DNA from: Phytohabitans flavus | GTDB taxonomy: Bacteria > Actinomycetota > Actinomycetes > Mycobacteriales > Micromonosporaceae | NCBI RefSeq assembly: GCF_011764545.1 | Contig: NZ_AP022870.1 | Span: 372,001 to 436,000 of the forward strand | DNA: 64,000 nt | Direction of reading: 5' to 3' | Part shown: positions 1-64,000 of the stretch, one piece after another | Layout of the letters: the number at the start of each line of letters is the position of its first letter | How positions within the stretch are numbered: position 1 is the first letter of the stretch | Made by a program: the position numbers and the translations under genes | Notes under the pieces: generated by a model | Databases searched by the model: none | The model's input: only the letters and a program-made list of their open reading frames with translations | Told to the model about the DNA's origin: nothing

Positions 1-1
1 C

Positions 2-364
2 GCGCGGACCGGGGGCGACATCCTGCCCTGGCTCCCGCCCCTCGCAGTGGTTGGTCTTGCCGGGTCGGGCGCGATCGTGGCCACCCGTCGCTTGGCTCGA
101 CGGTGGGTCGGCGTACTACTGCTGCTTGTCGGTCTTGGGGTGGCGGCTGGCGGAGCCTACGGTCTCAGCGAGACCACGGCGTGGGCCCTCGCCTGCCTGG
201 CGGGTGGGCTGGCGCTGGCCGCTGGCGGCGCTCTGACGGCCGTGCGCGGGCCGTCCTGGCCCGGTCTGGGTACCCGCTACGAACGGGCGGCGCGGCGGCC
301 GGCAGACGGTCCTACGGCGGCCTGGGACGCCCTCGACCGGGGCGAGGACCCGACGCTGAGCTGA
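2..364 (+). CDS. Trp biosynthesis-associated membrane protein (5' truncated)
   Basis: The gene enters from the left edge: the frame is open from base 2, and residues before the first internal Met read as a membrane-loop segment ([10 protein letters not shown]). What remains has two hydrophobic helices (roughly codons 37-55 and 62-80) and a charged cytoplasmic tail. This pattern and its place directly before trpC fit the small actinobacterial membrane family found between trpE and trpC. The biochemical role of that family is unknown. The 3' end overlaps a gene on the opposite strand by 88 bases. The family is assigned mainly from context and hydropathy. Confidence 0.7.
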
Positions 365-561
365 CTGATCAGGCGGCGCACCTCGTTGTGGCGGTCGGCC
401 CGGGCCCGGTCGGCGCAGATGGCCTCCCACGCGTTGCGGCGCGCGGTGCGCACGTTGGCGTCGCCGATCACCACCCGCTCGACGGTGTCGATCATGCCGA
501 CAGCGATGGAAAGGACCGAACGGGGTATCTCGACAAGGCCGCTAGGTTGCGTGTCGCTCAT
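277..561 (-). CDS. Small conserved-looking hypothetical protein in trp locus
   Basis: Encodes 94 residues from an ATG with an acceptable upstream ribosome site (CGGAGC, 8 bases away). The first 65 residues look like a real soluble helical protein (motif [19 protein letters not shown], then many Arg/Asp), whereas the last 30 lie antisense to the membrane gene and are Ser/Arg/Ala rich. I do not recognise a family. It is convergent with the membrane gene and divergent from trpC, so it sits inside the trp operon on the wrong strand. It may be a lineage-specific gene; a shadow frame cannot be excluded. Confidence 0.5.
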
Positions 562-894
562 GGTCGCGCTCCGGTATCGGGTGTCAGGCACCGCCGAACA
601 GTCTGCCTGACGTTGATCGTGCGGGAGGTCTGTTTCGGGCCGATGACCCGTCGGTCAAGTGTCCCGGAACGCACCCCGAAGACGGCCACCGCACGGCCCG
701 AACGTGACGCGGCGAACAGCCGGCCGGGCGGCGACGGCCGGCACGGTCCGGCCTGGTCAACGCGCCCCTCGGACCGGATCTTGCCGGCATTATGCCCGAG
801 TCCAACACGCGAGGCTCTTCATACCCCGGACTCGGAGTCGTCGGTGGCGCCCCCTAGCATCGGGCGAATGACACCCGGAAAGGGGAGTCCGTTG
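562..894. other. Spacer between hypothetical gene and trpC with leader hairpin
   Basis: 333 bases without a convincing gene. Bases 796-803 (CCGAGTCC) pair perfectly with 828-835 (GGACTCGG) across a 24-base loop, ending 59 bases before the chosen trpC start. There is no leader peptide with tandem Trp codons and no T-box-like region, so classical attenuation is not supported. The spacer presumably holds a trpC promoter, because the neighbouring gene on the minus strand separates trpC from the upstream trp genes. Confidence 0.35.
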
Positions 895-1764
895 GTGACT
901 GCTGAGCATGCGTACGCGGACGACGAGGGCGGCAAGCCGGCCGCCGGGGGACCCGCGAATGTCCTCGACGAGATCCTCGCGGGTGTGCGGGCGGACGTCG
1001 AGCTGCGAGAACAGCGGGTCTCGCTGGAGCGGGTGAAGGAGCTCGCGGCCGCCGCGCCGCCGGCACTCGACGCCTACGCGGCCCTGCGCCGCCCCGGCGT
1101 CGGCGTGATCGCCGAGGTCAAGCGCTCCTCCCCGTCCAAGGGGCAGCTGGCCGAGATACCGGACCCGGCGGATCTTGCGACGGAGTACGCGGCGGGCGGC
1201 GCCCGGTGCATCAGCGTGCTCACCGAGGGGCGGTGGTTCGGCGGCTCGCTGGACGACCTCGTCTCGGTGCGAGCCGCGGTCGGAGTGCCTCTGCTGCGTA
1301 AGGACTTCGTCGTCTCCAGCTACCAGGTGCACGAGGCTCGCGCGCACGGCGCCGACCTGGTGCTGCTGATCGTGGCCGCGCTGGAGCAGAATGTGCTGAC
1401 CGGCCTGCTGGAGCGGATCGAGTCGCTCGGCATGACGGCGCTCGTCGAGGTGCACACCGAGGAGGAGGCCGACCGCGCGCTGGAGGCCGACGCCAAGGTC
1501 ATCGGGGTCAATGCGCGCAACCTGCGCACGCTCGAGGTCGACCGCTCGGTCTTCGAGCGGATCGCGCCCGGCCTGCCCAACAGCGTCGTCAAGATCGCCG
1601 AGTCGGGTGTGCGCGGCCCGCACGACCTGATCAGGTACGCGTCGGCGGGCGCCGACGCCGTCCTCGTCGGCGAGGGCCTGGTCACCCAGAAGAGCCCCCG
1701 CGACGCGGTGGCCGCGCTGGTCAACGCCGGCAACCACCCCGCCACCCCCAGGCCGGTCCGGTGA
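895..1764 (+). CDS. trpC: Indole-3-glycerol phosphate synthase
   Basis: Converts carboxyphenylaminodeoxyribulose phosphate to indole-3-glycerol phosphate, the step before tryptophan synthase. A single (beta/alpha)8 domain of 289 residues. Visible landmarks: phosphate and catalytic-Lys motif [10 protein letters not shown] (residues 74-83), catalytic LRKDF (134-138), LVEVHTEEE (183-191), IGVNARNL (203-210), IAESGV (234-239) and VLVGEGLV (256-263). I chose the GTG at 895 because GGAAAGGGGAG lies 7-8 bases upstream; an ATG at 868 is in frame but lacks a ribosome site. The N-terminus is about 20 residues longer than usual. The stop overlaps the trpB start by 4 bases, implying coupled translation. 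Confidence 0.95.
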
Positions 1765-2976
1765 ACGCGTCCGCGGCCGGCCTGCTGCCCGACGTCAGCG
1801 GGCACTTCGGGCGGTACGGGGGGCGCTTCGTACCGGAGGCGCTCATCGCCGCGCTCGACCAGCTCGACCAGGCGTACCGGCACGCGCTGGCCGACGAGGC
1901 GTTCCAGGCGGAGTTCGGGCGGCTGCTGCGCGACTACGCGGGCGTACCGTCGCTGCTCTACCGCGCCGACCGCTTCTCCGCGGCGGCCGGTGCGCGGATC
2001 TTCCTCAAGCGCGAGGATCTCAACCACACCGGCGCGCACAAGGTACGCAACGTGCTCGGCCAGGCGCTGCTCACCAAGCGGATGGGCAAGACCAGGGTGA
2101 TCGCCGAGACCGGGGCCGGTCAGCACGGGGTGGCCACCGCCACCGCGGCCGCGCTGATGGACCTGGAGTGCGTCGTCTACATGGGCGAGGTCGACACCGA
2201 GCGCCAGGCGCTCAACGTCGCCCGTATGAAGATGCTCGGCGCCACCGTGATCCCGGTGAAGACCGGCTCGCGCACGCTCAAGGACGCGATCAACGAGGCG
2301 CTCCGCGACTGGGTGTCCACTGTGGATGACACGCACTACCTGCTGGGCACCGCGGCGGGGCCGCACCCGTTCCCGGGCATGGTGCGGGACTTCGTGCGCG
2401 GCATCGGTGTGGAGGCCCGCCAGCAGATCCTCGACCAGACCGGCGCGCTGCCCGACGCGGTCAGCGCCTGTGTCGGCGGCGGGTCGAACGCGATCGGCAT
2501 CTTCCACGCGTTCGTGGGGACGAGGGCGTCCGGCTGTACGGGTTCGAGGGCGGCGGCGAGGGCATCACGACCGACCGGCACTCGGCCCGGTTCAGCGGCG
2601 GCTCGCCGGGCGTGCTGCACGGCGCCCGGACCTATGTGCTCCAGGACGAGGACGGGCAGACCGTCGAGTCGTATTCGATCTCCGCCGGGCTCGATTACCC
2701 GAGCGTGGGGCCGGAGCACGCCTGGCTGCACGAGACCGGTCGCGCGACGTACATGCCGGTGACCGACGCCGAGGCGATGGCCGCCTTCAAGCTGCTCTGC
2801 CGCACCGAGGGCATCATCCCGGCGATCGAGAGCGCGCACGGGCTGGGCGGGGCGCTGGCCATCGCGCCCGTGCTCGCCGAGGAGCTCGGCCGCGAGCCGA
2901 CCATCATCGTCAACCTGTCGGGTCGGGGGACAAGGACGTGGAGACTGCCGGTTCGTACTTCGGGCTCCTCGCGTGA
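1761..2976 (+). CDS. trpB: Tryptophan synthase beta chain (two frameshifts)
   Basis: PLP enzyme that condenses indole with serine. The reading begins at GTG 1761 and shows the PLP lysine in HTGAHKVRN (Lys94) and the phosphate loop GGGSNAIG. The frame breaks near base 2517, where FVG should be followed by [13 protein letters not shown], and again near 2926, where GRG should be followed by [15 protein letters not shown]. Each break is repaired by adding one G to a run of four or five G. All family sequence is present in three successive frames, giving about 405 residues once repaired, so the gene is not decayed. The final TGA overlaps the trpA GTG. I read this as sequence error; a true double mutant would be a Trp auxotroph. 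Confidence 0.88.
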
Positions 2977-3773
2977 GCCTCGCGGAGGTCTTCGAGAAGG
3001 CCCGCGGCGAGGGTCGGGCGGTGTCGGTCGGGTGCATGCCGGCCGGCTTCCCGACGGTCGAGGGCAGCATCGCCTCGATGATCGCGATGGCCGAGGCGGG
3101 CATCGACGTGATCGAGGTCGAGTTGCCGTACTCGGATCCGGTCATGGACGGCCCGGTGATCCAGCAGGCGAGCGAAATCGCGCTCGCCGGCGGCGTCCGC
3201 ACCCGGGACACGCTGCGGGCCATCGAGGAGGTCGCCCGTACCGGCGTGCCGGTGGTGCTGATGACGTACTGGAACCCGATCGAGCGGTACGGCGTCGACG
3301 CCTTCGCCCGCGACCTCGCCGCCGCTGGCGGCACCGGCCTCATCACGCCCGACCTCATCCCGGACGAGGCGGAGGAGTGGCTGGTGGCCTCGGACGCGCA
3401 CCAGCTCGACCGCACGTTCCTCGTCTCGCCCTCCTCCACCGACGAGCGGCTGGCGATGACCGTGGCGCACTGCCGCGGTTTCGTCTACGCGACCGCGGTC
3501 ATGGGCGTCACGGGTGCCCGCGACCAGACGTCGGCCGCGGCGCCCGCGCTGGTCGCCCGCGTCCGGGCCGTCAGCGACCTGCCGGTCGGCGTGGGCCTGG
3601 GGGTACGTGACGGTGCGCAGGCCGCCGAGGTCGGCTCGTTCGCCGACGGGGTGATCGTGGGCAGCGCCCTCGTCCGGTGCGTGCTGGAGGCACCCGACGA
3701 GGCAGCCGGTCTTGCTTCGCTGCGCGCGCTCAGCGCCGACCTGGCCCGCGGCGTGCGAGCGGTCAAACGCTGA
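2973..3773 (+). CDS. trpA: Tryptophan synthase alpha chain
   Basis: Cleaves indole-3-glycerol phosphate to indole, which tunnels to TrpB. 266 residues, a TIM barrel of normal length. Catalytic Glu48 and Asp59 lie in [10 protein letters not shown] and [18 protein letters not shown] and the phosphate-binding GVGLGVRDG and VIVGSALV are intact. Starts at GTG 2973 overlapping the trpB stop. Its 3' end overlaps the convergent PIN toxin gene by 11 bases, which closes the operon. Confidence 0.96.
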
Positions 3774-4134
3774 GCAGCGGCACGTCGTACTTCTGGATGT
3801 ACTCGTCGCGGGTCACGAGCGTCAGGTCCTCGCACTGGGCCTGTGCGACAAGCATGCGGTCGAACGGATCTCGGTGAATCGGCGGCAGCCGTCCGGCGGC
3901 GAGGGCGTGCGTCGAGGTCATCGGTAGCTCCCGGAAACCGGCGGCCCGAATGCGGTCTGGCAGGTCCGCGGGCTCGAGCTTGCCGAGCGCCTGCTTGACG
4001 GAGACCTCCCACAGCGTCGCCGCGCTCACGTAGGCATCCGGCTCCACGTCGAGAATGTCCTTGATGTCGACGTGGAGCGTGGGATCGTCGGCCAGCCACC
4101 AGAGGACGACGTGGGTGTCGAGGAGCAGTCTCAT
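3763..4134 (-). CDS. vapC: PIN-domain toxin (VapC-like)
   Basis: A 123-residue PIN-domain ribonuclease, probable toxin of a type II pair. Metal-binding acidic residues are all visible: Asp6 (LLLDTH), Glu43 (LWEVSVK), Asp89/Asp92 (HRDPFDRML) and Asp110 (TRDEYI). The motif set LDTHVVLWWLADDP and IHRDPFDRMLVAQA is the one usually partnered with Phd/YefM rather than VapB antitoxins, as here. Start ATG overlaps the antitoxin stop by 4 bases. The RNA target cannot be read from sequence. Confidence 0.9.
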   Translation of the reverse strand: MRLLLDTHVVLWWLADDPTLHVDIKDILDVEPDAYVSAATLWEVSVKQALGKLEPADLPDRIRAAGFRELPMTSTHALAAGRLPPIHRDPFDRMLVAQAQCEDLTLVTRDEYIQKYDVPLLSV

Positions 4135-4388
4135 CGCGATGTCTCGAAGTCGTCGGCGATCGCCTTGTTGACCGAGTCGGAATCCCAGTCGTCGGCAAGG
4201 ACCAGCCGCCCGCGCAACGATCCGCGGCCGAGGCGATGGATCATGCGGGTCAACGGAACCACCTTCGCCACCGGCCGGCCGGCGCGGCTGATGATCACCT
4301 CTTCGCCACGCTCCACCCGCTCGATGATGCGGGAGAGGTTGGTCTTGGCGTCATGGATGTTGAACTGTGCCGCGGGCTCGCGAGACAT
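4131..4388 (-). CDS. Phd/YefM-family antitoxin
   Basis: 85 residues with the typical Phd fold sequence: NIHDAKTNLSRIIERVERGEEVIISRAGRPVAKVVPL at residues 10-46, followed by an acidic C-terminal tail (LADDWDSDSVNKAIADDFE) expected to wrap and neutralise the PIN toxin. It begins at ATG 4388 behind a strong AAGGAGG ribosome site. It is the first gene of a two-gene operon and probably represses its own promoter, where tandem AT-rich repeats occur. Confidence 0.9.
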   Translation of the reverse strand: MSREPAAQFNIHDAKTNLSRIIERVERGEEVIISRAGRPVAKVVPLTRMIHRLGRGSLRGRLVLADDWDSDSVNKAIADDFETSR

Positions 4389-4392
4389 CGCG

Positions 4393-4430
4393 CCTCCTTA
4401 GCTAGGAGGCCTAGTTTAGGCTAGTTTAGC
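4393..4430 (-). promoter_or_regulatory. Antitoxin operator: tandem 10-bp repeats
   Basis: CTAGTTTAGG (4411-4420) is followed at once by CTAGTTTAGC (4421-4430), a helical-turn spaced direct repeat that is very A+T rich for this genome. Next to it, CCTCC-TTAGCTA-GGAGG (4393-4409) is an inverted repeat that includes the ribosome site of the antitoxin gene. Location and architecture fit autoregulation by the toxin-antitoxin complex. The protein-DNA link is inferred. Confidence 0.5.
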
Positions 4431-4475
4431 TAGCTCGGTGGGTGGGCCGAGTCTGTTTTCGCGCGATGTGATGGC

Positions 4476-4970
4476 TCAGCTGGCGGCGACCGCGAGCGCC
4501 TCGACCTCGGCCGCGTCGGGGATCTCCGGCTCGCTGTCGCGCTCGACGTGGCGGAGCACCCCGGAGTGGCCGGCCACGGCGTCCGCGATCGCCGCACGGG
4601 CGACCGGGGTCATCGGGCCGGGCAGCGCCGCTGTGTCGTGCCACGACACCCAGCAGATCCGGCCGGGCGAGTTGACGCTCGCCTCGCCGCCGTCGATCTG
4701 GCCGCGGAAGACGTACTTGAGCACGTCGGGCATGTCTTCGCCGCAGGCGTCGCCGGTCAGTTGGTAGATGCCGACAAGGTCGACCATGTGGGTTTCCAGG
4801 CCGGTCTCCTCGCGGATGTCGCGGATCGCCGCGTGGACCGGGCTCTCGGCCTGGCGGATGCGACCGCCGGGCAGGCACCACAGCCGGTGCCCCTGACTTT
4901 GCTGGCAGAGCAGCACGCGGCCGGCGGCGTCGGTGATGACGGCGGCGACCGCGGAGGTCAAAGAGCTCAT
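4476..4970 (-). CDS. NUDIX hydrolase
   Basis: 164-residue pyrophosphohydrolase. The NUDIX box is complete: GGRIRQAESPVHAAIRDIREETGLE at residues 35-59, with the metal-binding REEXXE-type acidic cluster. The N-terminal strand SSLTSAVAAVITDAAGRVLLCQQ is typical. The substrate is not predictable. The C-terminus has an acidic extension (ERDSEPEIPDAAEVEAL). Divergently transcribed from lgt with 177 bases between starts. Confidence 0.88.
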   Translation of the reverse strand: MSSLTSAVAAVITDAAGRVLLCQQSQGHRLWCLPGGRIRQAESPVHAAIRDIREETGLETHMVDLVGIYQLTGDACGEDMPDVLKYVFRGQIDGGEASVNSPGRICWVSWHDTAALPGPMTPVARAAIADAVAGHSGVLRHVERDSEPEIPDAAEVEALAVAAS

Positions 4971-5133
4971 GTCAAAAGAGCGTACGACTGCCTCACCGAT
5001 TAGTCAGCCGTCGTTCACCGTTGACCTCTGGCCGTTGTCACGGACGCTGCTATGCGAGGTGCGACGGGCGCCAGGATAGTGGCGGTGTCCGATTTGGGCG
5101 TGACCGGGCTAACGGAAGCCCAGCCCACGACGG

Positions 5134-5150
5134 TAGCCTGTGCACCCGTG
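5134..5150 (+). promoter_or_regulatory. Putative leaderless promoter (-10) of lgt
   Basis: TAGCCT (5134-5139) matches the actinobacterial -10 pattern TANNNT and is separated by exactly 8 bases from the GTG start at 5148, which has no Shine-Dalgarno sequence. This would place the transcript start at the start codon. The same TAGCCT-N8-GTG arrangement precedes pyruvate kinase at 26764. No clear -35 box was seen. Confidence 0.4.
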
Positions 5151-6398
5151 ACAGTCGCCGCAATTCCGAGCCCCAGCTCAGCGGTCTGGGAGCTCGGTCC
5201 GATCCCGATTCGGGCATACGCGCTCTGCATCGTTCTCGGCATCGCCGTCGCCTGCGTGGTGACCGAGTTTCGGCTGCGCCGCCGCGGTGGGCCGCCGTGG
5301 GCGGTCCTCGACATCGCGGTGTGGGCGGTGCCGTTCGGCATCGTCGGCGCGCGCCTCTACCACGTGATCACGTCGCCGGAAGACTACTTCGGCGCGGGCG
5401 GGAGCCCGGCCGACGCCTTCAAGATCTGGGAAGGCGGCCTCGGCATATGGGGCGGGGTCGCCGGCGGGGTGCTCGGCGCCTGGATCGCCTGCCGCCAGCT
5501 CGGCATCCCGCTGACCACCGTCGCCGACGCGGCGGCACCGGGCCTGCCGCTCGCGCAGGCGGTCGGCCGGGTCGGCAACTGGTTCAACAACGAGTTGTAC
5601 GGCGGCGTCACCACCCTGCCCTGGGGCCTCAAGATCCACCAGATGGATCCGGAAAACCCGGGCCACGCCCTCCGGGACCAGGACGGCAACCCGATCCTCG
5701 AGCCCGATCTCTACCACCCCACGTTCCTCTACGAGGCGCTGTGGAACATCGGGGTCGCGGCCATGGTGCTGCTCGTCGACCGCCGGGTCAAGCTGGGCAA
5801 GGGGCGGGCCTTCGCGCTCTACGCGATGGGGTACACCGCTGGGCGGTTCTGGATCGAGATGATGCGCACCGACGAGGCCAACACCATCCTCGGGGCGCGG
5901 GTCAACGTCTGGGTCTCCGCGCTCGTGTTCCTCGGGGCGCTGATCTACTTCCTGCGCACCCGTGGTCCGCAGGAGTTCCTCGTGCCCAAGGACGCGCCCG
6001 TGCTGGCGGCGGTCGGCAGTGGGGGCGGCGACGTCTCGCAGCGCGACGTCTCCGGCAGCGACGCCGAGCGGGCGGAGGCGAAGCCGAGCGGCTACCGCGT
6101 GGTCACCGAGGAGCAGTTCGAGCGGTACAAGCAGACCGGCGAGCTGCCACCCGACGACGGGCCGGGGCGTGGTGAGGCGGGCGACCTGCTCGACGACTTC
6201 GCGGACGACGAGCCGGCCGAGCGGACCGGCGACGTGGCGATCACCGAGGACGCCGGCGGAGACGACGACTCCAGCCGGGAGAAGAAGGCGGACGCGAGGT
6301 CCGACGCCGAGGCCGCCGCGGATGGTGACAATGACCCGGCCGGCGATGCCGACTCCGACCCGCCGGACCGCGCGGTCCGATCCTCCGACGACCGCTGA
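5148..6398 (+). CDS. lgt: Prolipoprotein diacylglyceryl transferase
   Basis: Integral membrane enzyme that transfers diacylglyceryl from phosphatidylglycerol to the lipobox cysteine of prolipoproteins. 416 residues from GTG 5148. The Lgt signature GRVGNWFNNELYGG is at 140-153; RLYHVITSPEDYF (69-81) and the GGLGIWGG loop (96-103) are also typical. About seven membrane helices end near residue 280. The remaining ~125 residues form a hydrophilic tail that becomes strongly acidic (Asp/Glu/Ser/Ala) and is probably disordered, a feature of many actinobacterial Lgt proteins. Lipoproteins it could process in this window are encoded at 39251 and 53024. Confidence 0.95.
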   Translation: MTVAAIPSPSSAVWELGPIPIRAYALCIVLGIAVACVVTEFRLRRRGGPPWAVLDIAVWAVPFGIVGARLYHVITSPEDYFGAGGSPADAFKIWEGGLGIWGGVAGGVLGAWIACRQLGIPLTTVADAAAPGLPLAQAVGRVGNWFNNELYGGVTTLPWGLKIHQMDPENPGHALRDQDGNPILEPDLYHPTFLYEALWNIGVAAMVLLVDRRVKLGKGRAFALYAMGYTAGRFWIEMMRTDEANTILGARVNVWVSALVFLGALIYFLRTRGPQEFLVPKDAPVLAAVGSGGGDVSQRDVSGSDAERAEAKPSGYRVVTEEQFERYKQTGELPPDDGPGRGEAGDLLDDFADDEPAERTGDVAITEDAGGDDDSSREKKADARSDAEAAADGDNDPAGDADSDPPDRAVRSSDDR

Positions 6399-6415
6399 AG
6401 TAGGGAGCGCCACCC

Positions 6416-7612
6416 ATGCGTACGGCTGTGGTCGTCGGGGCGGGCATCGGCGGCCTGGCCGTAGCGGGCGCACTGGCCCGGTCCGGCTGGCAGGTGACGG
6501 TCCTGGAGCGTGACGACCGGGTCCGCGCCGAGCGCACCGCGCTGATCCTCTGGCCGAACGCGGTACGTGCCCTCGACGCCCTCGGCCTCGCCGCCGGGCT
6601 CGACGCGATCGCCACGCCGCTGCCCGAGAGCGGCATCCGCCGGCCGGACGGGCAGTGGCTCGTCCAGCCGCGCGGGGCGAGCGGGCGCGGCCCGGTGATC
6701 GTGCACCGCGAGGACCTGCACGACGCGCTCGTGGCCGGGCTCGGCGACCAGGTCGAGATCCGTACCGGCGTGGCCGTGCGCACGGCGCGCGCGGACGAGC
6801 GGGAGCGGCCCGCGGTGGGCGACGGTCGTACCACGTACGAGGGCGACATCGTCGTTGCCGCGGACGGCATCGACAGCGCGGTGCGGCAGCGGCTGGCGCC
6901 GGAGTCCACTGTGGTCAGCTCGGGGTGCGCGGCCTGGCGAGCCGTCATCCCCTGGTACCGCGTGCCGCCGCTCAACGAGGGGCGCCCGGTGGTGGGGGAG
7001 ACGCTCGGCGCGGGCTACCGCTTCGTCGCCGCGCAGCTCGGGCAGCGTGGCTCGTCCGGTGCCTCCACGCGCGGCGGTATCTACTGGGTCGCCACGGCCG
7101 CCGGCGCGCCCCGGCCCGAGCCGCCCGCCACCCAGCTCGCGTTGCTGCGCCGGTGGTTCGCGGAGTGGCACCCGCCGATCGGGGATCTGCTCGCCGCCAC
7201 CGAGCCGGACGAGCTCGTGCAGCACGAGGTGCGCGAGCTGCGGCCGCTGCCCCGGGAGTACGGCTTCCCGGCCGGCCCGGGTGGCTTCGCCCTCCTCGGC
7301 GACGCCGCCCACGCGATGCCGCACCACCTGGGGCAGGGCGCCTGCCTCGCGCTGGAGGACGCGGCGACGCTCCGATCGGTGCTGCGCGACGCGGTGCCCG
7401 GCCGGCAGACGCAGGAGGCGATCGCGGAGTACTCCCGTATCCGCCGCCCCCGCGCCGCCACGGTCGTGCGCCAGACCCGGCGGATGTCCGCGGTGCTCCA
7501 GGCCCGCGGCCGGCTCGCGCTGCGTGCCCGGGATGCCGCTCTGGGTACGATCAGCCCCCGCCTGATGGGCAGCGCGGCGACCGCCGCGGCGGCCTGGAAA
7601 CCACCGGCCTGA
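6416..7612 (+). CDS. FAD-dependent monooxygenase
   Basis: 398-residue class A flavoprotein monooxygenase (PHBH/UbiH type). Dinucleotide-binding GAGIGG at 8-13 with the ribose-binding Glu in VLERDD; the NADPH/FAD motif ADGIDS near 149; and the second FAD motif LLGDAAHAMPHHLGQGACLALED near 299-321. Substrate not predictable; the C-terminus is short and lacks a thioredoxin-like domain. Starts 17 bases after lgt behind GTAGGGAG, so the two may be co-transcribed. Confidence 0.9.
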   Translation: MRTAVVVGAGIGGLAVAGALARSGWQVTVLERDDRVRAERTALILWPNAVRALDALGLAAGLDAIATPLPESGIRRPDGQWLVQPRGASGRGPVIVHREDLHDALVAGLGDQVEIRTGVAVRTARADERERPAVGDGRTTYEGDIVVAADGIDSAVRQRLAPESTVVSSGCAAWRAVIPWYRVPPLNEGRPVVGETLGAGYRFVAAQLGQRGSSGASTRGGIYWVATAAGAPRPEPPATQLALLRRWFAEWHPPIGDLLAATEPDELVQHEVRELRPLPREYGFPAGPGGFALLGDAAHAMPHHLGQGACLALEDAATLRSVLRDAVPGRQTQEAIAEYSRIRRPRAATVVRQTRRMSAVLQARGRLALRARDAALGTISPRLMGSAATAAAAWKPPA

Positions 7613-7746
7613 GCCTTGCCCGAGGAATCTGCCCGAAGGGGGCGGTCACGCGACCGGGCGGACAACCAGCGCGCCACACGGCGGGGGCCGAAGTCGGACC
7701 GAACGGATGCTGACCGTCGCTGCGCGCGAGGGGGACACTACGCGCA

Positions 7747-10700
7747 ATGACGGATGGCCTACGCGTACGCCCGGGGCAGGTGCGCCTGCTGGGGGCGGTG
7801 GAGCTGGCCGGTCCGGGCGGGCCGGTCCCGCTCGCCACCGGCGCGCGCCGGCTGCTCGCCGTGCTCGGCCTGCGCGGCGGTGAGATCGTCGGGTGGGCAC
7901 AGCTGAGCGCGGCGGGCATCGACCCGGTGGCCCTCGACCGCGACTCGGCGGCGCTCGCCGGCGGGCTGGCCCGGGGCGGCCTGCGCGGCGCGCTTCAGAC
8001 CCGGGCCGCCGGCATGCGCCTCGCCGGGCGGTATGTCGACGTGCTTCGCTATCACGACGAGCTGCGCCGGGCCCGCTCCCGCCGTACCGCCGGCGACCTG
8101 CCCGGCGCCGTCACCCTCTACGACCGCGCGCTGGCCCGCTGGCGCTCGGACACGCCGCTCGACGGCATCGCGCTCACCGGCTGGGCCGCGGCGGAGGCCA
8201 AGCGGCTGCGCGAGAGCCGCACCCGGGCCCGCGAGGAGCGGTGGGACTGCGTGCTGCGCACGGCCGCCGCCGCGGTACGGGCCAGCGGCGCGCCGGTCGC
8301 CGACCGGGCCGCGGTGCGCGCGGGCATCGACGCCACCAAGGCGGCGGAGGTGGCCGCCAGCGAGCTTGAAGCGGGCGTGGTGCGGCACCCGCTCCGGGAG
8401 CGCCGCTGGGAGCTGCTGCTGACCGCCACGCTGCTCAGCCGAGGGCGGGCGGCCGCCCGGTCGGTGTACGAGCGCGCCCTACAGACCTTCGCCGACCAGC
8501 TCGGCGTCGAGCCGGGCGAGCGGCTGCGCGCGCTGGCCGCGGCCGCCGAGCGGGGCGACATCGCCGAGCTGCCGGCCCCGGCCCGCCCTCAGCCGCGGAT
8601 GCCACGGCGGGTGGCGGCGCCTCCGGTGCCGCTGACCAGCCTGCTCGGCCGCGACGCACTGCTGGACGACATCGACGTGCGGCTCGCCGGGCACCGGCTG
8701 GTGACGCTTGTCGGCCCCGGCGGCGCCGGCAAGACCCGGCTCGCCATCGCCGCGGCGGGCCGGCCCTGGGCCTCGGCCTCTGTGGCGGCCGCGACCGACG
8801 AGGCCGGCGCTCTCCTGGGTGAGCAGGCGTCCGCGGGCGGGCCGGTGGCCTGGTTCGTCGACCTCACCGTGGTCGACCGGCCGGGGAAGGTGCCGGCCGC
8901 GGTCGCCGAGACCCTGGGCCTGCGCCAGGACCCGGGCCTCGACCCGGTCGACGCGATCGCCGAGGAGATCGGCGCCCACGAGGTCCTGCTCGTGCTGGAC
9001 AACTGCGAGCACCTGGTCGCCGGCTGCGGCGAGCTGGCCCGCCAGCTGCTGGCGCGCTGCCCGGGGCTGCGGATCCTCGCCACGAGCCGGGCGCCGCTGC
9101 GGGCCGACGACGAGGCGATAGTGCCCGTTCCGCCGCTTCCGCTGCCCACGGCCGTCGCCGGCCACACCCTCGCCGACCTGGCCACCCACGCCGCGACCCG
9201 GCTGTTCCTGGAGCGGGCCCAGGCTCGCGGCCGCCCCGTGCCCGAAGGCAGCGCCGACGCGGTGGCCCAGCTCTGCGTGGAGCTCGACGGGCTGCCGCTC
9301 GCGATCGAGCTGGCCGCCGCGCGCACCCCGCTGCTGAGCGTGCCCGAGATCGTCGCCCGCATCCGTACCGACCAGCGGCTGCTGCACAGCCCCGACCCCA
9401 CCACCCCGCCCCGCCACCGCACCGTGGCCGCCGCGGTCGAGTCGAGCCTGGAGCAGCTCCCCCCGGACGTGCAGGTGTTCTTCGACCGGCTGGCGGTCTT
9501 CGCGGGCGGCTTCGACACCGGCGCGGCCGATGCCATGCGGGCCGGTGCCAGCTCCGACCCCACCGCGCTCGACCAGCTTGTCAACGCCTCGCTGGTGGAG
9601 GAAAACGCCGGCCGGTACCGGCTGCTCATGCCCATCCGCCGGCACGCGCTGGCCCGCCTGCACGCTGACGCGCCCGCCGCCCGTACCGCGCACGCCGCCC
9701 ACTACCTGCGCGTGGCCGAGGCGGCCGACACCGACCTGCGCGGCCACGCCCAGGAGGTTGGGCTGGCCCGCCTGCGCGCCGACGCGGCAAACCTGCGCGC
9801 CGCGATGAGCTGGCTGGCCGAGGCCCGCCCGAGCGCCGTGCCGTACGGCGACCTGCGTCTCGCCACCGCGCTGGCGATGTTCTGCCGGGTCGAGGGGCAC
9901 TACCAGGAGGCCCGCGCCTGGCTCGCTGCCGCGCTGGCCCGCCACCCCGCGCCCCCGTCCTGCTGCGCGGTGCCGCCGCCGCCGACGCCGCCATGCTCGC
10001 GATGCTGCTGTGCGACTACTCCGCCGCCGCCGAGTACGCCAGCACCGCCCGCGCCGCGTACCGCGCCATCGGCGACCGCCGGGCCGAGGCCCGGGTGGAG
10101 ATGATCCTCGGCGCGGTGGCCCGCGAGCGCGCGCAGTACGAGGCCAGCGCCGCCCACCTCGACAAGGCCGCCGGCATCTACGTGGAGTGCGGCGACGAGC
10201 TGGGCGAGGCCCGCGCGGTACAGCTGCGCGGCTTCACCGCCTGGCTGGCCGGCGACTTCGACCGCGCCGAGCTGCGCCTGCGCGCCTGCCGCCGTTGGTT
10301 CGAGCGCCTGGGCGACGCCGAGGCCGCCGCCTCCGCCCTGATGAACCTCGGCGCGGTCGCGCTGTACCGCGGCGACACCGACCGCGCCACGAGCCTGCTG
10401 GACGCCGCGCTGGAGCGGTACGCGGCGCTGGGCTTCCCGGAGGGCGTCGGCTGGGCGCACAACCTGCGCGGCCTCGTCGAGCTGCGCACCGGCCGGGCGG
10501 ACCGGGCGGAGGAGCACCTCGCGCTGAGCCTGGCGACGCACCGCAAGGTCGGCGACCGTTGGCGCACCGCCAGCGTGCTCGAGGCCCTCGCCGAGGTGCA
10601 CCGCCGTGACGACCCGACCCGCGCCGCCCAGCTCCTGGCCGACGCGGGCCGCATCCGCGACGAGATCGGCGCCCCCATCCCGGCGTGCGAGCGCCCGGAC

Positions 10701-10784
10701 ACCGAGGCGACGGCGGCCGCGCTCCGGGCCGCCCTGGGCGATGGCACGCCCTTGCCCGCACGCGCCCTGATCCCGCCGGTCTGA
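7747..10784 (+). CDS. AfsR/SARP-like ATPase-TPR regulator (one frameshift)
   Basis: Large transcriptional regulator, about 1012 residues when repaired. Order: a short, degenerate winged-helix region (about 10-90), bacterial transcriptional activator domain (about 95-270; YDRALARWRSDTPLDGI, QLGVEPGERLRAL), an NB-ARC/AAA ATPase with Walker A GPGGAGKT near 323-330 and Walker B VLLVLDNCEHL, then TPR-like repeats. At about base 9950 the frame shifts: RHPAPP is followed by nonsense, while the next frame continues AMLAMLLCDYSAAAEYA to the end at 10784. One C missing from a run of five restores it. The recognition helix of the DNA-binding domain is hard to see, so DNA binding is uncertain. Confidence 0.82.
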
Positions 10785-10797
10785 ACCTTCGAGCCGG

Positions 10798-11655
10798 TCA
10801 GGCCGTCGGGAAGATGGACGGGGTGGCGATACAGGCGGTGCCCACGCGCCGGAAGCCGGCCCGCGCGTAGATGCGGGCGATGTCGTCGCTGCCCGCGGAC
10901 AGGAAGACGAGTTCGACGCCGGCGTCCAGGGCGTATCGGGCCAGGGCCGCCGTCACCGCCGCGCCAAGCCCTCGGCGCCGCGCCGTCGGGAGCGTCGCCA
11001 CGCCGGCGATCTCGGCCACGTCGTCCACCCGCTGGAGGATGCCGCTGGCCAGGACTCCTTGCAGCTCAGGCTCTGCCGGGGGCGAAGGTTGCGGTGACAA
11101 ATATCCCAACACCGAGGCGCGGCGACCGGCCCGCATCATGCGGCGCTCGTCCGCCAGCTCCTCCGCGGAGACCGGCAGCACCACAGCGTCCCGGTCTTTG
11201 GGACCGGGCAGGCCGGTCGAGGTGCCCGGCGCACCGAATCCGACCGCGCCCACCGCCCGGCGCACGGCGACGTCGTCGGCGAAGGACGGCGCCTCGGCGT
11301 CCAGGAAGCGCAGATCCGCGCCCACCGGTGTGACCAGGGCGGACGGGTCCAGCACCAGCAGAGGTGCCTCGAGGACCGCCAGGCCCGCCGAACGGGCCAC
11401 CGCCAGCAGGTCCGGTGTGACTTCGTGTACCCATTCAAACGCTTCCGGTGCACCTATCGCACGCTGTCTCGCCCGAACCGAGGTAATGTCAGCGGCGGAA
11501 GGCGGCTCTTCGGCGCCCAGGCGGGGGCGCGCGTAGAACGGCCATCCCGGTCCGTCACGGACGAATAGCACGAGTCCACCAAAGTCCTCGGTGTGCGCGC
11601 CGTCCCTGGGTACGGCGTCGTAGAAGCGTTCCAACCTTTCGAACAGTTCAGCCAC
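10798..11655 (-). CDS. GNAT-family N-acetyltransferase
   Basis: 285 residues. The C-terminal half carries the acetyl-CoA binding motif A in ATLPTARRRGLGAAVTAALARYALDAG and the beta-alpha end ARIYARAGFRRVGTACIATP. The N-terminal 140 residues are a divergent GNAT-like half, so this could be a tandem-GNAT enzyme with only one active site. Substrate unknown. Divergent from gltB (118 bases) and convergent with the regulator upstream. Confidence 0.82.
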   Translation of the reverse strand: MAELFERLERFYDAVPRDGAHTEDFGGLVLFVRDGPGWPFYARPRLGAEEPPSAADITSVRARQRAIGAPEAFEWVHEVTPDLLAVARSAGLAVLEAPLLVLDPSALVTPVGADLRFLDAEAPSFADDVAVRRAVGAVGFGAPGTSTGLPGPKDRDAVVLPVSAEELADERRMMRAGRRASVLGYLSPQPSPPAEPELQGVLASGILQRVDDVAEIAGVATLPTARRRGLGAAVTAALARYALDAGVELVFLSAGSDDIARIYARAGFRRVGTACIATPSIFPTA

Positions 11656-11773
11656 GTGTGATCAATCTCCGCTGGTGGAGTACAGGAACCCCTAACGTAG
11701 ACTCGAATGACTCAGCAGGGCCGACGTCGTCCCGATCTATCCCCACGTAGCGCGAGCGACGACAGGAGGCCCG

Positions 11774-14700
11774 GTGGTTCATCCGTACCCTCAGCGCACC
11801 TCCGAAGGGCTCTACGACCCGGCGTATGAGCATGACGCATGTGGCGTGGCCTTCGTGGCGGATTTGGCAGGCAATCGTTCCCATGACGTTGTCGCCAAAG
11901 GCCTGTCGGCGCTCTGCCGGCTCGACCACCGGGGTGCCCGCGGCGCGGAGTCCAACACCGGTGACGGCGCCGGCATCATGCTCCAGGTGCCCGACGAGTT
12001 CTTCCGGGCCGTAGTCGACTTTCCGCTCCCACCCGCAGGGCAGTACGCGACGGGGCTTGTCTTCCTCCCGCACGACGAGGATGAGGCGGCCCGCGCGGTC
12101 CGGGTGCTGGAGAAGTACGCGCTGGTGGAGGGTGCCGACCTGCTGGGCTGGCGCGAGGTGCCGGTCGACGCCAGCGAGCTGGGCGAGAGCGCCGAGGCGG
12201 CCCGCCCGCGGATCCGGCAGGTGTTCTTGGCCGCGCACCGGCTGAGCGACACGCCGGGCGGCCCGGCGGGCAGCCCGCTGAGCGGGATCGACCTGGACCG
12301 GGTCGCGTTCTGCGTGCGCAAGCAGACCGAGCGGGAGACCGCCGAGCGCGGTGTGACGGCGTATTTTCCGTCGCTGTCGTCGCGCACGATCACGTACAAG
12401 GGGATGCTCACCCCGGCGCAGGTGCCGGCGTTCTTCCCAGACCTGGGGGACGAGCGGGTCGCCAGCGCGATCGCGCTGGTCCACTCGCGCTTCTCGACCA
12501 ACACGTTCCCGTCGTGGCCGCTGGCCCATCCGTACCGGTTCATCGCGCACAACGGCGAGATCAACACCATCCGGGGCAACAAGAACTGGATGAACGCCCG
12601 CGAGGCGCTGCTGGCCTCCAGCGCGATCCCCGGCAGCCTCAAGCGGCTCTTCCCGATCTGCACGCCGGACGCCTCCGACGCGGCAAACGTGGACGAGGTG
12701 CTTGAGCTGCTGCACCTGGCCGGGCGGAGCCTGCCGCACGCGATGCTCATGATGATCCCCGAGGCGTGGGAGAACGACCCGGAGATGGAGCCGGCGCGGC
12801 GCGCGTTCTACCGCTTCCACGCCAGCCTGATGGAGCCGTGGGACGGCCCGGCCGCGGTGGCGTTCACCGACGGTACCGTCGTCGGCGCGGTGCTCGACCG
12901 CAACGGCCTGCGCCCCGGCCGGTGGTGGCAGACCAGCGACGGCCTTGTGGTGCTCGGCAGCGAGGCGGGCGTGCTCGACCTCGACCCGGCGACCGTGGTG
13001 GCCAAGGGGCGGCTCCAGCCGGGGCGGATGTTCCTGGTGGACACCGCTGCCGGCCGCATCGTGCAGGACGACGAGATCAAGGCCGAGCTGGCCGCGGCCC
13101 AGCCGTACGACGAGTGGCTGCACGCCGGTCTCATCGACCTCGCCGAGCTGCCCTCGCGGAAGCACATCGTCTTCACGCACGACTCGGTGCAGCGGCGGCA
13201 GCAGACCTTCGGGTACACCGAGGAGGAGCTGAAGATCCTGCTCGCGCCGCAGGCGCGCACCGGTGCCGAGCCGATCGGCTCGATGGGCACCGACACGCCG
13301 ATCTCGCCGCTGTCGACCCGGCCCCGCCTGCTGTACGACTACTTCCACCAGCTCTTCGCCCAGGTGACCAACCCGCCGCTGGACGCGATCCGGGAGGAGC
13401 TGGTCACCAGCCTCCAGTCGACGATCGGCCCGGAGGGCAATCTGCTCAATCCGGGGCCGGCCAGCTGCCGGCAGATCGTGCTGCCGTACCCCGTCATCGA
13501 CAACGACGAGCTCGCGAAGATCCTCTCCATCGACGAAGACGGCGACCTGCCGGGCTTCAAGGCGGTGCGGGTCTCCGGGCTGTACCGGCTGCGCGACGGC
13601 GCGGCCGGCATCAAGGCGCGGCTCACCCAGATCTGCCGCCACGTCTCCGAGGCGATCGAAGACGGCGTGCGCATCCTGGTGCTCTCCGACCGCGACTCCA
13701 ACTCCACGCTCGCCCCGATCCCGTCGCTGCTGCTGACCGCCGCCGTGCACCAGCACCTCGTGCGGGAGCAGACGCGGACGCAGGTGGCGCTCATCGTGGA
13801 GAGCGGCGACTGCCGCGAGGTGCACCACGCGGCCGTACTTGTCGGGTATGGCGCGGCGGCGGTCAACCCGTACCTGGCCTTCGAGTCGGTCGAGGACCTC
13901 ATCGCCACCGGCGCGCTGCCCGGCATCGAGCCGGCGAAGGCCGTGCGCAACTACGTGAAGGCGCTCGGCAAGGGCGTCCAGAAGATCATGTCCAAGATGG
14001 GCATCTCGACGGTCTCGTCGTACTGCGGGGCGCAGGTCTTCGAGGCGGTCGGCCTCGACGCCCGGCTCGTGGAGCGCTACTTCGCGGGTACCCCGGGCAA
14101 GATCGGTGGCGCCGGGCTCGCCGAGATCCACGAGGAGGTCATGGCCCGCCACGCCCGCGCGTACCCGGCCAACCAGGCCGAGCGCACCCACCGTCGGCTG
14201 GAGGTCGGCGGCGAGTACCAGTGGCGCCGCGAGGGCGAGCTGCACCTGTTCAACCCGGAGACGGTGTTCCTGCTCCAGCACGCCACCCGCAGCCGCCAGT
14301 ACGACGTGTTCCGGAAGTACACGTCCACTGTGGACGAGCTGGCGGCTAAGGCCGGCTCGCTGCGGGGCCTCTTCACGCTCCGCACCGGCGCCCGCCCGCC
14401 CGTGCCGCTCGACGAGGTCGAGCCGGTCAGCGAGATCGTCAAGCGGTTCGCCACCGGCGCGATGTCGTACGGGTCGATCTCGGCCGAGGCGCACGAGACG
14501 CTCGCCATCGCGATGAACAAGCTCGGCGGCAAGTCCAACACCGGCGAGGGCGGCGAGGACGTCGAGCGGCTGCACGACCCGTCCCGGCGTTCCGCGGTGA
14601 AGCAGGTCGCGAGTGGACGGTTCGGCGTCACGAGCGAGTACCTGGTGAACGCCGACGACCTCCAGATCAAGATGGCCCAGGGTGCCAAGCCCGGCGAGGG

Positions 14701-16342
14701 CGGCCAGCTGCCCGGCAACAAGGTGTGGCCGTGGATCGCCAAGACCCGGTACGCCACGCCCGGCGTCGGCCTCATCTCGCCGCCGCCGCACCACGACATC
14801 TACTCCATCGAGGACCTCGCGCAGCTTGTCCACGACCTCAAGTGCGTCAACCCCGCGGCCCGCGTACACGTGAAGCTCGTCTCGGAGGTCGGGGTCGGCA
14901 CCGTCGCCGCTGGCGTGGCGAAGCTCAAGGCCGACGTCATCCTGATCTCCGGCCACGACGGCGGCACCGGAGCGTCCCCGCTCAACTCGCTCAAGCACGC
15001 CGGTACCCCGTGGGAGCTCGGCCTCGCCGAGGCGCAGCAGACGCTGCTGCTCAACCGGCTGCGCGACCGCGTCACCGTGCAGGTCGACGGCCAGCTCAAG
15101 ACCGGCCGCGACGTGATCGTGGCGGCGCTGCTCGGCGCCGAGGAGTACGGCTTCGCCACCGCGCCGCTCATCGTCTCCGGCTGCATCATGATGCGGGTCT
15201 GCCACCTCGACACGTGCCCGGTCGGCATCGCGACGCAAAACCCGGTGCTGCGCGAGCGGTACACGGGCAAGCCGGAGTTCGTGGAGAACTTCTTCCTCTT
15301 CCTCGCCGAGGAGGTGCGGGGATACCTGGCCGAGCTGGGCTTCCGCTCGCTCGACGAGGCGATCGGCCACGCCGAGATGCTCGACATCGTGCCGGCGGTC
15401 GACCACTGGAAGGCGCGCGGCCTCGACCTCGGTCCCGTGCTGCATGTGCCGCAGCTGCCCGAGGGCGCGGCCCGGCGGCGCATCCGCGGCCAGGAGCACG
15501 GCCTCGACCGCGCGCTCGACAACGAGCTGATCACGCTCGCCGCGCCCGCGCTGGAGCACCGCGAGCCGGTCCGCGCGGTGGTCCCGGTCCGCAACGAGCA
15601 CCGCAGCGTCGGCGCCATGCTGGGTGGCGAGGTCGCCCGGCGGTACGGCGGCGCGGGCCTGCCCGACGACACGATCGACGTGACGCTGCACGGCACCGCC
15701 GGCCAGTCGTTCGGCGCGTTCCTGCCGCGGGGCGTGACACTGCGCCTCTTCGGCGACGCCAACGACTACGTCGGCAAGGGCCTGTCCGGCGGGCGGATCG
15801 TGGTGCGGCCGTTCAGCACCGCGCCGTTCGCGGCCGAGGAGCAGATCATCGCCGGCAACACCATCCTCTATGGAGCGACCGACGGCGAGGTGTTCCTGCG
15901 CGGCCGGGTCGGCGAGCGTTTCGCGGTCCGCAACTCCGGCGCGGTGGCCATTGTGGAGGGTGTCGGCGACCACGGCTGCGAGTACATGACCGGCGGCACC
16001 GTCGTCGTCCTCGGCGGCACCGGGCGCAACTTCGCGGCCGGCATGTCCGGCGGTACCGCGTTCGTGTGGCGCCTCGACAAGGGCCGGGTCAACCCGGAGC
16101 TCGTCGAGCTCGAGCCGCTCACCGACGAGGAGCAGGTCACGCTCCGCGTGCTGGTCGAGCGGCACTTCGCCGAGACCGATTCGGCCGTCGCCGAGTACCT
16201 GCTCAAGCGCTGGCCCGAGACGGTGGAGGAGTTCACCGCCGTGGTGCCGCGCGACTACAAGCGCGTCATGGAAGCAATCCGCACCGCCGAAGCCGCCGGT
16301 CGGGACATCGACGAAGCGGTGATGGAGGTCGCTCGTGCCTGA
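11774..16342 (+). CDS. gltB: Glutamate synthase large subunit
   Basis: Makes two glutamates from glutamine and 2-oxoglutarate; hydrolyses glutamine and channels ammonia to an FMN site. 1522 residues, normal for the family. Order: class II glutamine amidotransferase (Cys23 in DACGVAF becomes the N-terminal nucleophile after propeptide removal), central domain, FMN-binding synthase domain ([17 protein letters not shown] near 895; [15 protein letters not shown] near 1060), the 3Fe-4S cysteines in [16 protein letters not shown], and a C-terminal GXGXG beta-helix ([23 protein letters not shown]). GTG start with AGGAGG 6 bases upstream. The stop overlaps the gltD start by 8 bases. Confidence 0.97.
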
Positions 16343-17810
16343 TCCTCAGGGCTTTCTTCGGTACGGGCGCCGGCTGCCGAGCCGGCGCCCGGTCCCGGTC
16401 CGCATCCAGGACTGGCGCGAGGTGTACCCGTCCGCGGGCGACGAGCTGATCCGCGAGCAGGCCACGCGGTGCATGGACTGCGGTATTCCGTTCTGCCACG
16501 ACGGCTGCCCGCTGGGCAACCGCATCCCGGACTGGAATGACCTGGTCCGCACCGACAGCTGGGCCTCGGCCATCGAGTCGCTGCACGCTACGAACAACTT
16601 CCCGGAGTTCACCGGCCGGCTCTGCCCGGCGCCCTGTGAGGCGGCGTGCGTGCTCGGCATAGCGGGCGGGGAGCCGGTAGCGATCAAGCAGGTCGAGGTC
16701 GAGATCATCAACCGGGCCGTCGAGCGGGGGTATGTCACTCCCCAGGCCGTACCGCCGCCGTCGGGCAAGCGGGTCGCGGTGGTGGGCTCCGGGCCCGCCG
16801 GTCTCGCCGCCGCACAGCAGCTCGCCCGCGCCGGTCACCAGGTGACGGTGTACGAGCGGGACGACGCGATCGGTGGGCTGATGCGGTACGGCATCCCCGA
16901 CTTCAAGCTGGAGAAGGAGCACATCGACCGGCGCCTTGCGCAGATGGCCGCGGAGGGCGTCGAGTTCCGGACGTCGGTGAACGTGGGCGTGGACGTGACG
17001 GCCGAGGCGTTGCGCGCGGAGCACGACGCGGTTCTGCTCGCCTGCGGTGCGCTCGCCGGCCGGGACACGCCGGATACGCCCGGGCGGCAGCTGCGCGGCG
17101 TACACCTGGCGATGGACCACCTCGTCCCCGCCAACCGCGTCGTCGCCGGCCTCGCTGCCTCCACCCCGATCGACGCCAAGGGCAAGCACGTGGTCATCAT
17201 CGGCGGCGGTGACACCGCGGCCGACTGCCTGGGCGTGGCCCACCGGCAGGGCGCGGCCGGCATTAACCAGCTCGACCTGTACCCGCAGCCGCCGGACGCC
17301 CGCGACGAGGCGCGCGACCCGTGGCCCACCTGGCCGTGGATCCTGCGCAACTACCCGGCGCACGAGGAGGGCGGCGAGCGGGTGTTCGCGGTCGCGGTCC
17401 AGGAGTTCGTCGACGATGGCGCCGGCAACGTGCGGGCCGTGCGGATCGCCGAGGTGACCGTGGAGAAGGTCAACGGGCAGCGCATCCTCACGTACGTGCC
17501 GGGCTCCGAGCGCGAGCTCCCGGCCGACCTCGTGCTGCTGGCGATCGGCTTCGAGGGCACCGAGGAGCAGCCGCTGCTGGACCAGCTCGGCGTGCGCCGC
17601 AACCGGCGCGGCGCGATCGACGCCCGCCCGGACTGGCAGACCGACGCCGACGGCGTCTTCGTGGCCGGCGACATGCACCGCGGCGCCTCGCTCATCGTGT
17701 GGGCGATCGCCGAGGGCCGCGCCGCGGCCGCCGCCATCCACTCCTACCTGGGCGGCGAGGGCTCCCTCCCCGCCCCGGTAACCCCAGCGGCCGTCCCGCT
17801 GAGCGTGTAG
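16335..17810 (+). CDS. gltD: Glutamate synthase small subunit
   Basis: NADPH-oxidising flavoprotein partner of GltB. 491 residues. Four cysteines (46, 49, 54, 58 in [15 protein letters not shown]) and a later CPAPCEAAC set hold two 4Fe-4S clusters. FAD site [17 protein letters not shown] near 154-170 and NADPH site [13 protein letters not shown] near 284-296 are clear. Begins at GTG 16335 inside the gltB end, which implies fixed-ratio translation of the two subunits. Confidence 0.97.
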
Positions 17811-17811
17811 C

Positions 17812-18207
17812 TCAGACCTCGACGAGCGAGAGGTCCGTCCGAGCGAAGTCATTGCCAAGGCAGAGCAATGGCTCGCTCGCGACGCGGCCGACCGCGTACG
17901 TGAGGCAGTCGCCGAAGTTCAATGCGGCGGGGTGGCGACCCTTGCCGTACCGCAGGTAGGCGTCGACGGCCACGGGCCAGTGGTCCGCGGTGAACGAGAT
18001 GACCCGCAGCGAACTCTCTTGGATGAACCGTGCGAGCAGGGTCTTTCCGGGAATGCCGAGCCGGGCTGCCAGCACGATGCCGGTCTCCACGAGGGTCGGG
18101 GCCCCTACACCGGCCGGATCCTCCGACCCCACGAGTCGGTCCAGTAGCGGCTCCCAGCCCGGCTCTTGGAGCAGGATCGCGACGATCGCCGAGCTGTCGA
18201 CGATCAC
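17812..18207 (-). CDS. vapC: VapC toxin (PIN domain)
   Basis: 131-residue PIN-domain RNase. Acidic metal ligands: Asp4 (IVDSSAIVA), Glu41 (LVETGIV), Asp100 (NFGDCLTYA) and Asp120 (GNDFARTD). This motif set is the classic VapC of the MIVDSSA type. I start it at the GTG at 18207, which overlaps the antitoxin TGA by 4 bases; a longer in-frame extension upstream lies inside the antitoxin gene and lacks a family match. Its stop is two bases from the gltD stop (convergent). Confidence 0.92.
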   Translation of the reverse strand: MIVDSSAIVAILLQEPGWEPLLDRLVGSEDPAGVGAPTLVETGIVLAARLGIPGKTLLARFIQESSLRVISFTADHWPVAVDAYLRYGKGRHPAALNFGDCLTYAVGRVASEPLLCLGNDFARTDLSLVEV

Positions 18208-18476
18208 ACGCCCTCCGACCCGTAGCCCAGGATCTCCTCGCGCTCGGCCTTCGTCAGCGCGGTGCCGCGTACCTCGTCGGGCACCTGTGGCCACGCCTCG
18301 TCCGTGAGGAAACGGCGAAGGCGTGCGCCGCGATCGCGTGCGGCGCCTGCCGCCATCAGACGGGCGCGGCGCTCCCTCAGGGCGACGTTGATCGCCCGGG
18401 TCTTGCTTTCCCCGGCGAGCGCGGCCACCTCGGCCGCGAGCTGCTCGGTCTCCGGGTCCTTCACGTTCAGTGCCAT
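18204..18476 (-). CDS. vapB: VapB antitoxin
   Basis: 90 residues. The N-terminus MALNVKDPETEQLAAEVAALAGESKTRAINVALRERRARL is the VapB ribbon-helix-helix type (psk family), and the C-terminus is expected to bind VapC. Start ATG 18476; a weak TAGGAA lies 18 bases upstream. The sequence TTACACC occurs twice just upstream (18477-18503), a possible autoregulatory site. Confidence 0.9.
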   Translation of the reverse strand: MALNVKDPETEQLAAEVAALAGESKTRAINVALRERRARLMAAGAARDRGARLRRFLTDEAWPQVPDEVRGTALTKAEREEILGYGSEGV

Positions 18477-18515
18477 GGTGTAAGGGTATTTCCTACGGTG
18501 TAAATCCACCAGATG

Positions 18516-18546
18516 CGGTCGGGGGCCGGCTGGCGGCCCCCGACCG
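18516..18546 (-). terminator. Strong 13-bp hairpin after secreted protein gene
   Basis: CGGTCGGGGGCCG (18516-18528) pairs perfectly with CGGCCCCCGACCG (18534-18546) over a 5-base loop. It lies 7 bases past the stop of the secreted-protein gene and 40 bases before vapB. No U-tract follows, as is common for actinobacterial terminators. Confidence 0.7.
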
Positions 18547-18553
18547 GGTTTGC

Positions 18554-19621
18554 TCAGAACTCGGAGTTGTAGCTGGTGAACGAGCCGCTGCCGACGCGGG
18601 CGCCGGCCGGCGTGTAGCAGGCCACGTTGCGGACCAGCACGGTCGTGCCGCTGTACCCCCAGCCGGCCTGGAGGTTGCAGAACTCACCCGCCTGCCCGAA
18701 CGCCGTCACCTGCACGTTGTCGGGCCGCTGTGCCAGGGCGCGGAAGCTGACGAGCGTCAGCCCCAGGCCGGAGGCGGTGGCGGTGTTGGTGCCCGGGCCG
18801 AGCTGCGAGTTGAAGTTCGTCGACGGCGGGCCGACGTTGGGCGTCGGCGGTGGCGGCATGTTCCAGAGGTAGCCGAAGAATCTCGGCGGGGCCACCGAGC
18901 CGAAGAGCGACCGCTCGTACTGGTAGCTCAGCGTGAACCAGGTGTTGAACGGCGTGCCCACCCCGTCGAAGCAGAGCACGATCACGTCCTGGCCGCCGGG
19001 GTTGGAGGCCCACTTGGCCACCTCACAGTGCGCGCCGATGTTCGGGTCCGCGGCGGTGACCTGGACGCTGCCGTCGACCGGCCCGAACGTGCCGAGTCCG
19101 GGCAGCCGCACGTGGTACTGGCCGGGCGGGCCGAGCGGCGTGACCGAGTTGGCCAGCAGCGACGAGTTGTACTGGCTGATGATGCCGCCGGCGGGGTTCG
19201 AGTGGACGTACCCGTAGCGCCCGGCCAGGCCGTCCGGCGGCGAGCTGCTCGCGAAGACGGCGCTGAACGGCGTGTCGACCGGCGCCCCGCCCACGGTGTA
19301 GCAGCGGACGTAGACGACCTCGTCGGCGCCGGACGGGCCCCAGCGCAGCGCCTGGCACCACACCGGGCCGCCGCTGACGGCGGTCACGTGGACGACGCCG
19401 CCGCGTGCGGCCTGTCCCGGGAAGATGATCCGGTAGAGCCCGGAGCCGCCCGGGGTGACGATCGTGGCGGCCGGCCAGGTGCTGCCCGGTACCGTTGCCG
19501 CGCCGTTCCACAGCACGAAGCCGTGCCCGTCGGGGACGGCCGCCTGTGCGGGTGCCGCGAGTCCGGCGGTGGCCAGGGCCGCGGCGACGCAGACTCCGGC
19601 CAGCTTTCGGAAGATTCCCAT
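18554..19621 (-). CDS. Secreted protein with three tandem two-cysteine repeats
   Basis: 355 residues from ATG 19621 behind GAAGGAG. Signal peptide: MGIFRKLAGVCVAAALATAGLAAPAQA, cleaved before AVPDG. The mature part is three similar units of about 100 residues. Each opens with a Tyr/Trp pair near GFVLWN, GYVHSN or GYLWNM and ends with a C-X-(6-10)-W...V-X-V-X-C-[YF] core (WCQALRW...VRCY; HCEVAKW...VLCF; FCNLQAGW...NVACY). Two cysteines per unit suggest one disulfide each. I do not recognise the family; role in the envelope or medium unknown. A longer upstream frame exists but has no ribosome site. Confidence 0.75.
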   Translation of the reverse strand: MGIFRKLAGVCVAAALATAGLAAPAQAAVPDGHGFVLWNGAATVPGSTWPAATIVTPGGSGLYRIIFPGQAARGGVVHVTAVSGGPVWCQALRWGPSGADEVVYVRCYTVGGAPVDTPFSAVFASSSPPDGLAGRYGYVHSNPAGGIISQYNSSLLANSVTPLGPPGQYHVRLPGLGTFGPVDGSVQVTAADPNIGAHCEVAKWASNPGGQDVIVLCFDGVGTPFNTWFTLSYQYERSLFGSVAPPRFFGYLWNMPPPPTPNVGPPSTNFNSQLGPGTNTATASGLGLTLVSFRALAQRPDNVQVTAFGQAGEFCNLQAGWGYSGTTVLVRNVACYTPAGARVGSGSFTSYNSEF

Positions 19622-19784
19622 TTCGCTCCTTCGTGGGTTGGGGAATGGGATGTCTAAATAGAGGAGTTGATCGATGGACTGATCTGGCGGGTTGCCGACA
19701 GCCGAACGGCTGGATTTGATAAGACACGTCCGCGTGATCTTGGGGATACAGCCCGGACACAGCCAGCTCCAAGAGTGATCAACC

Positions 19785-20084
19785 ATGGCTCCCACCCCAC
19801 CCACGGATGCCGAGCTCGACGTGATGATCAGAGCTCGGCTCGCCTCCCTCGGAATCGACCTGGACCAGCTGCCGCCCGGCACCGCGTCCGACCCGGCGAC
19901 CGGCTCACCCGGCCGCGACTCCGTACTCGCCTCGCTGCGCTCGTTCGTCCGCGGCACCGTCGGGGCGCTCGCCGCGTACCAGCTGCCGGCCCCCGCGGGC
20001 AGCGACCCGGCGCACGCGGCCGCCCTTTCCCAGCAACCCGCGCCGATGCTCTACCCATCGATCAGCACGGAGTGGCGCAAATGA
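19785..20084 (+). CDS. Small protein translationally coupled to amidase
   Basis: 99 residues, no signal peptide or membrane helix, Ala/Pro/Asp rich, with one amphipathic segment (DAELDVMIRARLASLGIDLDQL). Its TGA overlaps the ATG of the Tat-exported amidase (ATGA), so the two are made together. Family not recognised; it could be a chaperone or subunit for the amidase, but nothing in the sequence proves that. An inverted repeat CAGCCG-AA-CGGCTG lies at 19699-19712, about 70 bases upstream. Confidence 0.6.
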   Translation: MAPTPPTDAELDVMIRARLASLGIDLDQLPPGTASDPATGSPGRDSVLASLRSFVRGTVGALAAYQLPAPAGSDPAHAAALSQQPAPMLYPSISTEWRK

Positions 20085-21676
20085 CCACTGTGGATAGACG
20101 CGCTTTCCTCGCCCGTACCGCGGCGGTCGCCGCGGTCGCCGCCGCCGGTGCCTCGGCCATCCCGGGCGTCGCCTGGGCGGGTGGGGCGGCCCGCTTCGGA
20201 GCCGGCGCGTACGTGCGGCCGCGCCCCGAGGCCTTCGCCGACCCGACCGAGCTGACGCTCGCCGAGGCGGCCTGGATGATCAAGAATGGCAAGCTCTCGC
20301 CGGCCGAGCTCGTCGAGGCGTACCTGGCTCGGATCGGCGCGTACGAGCCGGCGTACCAGGCGTTCAACACGGTGCTGGCGGACCAGGCGCGGGCGGCGGC
20401 GAAGGCGGCCGGCCGCAGGAAGCACACCGGACCGCTGCACGGCATCCCGCTCGCCATCAAGGACAACTACTGGACCGCCGGTGTGCGGACCACCGCCAAC
20501 TCGTACCTCTTCCAGGACTTCGTGCCCCCGTACGACGCGACCGCCGTGGCCCGGCTCAAGGCGAACGGCGCGATCGTGCTCGGCAAGACCCAGATGGGTC
20601 CACTCGCGACGACCCGAGCGACCACACCGGACGGTCGCGTCACGACGGTCAACGCGTGGACACCCACGATCCCCGGCACCGACCCCGGCGGCTCGTCGAC
20701 CGGCACGGCCACGTCGGTGGCTGGGCGGATGGCGACATCGGGTACGGGCACGCAGACCGGCGGCTCCATCACGGCACCGTCGAACGCGCAGAACCTCACC
20801 GGCCTCAAGCCCACCATGGGTCGTGTGTCGCTGGCCGGCATCATCCCGCTGAGCTACACCCGCGACCACCCGGGCCCGCTCGCGAGGGACGCCAAGGACG
20901 CGGCCATCATGCTCACTGCGATGGCGGGGGAGGACCCGGCCGACCCGCGCACGCAAGGGTTGCCGCGGGTGCCGGACCTGATCGAGGCGGCGACCCCGGT
21001 GTACTCCGGGCGGCGGCTCCGGGCGCGGTGGAGCACCCGCGTCGGTGTGCTTCCCGGGTACGCCGACGGCACCTCGGCCACCGCGCTGGCCCGCCAGGCG
21101 TTCCTCTCCACAGTGGACAAGATTGACGGCGTGCGCCTCGTCGACGTGCCGTTGCCGGACGAGTGGGACCTGCTGACCGGCAACGCGTTCAACAACGTCC
21201 GGCTGCCGGAGCGCAGCGAGCCCTTCATGCCGTACCTCCGTACCGACCTGCGCGGCTTCGGCGTGTCGGTGACCGGCTGGCTACAGGGTGCGCTGCTCGG
21301 GGCGAACGAGTTCATCACCGGCCAGCGAGCCAAGCTGCTGCTGCTGGAACGGGTGCTGGACCAGATCTTCGACCACTGCGACGTGGTGGTACAGACCGGT
21401 CCGGTGCCCTTCGACATCCTGGGCCTGCCGGAGATCGGCTTCCCGATCGGCTTCACGCCGGCCGGCGTCCCGATCGGCACGATCCTGGGCGGCGAACCCT
21501 ATGCCGAGGACCGCCTGCTCTCGGTCGTGGCCGCCTACCAGGCCGTGACCGACTGGCACTGGCGCCGCCCGCCGAACCCGCCCGTGGCCGCCGGCGCGTC
21601 GGCGCTGCGCTCGGCCGCCCCGGCCGAGGACCGCGGTCGCCTGACCGCCGAGGACGTGGCAGCCCAGATGCAGTAA
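20081..21676 (+). CDS. Tat-exported amidase (amidase signature family)
   Basis: 531-residue Ser-cisSer-Lys amidase. N-terminus MTTVDRRAFLARTAAVAAVAAAG is a twin-arginine signal (RRAFL) with a cleavage-like AWAGG near 31-35, so it acts outside the membrane. Catalytic set: Lys127 (LAIKDNYW), Ser205 (GGSSTGT) and nucleophile Ser229 (GTQTGGSIT). The usual GGSSGGSA motif reads GGSSTGTA, a slight departure. Substrate unknown. Start ATG 20081 overlaps the upstream stop. Confidence 0.88.
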   Translation: MTTVDRRAFLARTAAVAAVAAAGASAIPGVAWAGGAARFGAGAYVRPRPEAFADPTELTLAEAAWMIKNGKLSPAELVEAYLARIGAYEPAYQAFNTVLADQARAAAKAAGRRKHTGPLHGIPLAIKDNYWTAGVRTTANSYLFQDFVPPYDATAVARLKANGAIVLGKTQMGPLATTRATTPDGRVTTVNAWTPTIPGTDPGGSSTGTATSVAGRMATSGTGTQTGGSITAPSNAQNLTGLKPTMGRVSLAGIIPLSYTRDHPGPLARDAKDAAIMLTAMAGEDPADPRTQGLPRVPDLIEAATPVYSGRRLRARWSTRVGVLPGYADGTSATALARQAFLSTVDKIDGVRLVDVPLPDEWDLLTGNAFNNVRLPERSEPFMPYLRTDLRGFGVSVTGWLQGALLGANEFITGQRAKLLLLERVLDQIFDHCDVVVQTGPVPFDILGLPEIGFPIGFTPAGVPIGTILGGEPYAEDRLLSVVAAYQAVTDWHWRRPPNPPVAAGASALRSAAPAEDRGRLTAEDVAAQMQ

Positions 21677-21694
21677 AGCTTTGCGGTGGAGAGA

Positions 21695-21724
21695 CGGGCC
21701 CGGCGTTGTGCGGCGCCGGGCCCG
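21695..21724. terminator. Shared hairpin between convergent amidase and ptsI
   Basis: CGGGCCCGGCG (21695-21705) pairs with CGCCGGGCCCG (21714-21724) over an 8-base loop. It lies between the ends of two convergent genes and can serve both. Confidence 0.65.
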
Positions 21725-21829
21725 CCGCCGTCCCCCGCATCCGCCGAACGACCGTGGCGCGCGGCCCGCTGCCCGCGCGGGGCAGGGCTCGGCGCCGTCC
21801 CGCGGAGGGGCCAAAGACTGGCGGACGGC

Positions 21830-23368
21830 TCAGGCCAGCACCGCGGCGGCCGCCGCGGCGCACTCCGCCGTGTCGAGCGAACGGACCTGGGCGCGGACCG
21901 CGTCCAAAGCGGACGGTGCCACCGACAGGATGCGGCAGCCCACACCGACGAGCAGCGGGATGGCGTACGGGTCGGCGGCCGCGTCGCCGCAGACCGACAC
22001 CGGGCGGCCGTGGCGCTCGCGGGCCGCGACCGTGGCGGCGATGGCGCGCAGCACCGGCGGCTCGGCCGCGCGGGCCGGGGTGAGGGCGGGATCCAGGCGG
22101 CCAAGGCCGAGCAGGGACGCGGTCAGGTCGTTGGTGCCGATGGAGAGGAAGTCGGCCGCGGCGGCTATCTCGTCGATGGCCTCGACGGCGGCGCCGGTCT
22201 CCACCATCGCCCCGAACGGCACGGCCTCGGGCAGCAGCGCGCGAGCCTCGCGTACCTGCGCCGCCGACTGGACCATCGGGAGCATCACGCGCAGCCGGGT
22301 CGCCGCGCCGGCCGCCGTGATCGCGCGCAGCTGAGCGCCGAGCGCCTCTGGGGGCGGCTGGCCCGGGTACGACCGTCCAATGAGGAACGGGGGCAGCTTG
22401 TCCGGCGCGAAGTCCAGCGTGCGTACCGTCGCGACAAGGCCGGCCAGCGGGCCCAGCACCGGGCGGAGCGCGGCGGCGTGCGCGGCCTCGTCCGGCCAGC
22501 CCAGCGCGGTAAGAAATGTCAGCTCGGTACGGACCAGACCAGCGCCGTCGGCGCCCGCCGCGACAGCTGCCCGGGACTCCTCGGCCGTGGCCACGTTGGC
22601 GAGCAGCGTGATGGTCTGGCCGTCACGGGTGACGGCGGGCAGCGTACGGCCGGCGGCGAGGTCGGCGCGGCGCCGCTCGGCCGCGCGCATCGCCTCGCGG
22701 GCGGCGTGCTCCTGCTCGCCACTGGGCTCCACGACAAGCGTCGCCCCGTCCAGCACCGCGGGCAGACCTTCAGCGGCGTCCGGGGTGATGCCGAAGGCCA
22801 GCGGCACGCCCAGCGCGCGGGCGACGATGGCGACGTGCGCGTTCGGCCCGCCCAGCCCGGACACCGCGCCGGCCAGGTCGTCCGCCACCTCCAGCAGGTC
22901 GTCCGCGCCTAGCTCGGGCCCGACCAGGATGACCGGGCCATCGAACGTGGCGGCGGCGTCGCCGCGCAGCATGGCGACGACGCGGCGGCCCACCTGCCGT
23001 ACGTCGGCCGCGCGCCCGGCCAGCGTCGGGTCGGGGAGGGCGGCCAGCAGGTCGGCGTAGGTCGCGGCGGCCGCGGTCACCGCCTCGGCGGGCTCGCGGC
23101 CGGCGTCCAGCCCGGCGGTGGCGGCGGCGCGCAGGTCGGGATCGTCGGCGATAAGCGCCATCGTCGCCACGATGTCGGCCGGCTCGATGTGGCCGTCTGC
23201 TCGCAGCGCGTCCGCCCGCTTGCGCAGCCGCGCGGCCACCGCGTCGAAGGCCACCCCGAGGTCCGCGGGGGACAGGGAAACGTCCATTTCGGACAGTCCG
23301 GCGGTGTGCACCCACCGGATCCGTCCCAGGCCGACCCCGGGCGCGCCCAGCACCCCGGTGTACCTCAT
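21830..23368 (-). CDS. ptsI: PTS enzyme I (PEP-protein phosphotransferase)
   Basis: Takes phosphate from phosphoenolpyruvate and passes it to HPr. 512 residues, slightly short for EI (about 550-575). The phospho-His lies in GLGGPNAHVAIVARALGVP (His178), where most EI proteins have GGxTSHxAI. PEP-binding landmarks GLVRTELTFL, MLPMV, GAMVET, SIGTNDLTASLLGL and VCGDAAADP are present. Its ATG overlaps the dhaL stop by 4 bases, so it belongs to the dihydroxyacetone operon. No sugar permease (EIIB/C) is encoded nearby. Confidence 0.9.
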   Translation of the reverse strand: MRYTGVLGAPGVGLGRIRWVHTAGLSEMDVSLSPADLGVAFDAVAARLRKRADALRADGHIEPADIVATMALIADDPDLRAAATAGLDAGREPAEAVTAAAATYADLLAALPDPTLAGRAADVRQVGRRVVAMLRGDAAATFDGPVILVGPELGADDLLEVADDLAGAVSGLGGPNAHVAIVARALGVPLAFGITPDAAEGLPAVLDGATLVVEPSGEQEHAAREAMRAAERRRADLAAGRTLPAVTRDGQTITLLANVATAEESRAAVAAGADGAGLVRTELTFLTALGWPDEAAHAAALRPVLGPLAGLVATVRTLDFAPDKLPPFLIGRSYPGQPPPEALGAQLRAITAAGAATRLRVMLPMVQSAAQVREARALLPEAVPFGAMVETGAAVEAIDEIAAAADFLSIGTNDLTASLLGLGRLDPALTPARAAEPPVLRAIAATVAARERHGRPVSVCGDAAADPYAIPLLVGVGCRILSVAPSALDAVRAQVRSLDTAECAAAAAAVLA

Positions 23369-23985
23369 GCCGCGACGTCCGCCAGCGCCTGGAAGATGAG
23401 CCAGGTCGAGGTGGCGCCCGGGTCCTGGTGGCCGACGCTGCGCGGCCCGAGGTACGACGCGCGGCCCTTGCGGGCGTGCAGCTCGGTCGTCGCCCGCATG
23501 CCCTCGGCAGCGGCCTCCGCCGCGGCCCGCGCGGCCGCCGGAAGCCCGTCGTCGGCCGCCTCTTCGAACGCGGCGACCGCCGGCCCGTACGCGTCCACGA
23601 TCGTCTTGTCGCCGGGCACCGCCGCGCCGAGCTTCTGTACCGCGGCCAGCCCGGCTCGCAGCGCCACGCCCAGCTCAGCGGCGTCCACAGTGGAGCTGTC
23701 GGCGGGGAGCGCCTTGCCGATGGCGCGGAACGCCGTGCCGTACAGCGGTCCGGCCGCACCGCCCACCTTGGACACCAGGGTGGTGCCGGTCTTCACCAAG
23801 ACCTCGGCGACGGTCCTCGGGTCGGCCGTGTCGAGCGCGGTCACGACGGCGGTGAAGCCGCGGTTGAGGTTGACCCCGTGGTCGGCGTCGCCGATCGCCG
23901 AGTCGAGCTGGGTCAGGTAGTCAGCCTGCTCGGCGACCGCCGCGGCGATGGCGGCGATCCACGAGCGGGCGAGCGCGACGTCCAC
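23365..23985 (-). CDS. dhaL: Dihydroxyacetone kinase subunit DhaL
   Basis: ADP-binding subunit that is rephosphorylated by DhaM and hands phosphate to DhaK-bound dihydroxyacetone. 206 residues from GTG 23985, chosen because GGGAGG lies 7 bases upstream and the length matches the family. Mg-ADP binding Asp residues in AIGDADHGVNLNRGF (30-44); GTTLVSKVGGAAGPLYGTAF and RKGRASYLGPRSVGHQDPGATST are the other conserved blocks. The last three residues overlap the ptsI start. Confidence 0.94.
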   Translation of the reverse strand: MDVALARSWIAAIAAAVAEQADYLTQLDSAIGDADHGVNLNRGFTAVVTALDTADPRTVAEVLVKTGTTLVSKVGGAAGPLYGTAFRAIGKALPADSSTVDAAELGVALRAGLAAVQKLGAAVPGDKTIVDAYGPAVAAFEEAADDGLPAAARAAAEAAAEGMRATTELHARKGRASYLGPRSVGHQDPGATSTWLIFQALADVAA

Positions 23986-24014
23986 GGTGACCTCCCTGGG
24001 GGAGCGGGCCAGAA

Positions 24015-25013
24015 CTACACGCCCCAGCGCAGCGCCGGGGTGCGGACCGGCGCGTCCCACAGCCGCAGGATCTCGGCGTCCGCCCGACACACGGTAACCG
24101 ACATGCCGGCCATGTCCAGGCTGGTGACGTAGTTGCCGACGAGGTTGCGTGCGACCTGGACGCCGGCCTTGTCGAGTAGGGCGGCGACCTCCCCGTACAG
24201 CAGGTACAGCTCGATGAGCGGGGTGCCGCCGAGGCCGTTGACCAGCACGATCGCCTCGGTACCGGCGGCGAGCGGCTTGGCGCCGAGGATCGCTTCGACG
24301 GTCATCGCGGCGATCTCACGGGCCGGACGCAGCTTCTCCCGCCGCCGCCCCGGCTCGCCGTGGATGCCGACGCCGACCTCCATCTCGTCGTCCGGCAGCT
24401 CGAAGCCGGGCTTGCCGGCGGCCGGCGTCGTACAGGCGGTGAGCGCGATCGCGAACGACGCCGACTGCTCGTTGACCCGCGAACCGGCGGCGGCCACCGC
24501 GGCGGCCGAGGCGCCGGCCTCGGCGAGCGCGCCGGTGACCTTCTCGACGATCAGCGTGGCGCCGGTGCCGCGGCGGCCGGCGGTCCAGGTCGAGTCCTCG
24601 ACCGCGACGTCGTCGTCGACGAGCACGGTCTGGACCTCGATGCCCTCGTCGCTGGCGAGTTCGGCGGCCATCTGGAAGTTCATGACGTCGCCGGTGTAGT
24701 TCTTCACGATGTGCACGACGCCCGCGCCGCCGTCGACCGCCTGGGTGGCGGCCAGGATCTGGTCGGGTACCGGCGACGTGAACACCTCGCCGGGGCAGGC
24801 GGCGTCGAGCATGCCCAGCCCCACGAAGCCGCCGTGCAGCGGCTCGTGCCCCGACCCGCCGCCGGAGAGCACGCCGACCTTGCCGGCGCGGGGCGCGTCC
24901 GCACGTACCACGATCTGCTGCTCGATGTCGACGCGGAGGTCGGGATGGGCGGCGGCGACGCCGGCAAGCGCTTCGCGGACGACCGCCGCGGGGTCATTGA
25001 TGAACTTCTTCAC
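24015..25013 (-). CDS. dhaK: Dihydroxyacetone kinase subunit DhaK
   Basis: Binds dihydroxyacetone covalently as a hemiaminal. 332 residues. The substrate-binding His218 lies in VGIHGEPG; the phosphate loop [16 protein letters not shown] is at 50-65, and [15 protein letters not shown] is typical. GTG start with GGAAGGA 9 bases upstream. Gap to dhaL 29 bases. Together with DhaL, DhaM, EI and HPr it makes a PEP-dependent route from dihydroxyacetone to the glycolytic intermediate DHAP. Confidence 0.95.
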
Positions 25014-25045
25014 GGCCGCGTTCCTTCCGGAGGGCTGGGACGTCG

Positions 25046-25072
25046 TTCAGCAATGCTGAAGTGTGTTCGGAA
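25046..25072. promoter_or_regulatory. IclR-type operator upstream of dhaK
   Basis: TTCAGCAATGCTGAA (25046-25060) is a perfect 15-bp palindrome, followed by GTGTTCGGAAAC. A near copy stands upstream of dhaM at 25925. It lies 33 bases before the dhaK start. The regulator at 25111-25896 is the obvious candidate. Confidence 0.6.
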
Positions 25073-25110
25073 ACTAGGCCCGGTTACGACCGTGTGTCAA
25101 GCGTAGGATG

Positions 25111-25896
25111 TCACGACGCCGCGGCCACCCAGCGCCGGGTCGCCGGGCGTCCGGCGCCGAGGTCGCGGGAGAGGTGGCGGGCGGTCTCCCGCACGGCGAC
25201 GGCAAGCCCGCCCCGGGCCTCCTCGGCGAGCAGCCGCTCCACCGGACCGATCACCCCGATCGCGCCGACCACGTCGCCCGTGTGGTCGAAGACCGGGGCC
25301 GCGATGCCGGCGTCGCCGATGGCCGCCTCGCCGTCCTCGACCGCGTACCCGGTCGTCCGTACCCCATCCAGGTCCTGGACCAGCGCGGACGGCTCCGTCC
25401 GCGTGGCGCCGGTGAGCGCGGCCAGCGGTCCACGCAGCAACGCCGCGCGGTCGGTCTCGGGCAGGTGCGCGACGATGGCCTTGCCCAGCGCGCAGGTGTG
25501 CCACGGGATGACCGCGCCCACCTCCAGGATCTGCACCGCGCCCTCGGGCCGGAACGCGTGGTGCACGACGAGCACGTGGTCGGCGGAGAGCACGCCCACC
25601 CACACCGCCTCGTTGGCCCGGTGGGCCAGGCCGTCGGCCCAGGCGACGGAGCGGACGCGCAGCTCGTGGGTCTCCAGGTAGGCGTTGCCGAGCTCGAGGA
25701 GCGCGGGCCCCAGCCGGTACTTGCCGGTCTCGTGGTCCTGCGCGACGAGCTGGCCGGCCTCGAGCGTGCGCAGCAGCGCGTGGGCGGTGGGCTTGGCGAC
25801 GCCGATGCGCTCGGCCACCTCGGTCACGCCAGCGCCCCGGGCGGCGGTGCCGAGCACGCGCAGTATCTGGATCGCGCGCGCTACCGACTGGACCAT
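25111..25896 (-). CDS. IclR-family regulator of the dha genes
   Basis: 261 residues. N-terminal winged helix-turn-helix (SVARAIQILRVLG ... VTEVAERIGVAKPTAHALLRTLEAGQLV, 4-51) and the C-terminal effector domain (GYAVEDGEAAIGDAGIAAPVFDHTGDVVGAIGVIGP, about 195-230). It sits between the two halves of the dihydroxyacetone locus, 97 bases before dhaK and divergent from dhaM, and near-identical palindromes lie in both promoter regions. Probably senses a trioses-related ligand; that is inference. Confidence 0.88.
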   Translation of the reverse strand: MVQSVARAIQILRVLGTAARGAGVTEVAERIGVAKPTAHALLRTLEAGQLVAQDHETGKYRLGPALLELGNAYLETHELRVRSVAWADGLAHRANEAVWVGVLSADHVLVVHHAFRPEGAVQILEVGAVIPWHTCALGKAIVAHLPETDRAALLRGPLAALTGATRTEPSALVQDLDGVRTTGYAVEDGEAAIGDAGIAAPVFDHTGDVVGAIGVIGPVERLLAEEARGGLAVAVRETARHLSRDLGAGRPATRRWVAAAS

Positions 25897-25924
25897 GGCC
25901 GCCGCCCTTCAACCCACGAGACCG

Positions 25925-25951
25925 TTCAGTATTGCCGAACGGTGTTTGGGA
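25925..25951. promoter_or_regulatory. IclR-type operator between iclR and dhaM
   Basis: TTCAGTATTGCCGAA (25925-25939) followed by GGTGTTTGGGAAC matches the dhaK-upstream site in 12 of 15 palindrome bases and in the same flanking block. It lies between two divergent starts (25896 and 25969), so it could control both. Confidence 0.58.
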
Positions 25952-25968
25952 ACATACCATTTTCGGTC

Positions 25969-26361
25969 ATGACGGGATCCGTGGGCATCGTACTCGTCTC
26001 GCACAGCGCCGAGCTGGCCGCTGGCCTGCGGGAGCTGCTGTTGCAGGTGGGTGGTCAGTCGCTCGCGGTCGAGGCGGCGGGCGGCACCGACGAGGGTGGC
26101 ATCGGCACCAGCTACGACCTGGTGCGCGCCGCGATCGAGAAGGCGGACGGGGGAGCGGGCGTGCTCGTGATCCCCGACCTGGGCAGCTCAGTGCTGACCG
26201 CGCGGGTGGTACTGGACGACCGCCCCGCCCCGGACGTCGTGATCGTCGACGCGCCCTTCGTGGAGGGGGCGATGGCCGCCGCGGTCATCGCGGGCACCGG
26301 CGCCGACCTGGCGGCCGCGGTCGCGGCCGCGGAGGAGGCACGCGATGTCCGTAAACTCTGA
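25969..26361 (+). CDS. dhaM: DhaM, EIIA-type phosphocarrier
   Basis: 130-residue EIIA-mannose-fold protein that carries phosphate from HPr to DhaL. The phospho-His is His12 in GIVLVSHSAELAAGL; GGTDEGGIGTSYDLVRAAIEKAD and VLVIPDLGSSVLTARVVLD are the conserved blocks of this family. Only the EIIA domain is present, with no fused HPr or EI as in E. coli DhaM. The 3' end overlaps the HPr gene by 17 bases. Confidence 0.92.
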   Translation: MTGSVGIVLVSHSAELAAGLRELLLQVGGQSLAVEAAGGTDEGGIGTSYDLVRAAIEKADGGAGVLVIPDLGSSVLTARVVLDDRPAPDVVIVDAPFVEGAMAAAVIAGTGADLAAAVAAAEEARDVRKL

Positions 26362-26605
26362 GACCGCCGTCGTGCTCCCGGCCCACCTGCACGCGCGCCC
26401 GGCCGGCCAGGTGGTCCAGGCGGCGGCGCGGTTCCAGGCCGACGTCGAGATCGAGTACGCCGGGAAGGTCGCCAACGCCCGCGGTGTGCTCGCCGTGATG
26501 GCGCTCGGCGCCACCGCGGGTACCACCGTGACGCTGCGTGCCACCGGGCCGGACGCGGCCGAAGCCCTGGACGCGGTGGTAGCCGTGCTGAGCGCGGCGC
26601 AGTAG
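26345..26605 (+). CDS. ptsH: HPr phosphocarrier protein
   Basis: 86 residues with the phospho-His16 in LPAHLHARPAGQVVQAA. The region around the regulatory Ser46 of Firmicutes reads VANARGVLAVMALG, with Gly in place of Ser, so control by HPr kinase is not expected. Start overlaps dhaM, and with ptsI across the locus it completes the PEP-to-dihydroxyacetone relay. Confidence 0.92.
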   Translation: MSVNSETAVVLPAHLHARPAGQVVQAAARFQADVEIEYAGKVANARGVLAVMALGATAGTTVTLRATGPDAAEALDAVVAVLSAAQ

Positions 26606-26617
26606 GGACTTTGAGGC

Positions 26618-26651
26618 ACCTTCAGGAGTACTTCATGTGCACCTCATGTGG
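26618..26651. promoter_or_regulatory. Three tandem ~11-bp repeats before pyruvate kinase
   Basis: ACCTTCAGGAGT (26618-26629), ACTTCATGTGC (26630-26640) and ACCTCATGTGG (26641-26651) stand head to tail. The spacing of 11 bases and the TTCAT core resemble PHO-box-type direct repeats bound by PhoP in Streptomyces, but the match is partial. Lies between ptsH and pyk. Confidence 0.3.
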
Positions 26652-26768
26652 GGGACGCCGCCGTGGGATCCGCCGGACTAAGCTGCGCGGTGACGGTCGC
26701 CGACGCCCGCCGCCATCAATCGTCCGACAGGGGCCGGTCGCACAGCCGACCCGGCGGAGGGACTAGCC

Positions 26769-28222
<1,454 letters not shown>

Positions 28223-28226
<4 letters not shown>

Positions 28227-29101
28227 CGGAGCCCGTCGTCGGTCAGGCGGCGGTCGACCAGCTCCTTGAGGTGCTCGACCTGAAGGAGCTGGACCCGTTC
28301 AGGTTCCGTGGGGTCAGCCCGCGGGTCGGCCCCCAGCGGGTCTTCGGTGGCCAGGTGGCCGGTCAGGCGCTCGTCGCTGCCGGCCGCACGGTCGACCCGA
28401 CCCGGCTGGTCCACTCGCTGCACGGCTATTTCGTGCGCCCGGGCGACCCGACCGAGCCGATCGAGTACCACGTGGAGAACATCCGCGACGGTCGCTCCTT
28501 CTCCGTCCGCCGCTCGGTGGCGCTACAGGGCGGCCGCACGATCTTCTTCATGTCGGCCTCGTTCCACCGGCAGGAGGAGGGGCTGGACCACCACGCGCCG
28601 GCCCCGCCCGGCGTGCCCGGCCCGGACGAGGTGCCGACGATGGCCGAGCGCCTCGCCCGGTACCCCGACCGCGCCGGCATCTGGGCGTCCATCCCGCGCC
28701 CGATCGACGTGCGCTACGTCGGCGAGCCGGGCTGGGTGCCGCCCGGCGACCGCCCCGCCGACCCGTACCAGCGGGTGTGGATGCGCATCGACGGCCGGCT
28801 TCCCGACGACCCGCTGCTGCACGCGTGCGCGCTGACGTACGCGTCGGACCTCACGCTCCTCGACTCCGTGCTCTCGGTACACGGCGAGGTGTGGGGGCCG
28901 GGCGGCGTCGTGGGGGCGAGCCTCGACCACGCGCTCTGGCTGCACCGGCCGTTCCGGGCCGACGAGTGGTTCCTGTACGACTGCTGGAGCCCGTCCGCCT
29001 CCGGCGCGCGCGGGTTGGCCACCGGTCGCATGTTCACCGAGGACGGGCGGCACGTCGCGACCGCCGTGCAGGAGGGTTTGCTCCGCCGCGTCGGTGCGTG
29101 A
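28223..29101 (+). CDS. tesB: Acyl-CoA thioesterase II
   Basis: 292-residue double hot-dog thioesterase that hydrolyses acyl-CoA. Conserved blocks: RVFGGQVAGQALVAAGRTV (first hot-dog), VHSLHGYFVRPGDP, and GASLDHALWLHRPFRADEW with the catalytic Asp. The GTG at 28223 overlaps the pyk stop by 4 bases, so it follows pyk in one operon. Confidence 0.93.
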
Positions 29102-29125
29102 CGCGCGGGTTGCGTCCCGGTCCGC

Positions 29126-29149
29126 ATTCTCGACCGGGATAATGGGAAT
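29126..29149 (+). promoter_or_regulatory. Rrf2-type operator overlapping its own promoter
   Basis: A 24-bp site of the form ATTCTCGAC-N10-GGAAT with ATTC/GAAT ends. It contains GATAAT (29138-29143), a plausible -10 box 7 bases before the ATG at 29151, so binding would block transcription. The same 24-bp pattern occurs at 29650 before the transporter gene. Confidence 0.6.
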
Positions 29150-29150
29150 C

Positions 29151-29600
29151 ATGCGATTGTCTGCCCGCGTCGACTACGCGCTGCGCGCCGTCGTCGAGCT
29201 CGCCACCGCCGTCGAGGGCCCGCTGACCGCCGAGCGGATCGCGAAGGCGCAGGAGATCCCGCCGAAGTTCCTCGAAAGCATCCTGCTCCAAATGCGCCGG
29301 GGCGGGGTGGTGCACGCCCAGCGTGGCCCGGAGGGCGGCTACTGGCTGGCCCGCCCGGCCGGCGAGATCACGCTCGCCGACGTCATCCGCATCATCGACG
29401 GGCCGCTCGCGCACGTGCGCGGCCAGCGTCCGGAGGACCTCGGATATCACGGCGCCGCCGTCGCCCTCCAGGAGGTGTGGATCGCGCTGCGGGCCAGTGA
29501 GCGGCAGATCCTCGAGTCCGTCACGGTGGCGGACGTGGCGACCGGCAAGCTTCCCGAGCGGGTCCGCGACCTCGTCGCCGATCCCAGCGCGTGGGCCTGA
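29151..29600 (+). CDS. Rrf2-family transcriptional regulator
   Basis: 149 residues. N-terminal winged helix: MRLSARVDYALRAVVELA ... LTAERIAKAQEIPPKFLESILLQMRRGGVVHAQRGPEGGYWLARPAGEITLADVIRIIDG (1-84). No cysteines, so it is not an IscR/NsrR-type iron-sulfur sensor; the CymR-like class, which responds to sulfur status, fits better. It is followed by a TSUP transporter whose promoter holds the same operator, so it probably represses both itself and the transporter. Confidence 0.9.
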   Translation: MRLSARVDYALRAVVELATAVEGPLTAERIAKAQEIPPKFLESILLQMRRGGVVHAQRGPEGGYWLARPAGEITLADVIRIIDGPLAHVRGQRPEDLGYHGAAVALQEVWIALRASERQILESVTVADVATGKLPERVRDLVADPSAWA

Positions 29601-29649
29601 CCAGGTCTCATTTTGCGGTACCGGCTTGACGCGGCCGGCCATCTCCCTG

Positions 29650-29673
29650 ATTCTCGACTAAGTTGACCGGAAT
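29650..29673 (+). promoter_or_regulatory. Second Rrf2-type operator, before TSUP transporter
   Basis: 24 bp with the same ATTCTCGAC start, 10-base middle and GGAAT end as 29126-29149. Stands 18 bases before the transporter start. Confidence 0.6.
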
Positions 29674-29691
29674 TACCGAGGAGGTGGACAA

Positions 29692-30606
29692 GTGCGGAAG
29701 CTGCTCGTCCTCGCCCTGGTCGGGCTCGCCGCACAGCTCGTCGACGGTGCGCTCGGTATGGCGTACGGGGTCACCTCCTCCTCGCTGCTCCTCGTCGCCG
29801 GCATCGCCCCCGCGTCCGCCTCGGCCTCGGTGCACCTCGCCGAGCTGGGCACCACCCTCGCCGCCGGCGCGGCACACTGGCGCTTCGGCAACGTCGACTG
29901 GCGGGTCGTACGCCGCATCGCCATCCCGGGCGGCATCGGCGCGTTCGCCGGCGCCACGTTCCTGAGCTCGATCGCCACCGACGCGGCCGCGCCGTGGATG
30001 GCCGGGATCCTGCTCGCCCTCGGCGTCTACCTGCTGATCCGCTTCACCCGCCCACTCGGCGAGCGCCGCTCCCGCCGCCCGCTGCGCACCCGCTTCCTGG
30101 CCCCGCTGGGCCTGGTGGCCGGCTTCGTCGACGCCACCGGCGGTGGCGGCTGGGGCCCGGTGGCCACGCCGTCGCTGCTGGTCTCCGGTCGCATGGAGCC
30201 GCGCAAGGTGATCGGGTCGGTGGACACGGCGGAGTTCGTGGTGGCGGGCGCGGCCAGCGCCGGCTTCCTGATCGGGCTGGGCTCCGAGGGCTTCCTGCTG
30301 CCGACCGTGGCCGCGCTGCTCGTGGGCGGCCTGATCGCCGCCCCGCTCGCCGCCTGGCTGGTGCGCATCGTGCCGGCCCAGCTGCTCGGCGCGGCGGTTG
30401 GCGGGCTGATCGTGCTGACCAACGCGCGCACCATCATGCGGGCGTTCGACGCGCCGGCTGACCTGCGCCCGGTCGTGTACCTGGCGATCGTGGCCGCCTG
30501 GGTCGCCGCGCTGTACCTGGCGGTGCGCGTGCTGCGCCGCACCCGCCGCGCCGCCGCGGCTTCTGTCGAAGCCGAAGAGCGGGTGCCGGCGCTCGACGCC
30601 GCCTGA
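29692..30606 (+). CDS. TSUP-family transporter (TauE/SafE)
   Basis: 304 residues with 8 or so membrane helices in two halves. N-terminal QLVDGALGMAYGVTSSSLLLVAG and the mid-protein repeat GFVDATGGGGWGPVATPSLLVSGRMEPRKVIGSVDTAEF are the family signature. The family exports or imports sulfite, sulfoacetate or related anions. GTG start with GAGGAGGTG upstream. The Rrf2 regulator upstream and the shared operator support a role in sulfur metabolism. Confidence 0.9.
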   Translation: MRKLLVLALVGLAAQLVDGALGMAYGVTSSSLLLVAGIAPASASASVHLAELGTTLAAGAAHWRFGNVDWRVVRRIAIPGGIGAFAGATFLSSIATDAAAPWMAGILLALGVYLLIRFTRPLGERRSRRPLRTRFLAPLGLVAGFVDATGGGGWGPVATPSLLVSGRMEPRKVIGSVDTAEFVVAGAASAGFLIGLGSEGFLLPTVAALLVGGLIAAPLAAWLVRIVPAQLLGAAVGGLIVLTNARTIMRAFDAPADLRPVVYLAIVAAWVAALYLAVRVLRRTRRAAAASVEAEERVPALDAA

Positions 30607-30616
30607 CGCCACCGCG

Positions 30617-30635
30617 CCGCCCGCCATGCGGGCGG
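30617..30635 (+). terminator. Hairpin after TSUP gene
   Basis: CCGCCCGC (30617-30624) pairs with GCGGGCGG (30628-30635), 3-base loop, 11 bases after the stop. Confidence 0.5.
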
Positions 30636-30738
30636 GTAGAGCGCGCATCGCGGAGAGTGGGGCCGCGCGAGTGCCCCTGTGCGCCAAGGTCCCCGAATCG
30701 AGCGCGAGGCGCCCGACACCGATCCCGGACGCTGATCA

Positions 30739-31176
30739 CGGGATCGGACCTCGATCCTGAAAGATCTGTAGATCCGTTTCAAGATATGGGTTTGCGCTGC
30801 CGCGATGTCCGCCGGGCACCGGACCGTCGCTCCCGCGGCCTCACCCTCCGCGGTTCACAGTCCAACCCCGGTCAGCCTGGCCGATGGCGAGGGCTGGGCG
30901 GGCCGCCCAGCCCTTGATCAGGGGGCGGCGCGCGGTTCGAGATGCGTCCGTGGCGAGAAATTGCCCCTGGAGGGGCTAGGGTCGCCACGGACGACGCGGG
31001 CCCGTCCGGAGCCGACCCGCGGTGCTCGGGGCGGGGCGCATCGGTGCGCCCAGCTTGAGAGCCCCGCGCAAAGCACGCCCTAGGCCTACCGGGCTGGTGC
31101 TGTTTGGTTGTGCGAACGCGGAGGGTGAGGCCGCGGGAGCAGCGGTCTGGACCACGACGGACATCGCGGTAGCTCA
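30739..31176. repeat. Intergenic element A with ~62-bp terminal inverted repeats
   Basis: Fills most of the 633-base gap 30607-31239. Left arm 30796-30859 and right arm 31109-31176 are inverted copies of one core containing GCTCCCGCGGCCTCACCC and a GGTCCGGACC-like block. Outside the left arm, CTTGAA-GGATCT-like bases match the tails of the 59 kb and 61 kb copies. The centre holds a GGCGCATCGGTGCGCCCAGC block also found in the 61 kb copy and a TCGCCACGGACG block found in the 43 kb copy. No gene inside. Confidence 0.72.
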
Positions 31177-31224
31177 GAATTCGGTCTTTTGAATGGGGCC
31201 CTGGACACGCCGCGCTGAGGTACG

Positions 31225-31242
31225 TAAATTGTCATTGACATG
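31225..31242 (+). promoter_or_regulatory. Putative leaderless promoter of arsR-like gene
   Basis: TAAATT (31225-31230) is followed after 9 bases by the ATG at 31240, with no ribosome site between. It starts 49 bases after the end of element A. Confidence 0.4.
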
Positions 31243-31581
31243 GGTAACGAGACGTTGAACTTGACCGGCGACGAGCTGGTGCGGCTCCTGGCCGCACTGG
31301 CCAGTCCGCAGCGGCTGCGGATCCTCGCCGAGCTGGCCGGTGGGCGGCGATACGTCACCGAGCTGGCCCGGAAGGTCGGCCTCAGCCGCCCTCTCGTGCA
31401 CGCCCACCTCGGCAAGCTGTCCGCGGCCGGGCTGGTGACAAGCCAGATGGAGCTGGCCGAGGAGGGGCACGCGATCCGCTACGTCGAGGCGACCCCGTTC
31501 GCGCTGCTGCTGACGCCGGACTCGATTGCCGCGGCGGTGCGGACGCTGACCATCCCAGACAACCCGAAGGAGTCGTCATGA
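31240..31581 (+). CDS. ArsR-family regulator
   Basis: 113-residue winged-helix protein: ELVRLLAALASPQRLRILAELAGGRRYVTELARKVGLSRPLVHAHLGKLSAAGLV (12-66), then a beta wing. No CxC or His-rich metal site is visible, so it is not an obvious metal sensor. The ATG of the next gene overlaps its stop by 4 bases; it heads a four-gene ABC exporter operon and most likely controls it. Confidence 0.9.
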   Translation: MGNETLNLTGDELVRLLAALASPQRLRILAELAGGRRYVTELARKVGLSRPLVHAHLGKLSAAGLVTSQMELAEEGHAIRYVEATPFALLLTPDSIAAAVRTLTIPDNPKESS

Positions 31582-31853
31582 CCTGGCAGGAAGTGGTTAT
31601 GGGGACCACGGCGATCCTGTTCACGCTGGTCATCGTCGTGGTAATGATCGTTCAGCTGGGCGCCACCTGGCGGGCGCGGCAGTCGGTGTCGCGCGAGGAG
31701 GCATACCGGCGCCTCGCCGAGGACGCCGCCACCGCCCAGCGGGACGTGGCGCAGCGGCTGGCCGCCGTGCAGGGCGAGCTGAGCGCGCTCCGGGAGCGTA
31801 CGGATGCGCTGGAGCGCCTGCTCAAGGAGGTGGAGGAGCCGTGGACGCGGTGA
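31578..31853 (+). CDS. Small membrane protein with coiled-coil tail
   Basis: 91 residues: one transmembrane helix (TTAILFTLVIVVVMIVQLGATW, about 9-30) then a charged heptad-like helix (SREEAYRRLAEDAATAQRDVAQRLAAVQGELSALRERTDALERLLKEVEE). It overlaps both neighbours (ArsR and the ABC ATPase), so it is part of the exporter operon. Function not known. Confidence 0.8.
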   Translation: MTWQEVVMGTTAILFTLVIVVVMIVQLGATWRARQSVSREEAYRRLAEDAATAQRDVAQRLAAVQGELSALRERTDALERLLKEVEEPWTR

Positions 31854-32557
31854 TCGAGGTCGACTCGCTGACAAAGCGGTTCGGCCGGACGGTCGCGGTC
31901 GACGGGCTGAGCTTCGCGGTGCCGCGAGGGAGCATCGTGGGGTTCCTAGGACCCAACGGGTCCGGAAAGACCACCACGCTCCGCACCGTGCTGGGGCTGA
32001 CAGTGCCAACCGCCGGGCGGGCGATGGTGGAGGGCCGGCCGTACGCGGCACTGCCCGAGCCGGCCCGCGTGATCGGCGCGGTGCTCGACGCGGCACAGTT
32101 CCACCCGGGCCGCACCGGCCGCGACCACCTGCGGGTCTTCGCGAAGGCGGCGGGCGTCTCCCGGAGCCGCGTCGACGTGCTGCTGCGCCTGGTCGGGCTC
32201 GACGAGGCTGCGGGCCGGCGCGTGCGCGGGTATTCGCTGGGCATGCGGCAGCGCCTCAGCCTGGCGACCGCCCTGCTCGGCGACCCGCGCATCCTGATCC
32301 TCGACGAGCCGGCCAACGGTCTGGACCCGCAGGGCATCCGCTGGCTGCGCGACTTTCTGCGCGACCGCCGCGACGAGGGGCGTACGGTGCTCGTCTCCAG
32401 CCACGTCCTCTCCGAGGTCGCTCAGGTCGTCGACGAGGTGCTCGTGCTGCACCGGGGGCGGCTGGTGGCGCAGGGCCGGGTGGAGGAGCTGACGGCCCAC
32501 CCGCGGCAGACGTTGGAGGACGTCTTCCTGGACCTGACGAGGGAGACCTCTCGATGA
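31841..32557 (+). CDS. ABC transporter ATP-binding protein
   Basis: 238 residues, all ATPase motifs present: Walker A GPNGSGKT (near 37-44), signature YSLGMRQRLSLATALLGDP, Walker B ILILDEPANGLDP, and the switch His in VLVSSHVLSEV. The DRrA-like class with a C-terminal LEDVFLDLTRE block, which partners small ABC-2 permeases. GTG start behind GGAGGTGGAGG. Overlaps the permease gene by 4 bases. Confidence 0.94.
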   Translation: MDAVIEVDSLTKRFGRTVAVDGLSFAVPRGSIVGFLGPNGSGKTTTLRTVLGLTVPTAGRAMVEGRPYAALPEPARVIGAVLDAAQFHPGRTGRDHLRVFAKAAGVSRSRVDVLLRLVGLDEAAGRRVRGYSLGMRQRLSLATALLGDPRILILDEPANGLDPQGIRWLRDFLRDRRDEGRTVLVSSHVLSEVAQVVDEVLVLHRGRLVAQGRVEELTAHPRQTLEDVFLDLTRETSR

Positions 32558-33309
32558 GCCGGCTGATCGCGGCGGAGCTGCTCAAGCTGCGCACCACCCG
32601 CGTCGTGCCGGGCCTGCTGGTCGCGTCGGTGGCGCTCAGCGTGCTGATGGCCGCCCTCATCGTGCTGCTCAGCTCCACATCGGACATCGGCGGCGGGACC
32701 GGCGGGCGCCTCGTGCTGTCGTCGGGCGGAATCGTCGCCGGGATCCTGGCGCTGCTGCTGGGCATCGTCACCACCGCCGGGGAGTACCGGCACGGCACCA
32801 TCCTCCCCACCCTGCTCACCAACCCCGACCGGCTCCGGGTGACGGTCGCGCAGATCGTCGCCAACACCCTCGCCGGCGCGGTGCTGGGTCTGGCGAGCGT
32901 GGTGGGCACCGCCGCGGTGAGCTTCCCGCTGCTCGCCTCCCGAGACGTCGCCGTGGCGCTGTCGGCCGCGCAGGTGACCGGCATCTTCGTGGGCGGCGTG
33001 TGCTTCGCGGCGCTGTCCGGCACGCTGGGCGCGGCGTTCGGGGGGCTGATCCGCAACCAGGTGGTGGCGGTGTCGGCCGCGCTGCTCGTCCTCTTCGTCG
33101 TCGAGCCGCTCGTGACGAGCCTTGTCGACGGGTACCAGCGCTACTCCTTGACCGGCCTTCGGGTGGCGATCAGCGGGGGAGCGGCGGAGAGCGCGGGTGC
33201 CGCTTCGGGTGGGCTGCCTCCGGCGTGGCTGGCGGCGCTGCTCTGGACGGGGTACGCGCTGGCACTGGCCGTGGCGGCTGCCGCCGTGGGACGGCGCCGC
33301 GACATCTGA
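32554..33309 (+). CDS. ABC-2 type permease
   Basis: 251 residues with six membrane helices (ABC-2 family), starting MSRLIAAELLKLRTTR, then a GEYRHGTILPTLLTNPDR cytoplasmic loop. Forms a heterotetramer with the ATPase encoded just upstream. Substrate unknown; these pairs export lipids, drugs or peptides. Confidence 0.9.
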   Translation: MSRLIAAELLKLRTTRVVPGLLVASVALSVLMAALIVLLSSTSDIGGGTGGRLVLSSGGIVAGILALLLGIVTTAGEYRHGTILPTLLTNPDRLRVTVAQIVANTLAGAVLGLASVVGTAAVSFPLLASRDVAVALSAAQVTGIFVGGVCFAALSGTLGAAFGGLIRNQVVAVSAALLVLFVVEPLVTSLVDGYQRYSLTGLRVAISGGAAESAGAASGGLPPAWLAALLWTGYALALAVAAAAVGRRRDI

Positions 33310-33516
33310 AACCCGGACGCGAGGGCCGCGGCGGTCCGGAGATCGAATCGCGGACCGCCGCGGCGGTGGGCAGGTGCGTTACCGGTCGCGCCTGACGGCT
33401 CTTCTCCAGCCAGAGGCCGCGTGGCCCGCCGTCGAACGGGCGTCGGCCATCACCCAATTAGAGAGCAGTATTCGCCCTGATTGCAGCCGAATCGCCGCAC
33501 CTGCCGGTGCGGGTGT

Positions 33517-34580
33517 CTACGCCGTGGCGGGAGCGGCCGCGCCGGCCGAGGCAGAAGCTGTCGAGGCGCGCACCGTCAGGCGGGGGTCGAGCAGCGTGGC
33601 GGCCGGCACCTGCTGCCCTCGAGCTTGCGCATCAGCAGCGTGACCGCCTGGTGTCCCACGTCCTCGGCGGGGATGAGCACCGAGGTCAGCGCGGGGCTGG
33701 CCCGCTCGGCCACCTCGTCCGGGCAGATCGCGACCACCGAGATGTCGTGCGGCACCTGGCGGCCGAGCTGCGGGAGCGCGGCCAGCAGGTGGGCCACCGC
33801 CGCCTCGTTGTGCACCACCAGGCCGGTGAGGCCGGGGTGGCGGTCGAGCAGGCCGGCGAGCTCCTGCCGTACCGCGTCAAAGCTCTCCTCGCACGGCTGG
33901 GCGGTCGCCGCGATCCCGTACCGCTCGGCGGTTTCGGTGAAGCCCGCCCGGGTGCGGTGCGCGAAGCCGGTGTCCCGCTCGTACACCACCGCGGGCGCGC
34001 CGAGCAGCGCGATCTCGCGGTGGCCGAGCGCGGCGAGGTGGTCGACGCAGGCCGCGCCGGCGCGGTAGAAATCGAGGTCGACGCAGGTGAGGTTTTCCGC
34101 CTCGGCCGGGAAGCCGATCAGCACGCTGGGCCGCTCCAGGTCGCGCAGCAGCGGCACCCGCGGGTCGTACATCTCCACGTCCATCAGCACGATGCCGTCG
34201 ACCATCGCGCTGGCCGCGATCCGGCGCAGCCCGTCCGGGCCCTCGTCGGCGGTCACCAGCAGCACGTCGTGGTCGAACTGTCTGGCCGTTGTCACCACCG
34301 CGGTCGCGAACTGCATCAGCACCGGCAGGTGCATGCCCGACCGCAGCGGCAGCACGAGCGCGATCACGTTGGCCCGCTTGCTCGCCAGCGCCCGCGCGCC
34401 CGCGTTCGGGTGGTAGCCGAGCGCCCGGATGCTCGCCAGCACGCGCTGGCGGGTGGTCGCGGAGATGGCCCGCTTGCCGCTCAACACATACGACACCGTG
34501 CTCACCGCGACGCCCGCGTGCCGCGCCACGTCCGTGATGGTGACCATGTCGGCACGCTTGGCGCCACCGTGTTCAGTCAC
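33517..34580 (-). CDS. LacI-family regulator (one frameshift near 3' end)
   Basis: Repressor of the sugar locus. Starts at GTG 34580 (GGAGG 8 bases upstream) and overlaps the GH3 stop. HTH: VTITDVARHAGVAVSTVSYVLSGKR (about 13-37), then the periplasmic-binding-like domain ending in SVLIPAEDVGHQAVTLLMRKLEG. At that point, near base 33620, the frame is lost; the alternative frame continues QVPAATLLDPRLTVRASTAS to a stop at 33517, which is the usual LacI ending. One base missing restores it. A shorter ATG start at 34547 is possible. GCGC-centred palindromes upstream of GH3 are its likely operators. Confidence 0.85.
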
Positions 34581-37425
34581 TCGACGCCTCCATCCCGCCA
34601 CTACTGAACGTCAGACAGCTCACCGTAGCGCCTGGCGCCTCGAACGACAGGTAAAGGTCCCGAACCCCGACCGCGCCGGTCACCGGGGCGCGCACCTCGG
34701 CCCAGTCCTGCCGGGCGTTGGCGGTCGGCACGACGATGATTCCGGCCACCGGCCCGGACAGCGGGTCGTCGAGGCGCAGCGTCACGCGGGCGCCGGCCGC
34801 TTCCCGGGTACGGCTGGTGACCCGGGCCGCCACCGCCGCCGCGCCCGCCCCGAAGTCCACCCGCCGAAACCCTATCCAGCCGGCCTGCTCGGCCGCGCCC
34901 ACCGCGTCCGCCCGGCCCGGCTCGCCGTCCACCAGGACGGTGCCGGCGTAGTCGTCGTGGTCGATCGCCCACAAGGGACGGTCCAGTGGGCGGCGGGGGC
35001 CGACCTCCTCGCCGCGCACCGACAGCGTCGCGGTCAGCGCGATGTCCGAACTGGACCGTCCGATCTGGACGGTGTGGCGGGCGGTCTCGACCACCCTCGC
35101 GCCGCGGGTCACATCCCAGAACCAGAGGTCCGCGGCGCGCAAGGTGAACGTGACGGTCGCCCTCTCGCCGGGGTCCAGCGTGATTTTCCGGTACGCGCGA
35201 AGGCGGCGCAGCGGCTGCTTGACCGTGGACCGGCGCTGGCGCGTGTACAGCTGCACCACCTCCTCGCCGGCTCGACCGCCGGTGTTGGTGACGCTCACCG
35301 ACACCTCGACCGTGCCGTCCGCGTCGACCTCCACAGTGGACAGCCGTAGGTCGTCGTACTCGAACGTCGTGTAGCTCAGCCCGTGCCCGAAGGGGTACAG
35401 CGGCGTGCCGCGGTAGTACTGGTACGTGGCGTCGCAGGCGATCACGTCGTAGTCGAGCAGGTCGGGCAGCTCGGCCGCGTCCCGGTACCAGGTCTGGGTG
35501 AGCCGCCCGCCCGGATCCGCCGTGCCGAGGAGCACGTCGGCGAGCGCGTTGCCGTACTCCTGGCCGCCGTGCGCCGACCACAGCACCGCCGGCACGTGCT
35601 CGTCCGCCCAGCCGATCCCGTACGGGTAGCCGCTGGTCACCACAAGTACCGTGCGCGGGTTCGCGGCGTGCACCGCGCGGATCAGTGCCTCCTGCGCGGG
35701 CGGCAGCGCGAGGCTGGCCCGGTCCTCGGTCTCCCGTCCGTTGATCATCGGGTGGTTGCCGACCACCACGACCGCCACGTCCGCGCCGGCGGCGGCCGCG
35801 GCGGCCTCCCGCGCGCCGTCCGCGACAAGCTCGACCGTGAACGGGGTGCCGCCCGCCACCTCCTCCGCGCTGGCCCGGAGCACACCGTCGGCGCCCGCGG
35901 CCACGTACCGGCCGGTGGCGAGGTGGTGGAGCACGACCTGCCCAGAGCCGTGCTCCACGAAGCGGAACGTCTCCCGCACCACCCAGCCGCCGGGCTGCGG
36001 GCGGTCGTCGACGAGTACCCCGTCGTCGTCCGCGCCCACGTGCATGGCGTTGGCCACGGCCCGCAGCGCGACCACGCCCTCGCCCCAGTCGAAGAGGTCG
36101 AAGTACGCCTGCCGGCCGGGCGCTGCGCCGTCCGCCCGCACCACCGCCCCGTCGTCCGCCCACGCGTACCCGTCCGGGCCGCGCAGCGCGATCCGGTCCA
36201 CGCCCTCGTGGAAGGTGGCACGCACCCGCGCGGCCAGCCCGCCGTACGCGGTGACGGTGTAGGGCAGCGTGCCGCTGTACCAGTCTTCGTGCAGCGTGTC
36301 GGCGAGCGGCCCGATCACCGCGACCGTGCCTTCTCCGTCGAGGGGCAGCAGCCCGTCCGTGTTCTTCAGCATGACGATCGACTGCTGTGCCGCCTCCCGG
36401 GCCAGCTCCTGGTGCGCGGCGCAGTTGACGACGTCCGCGGTCACCGCCGCGTACGGGTTGCGCTCCGCCGGGTCGAACTCGCCGAGCCGGAACCGCGTGG
36501 TGAGCACCCGGCGTACGGCCCGGTCCACATCGGACTCGTCGAGCAGGCCGCGGTCGAGCGCCTCGGTGAGCCGCGCGACGGTGGGTGCCGAGTCGCCGTC
36601 GTCCTCGGTGAAGCTGTCGATGCCGGCCCGGACCGCCGCCGCGTACCCGGCCGCGTGGTCGGCGTGGTAGCCCTGGTCACCGGCGATGTTGGAGGCCGCG
36701 GCGGCGTCGCTGACCACCAGCACCTCGCCGCTGTCCCACCGGCGCAGCTCGTCGTTGATGAGTGGGCTGAGGTGGGCCGGCCGGCCGTTCACGAGGTTGT
36801 ACGACGCCATCGCCGCCACCGCCGCGCCCGCCTCGATCGGCGCCCGGAACGCCGGCAGCTCGTACTCGTGCAGCACCCGCGGCGGCAGGTTGCTGGACGT
36901 GAGGTGCCGGTCGGTCTCGTTGTTGTACCCCAGGAAGTGCTTGAGCGTCGGCGCGGTGCGCAGGTAGGTGGGGTGGTCGCCGCGCAACCCGGACGCGTAG
37001 GCGGTGCCCATCACGCCGGTGAGCCAGGGGTCCTCGGCGTACCCCTCCTCGTTGCGGCCCCAGCGGGGGTCGCGCAGCGGGTTGACCACGGGCGCCCACA
37101 CGTTGAGGCCGACCCGCGCCGGGTCCTTGTGGTGGAACCCGCGGACCTCGTCGCCCACGGCCGCGCCGACGGACCGGACCAGGTCCGGGTCCCACGTGCT
37201 GGCTAAGCCCAGGGCCTGGGGAAACACGGTGGCCGGGCCGACCCAGGCCAGGCCGTGCAGCGCCTCGGTGCCGGTACGAAAGGGGCCGACCCCCAGCCGG
37301 GGGACCGGCGGTTGGTGCTGGTGGAGCAGTGCGACCTTTTCGGCCAGGCTGAGGCGGCCCAGCAGGTCGGCCACCCGGTCGTCGAGTGGCCGGTCGGGGT
37401 CGCGAAACGCCTCTGTCATCGCCAT
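34573..37425 (-). CDS. GH3 beta-glycosidase
   Basis: 950-residue cytoplasmic glycoside hydrolase family 3 enzyme (no signal peptide). Conserved blocks: TEALHGLAW, NVWAPVVNPLRDPRWGRNEEGYAEDP, LKHFLGYNNE (Lys162-His163), and nucleophile Asp240 in VLVVSDA. C-terminal part includes a PA14-like insertion and the fibronectin-like domain (SVSVTNTGGRAGEEVVQLYTR). Such enzymes are beta-glucosidase, xylosidase or arabinosidase; which cannot be told. Start ATG 37425 behind GAGGAC. The LacI regulator follows in the same operon. Confidence 0.92.
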   Translation of the reverse strand: MAMTEAFRDPDRPLDDRVADLLGRLSLAEKVALLHQHQPPVPRLGVGPFRTGTEALHGLAWVGPATVFPQALGLASTWDPDLVRSVGAAVGDEVRGFHHKDPARVGLNVWAPVVNPLRDPRWGRNEEGYAEDPWLTGVMGTAYASGLRGDHPTYLRTAPTLKHFLGYNNETDRHLTSSNLPPRVLHEYELPAFRAPIEAGAAVAAMASYNLVNGRPAHLSPLINDELRRWDSGEVLVVSDAAAASNIAGDQGYHADHAAGYAAAVRAGIDSFTEDDGDSAPTVARLTEALDRGLLDESDVDRAVRRVLTTRFRLGEFDPAERNPYAAVTADVVNCAAHQELAREAAQQSIVMLKNTDGLLPLDGEGTVAVIGPLADTLHEDWYSGTLPYTVTAYGGLAARVRATFHEGVDRIALRGPDGYAWADDGAVVRADGAAPGRQAYFDLFDWGEGVVALRAVANAMHVGADDDGVLVDDRPQPGGWVVRETFRFVEHGSGQVVLHHLATGRYVAAGADGVLRASAEEVAGGTPFTVELVADGAREAAAAAAGADVAVVVVGNHPMINGRETEDRASLALPPAQEALIRAVHAANPRTVLVVTSGYPYGIGWADEHVPAVLWSAHGGQEYGNALADVLLGTADPGGRLTQTWYRDAAELPDLLDYDVIACDATYQYYRGTPLYPFGHGLSYTTFEYDDLRLSTVEVDADGTVEVSVSVTNTGGRAGEEVVQLYTRQRRSTVKQPLRRLRAYRKITLDPGERATVTFTLRAADLWFWDVTRGARVVETARHTVQIGRSSSDIALTATLSVRGEEVGPRRPLDRPLWAIDHDDYAGTVLVDGEPGRADAVGAAEQAGWIGFRRVDFGAGAAAVAARVTSRTREAAGARVTLRLDDPLSGPVAGIIVVPTANARQDWAEVRAPVTGAVGVRDLYLSFEAPGATVSCLTFSSGGMEASSD

Positions 37426-37444
37426 CACCCGTCCTCTATGGATT

Positions 37445-37640
37445 TCGAAGCGCTTCGAGGAGCCAACGTCGCGGTGGGAGATCCGCGGAGGTCTGTCTGC
37501 TCGAAGCGCTTCGACAAGCCGTCGAAGAAAACTCCGCACGCGTTTCACGAGTGTTACGCCCGGAGCCATCTGAGACTCGCACCACACAATGGCCCAGGTC
37601 AATAGGAGCGCTCCCACGAAATCTGAGGAAAGCGCTAACC
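37445..37640. promoter_or_regulatory. Cluster of GCGC-centred LacI-type operators
   Basis: TCGAAGCGCTTCGA occurs twice, perfectly palindromic (37445-37458 and 37501-37514; 56 bases apart). TAGGAGCGCTCCCA (37603-37616) differs in one base from the cellobiose repressor site TGGGAGCGCTCCCA, and GGAAAGCGCTAACC (37627-37640) has the same AGCGCT centre. They stand upstream of the GH3-LacI operon. Binding by the local LacI protein is inferred. Confidence 0.6.
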
Positions 37641-37728
37641 CGCAGCTCAGCCCCCGATGCGCGGCGCCGCTCCCGCTGCCACCCCGGAATCACGCAACTA
37701 GGGCAAATCGCGCACTCACGAAGGTCCC

Positions 37729-37758
37729 TTGGACCACAATGGACATCGCGGTAGCTCA
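37729..37758 (-). repeat. Partial copy of the intergenic repeat core
   Basis: TTGGACCACAATGGACATCG-CGGTAGCTCA is the outer 30 bases of the repeat arm seen at 31109-31176 and elsewhere. Only one arm end is left. Confidence 0.55.
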
Positions 37759-37772
37759 ATCCCAGATACGGG

Positions 37773-37834
37773 GTTGATCAGGGACTTTGTGGGGCGGCAC
37801 GCCGGCGACACGCCCCGCAAACTCCCTGATCAAC
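37773..37834. terminator. Long hairpin downstream of ROK gene
   Basis: Bases 37773-37796 pair with 37811-37834 in a 24-base stem with two mismatches (GTTGATCAGGGA... against ...TCCCTGATCAAC), 14-base loop. It ends 6 bases from the ROK stop and can terminate that transcript. Confidence 0.6.
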
Positions 37835-37839
37835 AGGGG

Positions 37840-39056
37840 CTAGGCGGGTAGGGGTGGGAGGTGGCCGGCGTCTACCGCGGCCAGGGCTCTCGCGGCGCCG
37901 CCGGTCGCCGCGGCGCCCGGGCCTAGCGCGGAGGCCACGAGCTTGCAGCCGCCGGCGTCTGGGGCTACGGCGCGGGCGGCCAGCTCGGACTCGGCGGCCG
38001 GGAGGAGCCAGGGGGACAGGGGGACGAAGTTGCCGCCCAGGACGACCACGTCCGGGTTGACCAGGTTTGCCAGGATGCTCACGCCGTGCCCGAGGTGCCG
38101 CCCGACCGCGGTGAGGGCGGCCAGCGTGGCGGCGTCGGCGCGTCGGGCGCGGCGCACGACCTCGTCGATCTCCGGCGCGAAGTCGGTCACCGGGCCGTCC
38201 GCCTCGGCGTCCGGCATTACCCGCGCGATGATCGCCCGTACGCCGGCCAGGGCCTCCAGGCAGCCGACCCGGCCGCAGGGACACAGTGGACCGGCCGGGT
38301 CGAGCTGGAGGTGCCCGATCTCGCCGCTGAACCCCCGCCCGCCCCGCAGCAGCCGCCCGTCGACCACCACGCCCGCGCCGATACCCAGCTCGCCGGTGAG
38401 GTAGACCAGGTTGGCCGTGCCGGCGTACGCCCCGTAGCGGTGCTCGGCCAGCGCGGACAGGTTGGCGTCGTTGTCGACCGCCACGTCGTACTTGGGGTCG
38501 CGCAGCGCGCGCACCAGGTCGGCGCGAAGCTCGACGTCGCGCCACCCGAGCCCGGGGAGAGCCGCACGGCGCCGTCGGCGTCGACAAGTCCCGGTATGCC
38601 CACGGTCAGGCCGAGCACCTGCCGGCCCTGGGCGGCGACGCGGGACGCGGCGCGGGAGGCGAGCGCGGCGATCGTGCTGACCGCCTTGCCGGCCGCCGTC
38701 TCCGTACCGGTGAAGGCGCGCCGCCAGGTGAGCAGCTGCTCCCCGGCGAGGTCGACCGCGACGGCGGTGAGGTGGTCCGCCGCCACCTCCATGCCGATCG
38801 CCGCGTACGGCTGGCCGTCCAGCACCAGCATCGTCGCCGGGCGCCCGATCCGGTGCTCGGCGAGCCCGGTCTCGCGCAGCAGCCGCCGCTCGATGAGGTC
38901 GGCGACAAGGCTCGAGACGGTGGCCTTGTTGAGCCCTGTCGCGGCCGCGATGTCGGCACGCGAGCACGGCGCGTGGGTGCGCACATGGCGCAGCACGACG
39001 GCGAGGTTGGTGGCTCGCACGTCGGCGAAGTCGGCCGGCTGCGGCCCGCTCTGCAT
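37840..39056 (-). CDS. ROK-family regulator (one frameshift)
   Basis: XylR/NagC-like repressor. An N-terminal winged helix (CSRADIAAATGLNKATVSSLVADLIERRLLRE, about 30-61) is followed by an actin-like ROK domain with nucleotide motif IGMEVAADHLTAVAVDL, VDNDANLSALAEH and the zinc-type CPCGRVGCLEALAG. Near base 38550 the frame breaks between VRLSPG and GWRDVELR; one base missing in CCCGGGG restores it. Repaired length about 405 residues. Start ATG 39056 (TTG 39065 also possible). Divergent from the ABC operon; half-sites TTTAGTTTGTC and the palindrome TTAGTC-N4-GACTAA lie between. Confidence 0.85.
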
Positions 39057-39160
39057 CGTGATCAAAGTCAGCCCCGTTCCCGGCGTCGGTCAGGTGGTGC
39101 CCCGGGCTGGCCTGACCATCATGCCGTACCGGGCCCGCCCTTGTGGCGGCGGTCACCGTT

Positions 39161-39205
39161 GGTTTAGTTTGTCACTCGCGCGCCTTTGTTTAGTCGGCAG
39201 ACTAA
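39161..39205. promoter_or_regulatory. Putative ROK operators before the ABC operon
   Basis: GGTTTAGTTTGTC (39161-39173) and the perfect palindrome TTAGTC-GGCA-GACTAA (39190-39205). The first matches 11 of 13 bases of GATTTAGTTTTTC at 46852-46864 between the GH31 and GH42 genes, so one regulator may serve both. Confidence 0.5.
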
Positions 39206-39250
39206 CTAAGTACAGTCATACCACTTTCCGCCAGTAGAAGGGAGTGTGCC

Positions 39251-40909
39251 GTGGCCGACCGCAGAACGTTTCTCGGCCTCACGGGCCTCGGTGCCATGGC
39301 CATCGCCAGCGGTGGCCTGCTCAGCGCCTGCGGGGAAGGGGGCGGAAGCCAGGGCGCCGCGACCGATACCAACAAGGTCGCAGGAGTGCTGCCGGCGCAG
39401 GGCAAGCTCCCGGACGGCATCCCGCAGCCGGACATCGCGAGCACCCGGCCGATCCCGGACGGCTACAAGAAGTACCCCGCCAACCTCGTCGACGTGATCA
39501 CCGACAAGCCGGGCAGCAGCGGCAAGGAGATCAGCGCGATGACCCCGGCGTGGGGCCCGGCCCCGCCCGGGCTGGGGCAGAACGCGTACCTCGCGGCGAT
39601 CAACGAGGAGTTGGGCGTCCCGCTCAACTTTTCCATCCAGGACGGCCTCACCTACGCGGACAAGCTCAACGCGATGCTCGGCGCCCGCGACGTGCCCGAA
39701 CTGCTCTGCGTCCCGCAGTGGGAGGTGGAGAAGCTGCCCCGCTTCGCAGACGCGGTCAAGGTGCTCTTCGAGGATCTCACCGACCACCTGTCCGGCGACA
39801 AGGTCAACGCGTACCCGATGCTCGCGACCTTCCCCACCGGCGCCTGGCAGAACGCGCTGTGGAACCAGCGCCTCATGGCCGTGCCCAACCCGACCGACGG
39901 CCCGTTTCCGTGGGGGCTCTTCTACCGCAAGGACCTGCTCGACGCGAAGGGGCTGACCTACCCCAAGTCCATCGACGAGCTGCTCGCGATCGGCAAGCAG
40001 GTGACCGACACCAGGGCCGGCGTGTGGGCGTTCAGCGACATCTTCGCGATGGTCCAGATGTTCCACAAATCGCCCGCCTCGGAGACCGGGTGGCGGCTCA
40101 AGGCGGACGGCACGCCGGAGCACAAGTACGAGACGCCCGAGTTCAAGCAGGCGCTCGAGGTGATGGCTCGGATCTACAAGGAGGGCCTGGTCCACCCCGA
40201 CCTCGCGGCCAGCAAGGGCGGCGACGCGAAGAAGCTCATGGAGAGCGGCCGCATCCTCTTCATGCAGGACGGCATCGGCGCGTGGCAGGGCATGCAGGCG
40301 CAGCAGCAGAAGGTCACGCCCGGGTTCAACCTCCAGCCGGTGCCGGTCTTCTCGGCGACTGGCGGCGACCCGCTGGTGTGGGGCGACGACAAGCCGATCT
40401 CGTACACGTTCGTCAAGAAGGGCGTCGCCAAGGAGCGCGTCGAGGAGCTGCTTCGCGTGATCAACTGGTGCTCGGCGCCGTTCGGCACCAAGGAGTACCA
40501 CTTCCGCGAGTACGGCATCGAGGGCAAGCACCACACGATGACCGCGGACGGCCCGGTCAAGACCGACCTGGGCTTCAAGGAGATAGCCAACCAGTACTTC
40601 TTCGTCAGCGGCCGCAGCCCGGTTGTGCAGCCCTGGCCGGAGACGCCGAACTACGTGGGTGACCTGCTGACCTACTCGAACGCGATGGTCAAGTTCATGG
40701 AGACCAACCCGTGGGACGGGATCAAGCTCGAGTTCCCGGCGACGTACAAGTCGCAGACGGTCCCGTTCGAGGACAAGATCACTGACATCGTGCGCGGGCG
40801 GCGGGCGCTGACCGAGTTCGACGGGCTCGTCAACGAATGGCGCTCGGCCGGCGGCGGCAACGAGGCCCGCGACTTCCTCGCCAAGGCGCGCAGCGACGCC
40901 GGGAAATGA
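39251..40909 (+). CDS. ABC sugar-binding lipoprotein (large CUT1-type)
   Basis: 552 residues. N-terminus MADRRTFLGLTGLGAMAIASGGLLSACG combines a Tat-like RR motif with lipobox LLSAC (Cys27), so it is anchored outside the membrane. Long length, PAWGPAPPG and YVGDLLTYSNAMVKFMETNPW fit the LplA/YtcQ-like class of binding proteins for long plant saccharides. GTG start behind GAAGGGAG. Stop overlaps the first permease start. Exact ligand unknown; pectin fragments are likely by context. Confidence 0.88.
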   Translation: MADRRTFLGLTGLGAMAIASGGLLSACGEGGGSQGAATDTNKVAGVLPAQGKLPDGIPQPDIASTRPIPDGYKKYPANLVDVITDKPGSSGKEISAMTPAWGPAPPGLGQNAYLAAINEELGVPLNFSIQDGLTYADKLNAMLGARDVPELLCVPQWEVEKLPRFADAVKVLFEDLTDHLSGDKVNAYPMLATFPTGAWQNALWNQRLMAVPNPTDGPFPWGLFYRKDLLDAKGLTYPKSIDELLAIGKQVTDTRAGVWAFSDIFAMVQMFHKSPASETGWRLKADGTPEHKYETPEFKQALEVMARIYKEGLVHPDLAASKGGDAKKLMESGRILFMQDGIGAWQGMQAQQQKVTPGFNLQPVPVFSATGGDPLVWGDDKPISYTFVKKGVAKERVEELLRVINWCSAPFGTKEYHFREYGIEGKHHTMTADGPVKTDLGFKEIANQYFFVSGRSPVVQPWPETPNYVGDLLTYSNAMVKFMETNPWDGIKLEFPATYKSQTVPFEDKITDIVRGRRALTEFDGLVNEWRSAGGGNEARDFLAKARSDAGK

Positions 40910-41928
40910 GCACTGAAGTACCTGTGGCGGCCGGGCCGAGCGCAGAGCTCGCCCGGCCGCCGGCCCCGGAGCAGCCACCGGGGAAGCGGCGCCGGCCGCG
41001 GGTACCGCTGCGGGCCCGGCTCCGGCGCGACTGGCCGCTGCTGCTGATGACCGCGCCGGCCGCACTCCTGCTGCTGGTCTTCCACTACCTGCCCACGCTC
41101 GGCAACGTTGTCGCGTTCCAGGACTACAACCCGTACGCCGGCGACGGGCCGCTGTCCGCCTTCCTGGCCAGCGAGTGGATCGGTTTCGGCAACTTCGAGA
41201 CGCTCTTCGGCGACCCGGCGTTCTGGGACGCGCTGTGGAACACGCTCAGCATCACCGCGTTCCAGCTGATCTTCTTCTTCCCGCTGCCGATCGCGCTCGC
41301 CATCCTGCTCAACAGCGTGATCTCCGGGAAGCTGCGCGGGTTCATCCAGACAGTCGTGTACCTGCCGCACTTCTTCAGCTGGGTGCTGGTGGTCACGTTC
41401 TTCGTGCAGATGCTGGGCGGGGCCGGGCTGCTCGCCCAGGAGCTGCGCCAGGCCGGCATCGAGCCGCCGAACATCATGACCAACCCGGACACGTTCATCG
41501 TTCTGGTCACGGCCGAGGCGGTGTGGAAGGACGCCGGCTGGGGGATGATCGTCTTCCTGGCAGCACTGGCGATGATCGACCCCAACCTGTACGAGCAGGC
41601 GGCGGTCGACGGTGCCGGCCGCTGGCGCCGGCTGTGGCACGTGACGCTCCCCGGGCTGCGGCCGGTCATCGTGCTGCTGCTCATCCTCCGCCTCGGCGAC
41701 GCGCTCTCGGTCGGCTTCGAGCAGTTTCTGCTCCAGCGGGACGCGGTCGGCCGGGACGCCGCGGAGGTGCTCGACACGTACGTCTACTACCAGTCCATCA
41801 CCACGGGCAACTTCGGCTTCGGCGCGGCCGCCGGCCTCTTCAAGGCCGCCGTCGGGCTGGTCCTGATCCTGGCCGCCAACCGGGTCGCCCACCTGATCGG
41901 CGAGCGGGGGTTGATCTCGCGGCAATGA
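40906..41928 (+). CDS. ABC sugar permease 1
   Basis: 340 residues, six membrane helices, cytoplasmic Pro-rich N-tail. EAA loop: YEQAAVDGAGRWRRLWHVTLPGLRPV, which docks the ATPase. LplB/YteP-like. ATG overlaps the lipoprotein stop (ATGA). Confidence 0.92.
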   Translation: MSTEVPVAAGPSAELARPPAPEQPPGKRRRPRVPLRARLRRDWPLLLMTAPAALLLLVFHYLPTLGNVVAFQDYNPYAGDGPLSAFLASEWIGFGNFETLFGDPAFWDALWNTLSITAFQLIFFFPLPIALAILLNSVISGKLRGFIQTVVYLPHFFSWVLVVTFFVQMLGGAGLLAQELRQAGIEPPNIMTNPDTFIVLVTAEAVWKDAGWGMIVFLAALAMIDPNLYEQAAVDGAGRWRRLWHVTLPGLRPVIVLLLILRLGDALSVGFEQFLLQRDAVGRDAAEVLDTYVYYQSITTGNFGFGAAAGLFKAAVGLVLILAANRVAHLIGERGLISRQ

Positions 41929-41995
41929 GTGAGCGAATCATCGGGCGCAGCGCGTGTGGAGCCTCGTGGCCACCCGCAGCGGAGCGAGGACGGCC
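41929..41995 (+). repeat. Spacer resembling a dispersed Micromonosporaceae motif
   Basis: The 67 bases between the permease genes begin GTGAGCGAATCATCGGGC and end CGCAGCGGAGCGAGGACGGC. From memory this type of sequence recurs in front of genes in related genomes. Only a fragment (GCAGCGGAGCG, near 60551) recurs in this window. It includes the GAGGA ribosome site of permease 2. Confidence 0.35.
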
Positions 41996-42883
41996 ATGAG
42001 CGGCGCACGTCCCGTCTGGGAAGAGAAGCCGACGGCCGTAGGGCTGGCCGGCAAGGGCGCCGCCCTCACCGCGATGGCGCTGGTCGTATTGATTCCACTG
42101 TGGTCGGTGCTGGTCACAAGCCTCTCCTCGCGCCAGACCATCAACGCGGCCGGCGGCATGGTGATGGTGCCAAAGGGCATCGACGCCTCCGCGTACGTGA
42201 CGATCTTCTCCGGCGGCATCGTCACCCGTGCACTGTGGGTGTCCACAATGGTCACCGTCGCCGGCACGGTGGTGAGCCTCACGCTGACCGTGCTCGCCGC
42301 GTACGGCCTGTCCCGCCCCGGCTCGGTCGGCCACCGTACGCTGCTGTTCTTCTTCCTGCTGACGTTCCTGATCTATCCGGGCCTGGTGCCCAGCTACCTC
42401 GTGGTCACCGGCGTCGGCCTCAAGGACAGCCTGTGGGCGCTGATCCTGCCGAGCGCGATCAGCGTCTTCAACCTCGTCGTGGTCCGCGGCTTCTTCCAGG
42501 GCCTGCCGCACGAACTGCTGGACAGCGCGCGCATCGACGGCGCGGGCGAGTTTCGCATCCTGTGGCGCATCGTGCTGCCGCTGAGCCGCCCGGTGATCGC
42601 GGTGGTCGGCCTCTTCTACGCGGTGGGCTACTGGAACGTCTGGTTCAACGCCCTGCTGTACATCGACAGCAACGACAAGTTTCCGATCCAGCGCATCCTG
42701 CAAAGCATGATCCTACAAGGCCAATCCCCCAGCTTTTCGGGCCAGTCGGTCGGCTCGCTCCCGCCCACCCAGGCCATCAAGATGGCGGTAGTGATGGTGA
42801 CGGTAGCCCCGATCGTGCTGGTCTACCCGTTCATCCAGCGCCACTTCGTAAAGGGCGTAATCGTCGGCGCCATCAAGGGGTGA
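41996..42883 (+). CDS. ABC sugar permease 2
   Basis: 295 residues, six membrane helices, EAA loop LLDSARIDGAGEFRILWRIVLPLSRPV. LplC/YtcP-like. Pairs with permease 1; no ATP-binding gene follows, so the transporter probably uses a shared MsiK-type ATPase encoded elsewhere. Confidence 0.92.
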   Translation: MSGARPVWEEKPTAVGLAGKGAALTAMALVVLIPLWSVLVTSLSSRQTINAAGGMVMVPKGIDASAYVTIFSGGIVTRALWVSTMVTVAGTVVSLTLTVLAAYGLSRPGSVGHRTLLFFFLLTFLIYPGLVPSYLVVTGVGLKDSLWALILPSAISVFNLVVVRGFFQGLPHELLDSARIDGAGEFRILWRIVLPLSRPVIAVVGLFYAVGYWNVWFNALLYIDSNDKFPIQRILQSMILQGQSPSFSGQSVGSLPPTQAIKMAVVMVTVAPIVLVYPFIQRHFVKGVIVGAIKG

Positions 42884-42929
42884 CGGCGGGCGCCCGATCG
42901 GCCCCAGATCGCGAAACAAACAAAGAATC

Positions 42930-43474
42930 GAGCTACCGCGACGTCCGTGGTGGTCCGGACCGTCGCTCCCGCGGCCTCACCCTCCGTGCTTCACACCCCC
43001 ACTGCCGACCTTGCGCCCGGCGGCGCGGACTTTCCTCGATCGACGCAAGCGGCGTTGTGTCGCGCTGCGATCGTGGCGAAAAGTTGCCTCTCCGGGGTCA
43101 ATGAATCGCCACGGACGGCCAGAGCACGCACCGATCAAGGCCACGCCCCTTTCCGAGCGCCGGCTATCCACGGTGATCGCCTTGATCGGCGGGATGGGTC
43201 GGAGCGCGGAGCGATCGTGGTACAGATCTGCCCCCAGAGGGGCCGGTAAGTACCATGATCTGCCGGATTGCGTCCGGTCGCAGCGCTAGATCAAGGGATA
43301 CAGGTGTTCGCGATTCGCCCGGCTTGGTGCGTCGCGGGACAGGCGGGCCGTGGCCGCACTGCGGGCCGGGCCGGCCAACTGCCGGCCGGGCCGGCCAGGG
43401 CTGGGGTTGTGAATCGCGGAGGGTGAGGCCGCGGGAGCAGCGGTCCGGACCACCGCGGACGTCGCGGTAGCTCA
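42930..43474. repeat. Intergenic element B with terminal inverted repeats
   Basis: Occupies the gap after permease 2. Left arm 42930-42996 and right arm 43408-43474 are inverted copies of the core (GAGCTACCGCGACGTCCG outer end). The centre includes TCGCCACGGACG, shared with element A, and GCCGGCCGGGCCGGCC. No gene inside. Confidence 0.75.
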
Positions 43475-43545
43475 CATCTTCATTGGGCAATGAATCTGCG
43501 GGTGACCATTGCGGACGGATCGCTGTGCTGGCGCATGAGCGGGCG

Positions 43546-43710
43546 TCAGAGCCAGCGGAAGGAGGCGTTGTCGTTCCGGGTCTGGACGAGGTTGCGCCAG
43601 CTGTACGGGCCGATCAGGTCGCGGGCCACGCCCGTGGTCGAGAAGAGCAGGGCGCCCACGACCTCCCCCGTGATGTCGCTTCGCGTTGTTGCGGCACCGC
43701 GGGGGAGGCA
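43546..43710 (-). other. Open segment after protease gene, possible gene remnant
   Basis: In the same frame as the protease, 55 codons are open after two stops, and the last 40 look protein-like (VVGALLFSTTGVARDLIGPY then SWRNLVQTRNDNASFRWL). The only start would be GTG 43659. I do not recognise it. It could be a remnant of a longer gene or a small gene. Confidence 0.3.
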
Positions 43711-43728
43711 TCAAGGTGCTTGCGGGCG

Positions 43729-44406
43729 TTAGACCCCTGCGACCGAGCGGATCCAAGCGCGGTTGGCGGCTACGCTGCCGTAGTTCTGGTACGTGGAGCC
43801 GTTGCCGGTCGAGCAGACGCCGACCTGCTGTCCATTGTAGAACTGCGGGCCGCCGGAGTCGCCGCGCCAGGCGACGCCGTTGCCGGGGGTGCTGCGGATG
43901 GCCGGGCCGCCGTACGCGTCCGTGGCGCTGAGGCTCGAAACCGTCACGGTGGCGGTCTTGAGCTGGCTGGAGGCGGGGCAGTTGGTGCAGGTGCGGCCCC
44001 AGCCGTAGATGCTGTTGGTCGAGCCGACCGGCGGGTTGCTGCTGGCCAGCGTCACGTACGTGGTCGAGACGCCAGAGCTGAGCCGGAGCAGCGCCAGGTC
44101 GTTCTGTGCCGAGGTAGAGCTGACGGTACGGGTCTGGCCGCCGGACGCGTAGTAGACGCTGCCGACGCGCACGGACATCGTGCCGCCCAGGCAGTGGCGG
44201 GCGGTGAGCACCCACTGGGACGCGATGATCGAGCCGGAGCAGGTGAACGAGCCGCCACTGAAGACGGCCGCGGCCCACGGGGCGGACGAGACGGTGCCGC
44301 CGCCGATGATGAAGGGCTGCGGCGTGGTGGCGGAGGCGGCGGCCGGGGCGACGAGCGCGCCGACGAGGGCGGTCGCGGCGGTGGCCAGAAGCAGACGGAT
44401 GCGCAC
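43729..44406 (-). CDS. Secreted trypsin-like serine protease (S1)
   Basis: 225 residues from GTG 44406 behind AAAGGAG. Signal peptide RIRLLLATAATALVGALVAPAAASA, then propeptide-like TTPQPF and the mature start IIGGGTV. Catalytic triad His71 (LTARHC), Asp103 (NDLALL) and Ser184 (GDSGGP) intact; cysteine pairs typical of chymotrypsin fold. Specificity pocket not assigned. Gene stands alone. Confidence 0.92.
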   Translation of the reverse strand: MRIRLLLATAATALVGALVAPAAASATTPQPFIIGGGTVSSAPWAAAVFSGGSFTCSGSIIASQWVLTARHCLGGTMSVRVGSVYYASGGQTRTVSSTSAQNDLALLRLSSGVSTTYVTLASSNPPVGSTNSIYGWGRTCTNCPASSQLKTATVTVSSLSATDAYGGPAIRSTPGNGVAWRGDSGGPQFYNGQQVGVCSTGNGSTYQNYGSVAANRAWIRSVAGV

Positions 44407-44554
44407 TGCGGGACTCCTTTTGGGAGGGCCGACGATGTGAGGCATCACGCTAGGCGGGTGCCATCGTATCCACAAATCCCGATTTGTTAATACCGGGCGG
44501 CTATGGGAGCGCAGGCGTGGCACCCCCACCATGGCACCACGCCTGCGCAAGCGA

Positions 44555-46849
44555 TCAAGGCGTCAGTTCAATGTGCGGAACGCCCTGACCACGTCCAAAC
44601 GCGAGGGTCGCGTCCCGTACCCGCAAAGGACCCGCACAGGTCACGCGGAGGGTGTCGCCCTCGCGGACGGCGACCACGACGGTGTCGCCATCCACGTCCC
44701 GCACGACGGTGCGGGCGTCCGTGCCGCCCCAGCTGACCAGCGTCACCCCGTCGAAGGGGCCGTCGCCGACGCTGTCCTGATCGGACAGTACCGGGATCAG
44801 CGCGCCGTGCCGCACGAAGAGCGGGATGCGTGAGAGCGGCGCCGCCACCCGCAGGTACCGCCCGCCCTCGTGGGTCTCGCCGGTCCAATGGTCCACCCAC
44901 CGCCCGGCGGGCAGGTAGACGTCGCGCTCGCCGGACGGGTCGTGCATGGGCGCGACGAGCAGATCGGGGCCGAGCAGGTACTCAAGCTCGGCGCCCCACG
45001 CGGCCGGGTCGCCGGGTGAGTCGACGAGCAGCGCGCGCATCAACGGGATGCCGGTGCGGGCGGACTCGACGGCGGCGGAGTAGATGTACGGCAACAGCCG
45101 GTAGCGCAACCGCAGCGCCTCGACAACGAGCCGCTCGGCGCCGGCCGGGAAGTCCCACGGCAGCCGGCTCGTGGTGCCGTGGAAGCGGACCAGCGGGGAG
45201 AGCGCGGCGAACTGGGCCCACCGCACGTACAGGTCGGGCGCCGGCGTGCCGTGAAAGCCGCCCGCGTCGTGGCTCCAGAACGGTACGCCGGAGAGGCCGT
45301 GCGACAGGCCGCCGCGCAGTGTGCTGCCCATCGCCGGGTACGTGGCGTTGACGTCGCCGCCCCACTGGGCCGAGTGCCGCTGCCCGCCCAGGTACGACGA
45401 GCGGGCCCACACCAGCCCGTGCCCGGCGACCTCCCGGGTGACCGCCGAGACGGTGTCGTTGAAGAGCAGCGTGTACACGTTGTGCAGCTCGGCTCCGCTC
45501 ATCCCGTTGTGTGCCACCGCGTCGGCCGGCACGCCCTCGGCGAAGTCCGTCTTGAACACGGCCACGCCCTGCTCCAGCAGCGGCCGCAGCAGCCCCACGA
45601 ACCAGGCGACCGCGGCCGGGTTGGTGAAGTCGACGATCCCGGAGGCGGGGTGGGAACCGTGCCACACGTCCGCCACGTACGTCGAGCCGTCCGCCCGGCG
45701 CAGGAAGTAGCCGGCCTCGGCCGCCTCGGCGAAGGCGGGGGAGTGCTGGCTGACGTACGGGTTGGTCCAGAGGCACACCTTGAAGCCCTGGTCCCGCAGC
45801 ACCCGCAGCATCCGCGCCGGGTCGGGGAAGTTGTCCGCGTCCCACCGCAGGTCGGACCAGTGCCCGGCCACCTGCCAGTAGCAGTCCAGGTGCAGCACGT
45901 CGGCGGGGATGCCGCGCTCGCGCAGCCGCCGGGCCCGCTCCAGCACCCGTTCCTCGGTGTCCACATAGAACCCCGACGACATCCACGCGCCGAACGCCCA
46001 CTTCGGCGGCAGCAGCGGCCGGCAGGTGAGCCGGTTGTACCGATCGAGCACGTCCGCCGGCGCCGGCCCGGCGAGCACGTAGTAGTCGAGCACGTCGTCC
46101 GGCACCAGGATCTGCACGCAGCTGTGTGTGGACTGGCACATGTCGAACTCGACCGGCATCCCGCTGTCGACGAGCACCCCGTACCCGCGGCTGGAGATGT
46201 AGAGGGGCACGGTCTTGTGCGAGCGGTCGGACTCGGTGCCGAACGCGTCGAAGTTCCACATCAGGGCGCGCTGGCCGCGCTTGTCGAGCGGGGTGAACTT
46301 CTCCCCGAAGCCCACGAAGCGCTCGTCGGCGGGGGCGGTGAAGCTCTCGTGGTACGCCGCGACGGTGCCATCGGCCAGCGAGCGTCCGAAGGGGAGCGTG
46401 CGCATGCGGCCGCTGATGTCCCGCTCGCCCGGGTTTTCCTCCAGCAGCACGCGGCCGGCGGGGTCGACGAAGCGCAGGTGCCACGGGTCGAGCGTGAGCT
46501 CGGCGGTCACCGCGCCGGCGCTGACCCGCACGACCGGGCCGGCCACGGTGACGGTCGCCGGGTGCGCCTCGGGCCGTACCAGCGTGAGCGCGCGGGCCGC
46601 GCGGCCGCGTGCGTCGGGTGCCTCGCTCAGCCGTACCCGCAGGATGCCCTCGCCCGCCGCGCCGATCTGGATCGCGAGCGTCCCGCCGTCGGACGTCGTG
46701 GCCTTCACCGACACGCCGGAGGCGTCGGTGGTGACCAGCTCGGCCCTGGTCACGGCCGAGAGCCCCCGCTCGCCGGGGGAGCGGACGGGCAGGTCCGGCG
46801 GGTCGGCGACGAACGTCTCGTACGGCACGAGCGGCGGTCGGTAGGGCAT
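44555..46849 (-). CDS. GH31 glycosidase, alpha-xylosidase-like
   Basis: 764 residues, no signal peptide. Nucleophile Asp435 in VFKTDFAEGVP and acid/base Asp499 in WGGDVNATYP. The KTDF[GA]E motif and the blocks PLLPPKWAFGAWMSSGFYVDTEE and ADVLHLDCYW fit the YicI-like alpha-xylosidase branch more than maltase-type alpha-glucosidases. It could remove xylose from xyloglucan or pectin-derived oligomers. Divergent from GH42 with 55 bases between; a ROK-like half-site lies there. Confidence 0.88.
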   Translation of the reverse strand: MPYRPPLVPYETFVADPPDLPVRSPGERGLSAVTRAELVTTDASGVSVKATTSDGGTLAIQIGAAGEGILRVRLSEAPDARGRAARALTLVRPEAHPATVTVAGPVVRVSAGAVTAELTLDPWHLRFVDPAGRVLLEENPGERDISGRMRTLPFGRSLADGTVAAYHESFTAPADERFVGFGEKFTPLDKRGQRALMWNFDAFGTESDRSHKTVPLYISSRGYGVLVDSGMPVEFDMCQSTHSCVQILVPDDVLDYYVLAGPAPADVLDRYNRLTCRPLLPPKWAFGAWMSSGFYVDTEERVLERARRLRERGIPADVLHLDCYWQVAGHWSDLRWDADNFPDPARMLRVLRDQGFKVCLWTNPYVSQHSPAFAEAAEAGYFLRRADGSTYVADVWHGSHPASGIVDFTNPAAVAWFVGLLRPLLEQGVAVFKTDFAEGVPADAVAHNGMSGAELHNVYTLLFNDTVSAVTREVAGHGLVWARSSYLGGQRHSAQWGGDVNATYPAMGSTLRGGLSHGLSGVPFWSHDAGGFHGTPAPDLYVRWAQFAALSPLVRFHGTTSRLPWDFPAGAERLVVEALRLRYRLLPYIYSAAVESARTGIPLMRALLVDSPGDPAAWGAELEYLLGPDLLVAPMHDPSGERDVYLPAGRWVDHWTGETHEGGRYLRVAAPLSRIPLFVRHGALIPVLSDQDSVGDGPFDGVTLVSWGGTDARTVVRDVDGDTVVVAVREGDTLRVTCAGPLRVRDATLAFGRGQGVPHIELTP

Positions 46850-46851
46850 GT

Positions 46852-46864
46852 GATTTAGTTTTTC
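46852..46864. promoter_or_regulatory. ROK-like half-site between GH31 and GH42
   Basis: GATTTAGTTTTTC matches GGTTTAGTTTGTC (39161-39173) in 11 of 13 bases, and the reverse complement of the next 15 bases contains a similar GGGTTAGAA. Confidence 0.4.
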
Positions 46865-46904
46865 TTCTAACCCAACAAACTGTCAACGCCTCGAGGAGCA
46901 CCGG

Positions 46905-48805
46905 ATGAAGTGGCCGCGCGGGGTCGACGGGCTGTGCTACGGCGGGGACTACAACCCGGAGCAGTGGCCCGAGGACGTCTGGCGGGAGGATGTCGCGCTG
47001 ATGCGGCGGGCCGGCGTCAACCTGGTCAGCGTCGGTGTCTTCGCCTGGTCGCGGCTGGAGCCGGAGGAGGGGCGGTACACGTTCGACTGGCTGGACCGGG
47101 TGCTCGACCTGCTCGACGCCGGCGGGGTCAAGGTCGCGCTGGCCACGCCGACCGCCTCGCCGCCGCCGTGGTTCAGCCTGGCCCACCCCGACGCGCTCCC
47201 GGTACGCGCGGACGGCACCCGCCTCCTGCACGGCAGCCGGGACACGTACTGCGCCAGCGCCCCGGCCTATCGCGAGGCGTGCCGGCGGATCGCACGGGAG
47301 CTGGCCCGCCGGTACGCGGACCACCCGGCCGTCGCGCTCTGGCACGTGCACAACGAGTACGGGACGGTGTGCCACTGCGACCACGCGGCCGCCGCCTTCC
47401 GGGCCTGGCTGCGAGACCGCTACCGTACGCTCGACGCGCTCAACGACGCCTGGACCACGGCGTTCTGGAGCCAGCACTACGCCGACTGGGCGTACGTCTT
47501 CCCGCCCCGCGCCACGCAGTACCTGCCCAACCCGGGGCAGGTGCTCGACTTCCGGCGGTTCTGGTCGGACGAGCTGCTGGCCGCGTACGTCGAACAACGC
47601 GACGTGCTGCGCGCGGCCGGGCCGGACGTGCCGGTGACCACCAACTACGTCTTCGGCGCGTGGGTACCCGTCGACCACGCCCGCTGGGCCCGCGAGGTGG
47701 ACCTCGTGGCGATCGACCACTACCCGTCCGACGCCGGGCCCGGGGCCGAGGAGGAGACCGCGTTCGCCGCCGACCTGGCCCGGTCGTGGGCCGGCGGGCG
47801 CCCGTGGCTGCTCATGGAGAGCGCGCCGAACCTCGTCTACACGGGCGGGCGCATGCACGCCAAGGAGCCCGGCCGGATGGCCCGGCACAGCCTGTCGCAC
47901 GTGGCGCGCGGCTCGCGCGGCGCGATGTTCTTCCAGTGGCGGGCGCCGCGCGGCGGGCCGAACGCTTCCACTCGGCCCTCGTACCGCACGCCGGGCCGGA
48001 CAGCCGGGTGTACCGGGAAGCCGTCGAACTGGGTGAGGCGCTCGGCGGCCTCTCCGAAGTGGACACCGGTGCGGTGGAGGCGTGCGTGGCCATCGCCTGG
48101 GGCGCCGCCTCGTGGTGGGCGCTGCAAGGGCCGGGACTGCCGTGGGACGGGATCGACTACCTGGCCGAGGTGCGGGCCGCGCACCGGGCCCTGTGGCGGG
48201 TGGGCATCACGGCCGACTTCGTGTCGCTGGACCGGGCCGGGCCGCTCCCGTACCAGCTGCTGGTCCTCCCCGCCCACTACCTGATGTCGGACGCGGCGGC
48301 CGCGGCGGTGCGGACCTATGTGGACGGTGGTGGGCGACTCGTCGCGACGTACCTCTCCGGGGTGGCCGACGAGTACGGGCGGGTGCGGCTCGGCGGCTAC
48401 CCGGGCGCGCTGCGCGAGGTGCTGGGGGTACGGGTGGAGGAGTTCCGGCCGACGCCCGACGGGTGGGCCGAGGACGTGCACCTGGCCGGGGCGGTCGAAG
48501 TCCGTCCAGGCGTCACGCGGCACCGGTTCGGGGCGGGAACGGCCTGGTATGTGTCGAGCCCGCTCGGCGACGGGGTCTACGGGAAGCTGCTGGCCGAGGC
48601 GGCCGGGATACCGGTGCGCGAGGGCGCGGCCGAGCTGGAGCTGGTGCGGCGGCGGGACCGGCACGCGTCGTGGCTGTTCGCGTTCAACCACGGCACCTCG
48701 GCCCGCGAGGTCGAAGTTGCGGGGACCGACCTGATGACCGGGACGCCTGTCGAGGGCACCGTCGAGGTATCGGCCGGCGGGTGGGCGGTGATACGCGAGA
48801 CCTAA
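46905..48805 (+). CDS. GH42 beta-galactosidase (one frameshift)
   Basis: Removes terminal beta-galactose. N-part in frame from ATG 46905 (GAGGAGC upstream): YGGDYNPEQWPEDVW, acid/base Glu151 in WHVHNEYG, nucleophile Glu305 in LLMESAPN. Near base 47968, FFQWRAPRGG should continue AERFHSALVPHAG; that reading is found in the next frame and runs to the stop at 48805. One G added to a GGG run restores about 633 residues with trimerisation and C-terminal beta domains. No signal peptide, so it acts on imported oligosaccharides. Confidence 0.88.
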
Positions 48806-48909
48806 TTGTCTGGGGAAAGCCCTTGCCCTACGATCGGCGGTGACGCGGGGAGCCGACTCCTACCCCAGGTGGCGCTGGGCACGCCGCCCGCTCTCACTGG
48901 AGTCCTCGC

Positions 48910-51141
48910 ATGCTCACTTCCAGGCGGCGCTTCGCGCTGCTCTCCTCCACGCTCGCCGGCACGGTGGCCGGCGCCGGCGTCCTCGCCGCCGTGGTCGCCA
49001 CCGCCGCGTCCGCCGCCGCGGGCTGCCGGGTCGACTACGCCGTCACCAACCAGTGGCAAGGCGGCTTCGGCGCCAGCGTGACCATCACCAACCTCGGCGA
49101 CCCGATCGACCGCTGGTCGCTGGTCTGGTCGTACACCGCCGGCCAGGCCGTCACCCAGGCATGGAACGCCACGGTCACCCAGAGCGGCGCCCAGGTCACC
49201 GCCGTCGACGCCGGCTACAACGGTGCGATCCCGACAAATGGCACCGCGTCGTTCGGTTTCAACGGCTCGTGGAACAACAGCTCCAATCCGGTACCCGCGT
49301 CGTTTGTCCTCAATGGAACAAGCTGCACCGGCGCGGTGGGCACGCCCACGACGGGCGCCCCGCCACCCACGACCACCGCGCCTCCGCCGCCGACCACCAC
49401 GCCGCCGCCTCCGGCGGGGAATGCCAAGCAGATGGAGGACCTCAACCGCGGCCTCGTCAGCGTGCGCTCGGGGTCGGCCAACCTCGTGTCGTGGCGGCTG
49501 CTCGGCACCGAGGCGGCGAGCACCGGGTTCAACGTGTACCGGGGCGGCACAAAGGTGACCGCCACCCCGATCACCAACTCGACGAACTACCTGGACAGCG
49601 GCGCGGCGGCGAACGCCTCGTACACCGTGCGGGCGGTCGTGAACGGCACCGAGCAGGCCGCCTCCGAGGCGTCCCTCTCCTTCGCGAACGGGTACCTCGA
49701 CGTGCCGATCCAGGCACCGGCCAGCGGGTACTCGGCGAACGACGCGTCCGTCGGCGACCTCGACGGCGACGGGCAGTACGAGATCGTGCTCAAGTGGGAC
49801 CCGGACAACGCCAAGGACAACTCGCAGGCGGGCGTGACCGGCAACGTCTACGTCGACGCGTACCGGCTGGGCGGCTCCCGCCTGTGGCGGATCGACCTCG
49901 GCGTCAACATCCGCGCCGGCGCCCACTACACGCAGTTCCAGGTGTACGACTACGACGGTGACGGCGACGCCGAGGTGGCCATGAAGACCGCCGACGGTAC
50001 CCGCTCCGGCACCGGCCAGGTGATCGGCAGCGGGTCGGCCAGCCACCGCAACTCCGACGGGTACATCCTGAGCGGTCCCGAGTTCCTCACGATGTTCGAC
50101 GGGCGTACCGGCGCCGCGCTGTCCACTGTGAACTACGAGCCGCCGCGCGGGACCGTCTCGTCGTGGGGCGACTCGTACGGCAACCGCGTGGACCGCTTCC
50201 TCGCCGGCACCGCGTACCTGGACGGCCAGCGTCCCTCGCTCGTCATGGCCCGCGGCTACTACACCCGCGCGGTCGTCGTGGCGTGGGACTTCCGCAACGG
50301 CAGCCTGGTGCGGCGGTGGACGTACGACTCCGGCAACAGCAACAGCGGCGCCTACGGCCAGGGCAACCACAACCTGTCGATCGCGGACGTCGACAACGAC
50401 GGCCGCCAGGAGGTCGTGTACGGGTCGGCGACGATCGACGACAACGGCGCGTTCATGTACCGCACCGGGTACGGGCACGGCGACGCGCTGCACGTCGGCG
50501 ACCTCGTCCCGTCCCGGGCTGGTATCGAGGTCTTCACCGTCCACGAGTCGACCAGCCAGCCGGCGATGGACATCCACGCCGGTAACAACGGGCAGATCGT
50601 CTGGGCCGCGCCCTCCTGCGGCTGCGACAACGGCCGAGGGGTGGCCGGCGACGTCTACGCCGGCAACGCGGGCGCGGAGGTGTGGTCATCCGGCGTGGAC
50701 GGGCTGCGCAGCACCAGCGGCGCCAACGTCGGGCGCAAGCCGTCCTCGGCGAACTTCCTGATCTGGTGGGACGCCGACCCGGTCCGCGAGCTGCTCGACC
50801 AGACCCGGATCGACAAGTACGGCACGTCGGCCGACACCCGGCTGCTCACCGCCTCGGGCGTGGCGTCGAACAACGGCACCAAGGCCACCCCGGCGCTCTC
50901 CGGCGACATCCTGGGCGACTGGCGGGAGGAGGTGATCTGGCGTACCTCCGACAACACCGCGCTGCGGATCTACGCCACCCCGACCGTCACCGACCGGCGG
51001 ATCCACACGCTGATGCACGACGCGCAGTACCGGGTCGCGATCGCGTGGCAGAACACCGCGTACAACCAGCCGCCGCACCCGAGCTTCTTCATCGGGAACG
51101 GGATGGCCACGCCACCGCAGCCGAACGTCTACCTGCGGTAA
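48910..51141 (+). CDS. Secreted CBM2-PL11 rhamnogalacturonan lyase
   Basis: 743 residues. Signal peptide to about residue 36 (RRR then a long hydrophobic stretch). Residues ~38-138: CBM2 cellulose-binding module, bounded by Cys39 and a Cys near 138, with Trp residues (NQWQGGF, RWSLVW, AWNATV). Thr/Pro linker ~140-168. Residues ~169-743: PL11 lyase with FN3-like start and a beta-propeller rich in calcium loops (GDLDGDGQYEI, YDYDGDGDAEVAMKTADGT, ADVDNDGRQEV, GDWREEVIWR). Cleaves rhamnogalacturonan I backbone by beta-elimination and would be held on cell walls by CBM2. ATG start behind GGAGT. Confidence 0.92.
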   Translation: MLTSRRRFALLSSTLAGTVAGAGVLAAVVATAASAAAGCRVDYAVTNQWQGGFGASVTITNLGDPIDRWSLVWSYTAGQAVTQAWNATVTQSGAQVTAVDAGYNGAIPTNGTASFGFNGSWNNSSNPVPASFVLNGTSCTGAVGTPTTGAPPPTTTAPPPPTTTPPPPAGNAKQMEDLNRGLVSVRSGSANLVSWRLLGTEAASTGFNVYRGGTKVTATPITNSTNYLDSGAAANASYTVRAVVNGTEQAASEASLSFANGYLDVPIQAPASGYSANDASVGDLDGDGQYEIVLKWDPDNAKDNSQAGVTGNVYVDAYRLGGSRLWRIDLGVNIRAGAHYTQFQVYDYDGDGDAEVAMKTADGTRSGTGQVIGSGSASHRNSDGYILSGPEFLTMFDGRTGAALSTVNYEPPRGTVSSWGDSYGNRVDRFLAGTAYLDGQRPSLVMARGYYTRAVVVAWDFRNGSLVRRWTYDSGNSNSGAYGQGNHNLSIADVDNDGRQEVVYGSATIDDNGAFMYRTGYGHGDALHVGDLVPSRAGIEVFTVHESTSQPAMDIHAGNNGQIVWAAPSCGCDNGRGVAGDVYAGNAGAEVWSSGVDGLRSTSGANVGRKPSSANFLIWWDADPVRELLDQTRIDKYGTSADTRLLTASGVASNNGTKATPALSGDILGDWREEVIWRTSDNTALRIYATPTVTDRRIHTLMHDAQYRVAIAWQNTAYNQPPHPSFFIGNGMATPPQPNVYLR

Positions 51142-51154
51142 ACCGGGCATACAA

Positions 51155-51192
51155 AGTGCCGGCGGGGATGGGCACCTATCCCCGCCGGCACT
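51155..51192 (+). terminator. 15-bp hairpin after the lyase gene
   Basis: AGTGCCGGCGGGGAT (51155-51169) pairs perfectly with 51178-51192, 8-base loop, 14 bases after the stop. Confidence 0.75.
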
Positions 51193-51346
51193 GGCGGTGC
51201 TTTACGCACCGTGTTCGCGTATCGCCGGCCCCACGATTCCGGCGGCCCCGCGCCCACGTGTTCAAGAGTAGGGCCGTCCCTGGTGCGGGCCGGTGACGTA
51301 TCGATGACGTTGTTGTTTCGGTGACGACCATCGTTGTCAAGGGCCG

Positions 51347-52342
51347 TCAGCTCTCGGTGATCGCCTTCTTCGCCAGCTCGAACGAGCGGATGCGGTCCTC
51401 CACGTCGTAGACCAGCGCGGTCAGCATCAGCTCATCGGCGTGCGTCTTTTCCTGGAGGTCCTCGAGCGCCCGGCGGACGGTCTCCGGCGACCCGATCGCC
51501 TGCCCCTCCCACCGCTCGGCCATGAATTCCCGCTCGATTTCGGTGTACGGGTACGCGGCCGCTTCCTCCGGCGTGGCGAGTGCCTGCGGGCGCCCCTGCC
51601 GCAGCCGCAGGAAGGAGAGCGCGCTCGGCCGGGCCAGCCACTGCGCCCGCTCGTCGGTGTCTGCACAGACGGTGGCGACCGCGACCATCGCGTACGGCTT
51701 GTCCAGCCAGCGCGAGGGGCGGAAGCTCTGCCGGTACAGGGCGAGGGCGGGGAGCGTGTTCGCGGCGCTGAAGTGGTGCGCGAACGAGAAGGGCAGCCCC
51801 AGCATCCCGGCCAGCTGCGCGCTGAACCCGCTCGACCCGAGCAGCCACACCACCGGGCTCTCGCCCAGGCCCGGCGTGGCCACGATCCGCCGCGGCTGCT
51901 CGCCGGTGAACATGTTCATCAGCTCGGCCAGCTCCTGCGGGAACTGCTCCGCCGAAAGCCCCTCGACCGTACGGCGCAGCGCCAGCGCGGTCGCCTGGTC
52001 GGTACCGGGCGCCCGCCCGATGCCGAGGTCGATCCGGCCGGGGTGGAGCGCGGAGAGCGTGCCGAACTGCTCGGCCACCACCAGCGGCGCGTGGTTGGGC
52101 AGCATCACGCCGCCCGAACCGATCCGCATCGTCGAGGTGGCGGCGGCGAGGTGGGCGATCAGCACGGCCGGCGCGGAACTCGCGATCGCCGGCATGTTGT
52201 GGTGTTCGGCCACCCAAAACCGCTGGTAGCCCATCCGCTCGACCGCGCGGGCAAGCTCGGTGGTGGCCCGCAGCGCGTCGCCGGAGGATGCGCCGGCGGC
52301 GACCGGCGCGACGTCGAGGACGGACAGAGGTACGTCGATCAC
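51347..52342 (-). CDS. LLM-class flavin-dependent oxidoreductase
   Basis: 331-residue luciferase-like monooxygenase fold. N-terminal [83 protein letters not shown] are typical of the subfamily with FMN bound by partner reductase. Substrate unknown. GTG start. Ends after a 205-base space that holds the hairpin at 51155 and no gene. Confidence 0.9.
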
Positions 52343-52390
52343 AAGATCCTGTAACCCCGCCCGCCCCGCGTTTCTTCCAAGAAAAGATGT

Positions 52391-52506
52391 GAGCTACCGC
52401 GACGTCCGCGGTGGTCCAGACCGCCGCTCCCGCGGCCTCACCCTCCGCGTTCGCACAACCACACCCGCCTGCGGGGGTCCGGACCACCGCGGACGTCGCG
52501 GTAGCC
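52391..52506. repeat. Intergenic element C, short palindromic copy
   Basis: Left arm full (about 60 bases, GAGCTACCGCGACGTCCGCG outer end), then only a 20-base centre and the outer 30 bases of the right arm. Ends together could fold into a long stem. Lies between two genes on the minus strand. Confidence 0.72.
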
Positions 52507-52523
52507 CTGGTCTGAAGGGGTCT

Positions 52524-53024
52524 CTAGCTCTTGTAGGTCAGCCGCATCGTGTCGGTGTGGTCGGACCACTTGAGCTGGAGGTGCCAGCAGCCAGCCGTGG
52601 GCAGGTCGACGGTCGACGGGCCGGCGCCGCCGGAGATCTCGCGGGTTACGGGGTCGCCCTTGCCGTCGGGCCGCGCTTCGATGACGAGCGGGCTGGCCGG
52701 CTGCTGCGGCACCCGGGAGACCCACAGGATCTTGTTGCTGCGGTCGGGCAGGGTCGGCGCGTGCAGCGGGTAGCCGAAGATGATCGCCACGATGTCGCCC
52801 TGGTCGCCGAGCACGTGCGGAATCGAGGGTTCCGGGTCGCTGAACCCGGTCCGCGCCCACTCCGGCAGCACCCGGCTCGGCACGTCGGCCCCGCACCCGG
52901 GCTGCGCGGCGGCGGCCGGGGCTGCGGTGGCCGGCGCCGCGGGCTCGGCCGGTGCGGCGGCCTTGCCGGACTCGCAGGCCGCCAGCAGCAGGAGGGCGGC
53001 GGCGAGCGCCGCGATGCGTCTCAT
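52524..53024 (-). CDS. Small lipoprotein, hypothetical
   Basis: 166 residues. Signal peptide and lipobox ALLLLAAC (Cys17), then an Ala/Pro linker and a compact domain with two Cys (CGADVPSRVLPEWARTGF; TAGCWHLQLKW). Likely surface-anchored beta-sandwich. Family not recognised. ATG overlaps the MarR stop, so it is co-transcribed with it. Confidence 0.75.
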   Translation of the reverse strand: MRRIAALAAALLLLAACESGKAAAPAEPAAPATAAPAAAAQPGCGADVPSRVLPEWARTGFSDPEPSIPHVLGDQGDIVAIIFGYPLHAPTLPDRSNKILWVSRVPQQPASPLVIEARPDGKGDPVTREISGGAGPSTVDLPTAGCWHLQLKWSDHTDTMRLTYKS

Positions 53025-53506
53025 GTCCCGTCTGAGTCGTGCCCCCGGTCGTGGGTTCCCGCCCCGTCCCACGGCAGCGGACCGTCCCCCAGCACCCGGA
53101 TGAACGCGGTCAGGCCGACGACGAGCGCCTCCCGCTCCGCCGGGGTCATCTCGCCGACCCACCGCACGTACTGGTCGTGGAACGCGCCGCGCATGCCGGC
53201 GTGCAGCGCCCGCCCGCGGTCGGTGAGGCGGAGCCGGTAGAGCCGCCGGTTGGTCGGGTCGCGCTCGCGGACCAGCCACCCTTTGCGCTCCATCTCGGAC
53301 GCCAGCCGGCTGACCGAGCTCTTCTCCAGGCGGAGGCGCTCGGCGAGGTCGCGCTGGGAGAGGGGTGTCTCGGTGTCCAGCTCGTGCAGGGCGAACGCCT
53401 GGGACATCGAGATCGGATGGCCGGGGATCGTCTGGTCGGTCTGGAGCAGCCCACCGGTGCGGACGAGATCCATGAACAGCCCGTGCAGCCGCTCCGCCTC
53501 GTCCAT
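53021..53506 (-). CDS. MarR-family regulator
   Basis: 161 residues, winged helix in ELDTETPLSQRDLAERLRLEKSSVSRLASEMERKGWLVRERDPTNRRLYRLRLTDRG (about 42-98). Divergent from a methyltransferase, with the palindrome AGTTGCA-AGC-TGCAACT between, and followed by a lipoprotein gene. Probably represses both directions and responds to a small molecule. Confidence 0.9.
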   Translation of the reverse strand: MDEAERLHGLFMDLVRTGGLLQTDQTIPGHPISMSQAFALHELDTETPLSQRDLAERLRLEKSSVSRLASEMERKGWLVRERDPTNRRLYRLRLTDRGRALHAGMRGAFHDQYVRWVGEMTPAEREALVVGLTAFIRVLGDGPLPWDGAGTHDRGHDSDGT

Positions 53507-53557
53507 ACCACTCCAATGGTTGCGCCCTACAACTGTCCGAGCGTACCGTGGGCTGAT

Positions 53558-53574
53558 AGTTGCAAGCTGCAACT
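53558..53574. promoter_or_regulatory. MarR-type palindromic operator
   Basis: AGTTGCA-AGC-TGCAACT is a perfect 7+7 palindrome between the MarR (53506) and methyltransferase (53595) starts. A weaker GGTTGCG...ACAACT pair lies at 53518-53534. Confidence 0.6.
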
Positions 53575-53594
53575 GTGGGGAACGGGGGCCAACC

Positions 53595-54188
53595 ATGAGC
53601 ACGCACGGGCACATGCATCGGAACATGCCGCACGTCTTCGAGGGCCGGGGCAGCCGGTTGTACAACTTCGTCTCCCGGCGCGTGCTGCGCCGGATGTACC
53701 GGCGGCTGGCCAGGGACATCGCCGCCGCCGCACCCCAGGGCGCCGCGGTGCTCGACGTGGGGACCGGACCGGGGGTGCTGCTCCAGGAGCTGGCCCGCCT
53801 CCGCCCCGACCTGCGCCTGACCGGCGTCGACCTCTCCGCCGACATGGTCGCCAACGCCACCCGCAACCTGGCCGCCCACGACAACGCCACCGCGCAGGTC
53901 GGCGACGTGACCGCGCTGCCGTTCCCGGACGACTCGTTCGACCTGGTGGTCTCGTCGTTCAGCTCCCACCACTGGGACCACCCCGAGGCCGCGGTGCCCG
54001 AGCTGGCGCGGGTTCTCCGCCCGTCGGGGCGCGTCCGGGTGTACGACTTCCGCTTCGCCCCGTTCGACCAGCTCGCGACGACCGCCGGCGAGCGCGGCCT
54101 CTTCACCGCCGAGCCGCCCCGCCGCGACCCGGTGCCGACGGGGGTGCCGTTCTTCCGGCGCTGCACGCGGCTGGTGCTAGCCGCCTGA
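53595..54188 (+). CDS. Class I SAM-dependent methyltransferase
   Basis: 197 residues. Motif I VLDVGTGPGVLL (about 52-63), motif II GVDLSADMV, acidic GDVTALPFPDDSFDLVVSSFSSHHW. Small-molecule or ubiquinone-type methylase fold; substrate unknown. ATG at 53595. Possibly regulated by the divergent MarR. Confidence 0.85.
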   Translation: MSTHGHMHRNMPHVFEGRGSRLYNFVSRRVLRRMYRRLARDIAAAAPQGAAVLDVGTGPGVLLQELARLRPDLRLTGVDLSADMVANATRNLAAHDNATAQVGDVTALPFPDDSFDLVVSSFSSHHWDHPEAAVPELARVLRPSGRVRVYDFRFAPFDQLATTAGERGLFTAEPPRRDPVPTGVPFFRRCTRLVLAA

Positions 54189-54202
54189 CTAAGGTGGCGA
54201 GA

Positions 54203-54742
54203 GTGTTGGAGTCTCTCGCGGACGTCCTCGACCGCTACAAGCCGCGCACCGACGCCGAGGCCGCCGACGTGGCCCGCGTGCGTGACCTGCTCTCCGGTGA
54301 CCCCTGGTCCAGGGCGACCCCGCTGCACGTCACCGCGTCCGCCGTCATCGTCCACCCGCCCACGCGCCGCGCGCTGCTGCGCTGGCACGCCCGCCAGCAG
54401 GCTTGGCTCCAGGTGGGCGGGCACGGCGACCCGGGCGAGACCGACCCGCTGGCGGTCGCGCTCCGCGAGGGTGAAGAGGAGACCGGCCTGGACGACCTCG
54501 TCCCGTGGCCCGACAGCCAGCTGGTGCACGTCGTGGTCGTGCCGGTCACCCCGTCCGCGACCGAGCCGGCGCACGAGCACGCCGACCTGCGCTTCGTGCT
54601 GGCCACCGGCACCCCGGACGCGGCCCGTCCGGAAAAGCCGGGCGCCGACCTGCGCTGGCTCTCCATCCCGGACGCCCAGCGGCTCGCCGGCCCGGACAAC
54701 CTCCGCGAGACGCTGGCCCGCGTCGGGGAGCTACTCGCCTGA
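54203..54742 (+). CDS. NUDIX hydrolase
   Basis: 179 residues. NUDIX box complete in GGHGDPGETDPLAVALREGEEETGLDDL (72-99). N-terminal helical region 1-40. GTG start chosen because AAGGTGG lies 6 bases upstream (GTG 54194 also in frame). Its last 12 bases overlap the convergent amidohydrolase gene. Confidence 0.85.
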   Translation: MLESLADVLDRYKPRTDAEAADVARVRDLLSGDPWSRATPLHVTASAVIVHPPTRRALLRWHARQQAWLQVGGHGDPGETDPLAVALREGEEETGLDDLVPWPDSQLVHVVVVPVTPSATEPAHEHADLRFVLATGTPDAARPEKPGADLRWLSIPDAQRLAGPDNLRETLARVGELLA

Positions 54743-55647
54743 CCAGCCGAAGGCCGCGGCCGCATTCGCGGTGGCGGCCTTCGCGGCGACGCTCGCGCCG
54801 GCGAGCGCCGGGCAGCCGTTGAGGGCGCCGGCCGGGTCGTCGGTGCCCATCGGGAAGGGCCAGTCGCTGCCCAGCAGGATCCGGTCGGCGCCGAAGAGCT
54901 CCACCAGGGCCCGGGCCATCATGGCGTCGTGGGTGAGGCCGTCGACCCAGAAGCGGCGCAGCGCGTCGCGGACGGCCAGCTCCTGCTCGGGTACGCCGGG
55001 CCGCGCGGTCTCCACGCCGCGGGCCCACCGGCCGGCCAGTGCGGGCACGACGCCGCCGCCGTGCACCAGGACCACCTTGAGGGCGGGGTGGCGGGCCAGG
55101 ACGTTGCCGAAGACGAGCTGGGCGGCGGCCACTGCGGTCTCGACCGGGTTGCCCAGCAGGTTGTGCAGGTAGAAGTCGGCCAGGCGGTAGTCGGGCGACT
55201 GGGCCGGGTGCAGCATCAGCGCTCGGCCGTCCGCGTCGAGCGCCTGCCACAGCGGCTCGTAGCCCGGGTCGGCGAGGGACGGGCAGCGCCCGCCGGCGCC
55301 GGCCACCACGCCCACCCACTCGCCGTCGCCGATCGTCCGGTACACGCGCAGCGCCGCCGCGGGGTCGTGCAGTGGCAGGTAGGCCAGGGCGCGCAGGCGG
55401 GTGTGTCCCTTGATGCGGGAGGCGAGGCCGGTGTTGACCGCGGCGGCCCACTCCACGCCGTCGGCGCCCGTCAGGTCCTGGCGGTAGTACGGCGGGGGAT
55501 CGAGACGATCGCGCCGGCCAGGCCGGCGGCGTCCAGGTGCGACTCCAGGCGGTCGGGATGGGCGAGGGCCGGCGGACCGTCCACCGTGTACACACGGTCG
55601 AGTGCCGGCGCCAGGTGCGTGTGGACGTCCACCCCACTGCCGGTCAA
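54731..55647 (-). CDS. Amidohydrolase 2 family (one frameshift)
   Basis: Metal-dependent hydrolase/decarboxylase of the ACMSD-like family. Starts with TTG 55647 (overlapping the RidA TGA) or GTG 55632: VDVHTHL holds the metal HxH. The frame breaks near base 55495 (AIVSIP then PPYYRQDLTG in the next frame); one C added to a run of five restores it. Later landmarks LMLHPAQSPDY, VVLVHGGGVVPAL and LLGSDWPFPMG (Asp) are intact. About 305 residues. Last gene of a four-gene catabolic operon. Confidence 0.82.
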
Positions 55648-56045
55648 GCCCCACCCCCGAGCACGGCGATCGCATTGATCTCGATCAGGTAGTCGTCGTG
55701 TACGAACCTCGACACCTCGACCATTGTGGATGCTGGTGGCTCGCCCGTGAAGTACTGCCGTCGCACCTCGTGAATCGCGGCGAAATCGCGGATGTCGCGC
55801 ACGTACACATCGACCCGGGCGATGTCGTCGAGCGTGCCGCCCGCCGCCTCGACCGCGGCGGCGAGGTTGCGGCACACCTGGTGGGTCTGCTCGGTGATGT
55901 CGCCGACGCCCGCGACCGTACCGTCCGCCCGGCGCGAGGTCATGCCGGAGATGAACACCATCCGGCCCGGCTCGGCCACCGTGGCCTGCGAGAAGTGGCC
56001 GTTGGGCGCGGCCAGGCCGGGCGCGACGAGCGGCTCCTTGGGCAT
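55644..56045 (-). CDS. RidA family protein (YjgF/Rid)
   Basis: 133 residues of the imine deaminase fold. GRMVFISGMT, QTHQVCRNLAAAVEAAGGTLDDIARVDVYVRD and the ending LIEINAIAVLGG are typical. Sits between cupin and amidohydrolase genes, so it may process an enamine or imine intermediate of that pathway. Confidence 0.9.
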   Translation of the reverse strand: MPKEPLVAPGLAAPNGHFSQATVAEPGRMVFISGMTSRRADGTVAGVGDITEQTHQVCRNLAAAVEAAGGTLDDIARVDVYVRDIRDFAAIHEVRRQYFTGEPPASTMVEVSRFVHDDYLIEINAIAVLGGGA

Positions 56046-56046
56046 G

Positions 56047-56502
56047 TCAGCGAGCGTCTTCTTCGCTCGTGTACCAGTCGGGCTGGGTCGGGTAGTGCGG
56101 CCCGTCGTAGACCTCGAGCAGCACCGACTCCTCCTCGGCCCGGGTCGGCCCGTGCACGCTCCCCTTCGGGTTCCAGTAGAACGAGCCGGGGGTGAGCGTG
56201 ATGCCGGTGGGCTCGTACGTGTACCGGCCGCGCAGGCAGAACATGAACTGGTTGGAGGCGTGCGCGTGGGCGGACGGGATGCCCGCGCCCTTCTCGAAGC
56301 GGACCAGCGCGATCGAGGCGCCGCTCTCGTCGTCGCGCCACAGCATCTTGTGCGAGAGTCCCGCGAGCGTCTTGTCCACCCAGGACAGGTCGTCGGTCTG
56401 CACCATGATCTCGCGGAACCGGCGCAGCGCCCCGCCCTCGTCGCCGGCCACGGCCCGGTCCGGCAGCTCGCCCGAGTAGGCGGCGGGTTCGGAGAGGTTC
56501 AC
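56047..56502 (-). CDS. Cupin-fold protein
   Basis: 151 residues, one cupin domain. First motif GIPSAHAHASNQFMFCLRGRY gives His79, His81 and Gln85 in place of the usual Glu; second motif PKGSVHG gives His117. Could be a dioxygenase or isomerase; activity not certain. GTG start overlaps the dehydrogenase stop by 4 bases. Confidence 0.82.
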   Translation of the reverse strand: MNLSEPAAYSGELPDRAVAGDEGGALRRFREIMVQTDDLSWVDKTLAGLSHKMLWRDDESGASIALVRFEKGAGIPSAHAHASNQFMFCLRGRYTYEPTGITLTPGSFYWNPKGSVHGPTRAEEESVLLEVYDGPHYPTQPDWYTSEEDAR

Positions 56503-57596
56503 CTCGGCAGTCCTTCCGGTAAAGGAACGTCCAGGTCCGCCGCGAGGGCGCGCAGCCGGGCCAGCACACCCTGGTCCACCTCTACACCCCGCCGGGCGGC
56601 GTCGCGCAGCCGCTCGCCCGAGCGCTGTCCGGGCAGGAGCACCCGGTCCACGCCCGGCGCGTACGGCGGCGCGGTCACCGAGGCTTCCAGATCGGCCAGG
56701 CGGCTGGCAAACCCGTCCAGGTCGCCGAACGCCGCCACGTCCAGCGCGAGGAAGAAGTGCCCGCACTCGTTGGGTACGGCCGTGTCCGCGTACAGCCCGT
56801 TGACCCGCTCGCCGTAGCCGCCGCCGGCCAGCACGCCGGCGAGCACGTCGACCATGAGCGCCAGCCCGAACCCCTTGTGCCCGGCGGCCGGCAGCAGCAT
56901 CCCGGCGAGCGCGGCGGCGGGGTCGGTGGTGGGGAGTCCCTCGGCGTCGGTGGCCCAGCCGTCCGGGATGCCGTTCCCGTTGCCGGCGGCGAGGCGGATG
57001 CGGCCGATGTTCACGGCGGAGAGGGCGATGTCGAGCACCAGCGGCTCCGGCCCGTCCGGGTCCGCGGTGTGCTCCTCGGATTGGGCGGCGCGCGGGCCGG
57101 GGACACCGATGGCGATCGGGTTGTTGCCGACCACTGGGTGGCCGCCGCCGGGCGCCGGCATCATCGGGCGGGTGTTGGCGGAGGCGATGCCGATGAAGCC
57201 TTCCCGTGCGGCGGCCCGCGCGTACCGGCCGGCGGCGCCGAAGTGGAACGCGTGCCGCACGGCGACCGCGCCGACCCCGTACTCACGGGCCTTGGCGATG
57301 GCGACCGCCATGGCCTGGTCGGCGGTGAGCACGCCGAGCGCGTGGCCGGCGTCGAGGACCGCGATGCCGCCGGCGTCGACCAGCACCTTCGGCTCGGTGC
57401 GGGTGCTCACCGAGCCCTGGCGGAGGCGCTCGACGTAGACCGGGACGAGGTGGCTGCCGTGTGAGGGGAGGCCGCGCAGGTCGGCCTCGACCAGGGCCTC
57501 GGCGACGGTGGCGGCGGCGTCCGCGGGCACGCCGGCGGCCTCGAAAAGTCTCGCCACCAGGGCGGACAGCGCCTCGGCGGGTACGAGGTCGGTCAC
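56499..57596 (-). CDS. Ldh2-type malate/lactate dehydrogenase family
   Basis: 365 residues of the MDH/LDH2 NADPH-binding fold. RGLPSHGSHLVPVYVERL (41-58), AVRHAFHFGAAGRYARAAA, GHKGFGLALMVDVL and GHFFLALD are the family blocks. First gene of the operon dehydrogenase-cupin-RidA-amidohydrolase. Substrate likely a 2-hydroxy acid or reduced imino acid. Confidence 0.88.
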   Translation of the reverse strand: MTDLVPAEALSALVARLFEAAGVPADAAATVAEALVEADLRGLPSHGSHLVPVYVERLRQGSVSTRTEPKVLVDAGGIAVLDAGHALGVLTADQAMAVAIAKAREYGVGAVAVRHAFHFGAAGRYARAAAREGFIGIASANTRPMMPAPGGGHPVVGNNPIAIGVPGPRAAQSEEHTADPDGPEPLVLDIALSAVNIGRIRLAAGNGNGIPDGWATDAEGLPTTDPAAALAGMLLPAAGHKGFGLALMVDVLAGVLAGGGYGERVNGLYADTAVPNECGHFFLALDVAAFGDLDGFASRLADLEASVTAPPYAPGVDRVLLPGQRSGERLRDAARRGVEVDQGVLARLRALAADLDVPLPEGLPR

Positions 57597-57653
57597 GTCC
57601 TTCCCTCCATTGGGCGCTGGGCACGCTCGGCCGGTGGCTGGGTTCGCCGAGTA

Positions 57654-57680
57654 GTTCTATCAAATATCTGTTCTGCCGCG
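57654..57680. promoter_or_regulatory. AT-rich site between dehydrogenase and MFS genes
   Basis: GTTCT (57654-57658) recurs at 57670-57674 around ATCAAATAT, an unusually AT-rich block between two divergent starts. Could be a -10 region or operator. Confidence 0.3.
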
Positions 57681-57730
57681 CCGGTCGGGCCCCCGGAGTG
57701 TGCTCATCGAGCAGATAGGGAGAAGCCAGT

Positions 57731-59014
57731 TTGACGGACCCCCGTGGTGAGGTAGGGGATGTGATCACGACGTCCACGGGTGTCCGCCGCACCTACTACG
57801 CCCTTGAGCTGGGCAATACGCTCGCCGCGTCGCTTATCTGGGGGATCAACACGATCTTCCTGCTTGACGCTGGTCTGTCGAACTTGGAGGCGTTCGCCGC
57901 CAATGCCTTCTTCACGGCTGGGATGGTGCTCTTCGAGGTGCCGACGGGTGTCGTCGCCGACCTGTGGGGGCGGCGCGCCTCGTTCCTGCTCGGCACGGTG
58001 ACGCTGGCCGTCAGCACCGCGCTGTACGTGCTGCTGTGGCGGATCGAGGCGCCGTTCTGGCAGTGGGCGGTGGTGTCGCTGCTGATCGGCCTCGGCTTCA
58101 CGTTCTTCTCCGGCGCGGTCGAGGCGTGGCTTGTCGACGCGCTCACCGCCACCGGATACGAGGGCCAGCTGGAGTCGGTCTTCGCCCGCGGCCAGGCGAT
58201 CAGCGGTGCCGGCATGCTCGTCGGCTCGGTCGCCGGCGGCTACATCGCCCAGCTCGTCGACCTCGGCGCGCCGTTCGTGCTCCGGGCGGCGATCCTCGGG
58301 CTGATGTTCGTGGTGGCGGCGCTGCTCATGCGGGACATCGGCTTCACCCCGCGACGCGACGCCCGGCCGCTCGCCGAGATCCGCGAGATCGTGTCCAGCT
58401 CCGTCGAGTACGGCTGGCGCGTCCCCGCGGTGAAGTACCTGATGCTCGCGGCCCCGTTCAGCGGCGGCGTGGGTGTCTACGTCTTCTACGCGCTCCAGCC
58501 GCACCTGCTCGACCTGTACGGCGACCCGGGGGCGTACGGCGTCGCCGGCCTCGCCGCGGCGCTCGTGGCCGCCGCGCAGATCGTCGGCGGCCTGATCACG
58601 CCCAGCATCCGCCGCCTCTTCCACCGCCGCACCTCCGCCCTGATCGCGGTCGAGGCGGCCGGTACGGCGGTGATCCTGCTGCTCGGCCTGCTCGCGAGCT
58701 TCTGGGTCGCGCTCGTGCTGGTCGCCATCTGGGGCCTGCTCTTCGCCGCGGCGATGCCGATCCGGCAGGCGTACCTGAACGGGCTCATCCCGTCACAGCA
58801 GCGCGCCACGATCCTGTCGTTCGACTCGCTGATGTCGAACTCGGGCGGGATCGTGACGCAGCCGCTGCTGGGCCGGGCGGCGGACGTGTGGGGCTACCCG
58901 GCCTCGTTCGCGATCTCGTCGGTCGTGCAGGTGGCGGCGCTGCCCTTCGTGGCCCGCGCCCGGGCCGAGCGCGCGCCCGCCGACACGGACCTCGCCGCTA
59001 CCCCGACTCCTTGA
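57731..59014 (+). CDS. MFS transporter
   Basis: 427 residues (TTG 57731; GTG 57761 possible), twelve membrane helices. Loop 2-3 motif GVVADLWGRRASFLLGT is the major facilitator motif A. Substrate unknown; divergent from the catabolic operon, so it may import or export a related compound. The 3' end overlaps the next gene by 17 bases. Confidence 0.9.
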   Translation: MTDPRGEVGDVITTSTGVRRTYYALELGNTLAASLIWGINTIFLLDAGLSNLEAFAANAFFTAGMVLFEVPTGVVADLWGRRASFLLGTVTLAVSTALYVLLWRIEAPFWQWAVVSLLIGLGFTFFSGAVEAWLVDALTATGYEGQLESVFARGQAISGAGMLVGSVAGGYIAQLVDLGAPFVLRAAILGLMFVVAALLMRDIGFTPRRDARPLAEIREIVSSSVEYGWRVPAVKYLMLAAPFSGGVGVYVFYALQPHLLDLYGDPGAYGVAGLAAALVAAAQIVGGLITPSIRRLFHRRTSALIAVEAAGTAVILLLGLLASFWVALVLVAIWGLLFAAAMPIRQAYLNGLIPSQQRATILSFDSLMSNSGGIVTQPLLGRAADVWGYPASFAISSVVQVAALPFVARARAERAPADTDLAATPTP

Positions 59015-59225
59015 GGCGGTCGCGGGCGTCGCGCTCGACAAGGTTCGGCACGAAGTCCCGCACCGGGGCGTCCGCGTACTGCTCGCGCGCATCCTCGACG
59101 GCCTGCTCCACTTCGGTGGCCGGGTGGTCGTCGAAGTCGCTCGTGAGGGCCTGCTTCAGGTGGTCCACGGCGAACTGCTCGCGCAGCTCCTCGTCGATCA
59201 GGGGGCGGTCCTGCTCGCTCGTCAT
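58998..59225 (-). CDS. Three-helix bundle dimerisation domain protein
   Basis: 75 residues. LREQFAVDHLKQALTSDFDDHPATEVEQAVEDAREQYADAPVRDFVPNLVERDARDRL matches the small actinobacterial three-helix bundle family. Function unknown. Starts at ATG 59225. Confidence 0.75.
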   Translation of the reverse strand: MTSEQDRPLIDEELREQFAVDHLKQALTSDFDDHPATEVEQAVEDAREQYADAPVRDFVPNLVERDARDRLKESG

Positions 59226-59289
59226 GCCCCCTGCTGTACCCAACCCGGACGGATTTCAAGTCGACTTTCGTAGGACGAGGGGTGAGCTT

Positions 59290-59425
59290 GCCCAACCGCG
59301 GAGGGCGAGGCCGCGGGAGCGACGGTCCGGACCACCGCGGACATCGCGGTAGCCCAACTTCCTTGAATTTGGATCTTTATCCGCGACGTGACACCGAGGC
59401 CACCCTGACTCCAAAAGCTCTCTGG
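59290..59425 (-). repeat. Intergenic element D, single arm with tail
   Basis: One copy of the core (59292-59354) and a 70-base outer tail matching the tail of element E at 61465-61530 at most positions (TTTGGATCTTT, GGCCACCC, AAAGCTCTCT). No second arm nearby. Fills most of the 276-base gap. Confidence 0.7.
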
Positions 59426-59501
59426 ACAGTCGACCGAAGACCTCCCGACCCCACCCGGTACCGTTGCGCAACGCAACCCGACACCCGACCGGCGGAAGCG
59501 C

Positions 59502-60428
59502 ATGCGCAGCAAGACCGAGCTCCAGGAGGCGATCCGCCGCGACCGGCGTACCGTCCTCGTCGTCAACACGCACTCGCGGCGCGGTCGGCGGCTCTACGAG
59601 ACGGTGCGCGCCCGGCTGGCGGCGGACGGATTCCACCTCCTCGAGACGTTTCCGATCGAGCGCCCCGACCAGCTGCCGGGGGTACTCGAGGCGGCGATCG
59701 CGCTGGGGCCCGACCTCCTCGTGGCCGGCGGCGGCGACGGCACGGTCAGCGAGGCGGCGCGGCACCTGGCGCACCGGGACATCGCGCTCGGCGTGCTGCC
59801 GCTCGGCACCACGAACAACTTCGCCCGCTCGCTCGCCGTCCCGCCCAACCCGGTCGGCGCGCTCGGCGTGCTCACCGGCGGCAAGGTGGCCGACGTCGAC
59901 CTGGGGCAGGCCGGCGAGACGATCTTCGCGAACCACGCGAACGTCGGCCTCTCCGCCCAGGTGGGCCTGCGCGTGCCGGCCCGGCTGAAGCGGCACATCG
60001 GCAAGTCCGCGTACCCGTTGACGGCGGTCGCGCGGCTGGCGTGGCACCGGCCCTTCCGAGCCCGGATCACCTCGGCCGGCGGCGAGCTCGAGGTGGTCAC
60101 CCACCAGCTGAACGTCGTCAACGGCCGCTTCCAGGCCGGGCAGCCGATCACCCGTGACGCCACTGTGGACGATCGCCTCCTGCACGTCTACCCGCTCGGC
60201 GGCCAGCGGCGGCGGCAGCTGCTCTCGGCGAGCCTGCGGCAGGCGCTCGCGGGGCGCCGCCGCCCCACCGCGCCACCGTTTCTGGCCACGGACGACCTGC
60301 TCGTGGAGACGGACCCGCCGCTGCCGCTGGACGTCGACGGCGAGGTGCACGGCCGCACCCCGGTCCGCATCCGCCTGCTGCCCAACGCGCTCCGCGTGCT
60401 CGCCGATCCGTCCTTCGTGGACAGCTGA
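59502..60428 (+). CDS. Lipid kinase / diacylglycerol kinase family
   Basis: 308 residues. ATP-binding GGGDGT (76-81) and LPLGTTNNFARSLA (about 100-112). C-terminal beta-sandwich. Phosphorylates diacylglycerol, sphingoid or undecaprenol-like lipids; which is unknown. Confidence 0.9.
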   Translation: MRSKTELQEAIRRDRRTVLVVNTHSRRGRRLYETVRARLAADGFHLLETFPIERPDQLPGVLEAAIALGPDLLVAGGGDGTVSEAARHLAHRDIALGVLPLGTTNNFARSLAVPPNPVGALGVLTGGKVADVDLGQAGETIFANHANVGLSAQVGLRVPARLKRHIGKSAYPLTAVARLAWHRPFRARITSAGGELEVVTHQLNVVNGRFQAGQPITRDATVDDRLLHVYPLGGQRRRQLLSASLRQALAGRRRPTAPPFLATDDLLVETDPPLPLDVDGEVHGRTPVRIRLLPNALRVLADPSFVDS

Positions 60429-61027
60429 CGCCGGCGGTCAGCTAGAGACCCATTAGAGTCAGGGTCACAGTCGATTTCTTGAGTTGGGTATTTCCCCGGT
60501 CCGCGTCAGCGGCAGACCGTATGCGCGGGGTACCCGGGGAAACGTGGAGCGCAGCGGAGCGTTTTCTTGGGGTGCTTTCCCGCGGGCACCGCCCAGGTCG
60601 GCGGCTCGCTAGCGCTCCCCGACCCCCGATCTGCGCTGCCAGGTCCGCTGTCCAAGCCCAACCCCGCGTCGACCCGGGATCGCTGTCGGGCGAGGGTAAG
60701 AGGTGGGTGCGCAGCGGTCGGGTTGGTGCACGCGGCAGACGGCGTCCGCCGTAGCGCCGATCAAGGCAACGCGAGCGCCCCTTTGGGCGCGGGTCTGTCA
60801 TGGATGGACCCCCGCCCAACCGCCGCGCTAGCTGGGCATTCTCCGAGGCCGCGGAGAGTGCCAGGTCCGGCCGGGTCCTTGAGGGCGTAGGGATTTCCTG
60901 CCGCCGTGGGGCGGCCCAGGGTGGGCCCGACCTTCATGATCGGCCTAAGCCGAGTGGCGTTGGTGTCCAGACCGTCGCTCCCGCAACCCCCACCCCTCCG
61001 CGCTTGACAACCCAGCACAACCCCAAG

Positions 61028-61074
61028 GTTTGTGAACGTTTCCTGCTGCTGGGGCAGCGGAAACCGTTCACAAA
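61028..61074. repeat. Long inverted repeat in element E
   Basis: TTTGTGAACG and CGTTCACAAA pair (10 bp), extended by TTTCC/GGAAA with one bulged C and inner GCTGC/GCAGC. Confidence 0.6.
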
Positions 61075-61096
61075 GGCAGAGGGGCCGCGCGGCTTT

Positions 61097-61150
61097 CTGG
61101 ATCTAGTCGACTTTTTGTCGTCCTGGCGGCAGAAAGTCGACTAGATCCAG
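61097..61150. repeat. Perfect 18-bp inverted repeat in element E
   Basis: CTGGATCTAGTCGACTTT (61097-61114) and its exact complement (61133-61150) around an 18-base loop. Unusually AT-rich stem for this genome; no transposase near. Confidence 0.75.
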
Positions 61151-61527
61151 AGCTCTGCGGGGATGCCCGCGACGCGGGCGGCCGAAAATCGGGCCTGGAT
61201 CGCCGGGTGCTGACACGCCGGGGCGACCACGCAGCGGCCCGGTCTGGCCAGGGGCCGGGTGAGTGGGCACCGCCGGGACCATCGGCGGGGCGCCCGCCCC
61301 CGGTCGGGGCGGGCACATCGGTGCGCCCAGCTCCAGAAGCCCGCCGACTGGCGGCCCGCCGCCGGTCGACCGGGCGCCCGCAGGCGGGGTGGGGTTGTGT
61401 GACGCGGAGGGTGAGGCCGCGGGAGCAGCGGTCTGGACCACGACGGGCGTCGCGGTAGCTCAATGTCCTTTGATTTGGATCTTTAGCCGCGACATGACGC
61501 CAAGGCCACCCCAACTCCCAAAGCTCT

Positions 61528-61806
61528 CTAGTTAGGCCCTAGCTCGGCGATGTGCCGCTGGATCAGCTCCTGGTCGGCGCCGGCCTCGATGAGCAGGTCG
61601 ACGGCGACTATCGCGTACCAGTTGTCGGCCATCGCGTGTGCGGCCGCGGCCTCCGCCAGCAGGTCGGGATCGGACGAGGCGGTGGCCAGCTCGGCCAGGG
61701 CGTCCGCGCGGGTCAGGCCCGGCCGGTAGCCGCCGGCGTGATCGTCGGCGATGCGGTGCAGCCGGTCGACGGTGGCCTGCCGATTCTGGGTACGGGTATC
61801 GGGCAC
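61528..61806 (-). CDS. Small hypothetical protein
   Basis: 92 residues from GTG 61806, acidic-helical (MPDTRTQNRQATVDRLHRIADDHAGGYRPGLTRADALAELATASSDPDLLAEAAAAHAMADNWYAIVAVDLLIEAGADQELI). No membrane helix. Family not recognised; stop lies in the edge of element E. Confidence 0.65.
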   Translation of the reverse strand: MPDTRTQNRQATVDRLHRIADDHAGGYRPGLTRADALAELATASSDPDLLAEAAAAHAMADNWYAIVAVDLLIEAGADQELIQRHIAELGPN

Positions 61807-61848
61807 CCACTCACCCTATCGCACACGTGTTCGAATAACCGTCCCGAC

Positions 61849-63069
61849 TCACCCGGGCAGCTCGGCCACCCGGCGGCGGAGGTGGGCCAGCTGCGGCTCG
61901 TTCAGGCCGAGCGTGATCGCCCGTTCGTACGCCGCCTTCGCCGCGTCCGGCCGGCCGTCGCGGCGCAGCAGCTCGGCGCGGGTGGCGTGCCACCACGGGT
62001 ACCCGTCGAGCCCGCCGATGCCGTCGACGAGCGCGAGCCCGGCCGCCGGGCCGTCCCGCTCGGCCACCGCCACCGCGCGGTTGAGCCGCACGACCGGGCT
62101 GTCGCGCATGGTGAGCAGCACGTCGTACCAGGAGATGACGGCGTCCCAGTTGGTCTCGGCGTAGCTGGGCGCGAGCGCGTGGCAGGCGGCGATGGCGGCC
62201 TGCACCACGTACCCGTCGGGCCGGTCAGGGGTGCGGCGCAGCGCCCGGCCGACGAGCTCGACCCCCTCCTTGATCGCCCCCTGGTCCCACCGCGTGCGGT
62301 CCTGGTCGGCGAGCAGCACCTGGCCGCCCGCGCCGTCGAGGCGGGCGCCGCGGCGAGCGTCGTGCAGTAACAGCAGCGCGAGCAGCCCCAGCGCGGTCGG
62401 CTCGTCGGGCATCAGCTCGGCCAGCAGGCGGGCCAGGCGGACCGCCTCGGCGGTGAGCGCGACCCGCACGAGGTCGGCGCCGGCGCCGGCCGCGTACCCC
62501 TCGTTGAAGATGAGGTAGATCGTGGCGGCGACGCCGGTCAGCCGCGCGGGGAGCTGCTCCGCCGGCGGCACCCGGTAGGGGATGCCAGCCTGCGCGATCT
62601 TTTGCTTGGCGCGGGTGAGGCGCTTGGCCATCGTCGCCTCGGGCACGAGGAGGCCGCGCGCGACCTCCGCGGTGGACAACCCGCCGAGGGTACGGAGCGC
62701 GAGCGCGACCTGAGCCTCCAGCGAGAGCGCCGGGTGACAGCAGGTGAACACGAGCCGCAGCAGGTCGTCGCGCACCACCTCGGGCGGCTCGGGCTCGGCG
62801 CCAGCGAACATTGTCGCCTCGGCCTCCTTACCAGCGCGCCGCGCCTCCCGCCGGATGATGTCGACCGCCCGGCGCCGGGCGGTGAGTAGCAGCCAGGCGC
62901 GCGGATTCTCCGGCACGCCGTCGCGCGGCCACGTCTCGAGTGCCCGCACGACGGCGTCCTGTGCCGCGTCCTCGGCGAGGTCGATGCTGCCGGTGACGCG
63001 GGCGAGGGTGGCGAGGACGCGGGTGCCCTCCTCACGAACCAGCCGCGTGAGCGCGTCGTCCGCCACCAT
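61849..63069 (-). CDS. ECF42-type RNA polymerase sigma factor
   Basis: 406 residues. Region 2 (AEDAAQDAVVRALETWPRDGVPENPRAWLLLTARRRAVDIIRRE) and region 4 (LRTLGGLSTAEVARGLLVPEATMAKRLTRAKQKI) are clear, followed by a TPR-like C-terminal extension typical of the ECF42 group. That group is usually paired with a YCII/DGPF protein, which is encoded directly upstream (15-base gap). Confidence 0.9.
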   Translation of the reverse strand: MVADDALTRLVREEGTRVLATLARVTGSIDLAEDAAQDAVVRALETWPRDGVPENPRAWLLLTARRRAVDIIRREARRAGKEAEATMFAGAEPEPPEVVRDDLLRLVFTCCHPALSLEAQVALALRTLGGLSTAEVARGLLVPEATMAKRLTRAKQKIAQAGIPYRVPPAEQLPARLTGVAATIYLIFNEGYAAGAGADLVRVALTAEAVRLARLLAELMPDEPTALGLLALLLLHDARRGARLDGAGGQVLLADQDRTRWDQGAIKEGVELVGRALRRTPDRPDGYVVQAAIAACHALAPSYAETNWDAVISWYDVLLTMRDSPVVRLNRAVAVAERDGPAAGLALVDGIGGLDGYPWWHATRAELLRRDGRPDAAKAAYERAITLGLNEPQLAHLRRRVAELPG

Positions 63070-63084
63070 CGCCCGCCGCGCTCC

Positions 63085-63435
63085 CTAGGCGCCGAACTCG
63101 AGCACCGGACGCACCTCGACGGCGCCGTCCCAGGCCGCCGGGATCTTCGCCGCTACCGCCACGGCCTCGTCGAGGTCGGCGCACTCCATGACGTAGAAGC
63201 CGGTCAGGGCCTCCTTCGTCTCCGCGTACGGCCCGTCGGTGGTGACCACGTCGCCACCCTTGCCGCCGGTCACCCGGACGGTGGTAGCGCTGGACGTCGG
63301 GTACAGCACCTGGCCGCCGCGCAGCACCGCCGCGGCCGCCTCGCCGAACTCGGCGTAGTCATTCGTCGCCTCGGCGAACTCGGGCTGGCTCCAGTCGACG
63401 TCCGCGGAGTAGATGAGTGCGACATATTTCGGCAT
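63085..63435 (-). CDS. YCII/DGPF-family protein
   Basis: 116 residues with VVTTDGPYAETKEALTGFYVMECADLDEAVAVAAKIP, the DGPF-type motif. Usual partner of ECF42 sigma factors; role unknown. Confidence 0.92.
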   Translation of the reverse strand: MPKYVALIYSADVDWSQPEFAEATNDYAEFGEAAAAVLRGGQVLYPTSSATTVRVTGGKGGDVVTTDGPYAETKEALTGFYVMECADLDEAVAVAAKIPAAWDGAVEVRPVLEFGA

Positions 63436-63482
63436 TGCTCGCTCCTACAGCTCTGTGCCGGCACTGCTCGCCGGCTTCCACT

Positions 63483-64000
63483 CTAGGGACGAACAGCCCC
63501 GCCGGGTTCTGGACAACCATCCGCGATCTTTTTCAGACCGTCTGGCCGAGGTCTGAGCGCCTCCACCAGGGCGCGCAGGGCGGGCTGGCCTGCGGCGGAC
63601 TCGCGCACCGCGGCGTAGATGGCGCGCGACGGCTCCGGGCGGCGCAGGCGGCGGGCGACCACCGACGGGTGGCGGTTGCCCAGCCCGGTCTCCGGCATGA
63701 CCGCGACCCCCAGCCCGGCCGCGACGAAGCCCTGCGCGGTGGCGTAGTCGTCGCTCTCCACCGCGACGCTCGGCGTGAACCCGGCCGCCGCGCACGCGTC
63801 GCGCACGATCTCGCGGCACGGGCCGGCCGGGCCCTCGCAGTCGACCCACGGCTCGGCGGCGAGGTCGGCCAGGTCGAGGACGCGCTTGGCGGCGAGCGGG
63901 TGACCCTTGGGGAGCACCGCGCGGTACGGGTCATCGAGCAGGTGCGTGAGGTGGACGCCCGGGCGCGGCACGGCGCGCACCACTATCGCGAGGTCGGCCT
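63483..64000 (-). CDS. LysR-family regulator (truncated by right edge)
   Basis: The C-terminal effector-binding half only: DDPYRAVLPKGHPLAAKRVLDLADLAAEPWV and GFVAAGLGVAVMPETGLG. The frame is open to the window end, so the DNA-binding start lies outside. Convergence or reading-through to the YCII gene cannot be judged. Confidence 0.85.
   Translation of the reverse strand, partial: ADLAIVVRAVPRPGVHLTHLLDDPYRAVLPKGHPLAAKRVLDLADLAAEPWVDCEGPAGPCREIVRDACAAAGFTPSVAVESDDYATAQGFVAAGLGVAVMPETGLGNRHPSVVARRLRRPEPSRAIYAAVRESAAGQPALRALVEALRPRPDGLKKIADGCPEPGGAVRP

Follow-up and report, generated by a model that had tools for sequence, protein, structure and literature searches.

The gene-free block between two convergent genes of Phytohabitans flavus is very probably a nonautonomous element of the IS630 (Tc1/mariner-like) kind, a MITE that would be moved in trans and that carries hairpins as passengers in a mosaic interior. 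Its sequence is dispersed through the genome, it ends in the inverted repeats of an IS630-family element found in related species, and its place is empty in relatives. Bacterial mobile DNA of this kind is known, and the element adds a new example whose build is unusually modular; literature searches on these repeats returned no description of them. Such elements would account for long intergenic gaps in a little-studied actinobacterial genus. Below, the window is the whole 64-kb stretch of DNA that was analyzed, and positions refer to it; G000 is the species' own genome (Phytohabitans flavus, 9.6 Mb), and G001 to G005 are five congeners.

Two palindromes in a gap without genes

The gap runs from 60429 to 61527 (1,099 bp), between a lipid-kinase gene on the forward strand (59502 to 60428) and a short gene on the reverse strand (61528 to 61806). 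The first-pass annotation had called 60440 to 61530 gene-free, and this was borne out: Pfam searches at E ≤ 0.1 found nothing in the gap's eight open reading frames, and gene calling by codon usage placed no gene there while calling both neighbors at their ORF ends. The same annotation had described two AT-rich palindromes, and both are present, with arms of 44% and 48% G+C versus about 70% around them. The perfect stem, given as 18 bp at 61097 to 61150, proved to be 19 bp long (61096 to 61114 with 61133 to 61151, found as two overlapping 18-bp matches). The bulged stem, placed at 61028 to 61074, lies at 61029 to 61074, is 86% complementary, and lacks strict complementarity at 3 of 21 positions.

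Both palindromes fold as RNA far better than dinucleotide shuffles (z = -10.1 and -6.5). The perfect stem is the sole 18-bp perfect inverted repeat with a loop of at most 30 nt in the 64-kb window, and none occurred in 20 first-order Markov copies of the window. Together with the dispersed copies, which contrast with zero matches in reversed-pattern controls, this refutes the idea that the palindromes arose by chance in a GC-rich intergenic stretch. In own-genome searches, the two palindromes and nearly all of the remaining block turned out to be dispersed repeats (Table 1).

Table 1. Features of the block and of a related solo end, in window coordinates
Feature	Position	Strand	Observation
Whole element, very probably an IS630-type MITE	60442-61531	+	Absent at the orthologous place in 4/4 relatives; head and tail in order at 20/40 places
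Element proper	60445-61528		Between TA at 60443-60444 and TA at 61529-61530; CTAG at both ends
Left terminal inverted repeat, CTAGAGACCCATTAGAGTCAGGGTC, degenerate	60442-60466	+	17-18/25 identical to G004 IS630 ends; family consensus 20-21/25
Right terminal inverted repeat, reads CTAGAGAGCTTTGGGAGTTGGGGTG	61507-61531	-	21/25 identical to IS630 ends
TAG stop of neighboring gene	61528-61530		Supplied by the right-end CTAG; ORF list and gene calls
Core repeat, genus-specific	60494-60665	+	Hairpin GGTCCGC..GCGGACC and a long interrupted hairpin
53-bp block in core	60525-60577	+	Contains the short stem AACG..CGTT; lacking from the other 24 own copies examined
Middle module	60736-60831	+	Several other copies have it too, between head and tail
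Inverted partial tail motif	60958-61016	-	With 61389-61445, brackets both hairpins
Palindrome 2, hairpin family P2, TTTGTGAACG..CGTTCACAAA	61029-61074	.	34 own-genome arm matches, 20 aligned palindromes
Palindrome 1, hairpin family P1, GATCTAGTCGAC..GTCGACTAGATC	61096-61151	.	26 exact-arm palindromes in own genome, 33 aligned
Two-palindrome unit	60990-61484	+	Recurs as one piece, 86% identical, at G000:C1:3933699-3934197
Tail1 motif, independent dispersed repeat	61403-61462	+	Elsewhere mostly in outward-facing pairs around a hairpin
Solo right end (tail1 and right terminal repeat), same family	59297-59427	+	84% identical to 61403-61529

A recurring head and tail, and IS630-type ends

A BLAST search of 60430 to 61540 against the own genome (9.6 Mb) returned 133 matches. 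Two parts recur among the copies, a conserved head, consisting of 60438 to 60524 (head1) joined to 60578 to 60714 (head2), and a conserved tail (61403 to 61531). At 20 of 40 examined loci, head2 and most of the tail occur in the same order and orientation, with a head-to-tail span of 238 to 966 bp. Of the 25 copies that show both head1 and head2, 24 have the two joined with no base between them; the exception is the window copy, in which a 53-bp block separates them. We considered whether this block (60525 to 60577) was an insertion unique to the window and rejected this, as copies in G002, in G005, and some in G003 carry it too; the window copy therefore belongs to a long subfamily that the block marks. 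A solo right end lacking a head lies just upstream of the lipid-kinase gene, at 59297 to 59427, and a further terminal repeat is found at window position 30748.

When heads and tails are aligned, their likeness ends at CTAGAGA on both sides. The left consensus, CTAGAGATCTTTCAGGGTCGGGGT, and the right end, CTAGAGAGCTTTGGAGTTGGGGT, form an imperfect inverted repeat, and a pattern made for these terminal repeats was found in five of the six genus genomes and had no match in any of them when reversed. The suggestion in the first-pass annotation that the palindromes might act as transposition ends was thus half right. As a transposable element, the block is bounded by the CTAGAGA inverted repeats at 60442 and 61531, and it carries the palindromes as cargo in its interior.

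Facing pairs of the pattern revealed full IS630-family copies with the same ends, 1,173 to 1,175 bp long, of which seven are in G004 and one is in G002. They hold a transposase in two overlapping frames, both of which match the IS630 model NF033545 (E = 1e-24 and 6e-26, each half alone scoring below the 100-bit cutoff set for the whole protein) and also PF13358/PF13592. Since five G004 copies share an identical C-terminal transposase half, these sequences suggest that IS630 was recently active there. At L348 (G004:C1:542298-544683), two copies with the same orientation are separated by about 40 bp, and a G002 copy (L354) is interrupted by another transposase-like reading frame. At G004:C1:8699103-8700683 (L353), a full IS630-type copy adjoins a 411-bp element with matching ends and the core inside, so that IS and MITE stand side by side.

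In the own genome, we found no transposase with matching ends. One IS630-type gene is present at 1561310, 58% identical to the G004 protein, along with one fragment; we rejected this gene as the mover, as its inverted repeats differ. Given that the partner ends are found in congeners and the own IS630-type gene has others, the element appears to be an orphan IS630-type MITE. An active-looking IS630 in one species and orphan nonautonomous copies in another make the life cycle of a bacterial MITE traceable.

Empty sites and the CTAG target

The element is absent from the window site in all four relatives in which both flanks were found (G002, G003, G004, and G005); in G001, only the downstream side was found, so this genome is not among the informative ones. 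The flanks meet directly in G003 (left flank to 60442, right flank from 61538), where the joined flanks differ by several bases and the window's right edge, 61532 to 61537, is unmatched. In G005, about 19 bp separate the matched flanks. The orthologous gap of G002 measures about 80 bp and holds a different hairpin repeat, and that of G004 is 1,051 bp long and does not contain the window element. G003 and G005 also lack a second own copy (L080).

IS630 is said to prefer the TA in CTAG, going by the title of a 1991 report by Tenzen and Ohtsubo. Both ends of our element are flanked by TA inside CTAG, and no clean single TA is readable at the empty sites of the window copy or L080; judging from the ends, TA was probably duplicated. 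ISY100, of the IS630 family, is described as inserting into TA and duplicating it (PMC2170065). Among the distinct terminal-repeat ends at the loci sampled, 73 of 99 have CTAG and 26 do not. The CTAG forms the TAG stop codon of the gene outside in 23 of these 73 cases, lies elsewhere in intergenic DNA in 49, and falls inside a called ORF in 1.

This raised the possibility of stop-codon targeting beyond CTAG, which we dropped, as background CTAGs give about an equal share: 51 of 206 CTAGs in 73 genus loci are stop codons (a count that includes some CTAGs that are element ends themselves), as are 5 of 28 in the window. Given this similarity to the background, the CTAG target alone can explain placement at gene ends. 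CTAG is scarce in genes and is often a stop codon in these GC-rich genomes, which offers a simple reason for where the elements are found.

A genus-specific core that can spread without the ends

The core pattern had 98 matches in the own genome, 119 in G003, 29 in G004, and 7 in G001 (G002 and G005 were not in this sample), versus 0 to 5 in 77 genomes from the family's other genera and 0 to 3 in reversed controls. Among the matches listed in a scan of named genomes, a list that may not include the own genome, only Phytohabitans suffuscus, P. maris, and 'Micromonospora sp. CPCC 205371' appeared. We classified the surroundings of 153 core copies: 66 lie between convergent genes, 59 between tandem genes, 9 between divergent genes, and 5 inside a gene call, with 14 in unknown context. 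Using an ungapped end pattern on 54 own copies, we found neither end in 28, the left end only in 17, the right end only in 5, and both in 4; in G003 and G005, many cores lack terminal repeats altogether. Given that core-only copies are this common, the core can spread without terminal repeats.

The first-pass annotation had also raised a structured RNA, to be checked by covariation among copies. Applied to the core, this idea would mean that a conserved RNA gene (an sRNA or riboswitch-like) sits in otherwise ordinary intergenic DNA, which we consider very unlikely. The core is 83 to 89% identical between species, and an alignment of 55 copies had 18 cells changed on both sides of a pair, compared to 9.7 ± 2.0 in shuffles (0 of 500 as high) and 0 in slid controls. 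This test used hairpins drawn by hand from the sequence, whereas the RNAalifold structure differs and has one covarying pair, and the 55 copies were hand-picked from 90 "short" sequences. The division into "short" (90) and "long" (98) cores is itself unreliable, since it includes chance matches upstream. Only 3 pairs change on both sides, the core's covariation score (0.041) is not above the slid controls (0.012 to 0.049), the RNAalifold covariation term is -0.16, and shuffled sequences fold about as well as the core (z = -0.7 and -0.8).

Placement weighs further against an RNA gene. The core was absent from all 22 orthologous loci of six G003 core sites (eight were searched, and six were compared, with the relatives whose loci were returned), which argues against a functional RNA bound to its locus. 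Copies between tandem genes show no orientation preference (29 sense, 30 antisense). Nothing in the window scored above an Rfam gathering score; relaxed thresholds gave only microRNA-type hairpin models below the cutoff. Compensatory changes, the check that the first-pass annotation had proposed, occur in P2, are weak in the core, and are nearly lacking in P1.

Exchangeable hairpins in a tail1 cassette

P1 has at least 33 dispersed copies in the own genome, and P2 has about 20, also counted in the own genome. The exact-arm palindromes of P1 are absent from all five congeners. We nevertheless rejected P1 as species-specific, given a degenerate copy in P. suffuscus (locus L285); exact arms alone are confined in this way. 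The P2 arms had no match in a reversed control. Across 20 P2 copies, 88.6% of cells are paired, and the covariation score of 0.188 exceeds both shuffles (0.144 ± 0.015; 0 of 500 as high) and slid controls (0.03 to 0.11). The 33 P1 copies are nearly invariant, with one covarying pair. These alignments indicate that the stems are kept as stems, most strongly in P2, and upkeep of an RNA or of a DNA-level palindrome would both fit.

The two families are also unevenly placed. P2 lies between convergent genes in 17 of 20 cases, with 2 tandem and 1 divergent, and P1 is convergent in 14 of 34, tandem in 11, divergent in none, inside a gene in 1, and of unknown context in 8. For comparison, the 56 gaps of the window include 9 convergent, 9 divergent, and 38 tandem ones. 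As far as position can tell, such placement would fit either tolerance at gene ends or a role in stopping transcription from both sides.

Could the palindromes be selected bidirectional terminators or 3'-end RNA structures, with the surrounding repeats being secondary? This would be compatible with the MITE reading, and we regard it as possible but doubtful. The excess of convergent sites, the P2 covariation score, and the presence of another hairpin repeat in the orthologous G002 gap all speak for it. However, neither stem is followed by a T-run, no intrinsic terminator was matched between 60300 and 61700, and in other species the corresponding gap either lacks a hairpin or contains another kind. 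Moreover, only 6 of 21 P2 pairs change on both sides, a number not above shuffles (382 of 500 were as high), one P2 pair is broken in 11 of the 20 copies, and P1 contributes its single pair; DNA-level correction of quasi-palindromes could also keep the arms symmetrical.

The hairpins recur within a larger arrangement. Adjacent copies of tail1 (within 700 bp of each other) face outward in 16 of 17 pairs, with one direct pair and no inward one, and between them there is often a long hairpin belonging to one of at least four families. The window element has this same build, with the inverted partial tail, P2, P1, and then the tail at 61403. Elsewhere in the window, outward-facing tail1 pairs fill two other long intergenic gaps (30814 to 31155 and 42950 to 43453), and a 35-bp inverted repeat at 52393 to 52505, 94% complementary, consists of two tail1 motifs separated by 43 nt. 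Further long hairpin repeats, located at gene ends and unlike P1 and P2 in sequence, were seen in G005 (L121, L123, and L124) and G002 (L093), one example being TGATCAGGGAGTTGGTG.. in G002 and G005. Since gene-end hairpins in the relatives differ in sequence from P1 and P2, the comparison suggests that each species has its own hairpin set.

Long, dispersed intergenic hairpins and outward-facing inverted motifs are also what would be expected of REP/BIME-type sequences, which a Y1 (RAYT) transposase would have spread, as in enterobacteria, using single-stranded hairpins as its substrate. We think this origin very improbable here: Y1_Tnp (PF01797) had no match in the own genome at E ≤ 0.001, and the same search was positive in 5 of 14 control genomes.

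A model for the element and its passengers

Taking the IS630-type MITE as the preferred explanation, we propose that the element entered the convergent gap after the species split from the sequenced congeners. The CTAGAGA ends would be recognized by a transposase supplied from elsewhere, which would excise the element and paste it at a TA inside CTAG, duplicating the TA; this transposase would since have gone missing from the own genome. Coding sequence contains few CTAGs, and roughly one CTAG in four here is an amber stop, so insertion would often occur at the end of a gene without disrupting it. In the window, the element's CTAG serves as the downstream gene's stop codon, and the gene is intact. 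The interior is a mosaic, in which the genus-specific core is followed by a BIME-like cassette of inverted tail motifs bracketing exchangeable long hairpins, with P1 and P2 being two of these. The presence of exchangeable hairpins at convergent gene ends raises the question of whether they are passengers or terminators; they may be tolerated cargo or useful transcription stops.

A broader reading is that these sequences represent a modular, genus-specific kind of mobile DNA: at convergent 3' ends, a cassette of outward-facing motifs would accept long hairpins of different families (P1, P2, and at least two more), and a core of about 120 to 175 nt would spread with and without IS630-type ends. 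We offer this only tentatively and think it rather unlikely. If it is true, hairpins would be exchanged like terminator modules, and the process behind the exchange would be distinct from both RAYT activity and plain IS630 transposition.

Comparison with known systems

The BIMEs and REP sequences of enterobacteria resemble our element in having paired inverted motifs around other sequence, in their intergenic location, and in their mosaic structure. They differ in that the own genome here has no Y1 transposase, and in that an inverted pair here encloses a long, near-perfect hairpin, of which several kinds with unrelated sequences occur. The Tc1/mariner-like insertion sequences IS630 of Shigella and ISY100 have a TA target, in line with the TA flanks of the window element, and ISY100 is described as duplicating it (PMC2170065). 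Both are autonomous, with a DDE transposase that has an N-terminal HTH, whereas the window element codes for nothing.

By build and partner, the closest systems are RUP of pneumococcus and Correia/NEMIS of Neisseria. The latter is described as a MITE with TA termini and two size classes about 50 bp apart (PMC2229807), reminiscent of the 53-bp block here, a likeness drawn from description; the window element is much longer and has additional hairpin cassettes. RUP has been proposed to be moved by IS630-Spn1 and, as described, is like our element in being noncoding, intergenic, and present in about 100 copies, in targeting TA, and in having short terminal inverted repeats in common with an IS630-family element (PMC2229807). 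However, RUP is a uniform 107 bp, whereas the window family is a variable mosaic of about 0.3 to 1.1 kb that includes other repeat families, and its IS630 partner resides in congeners rather than in the own genome.
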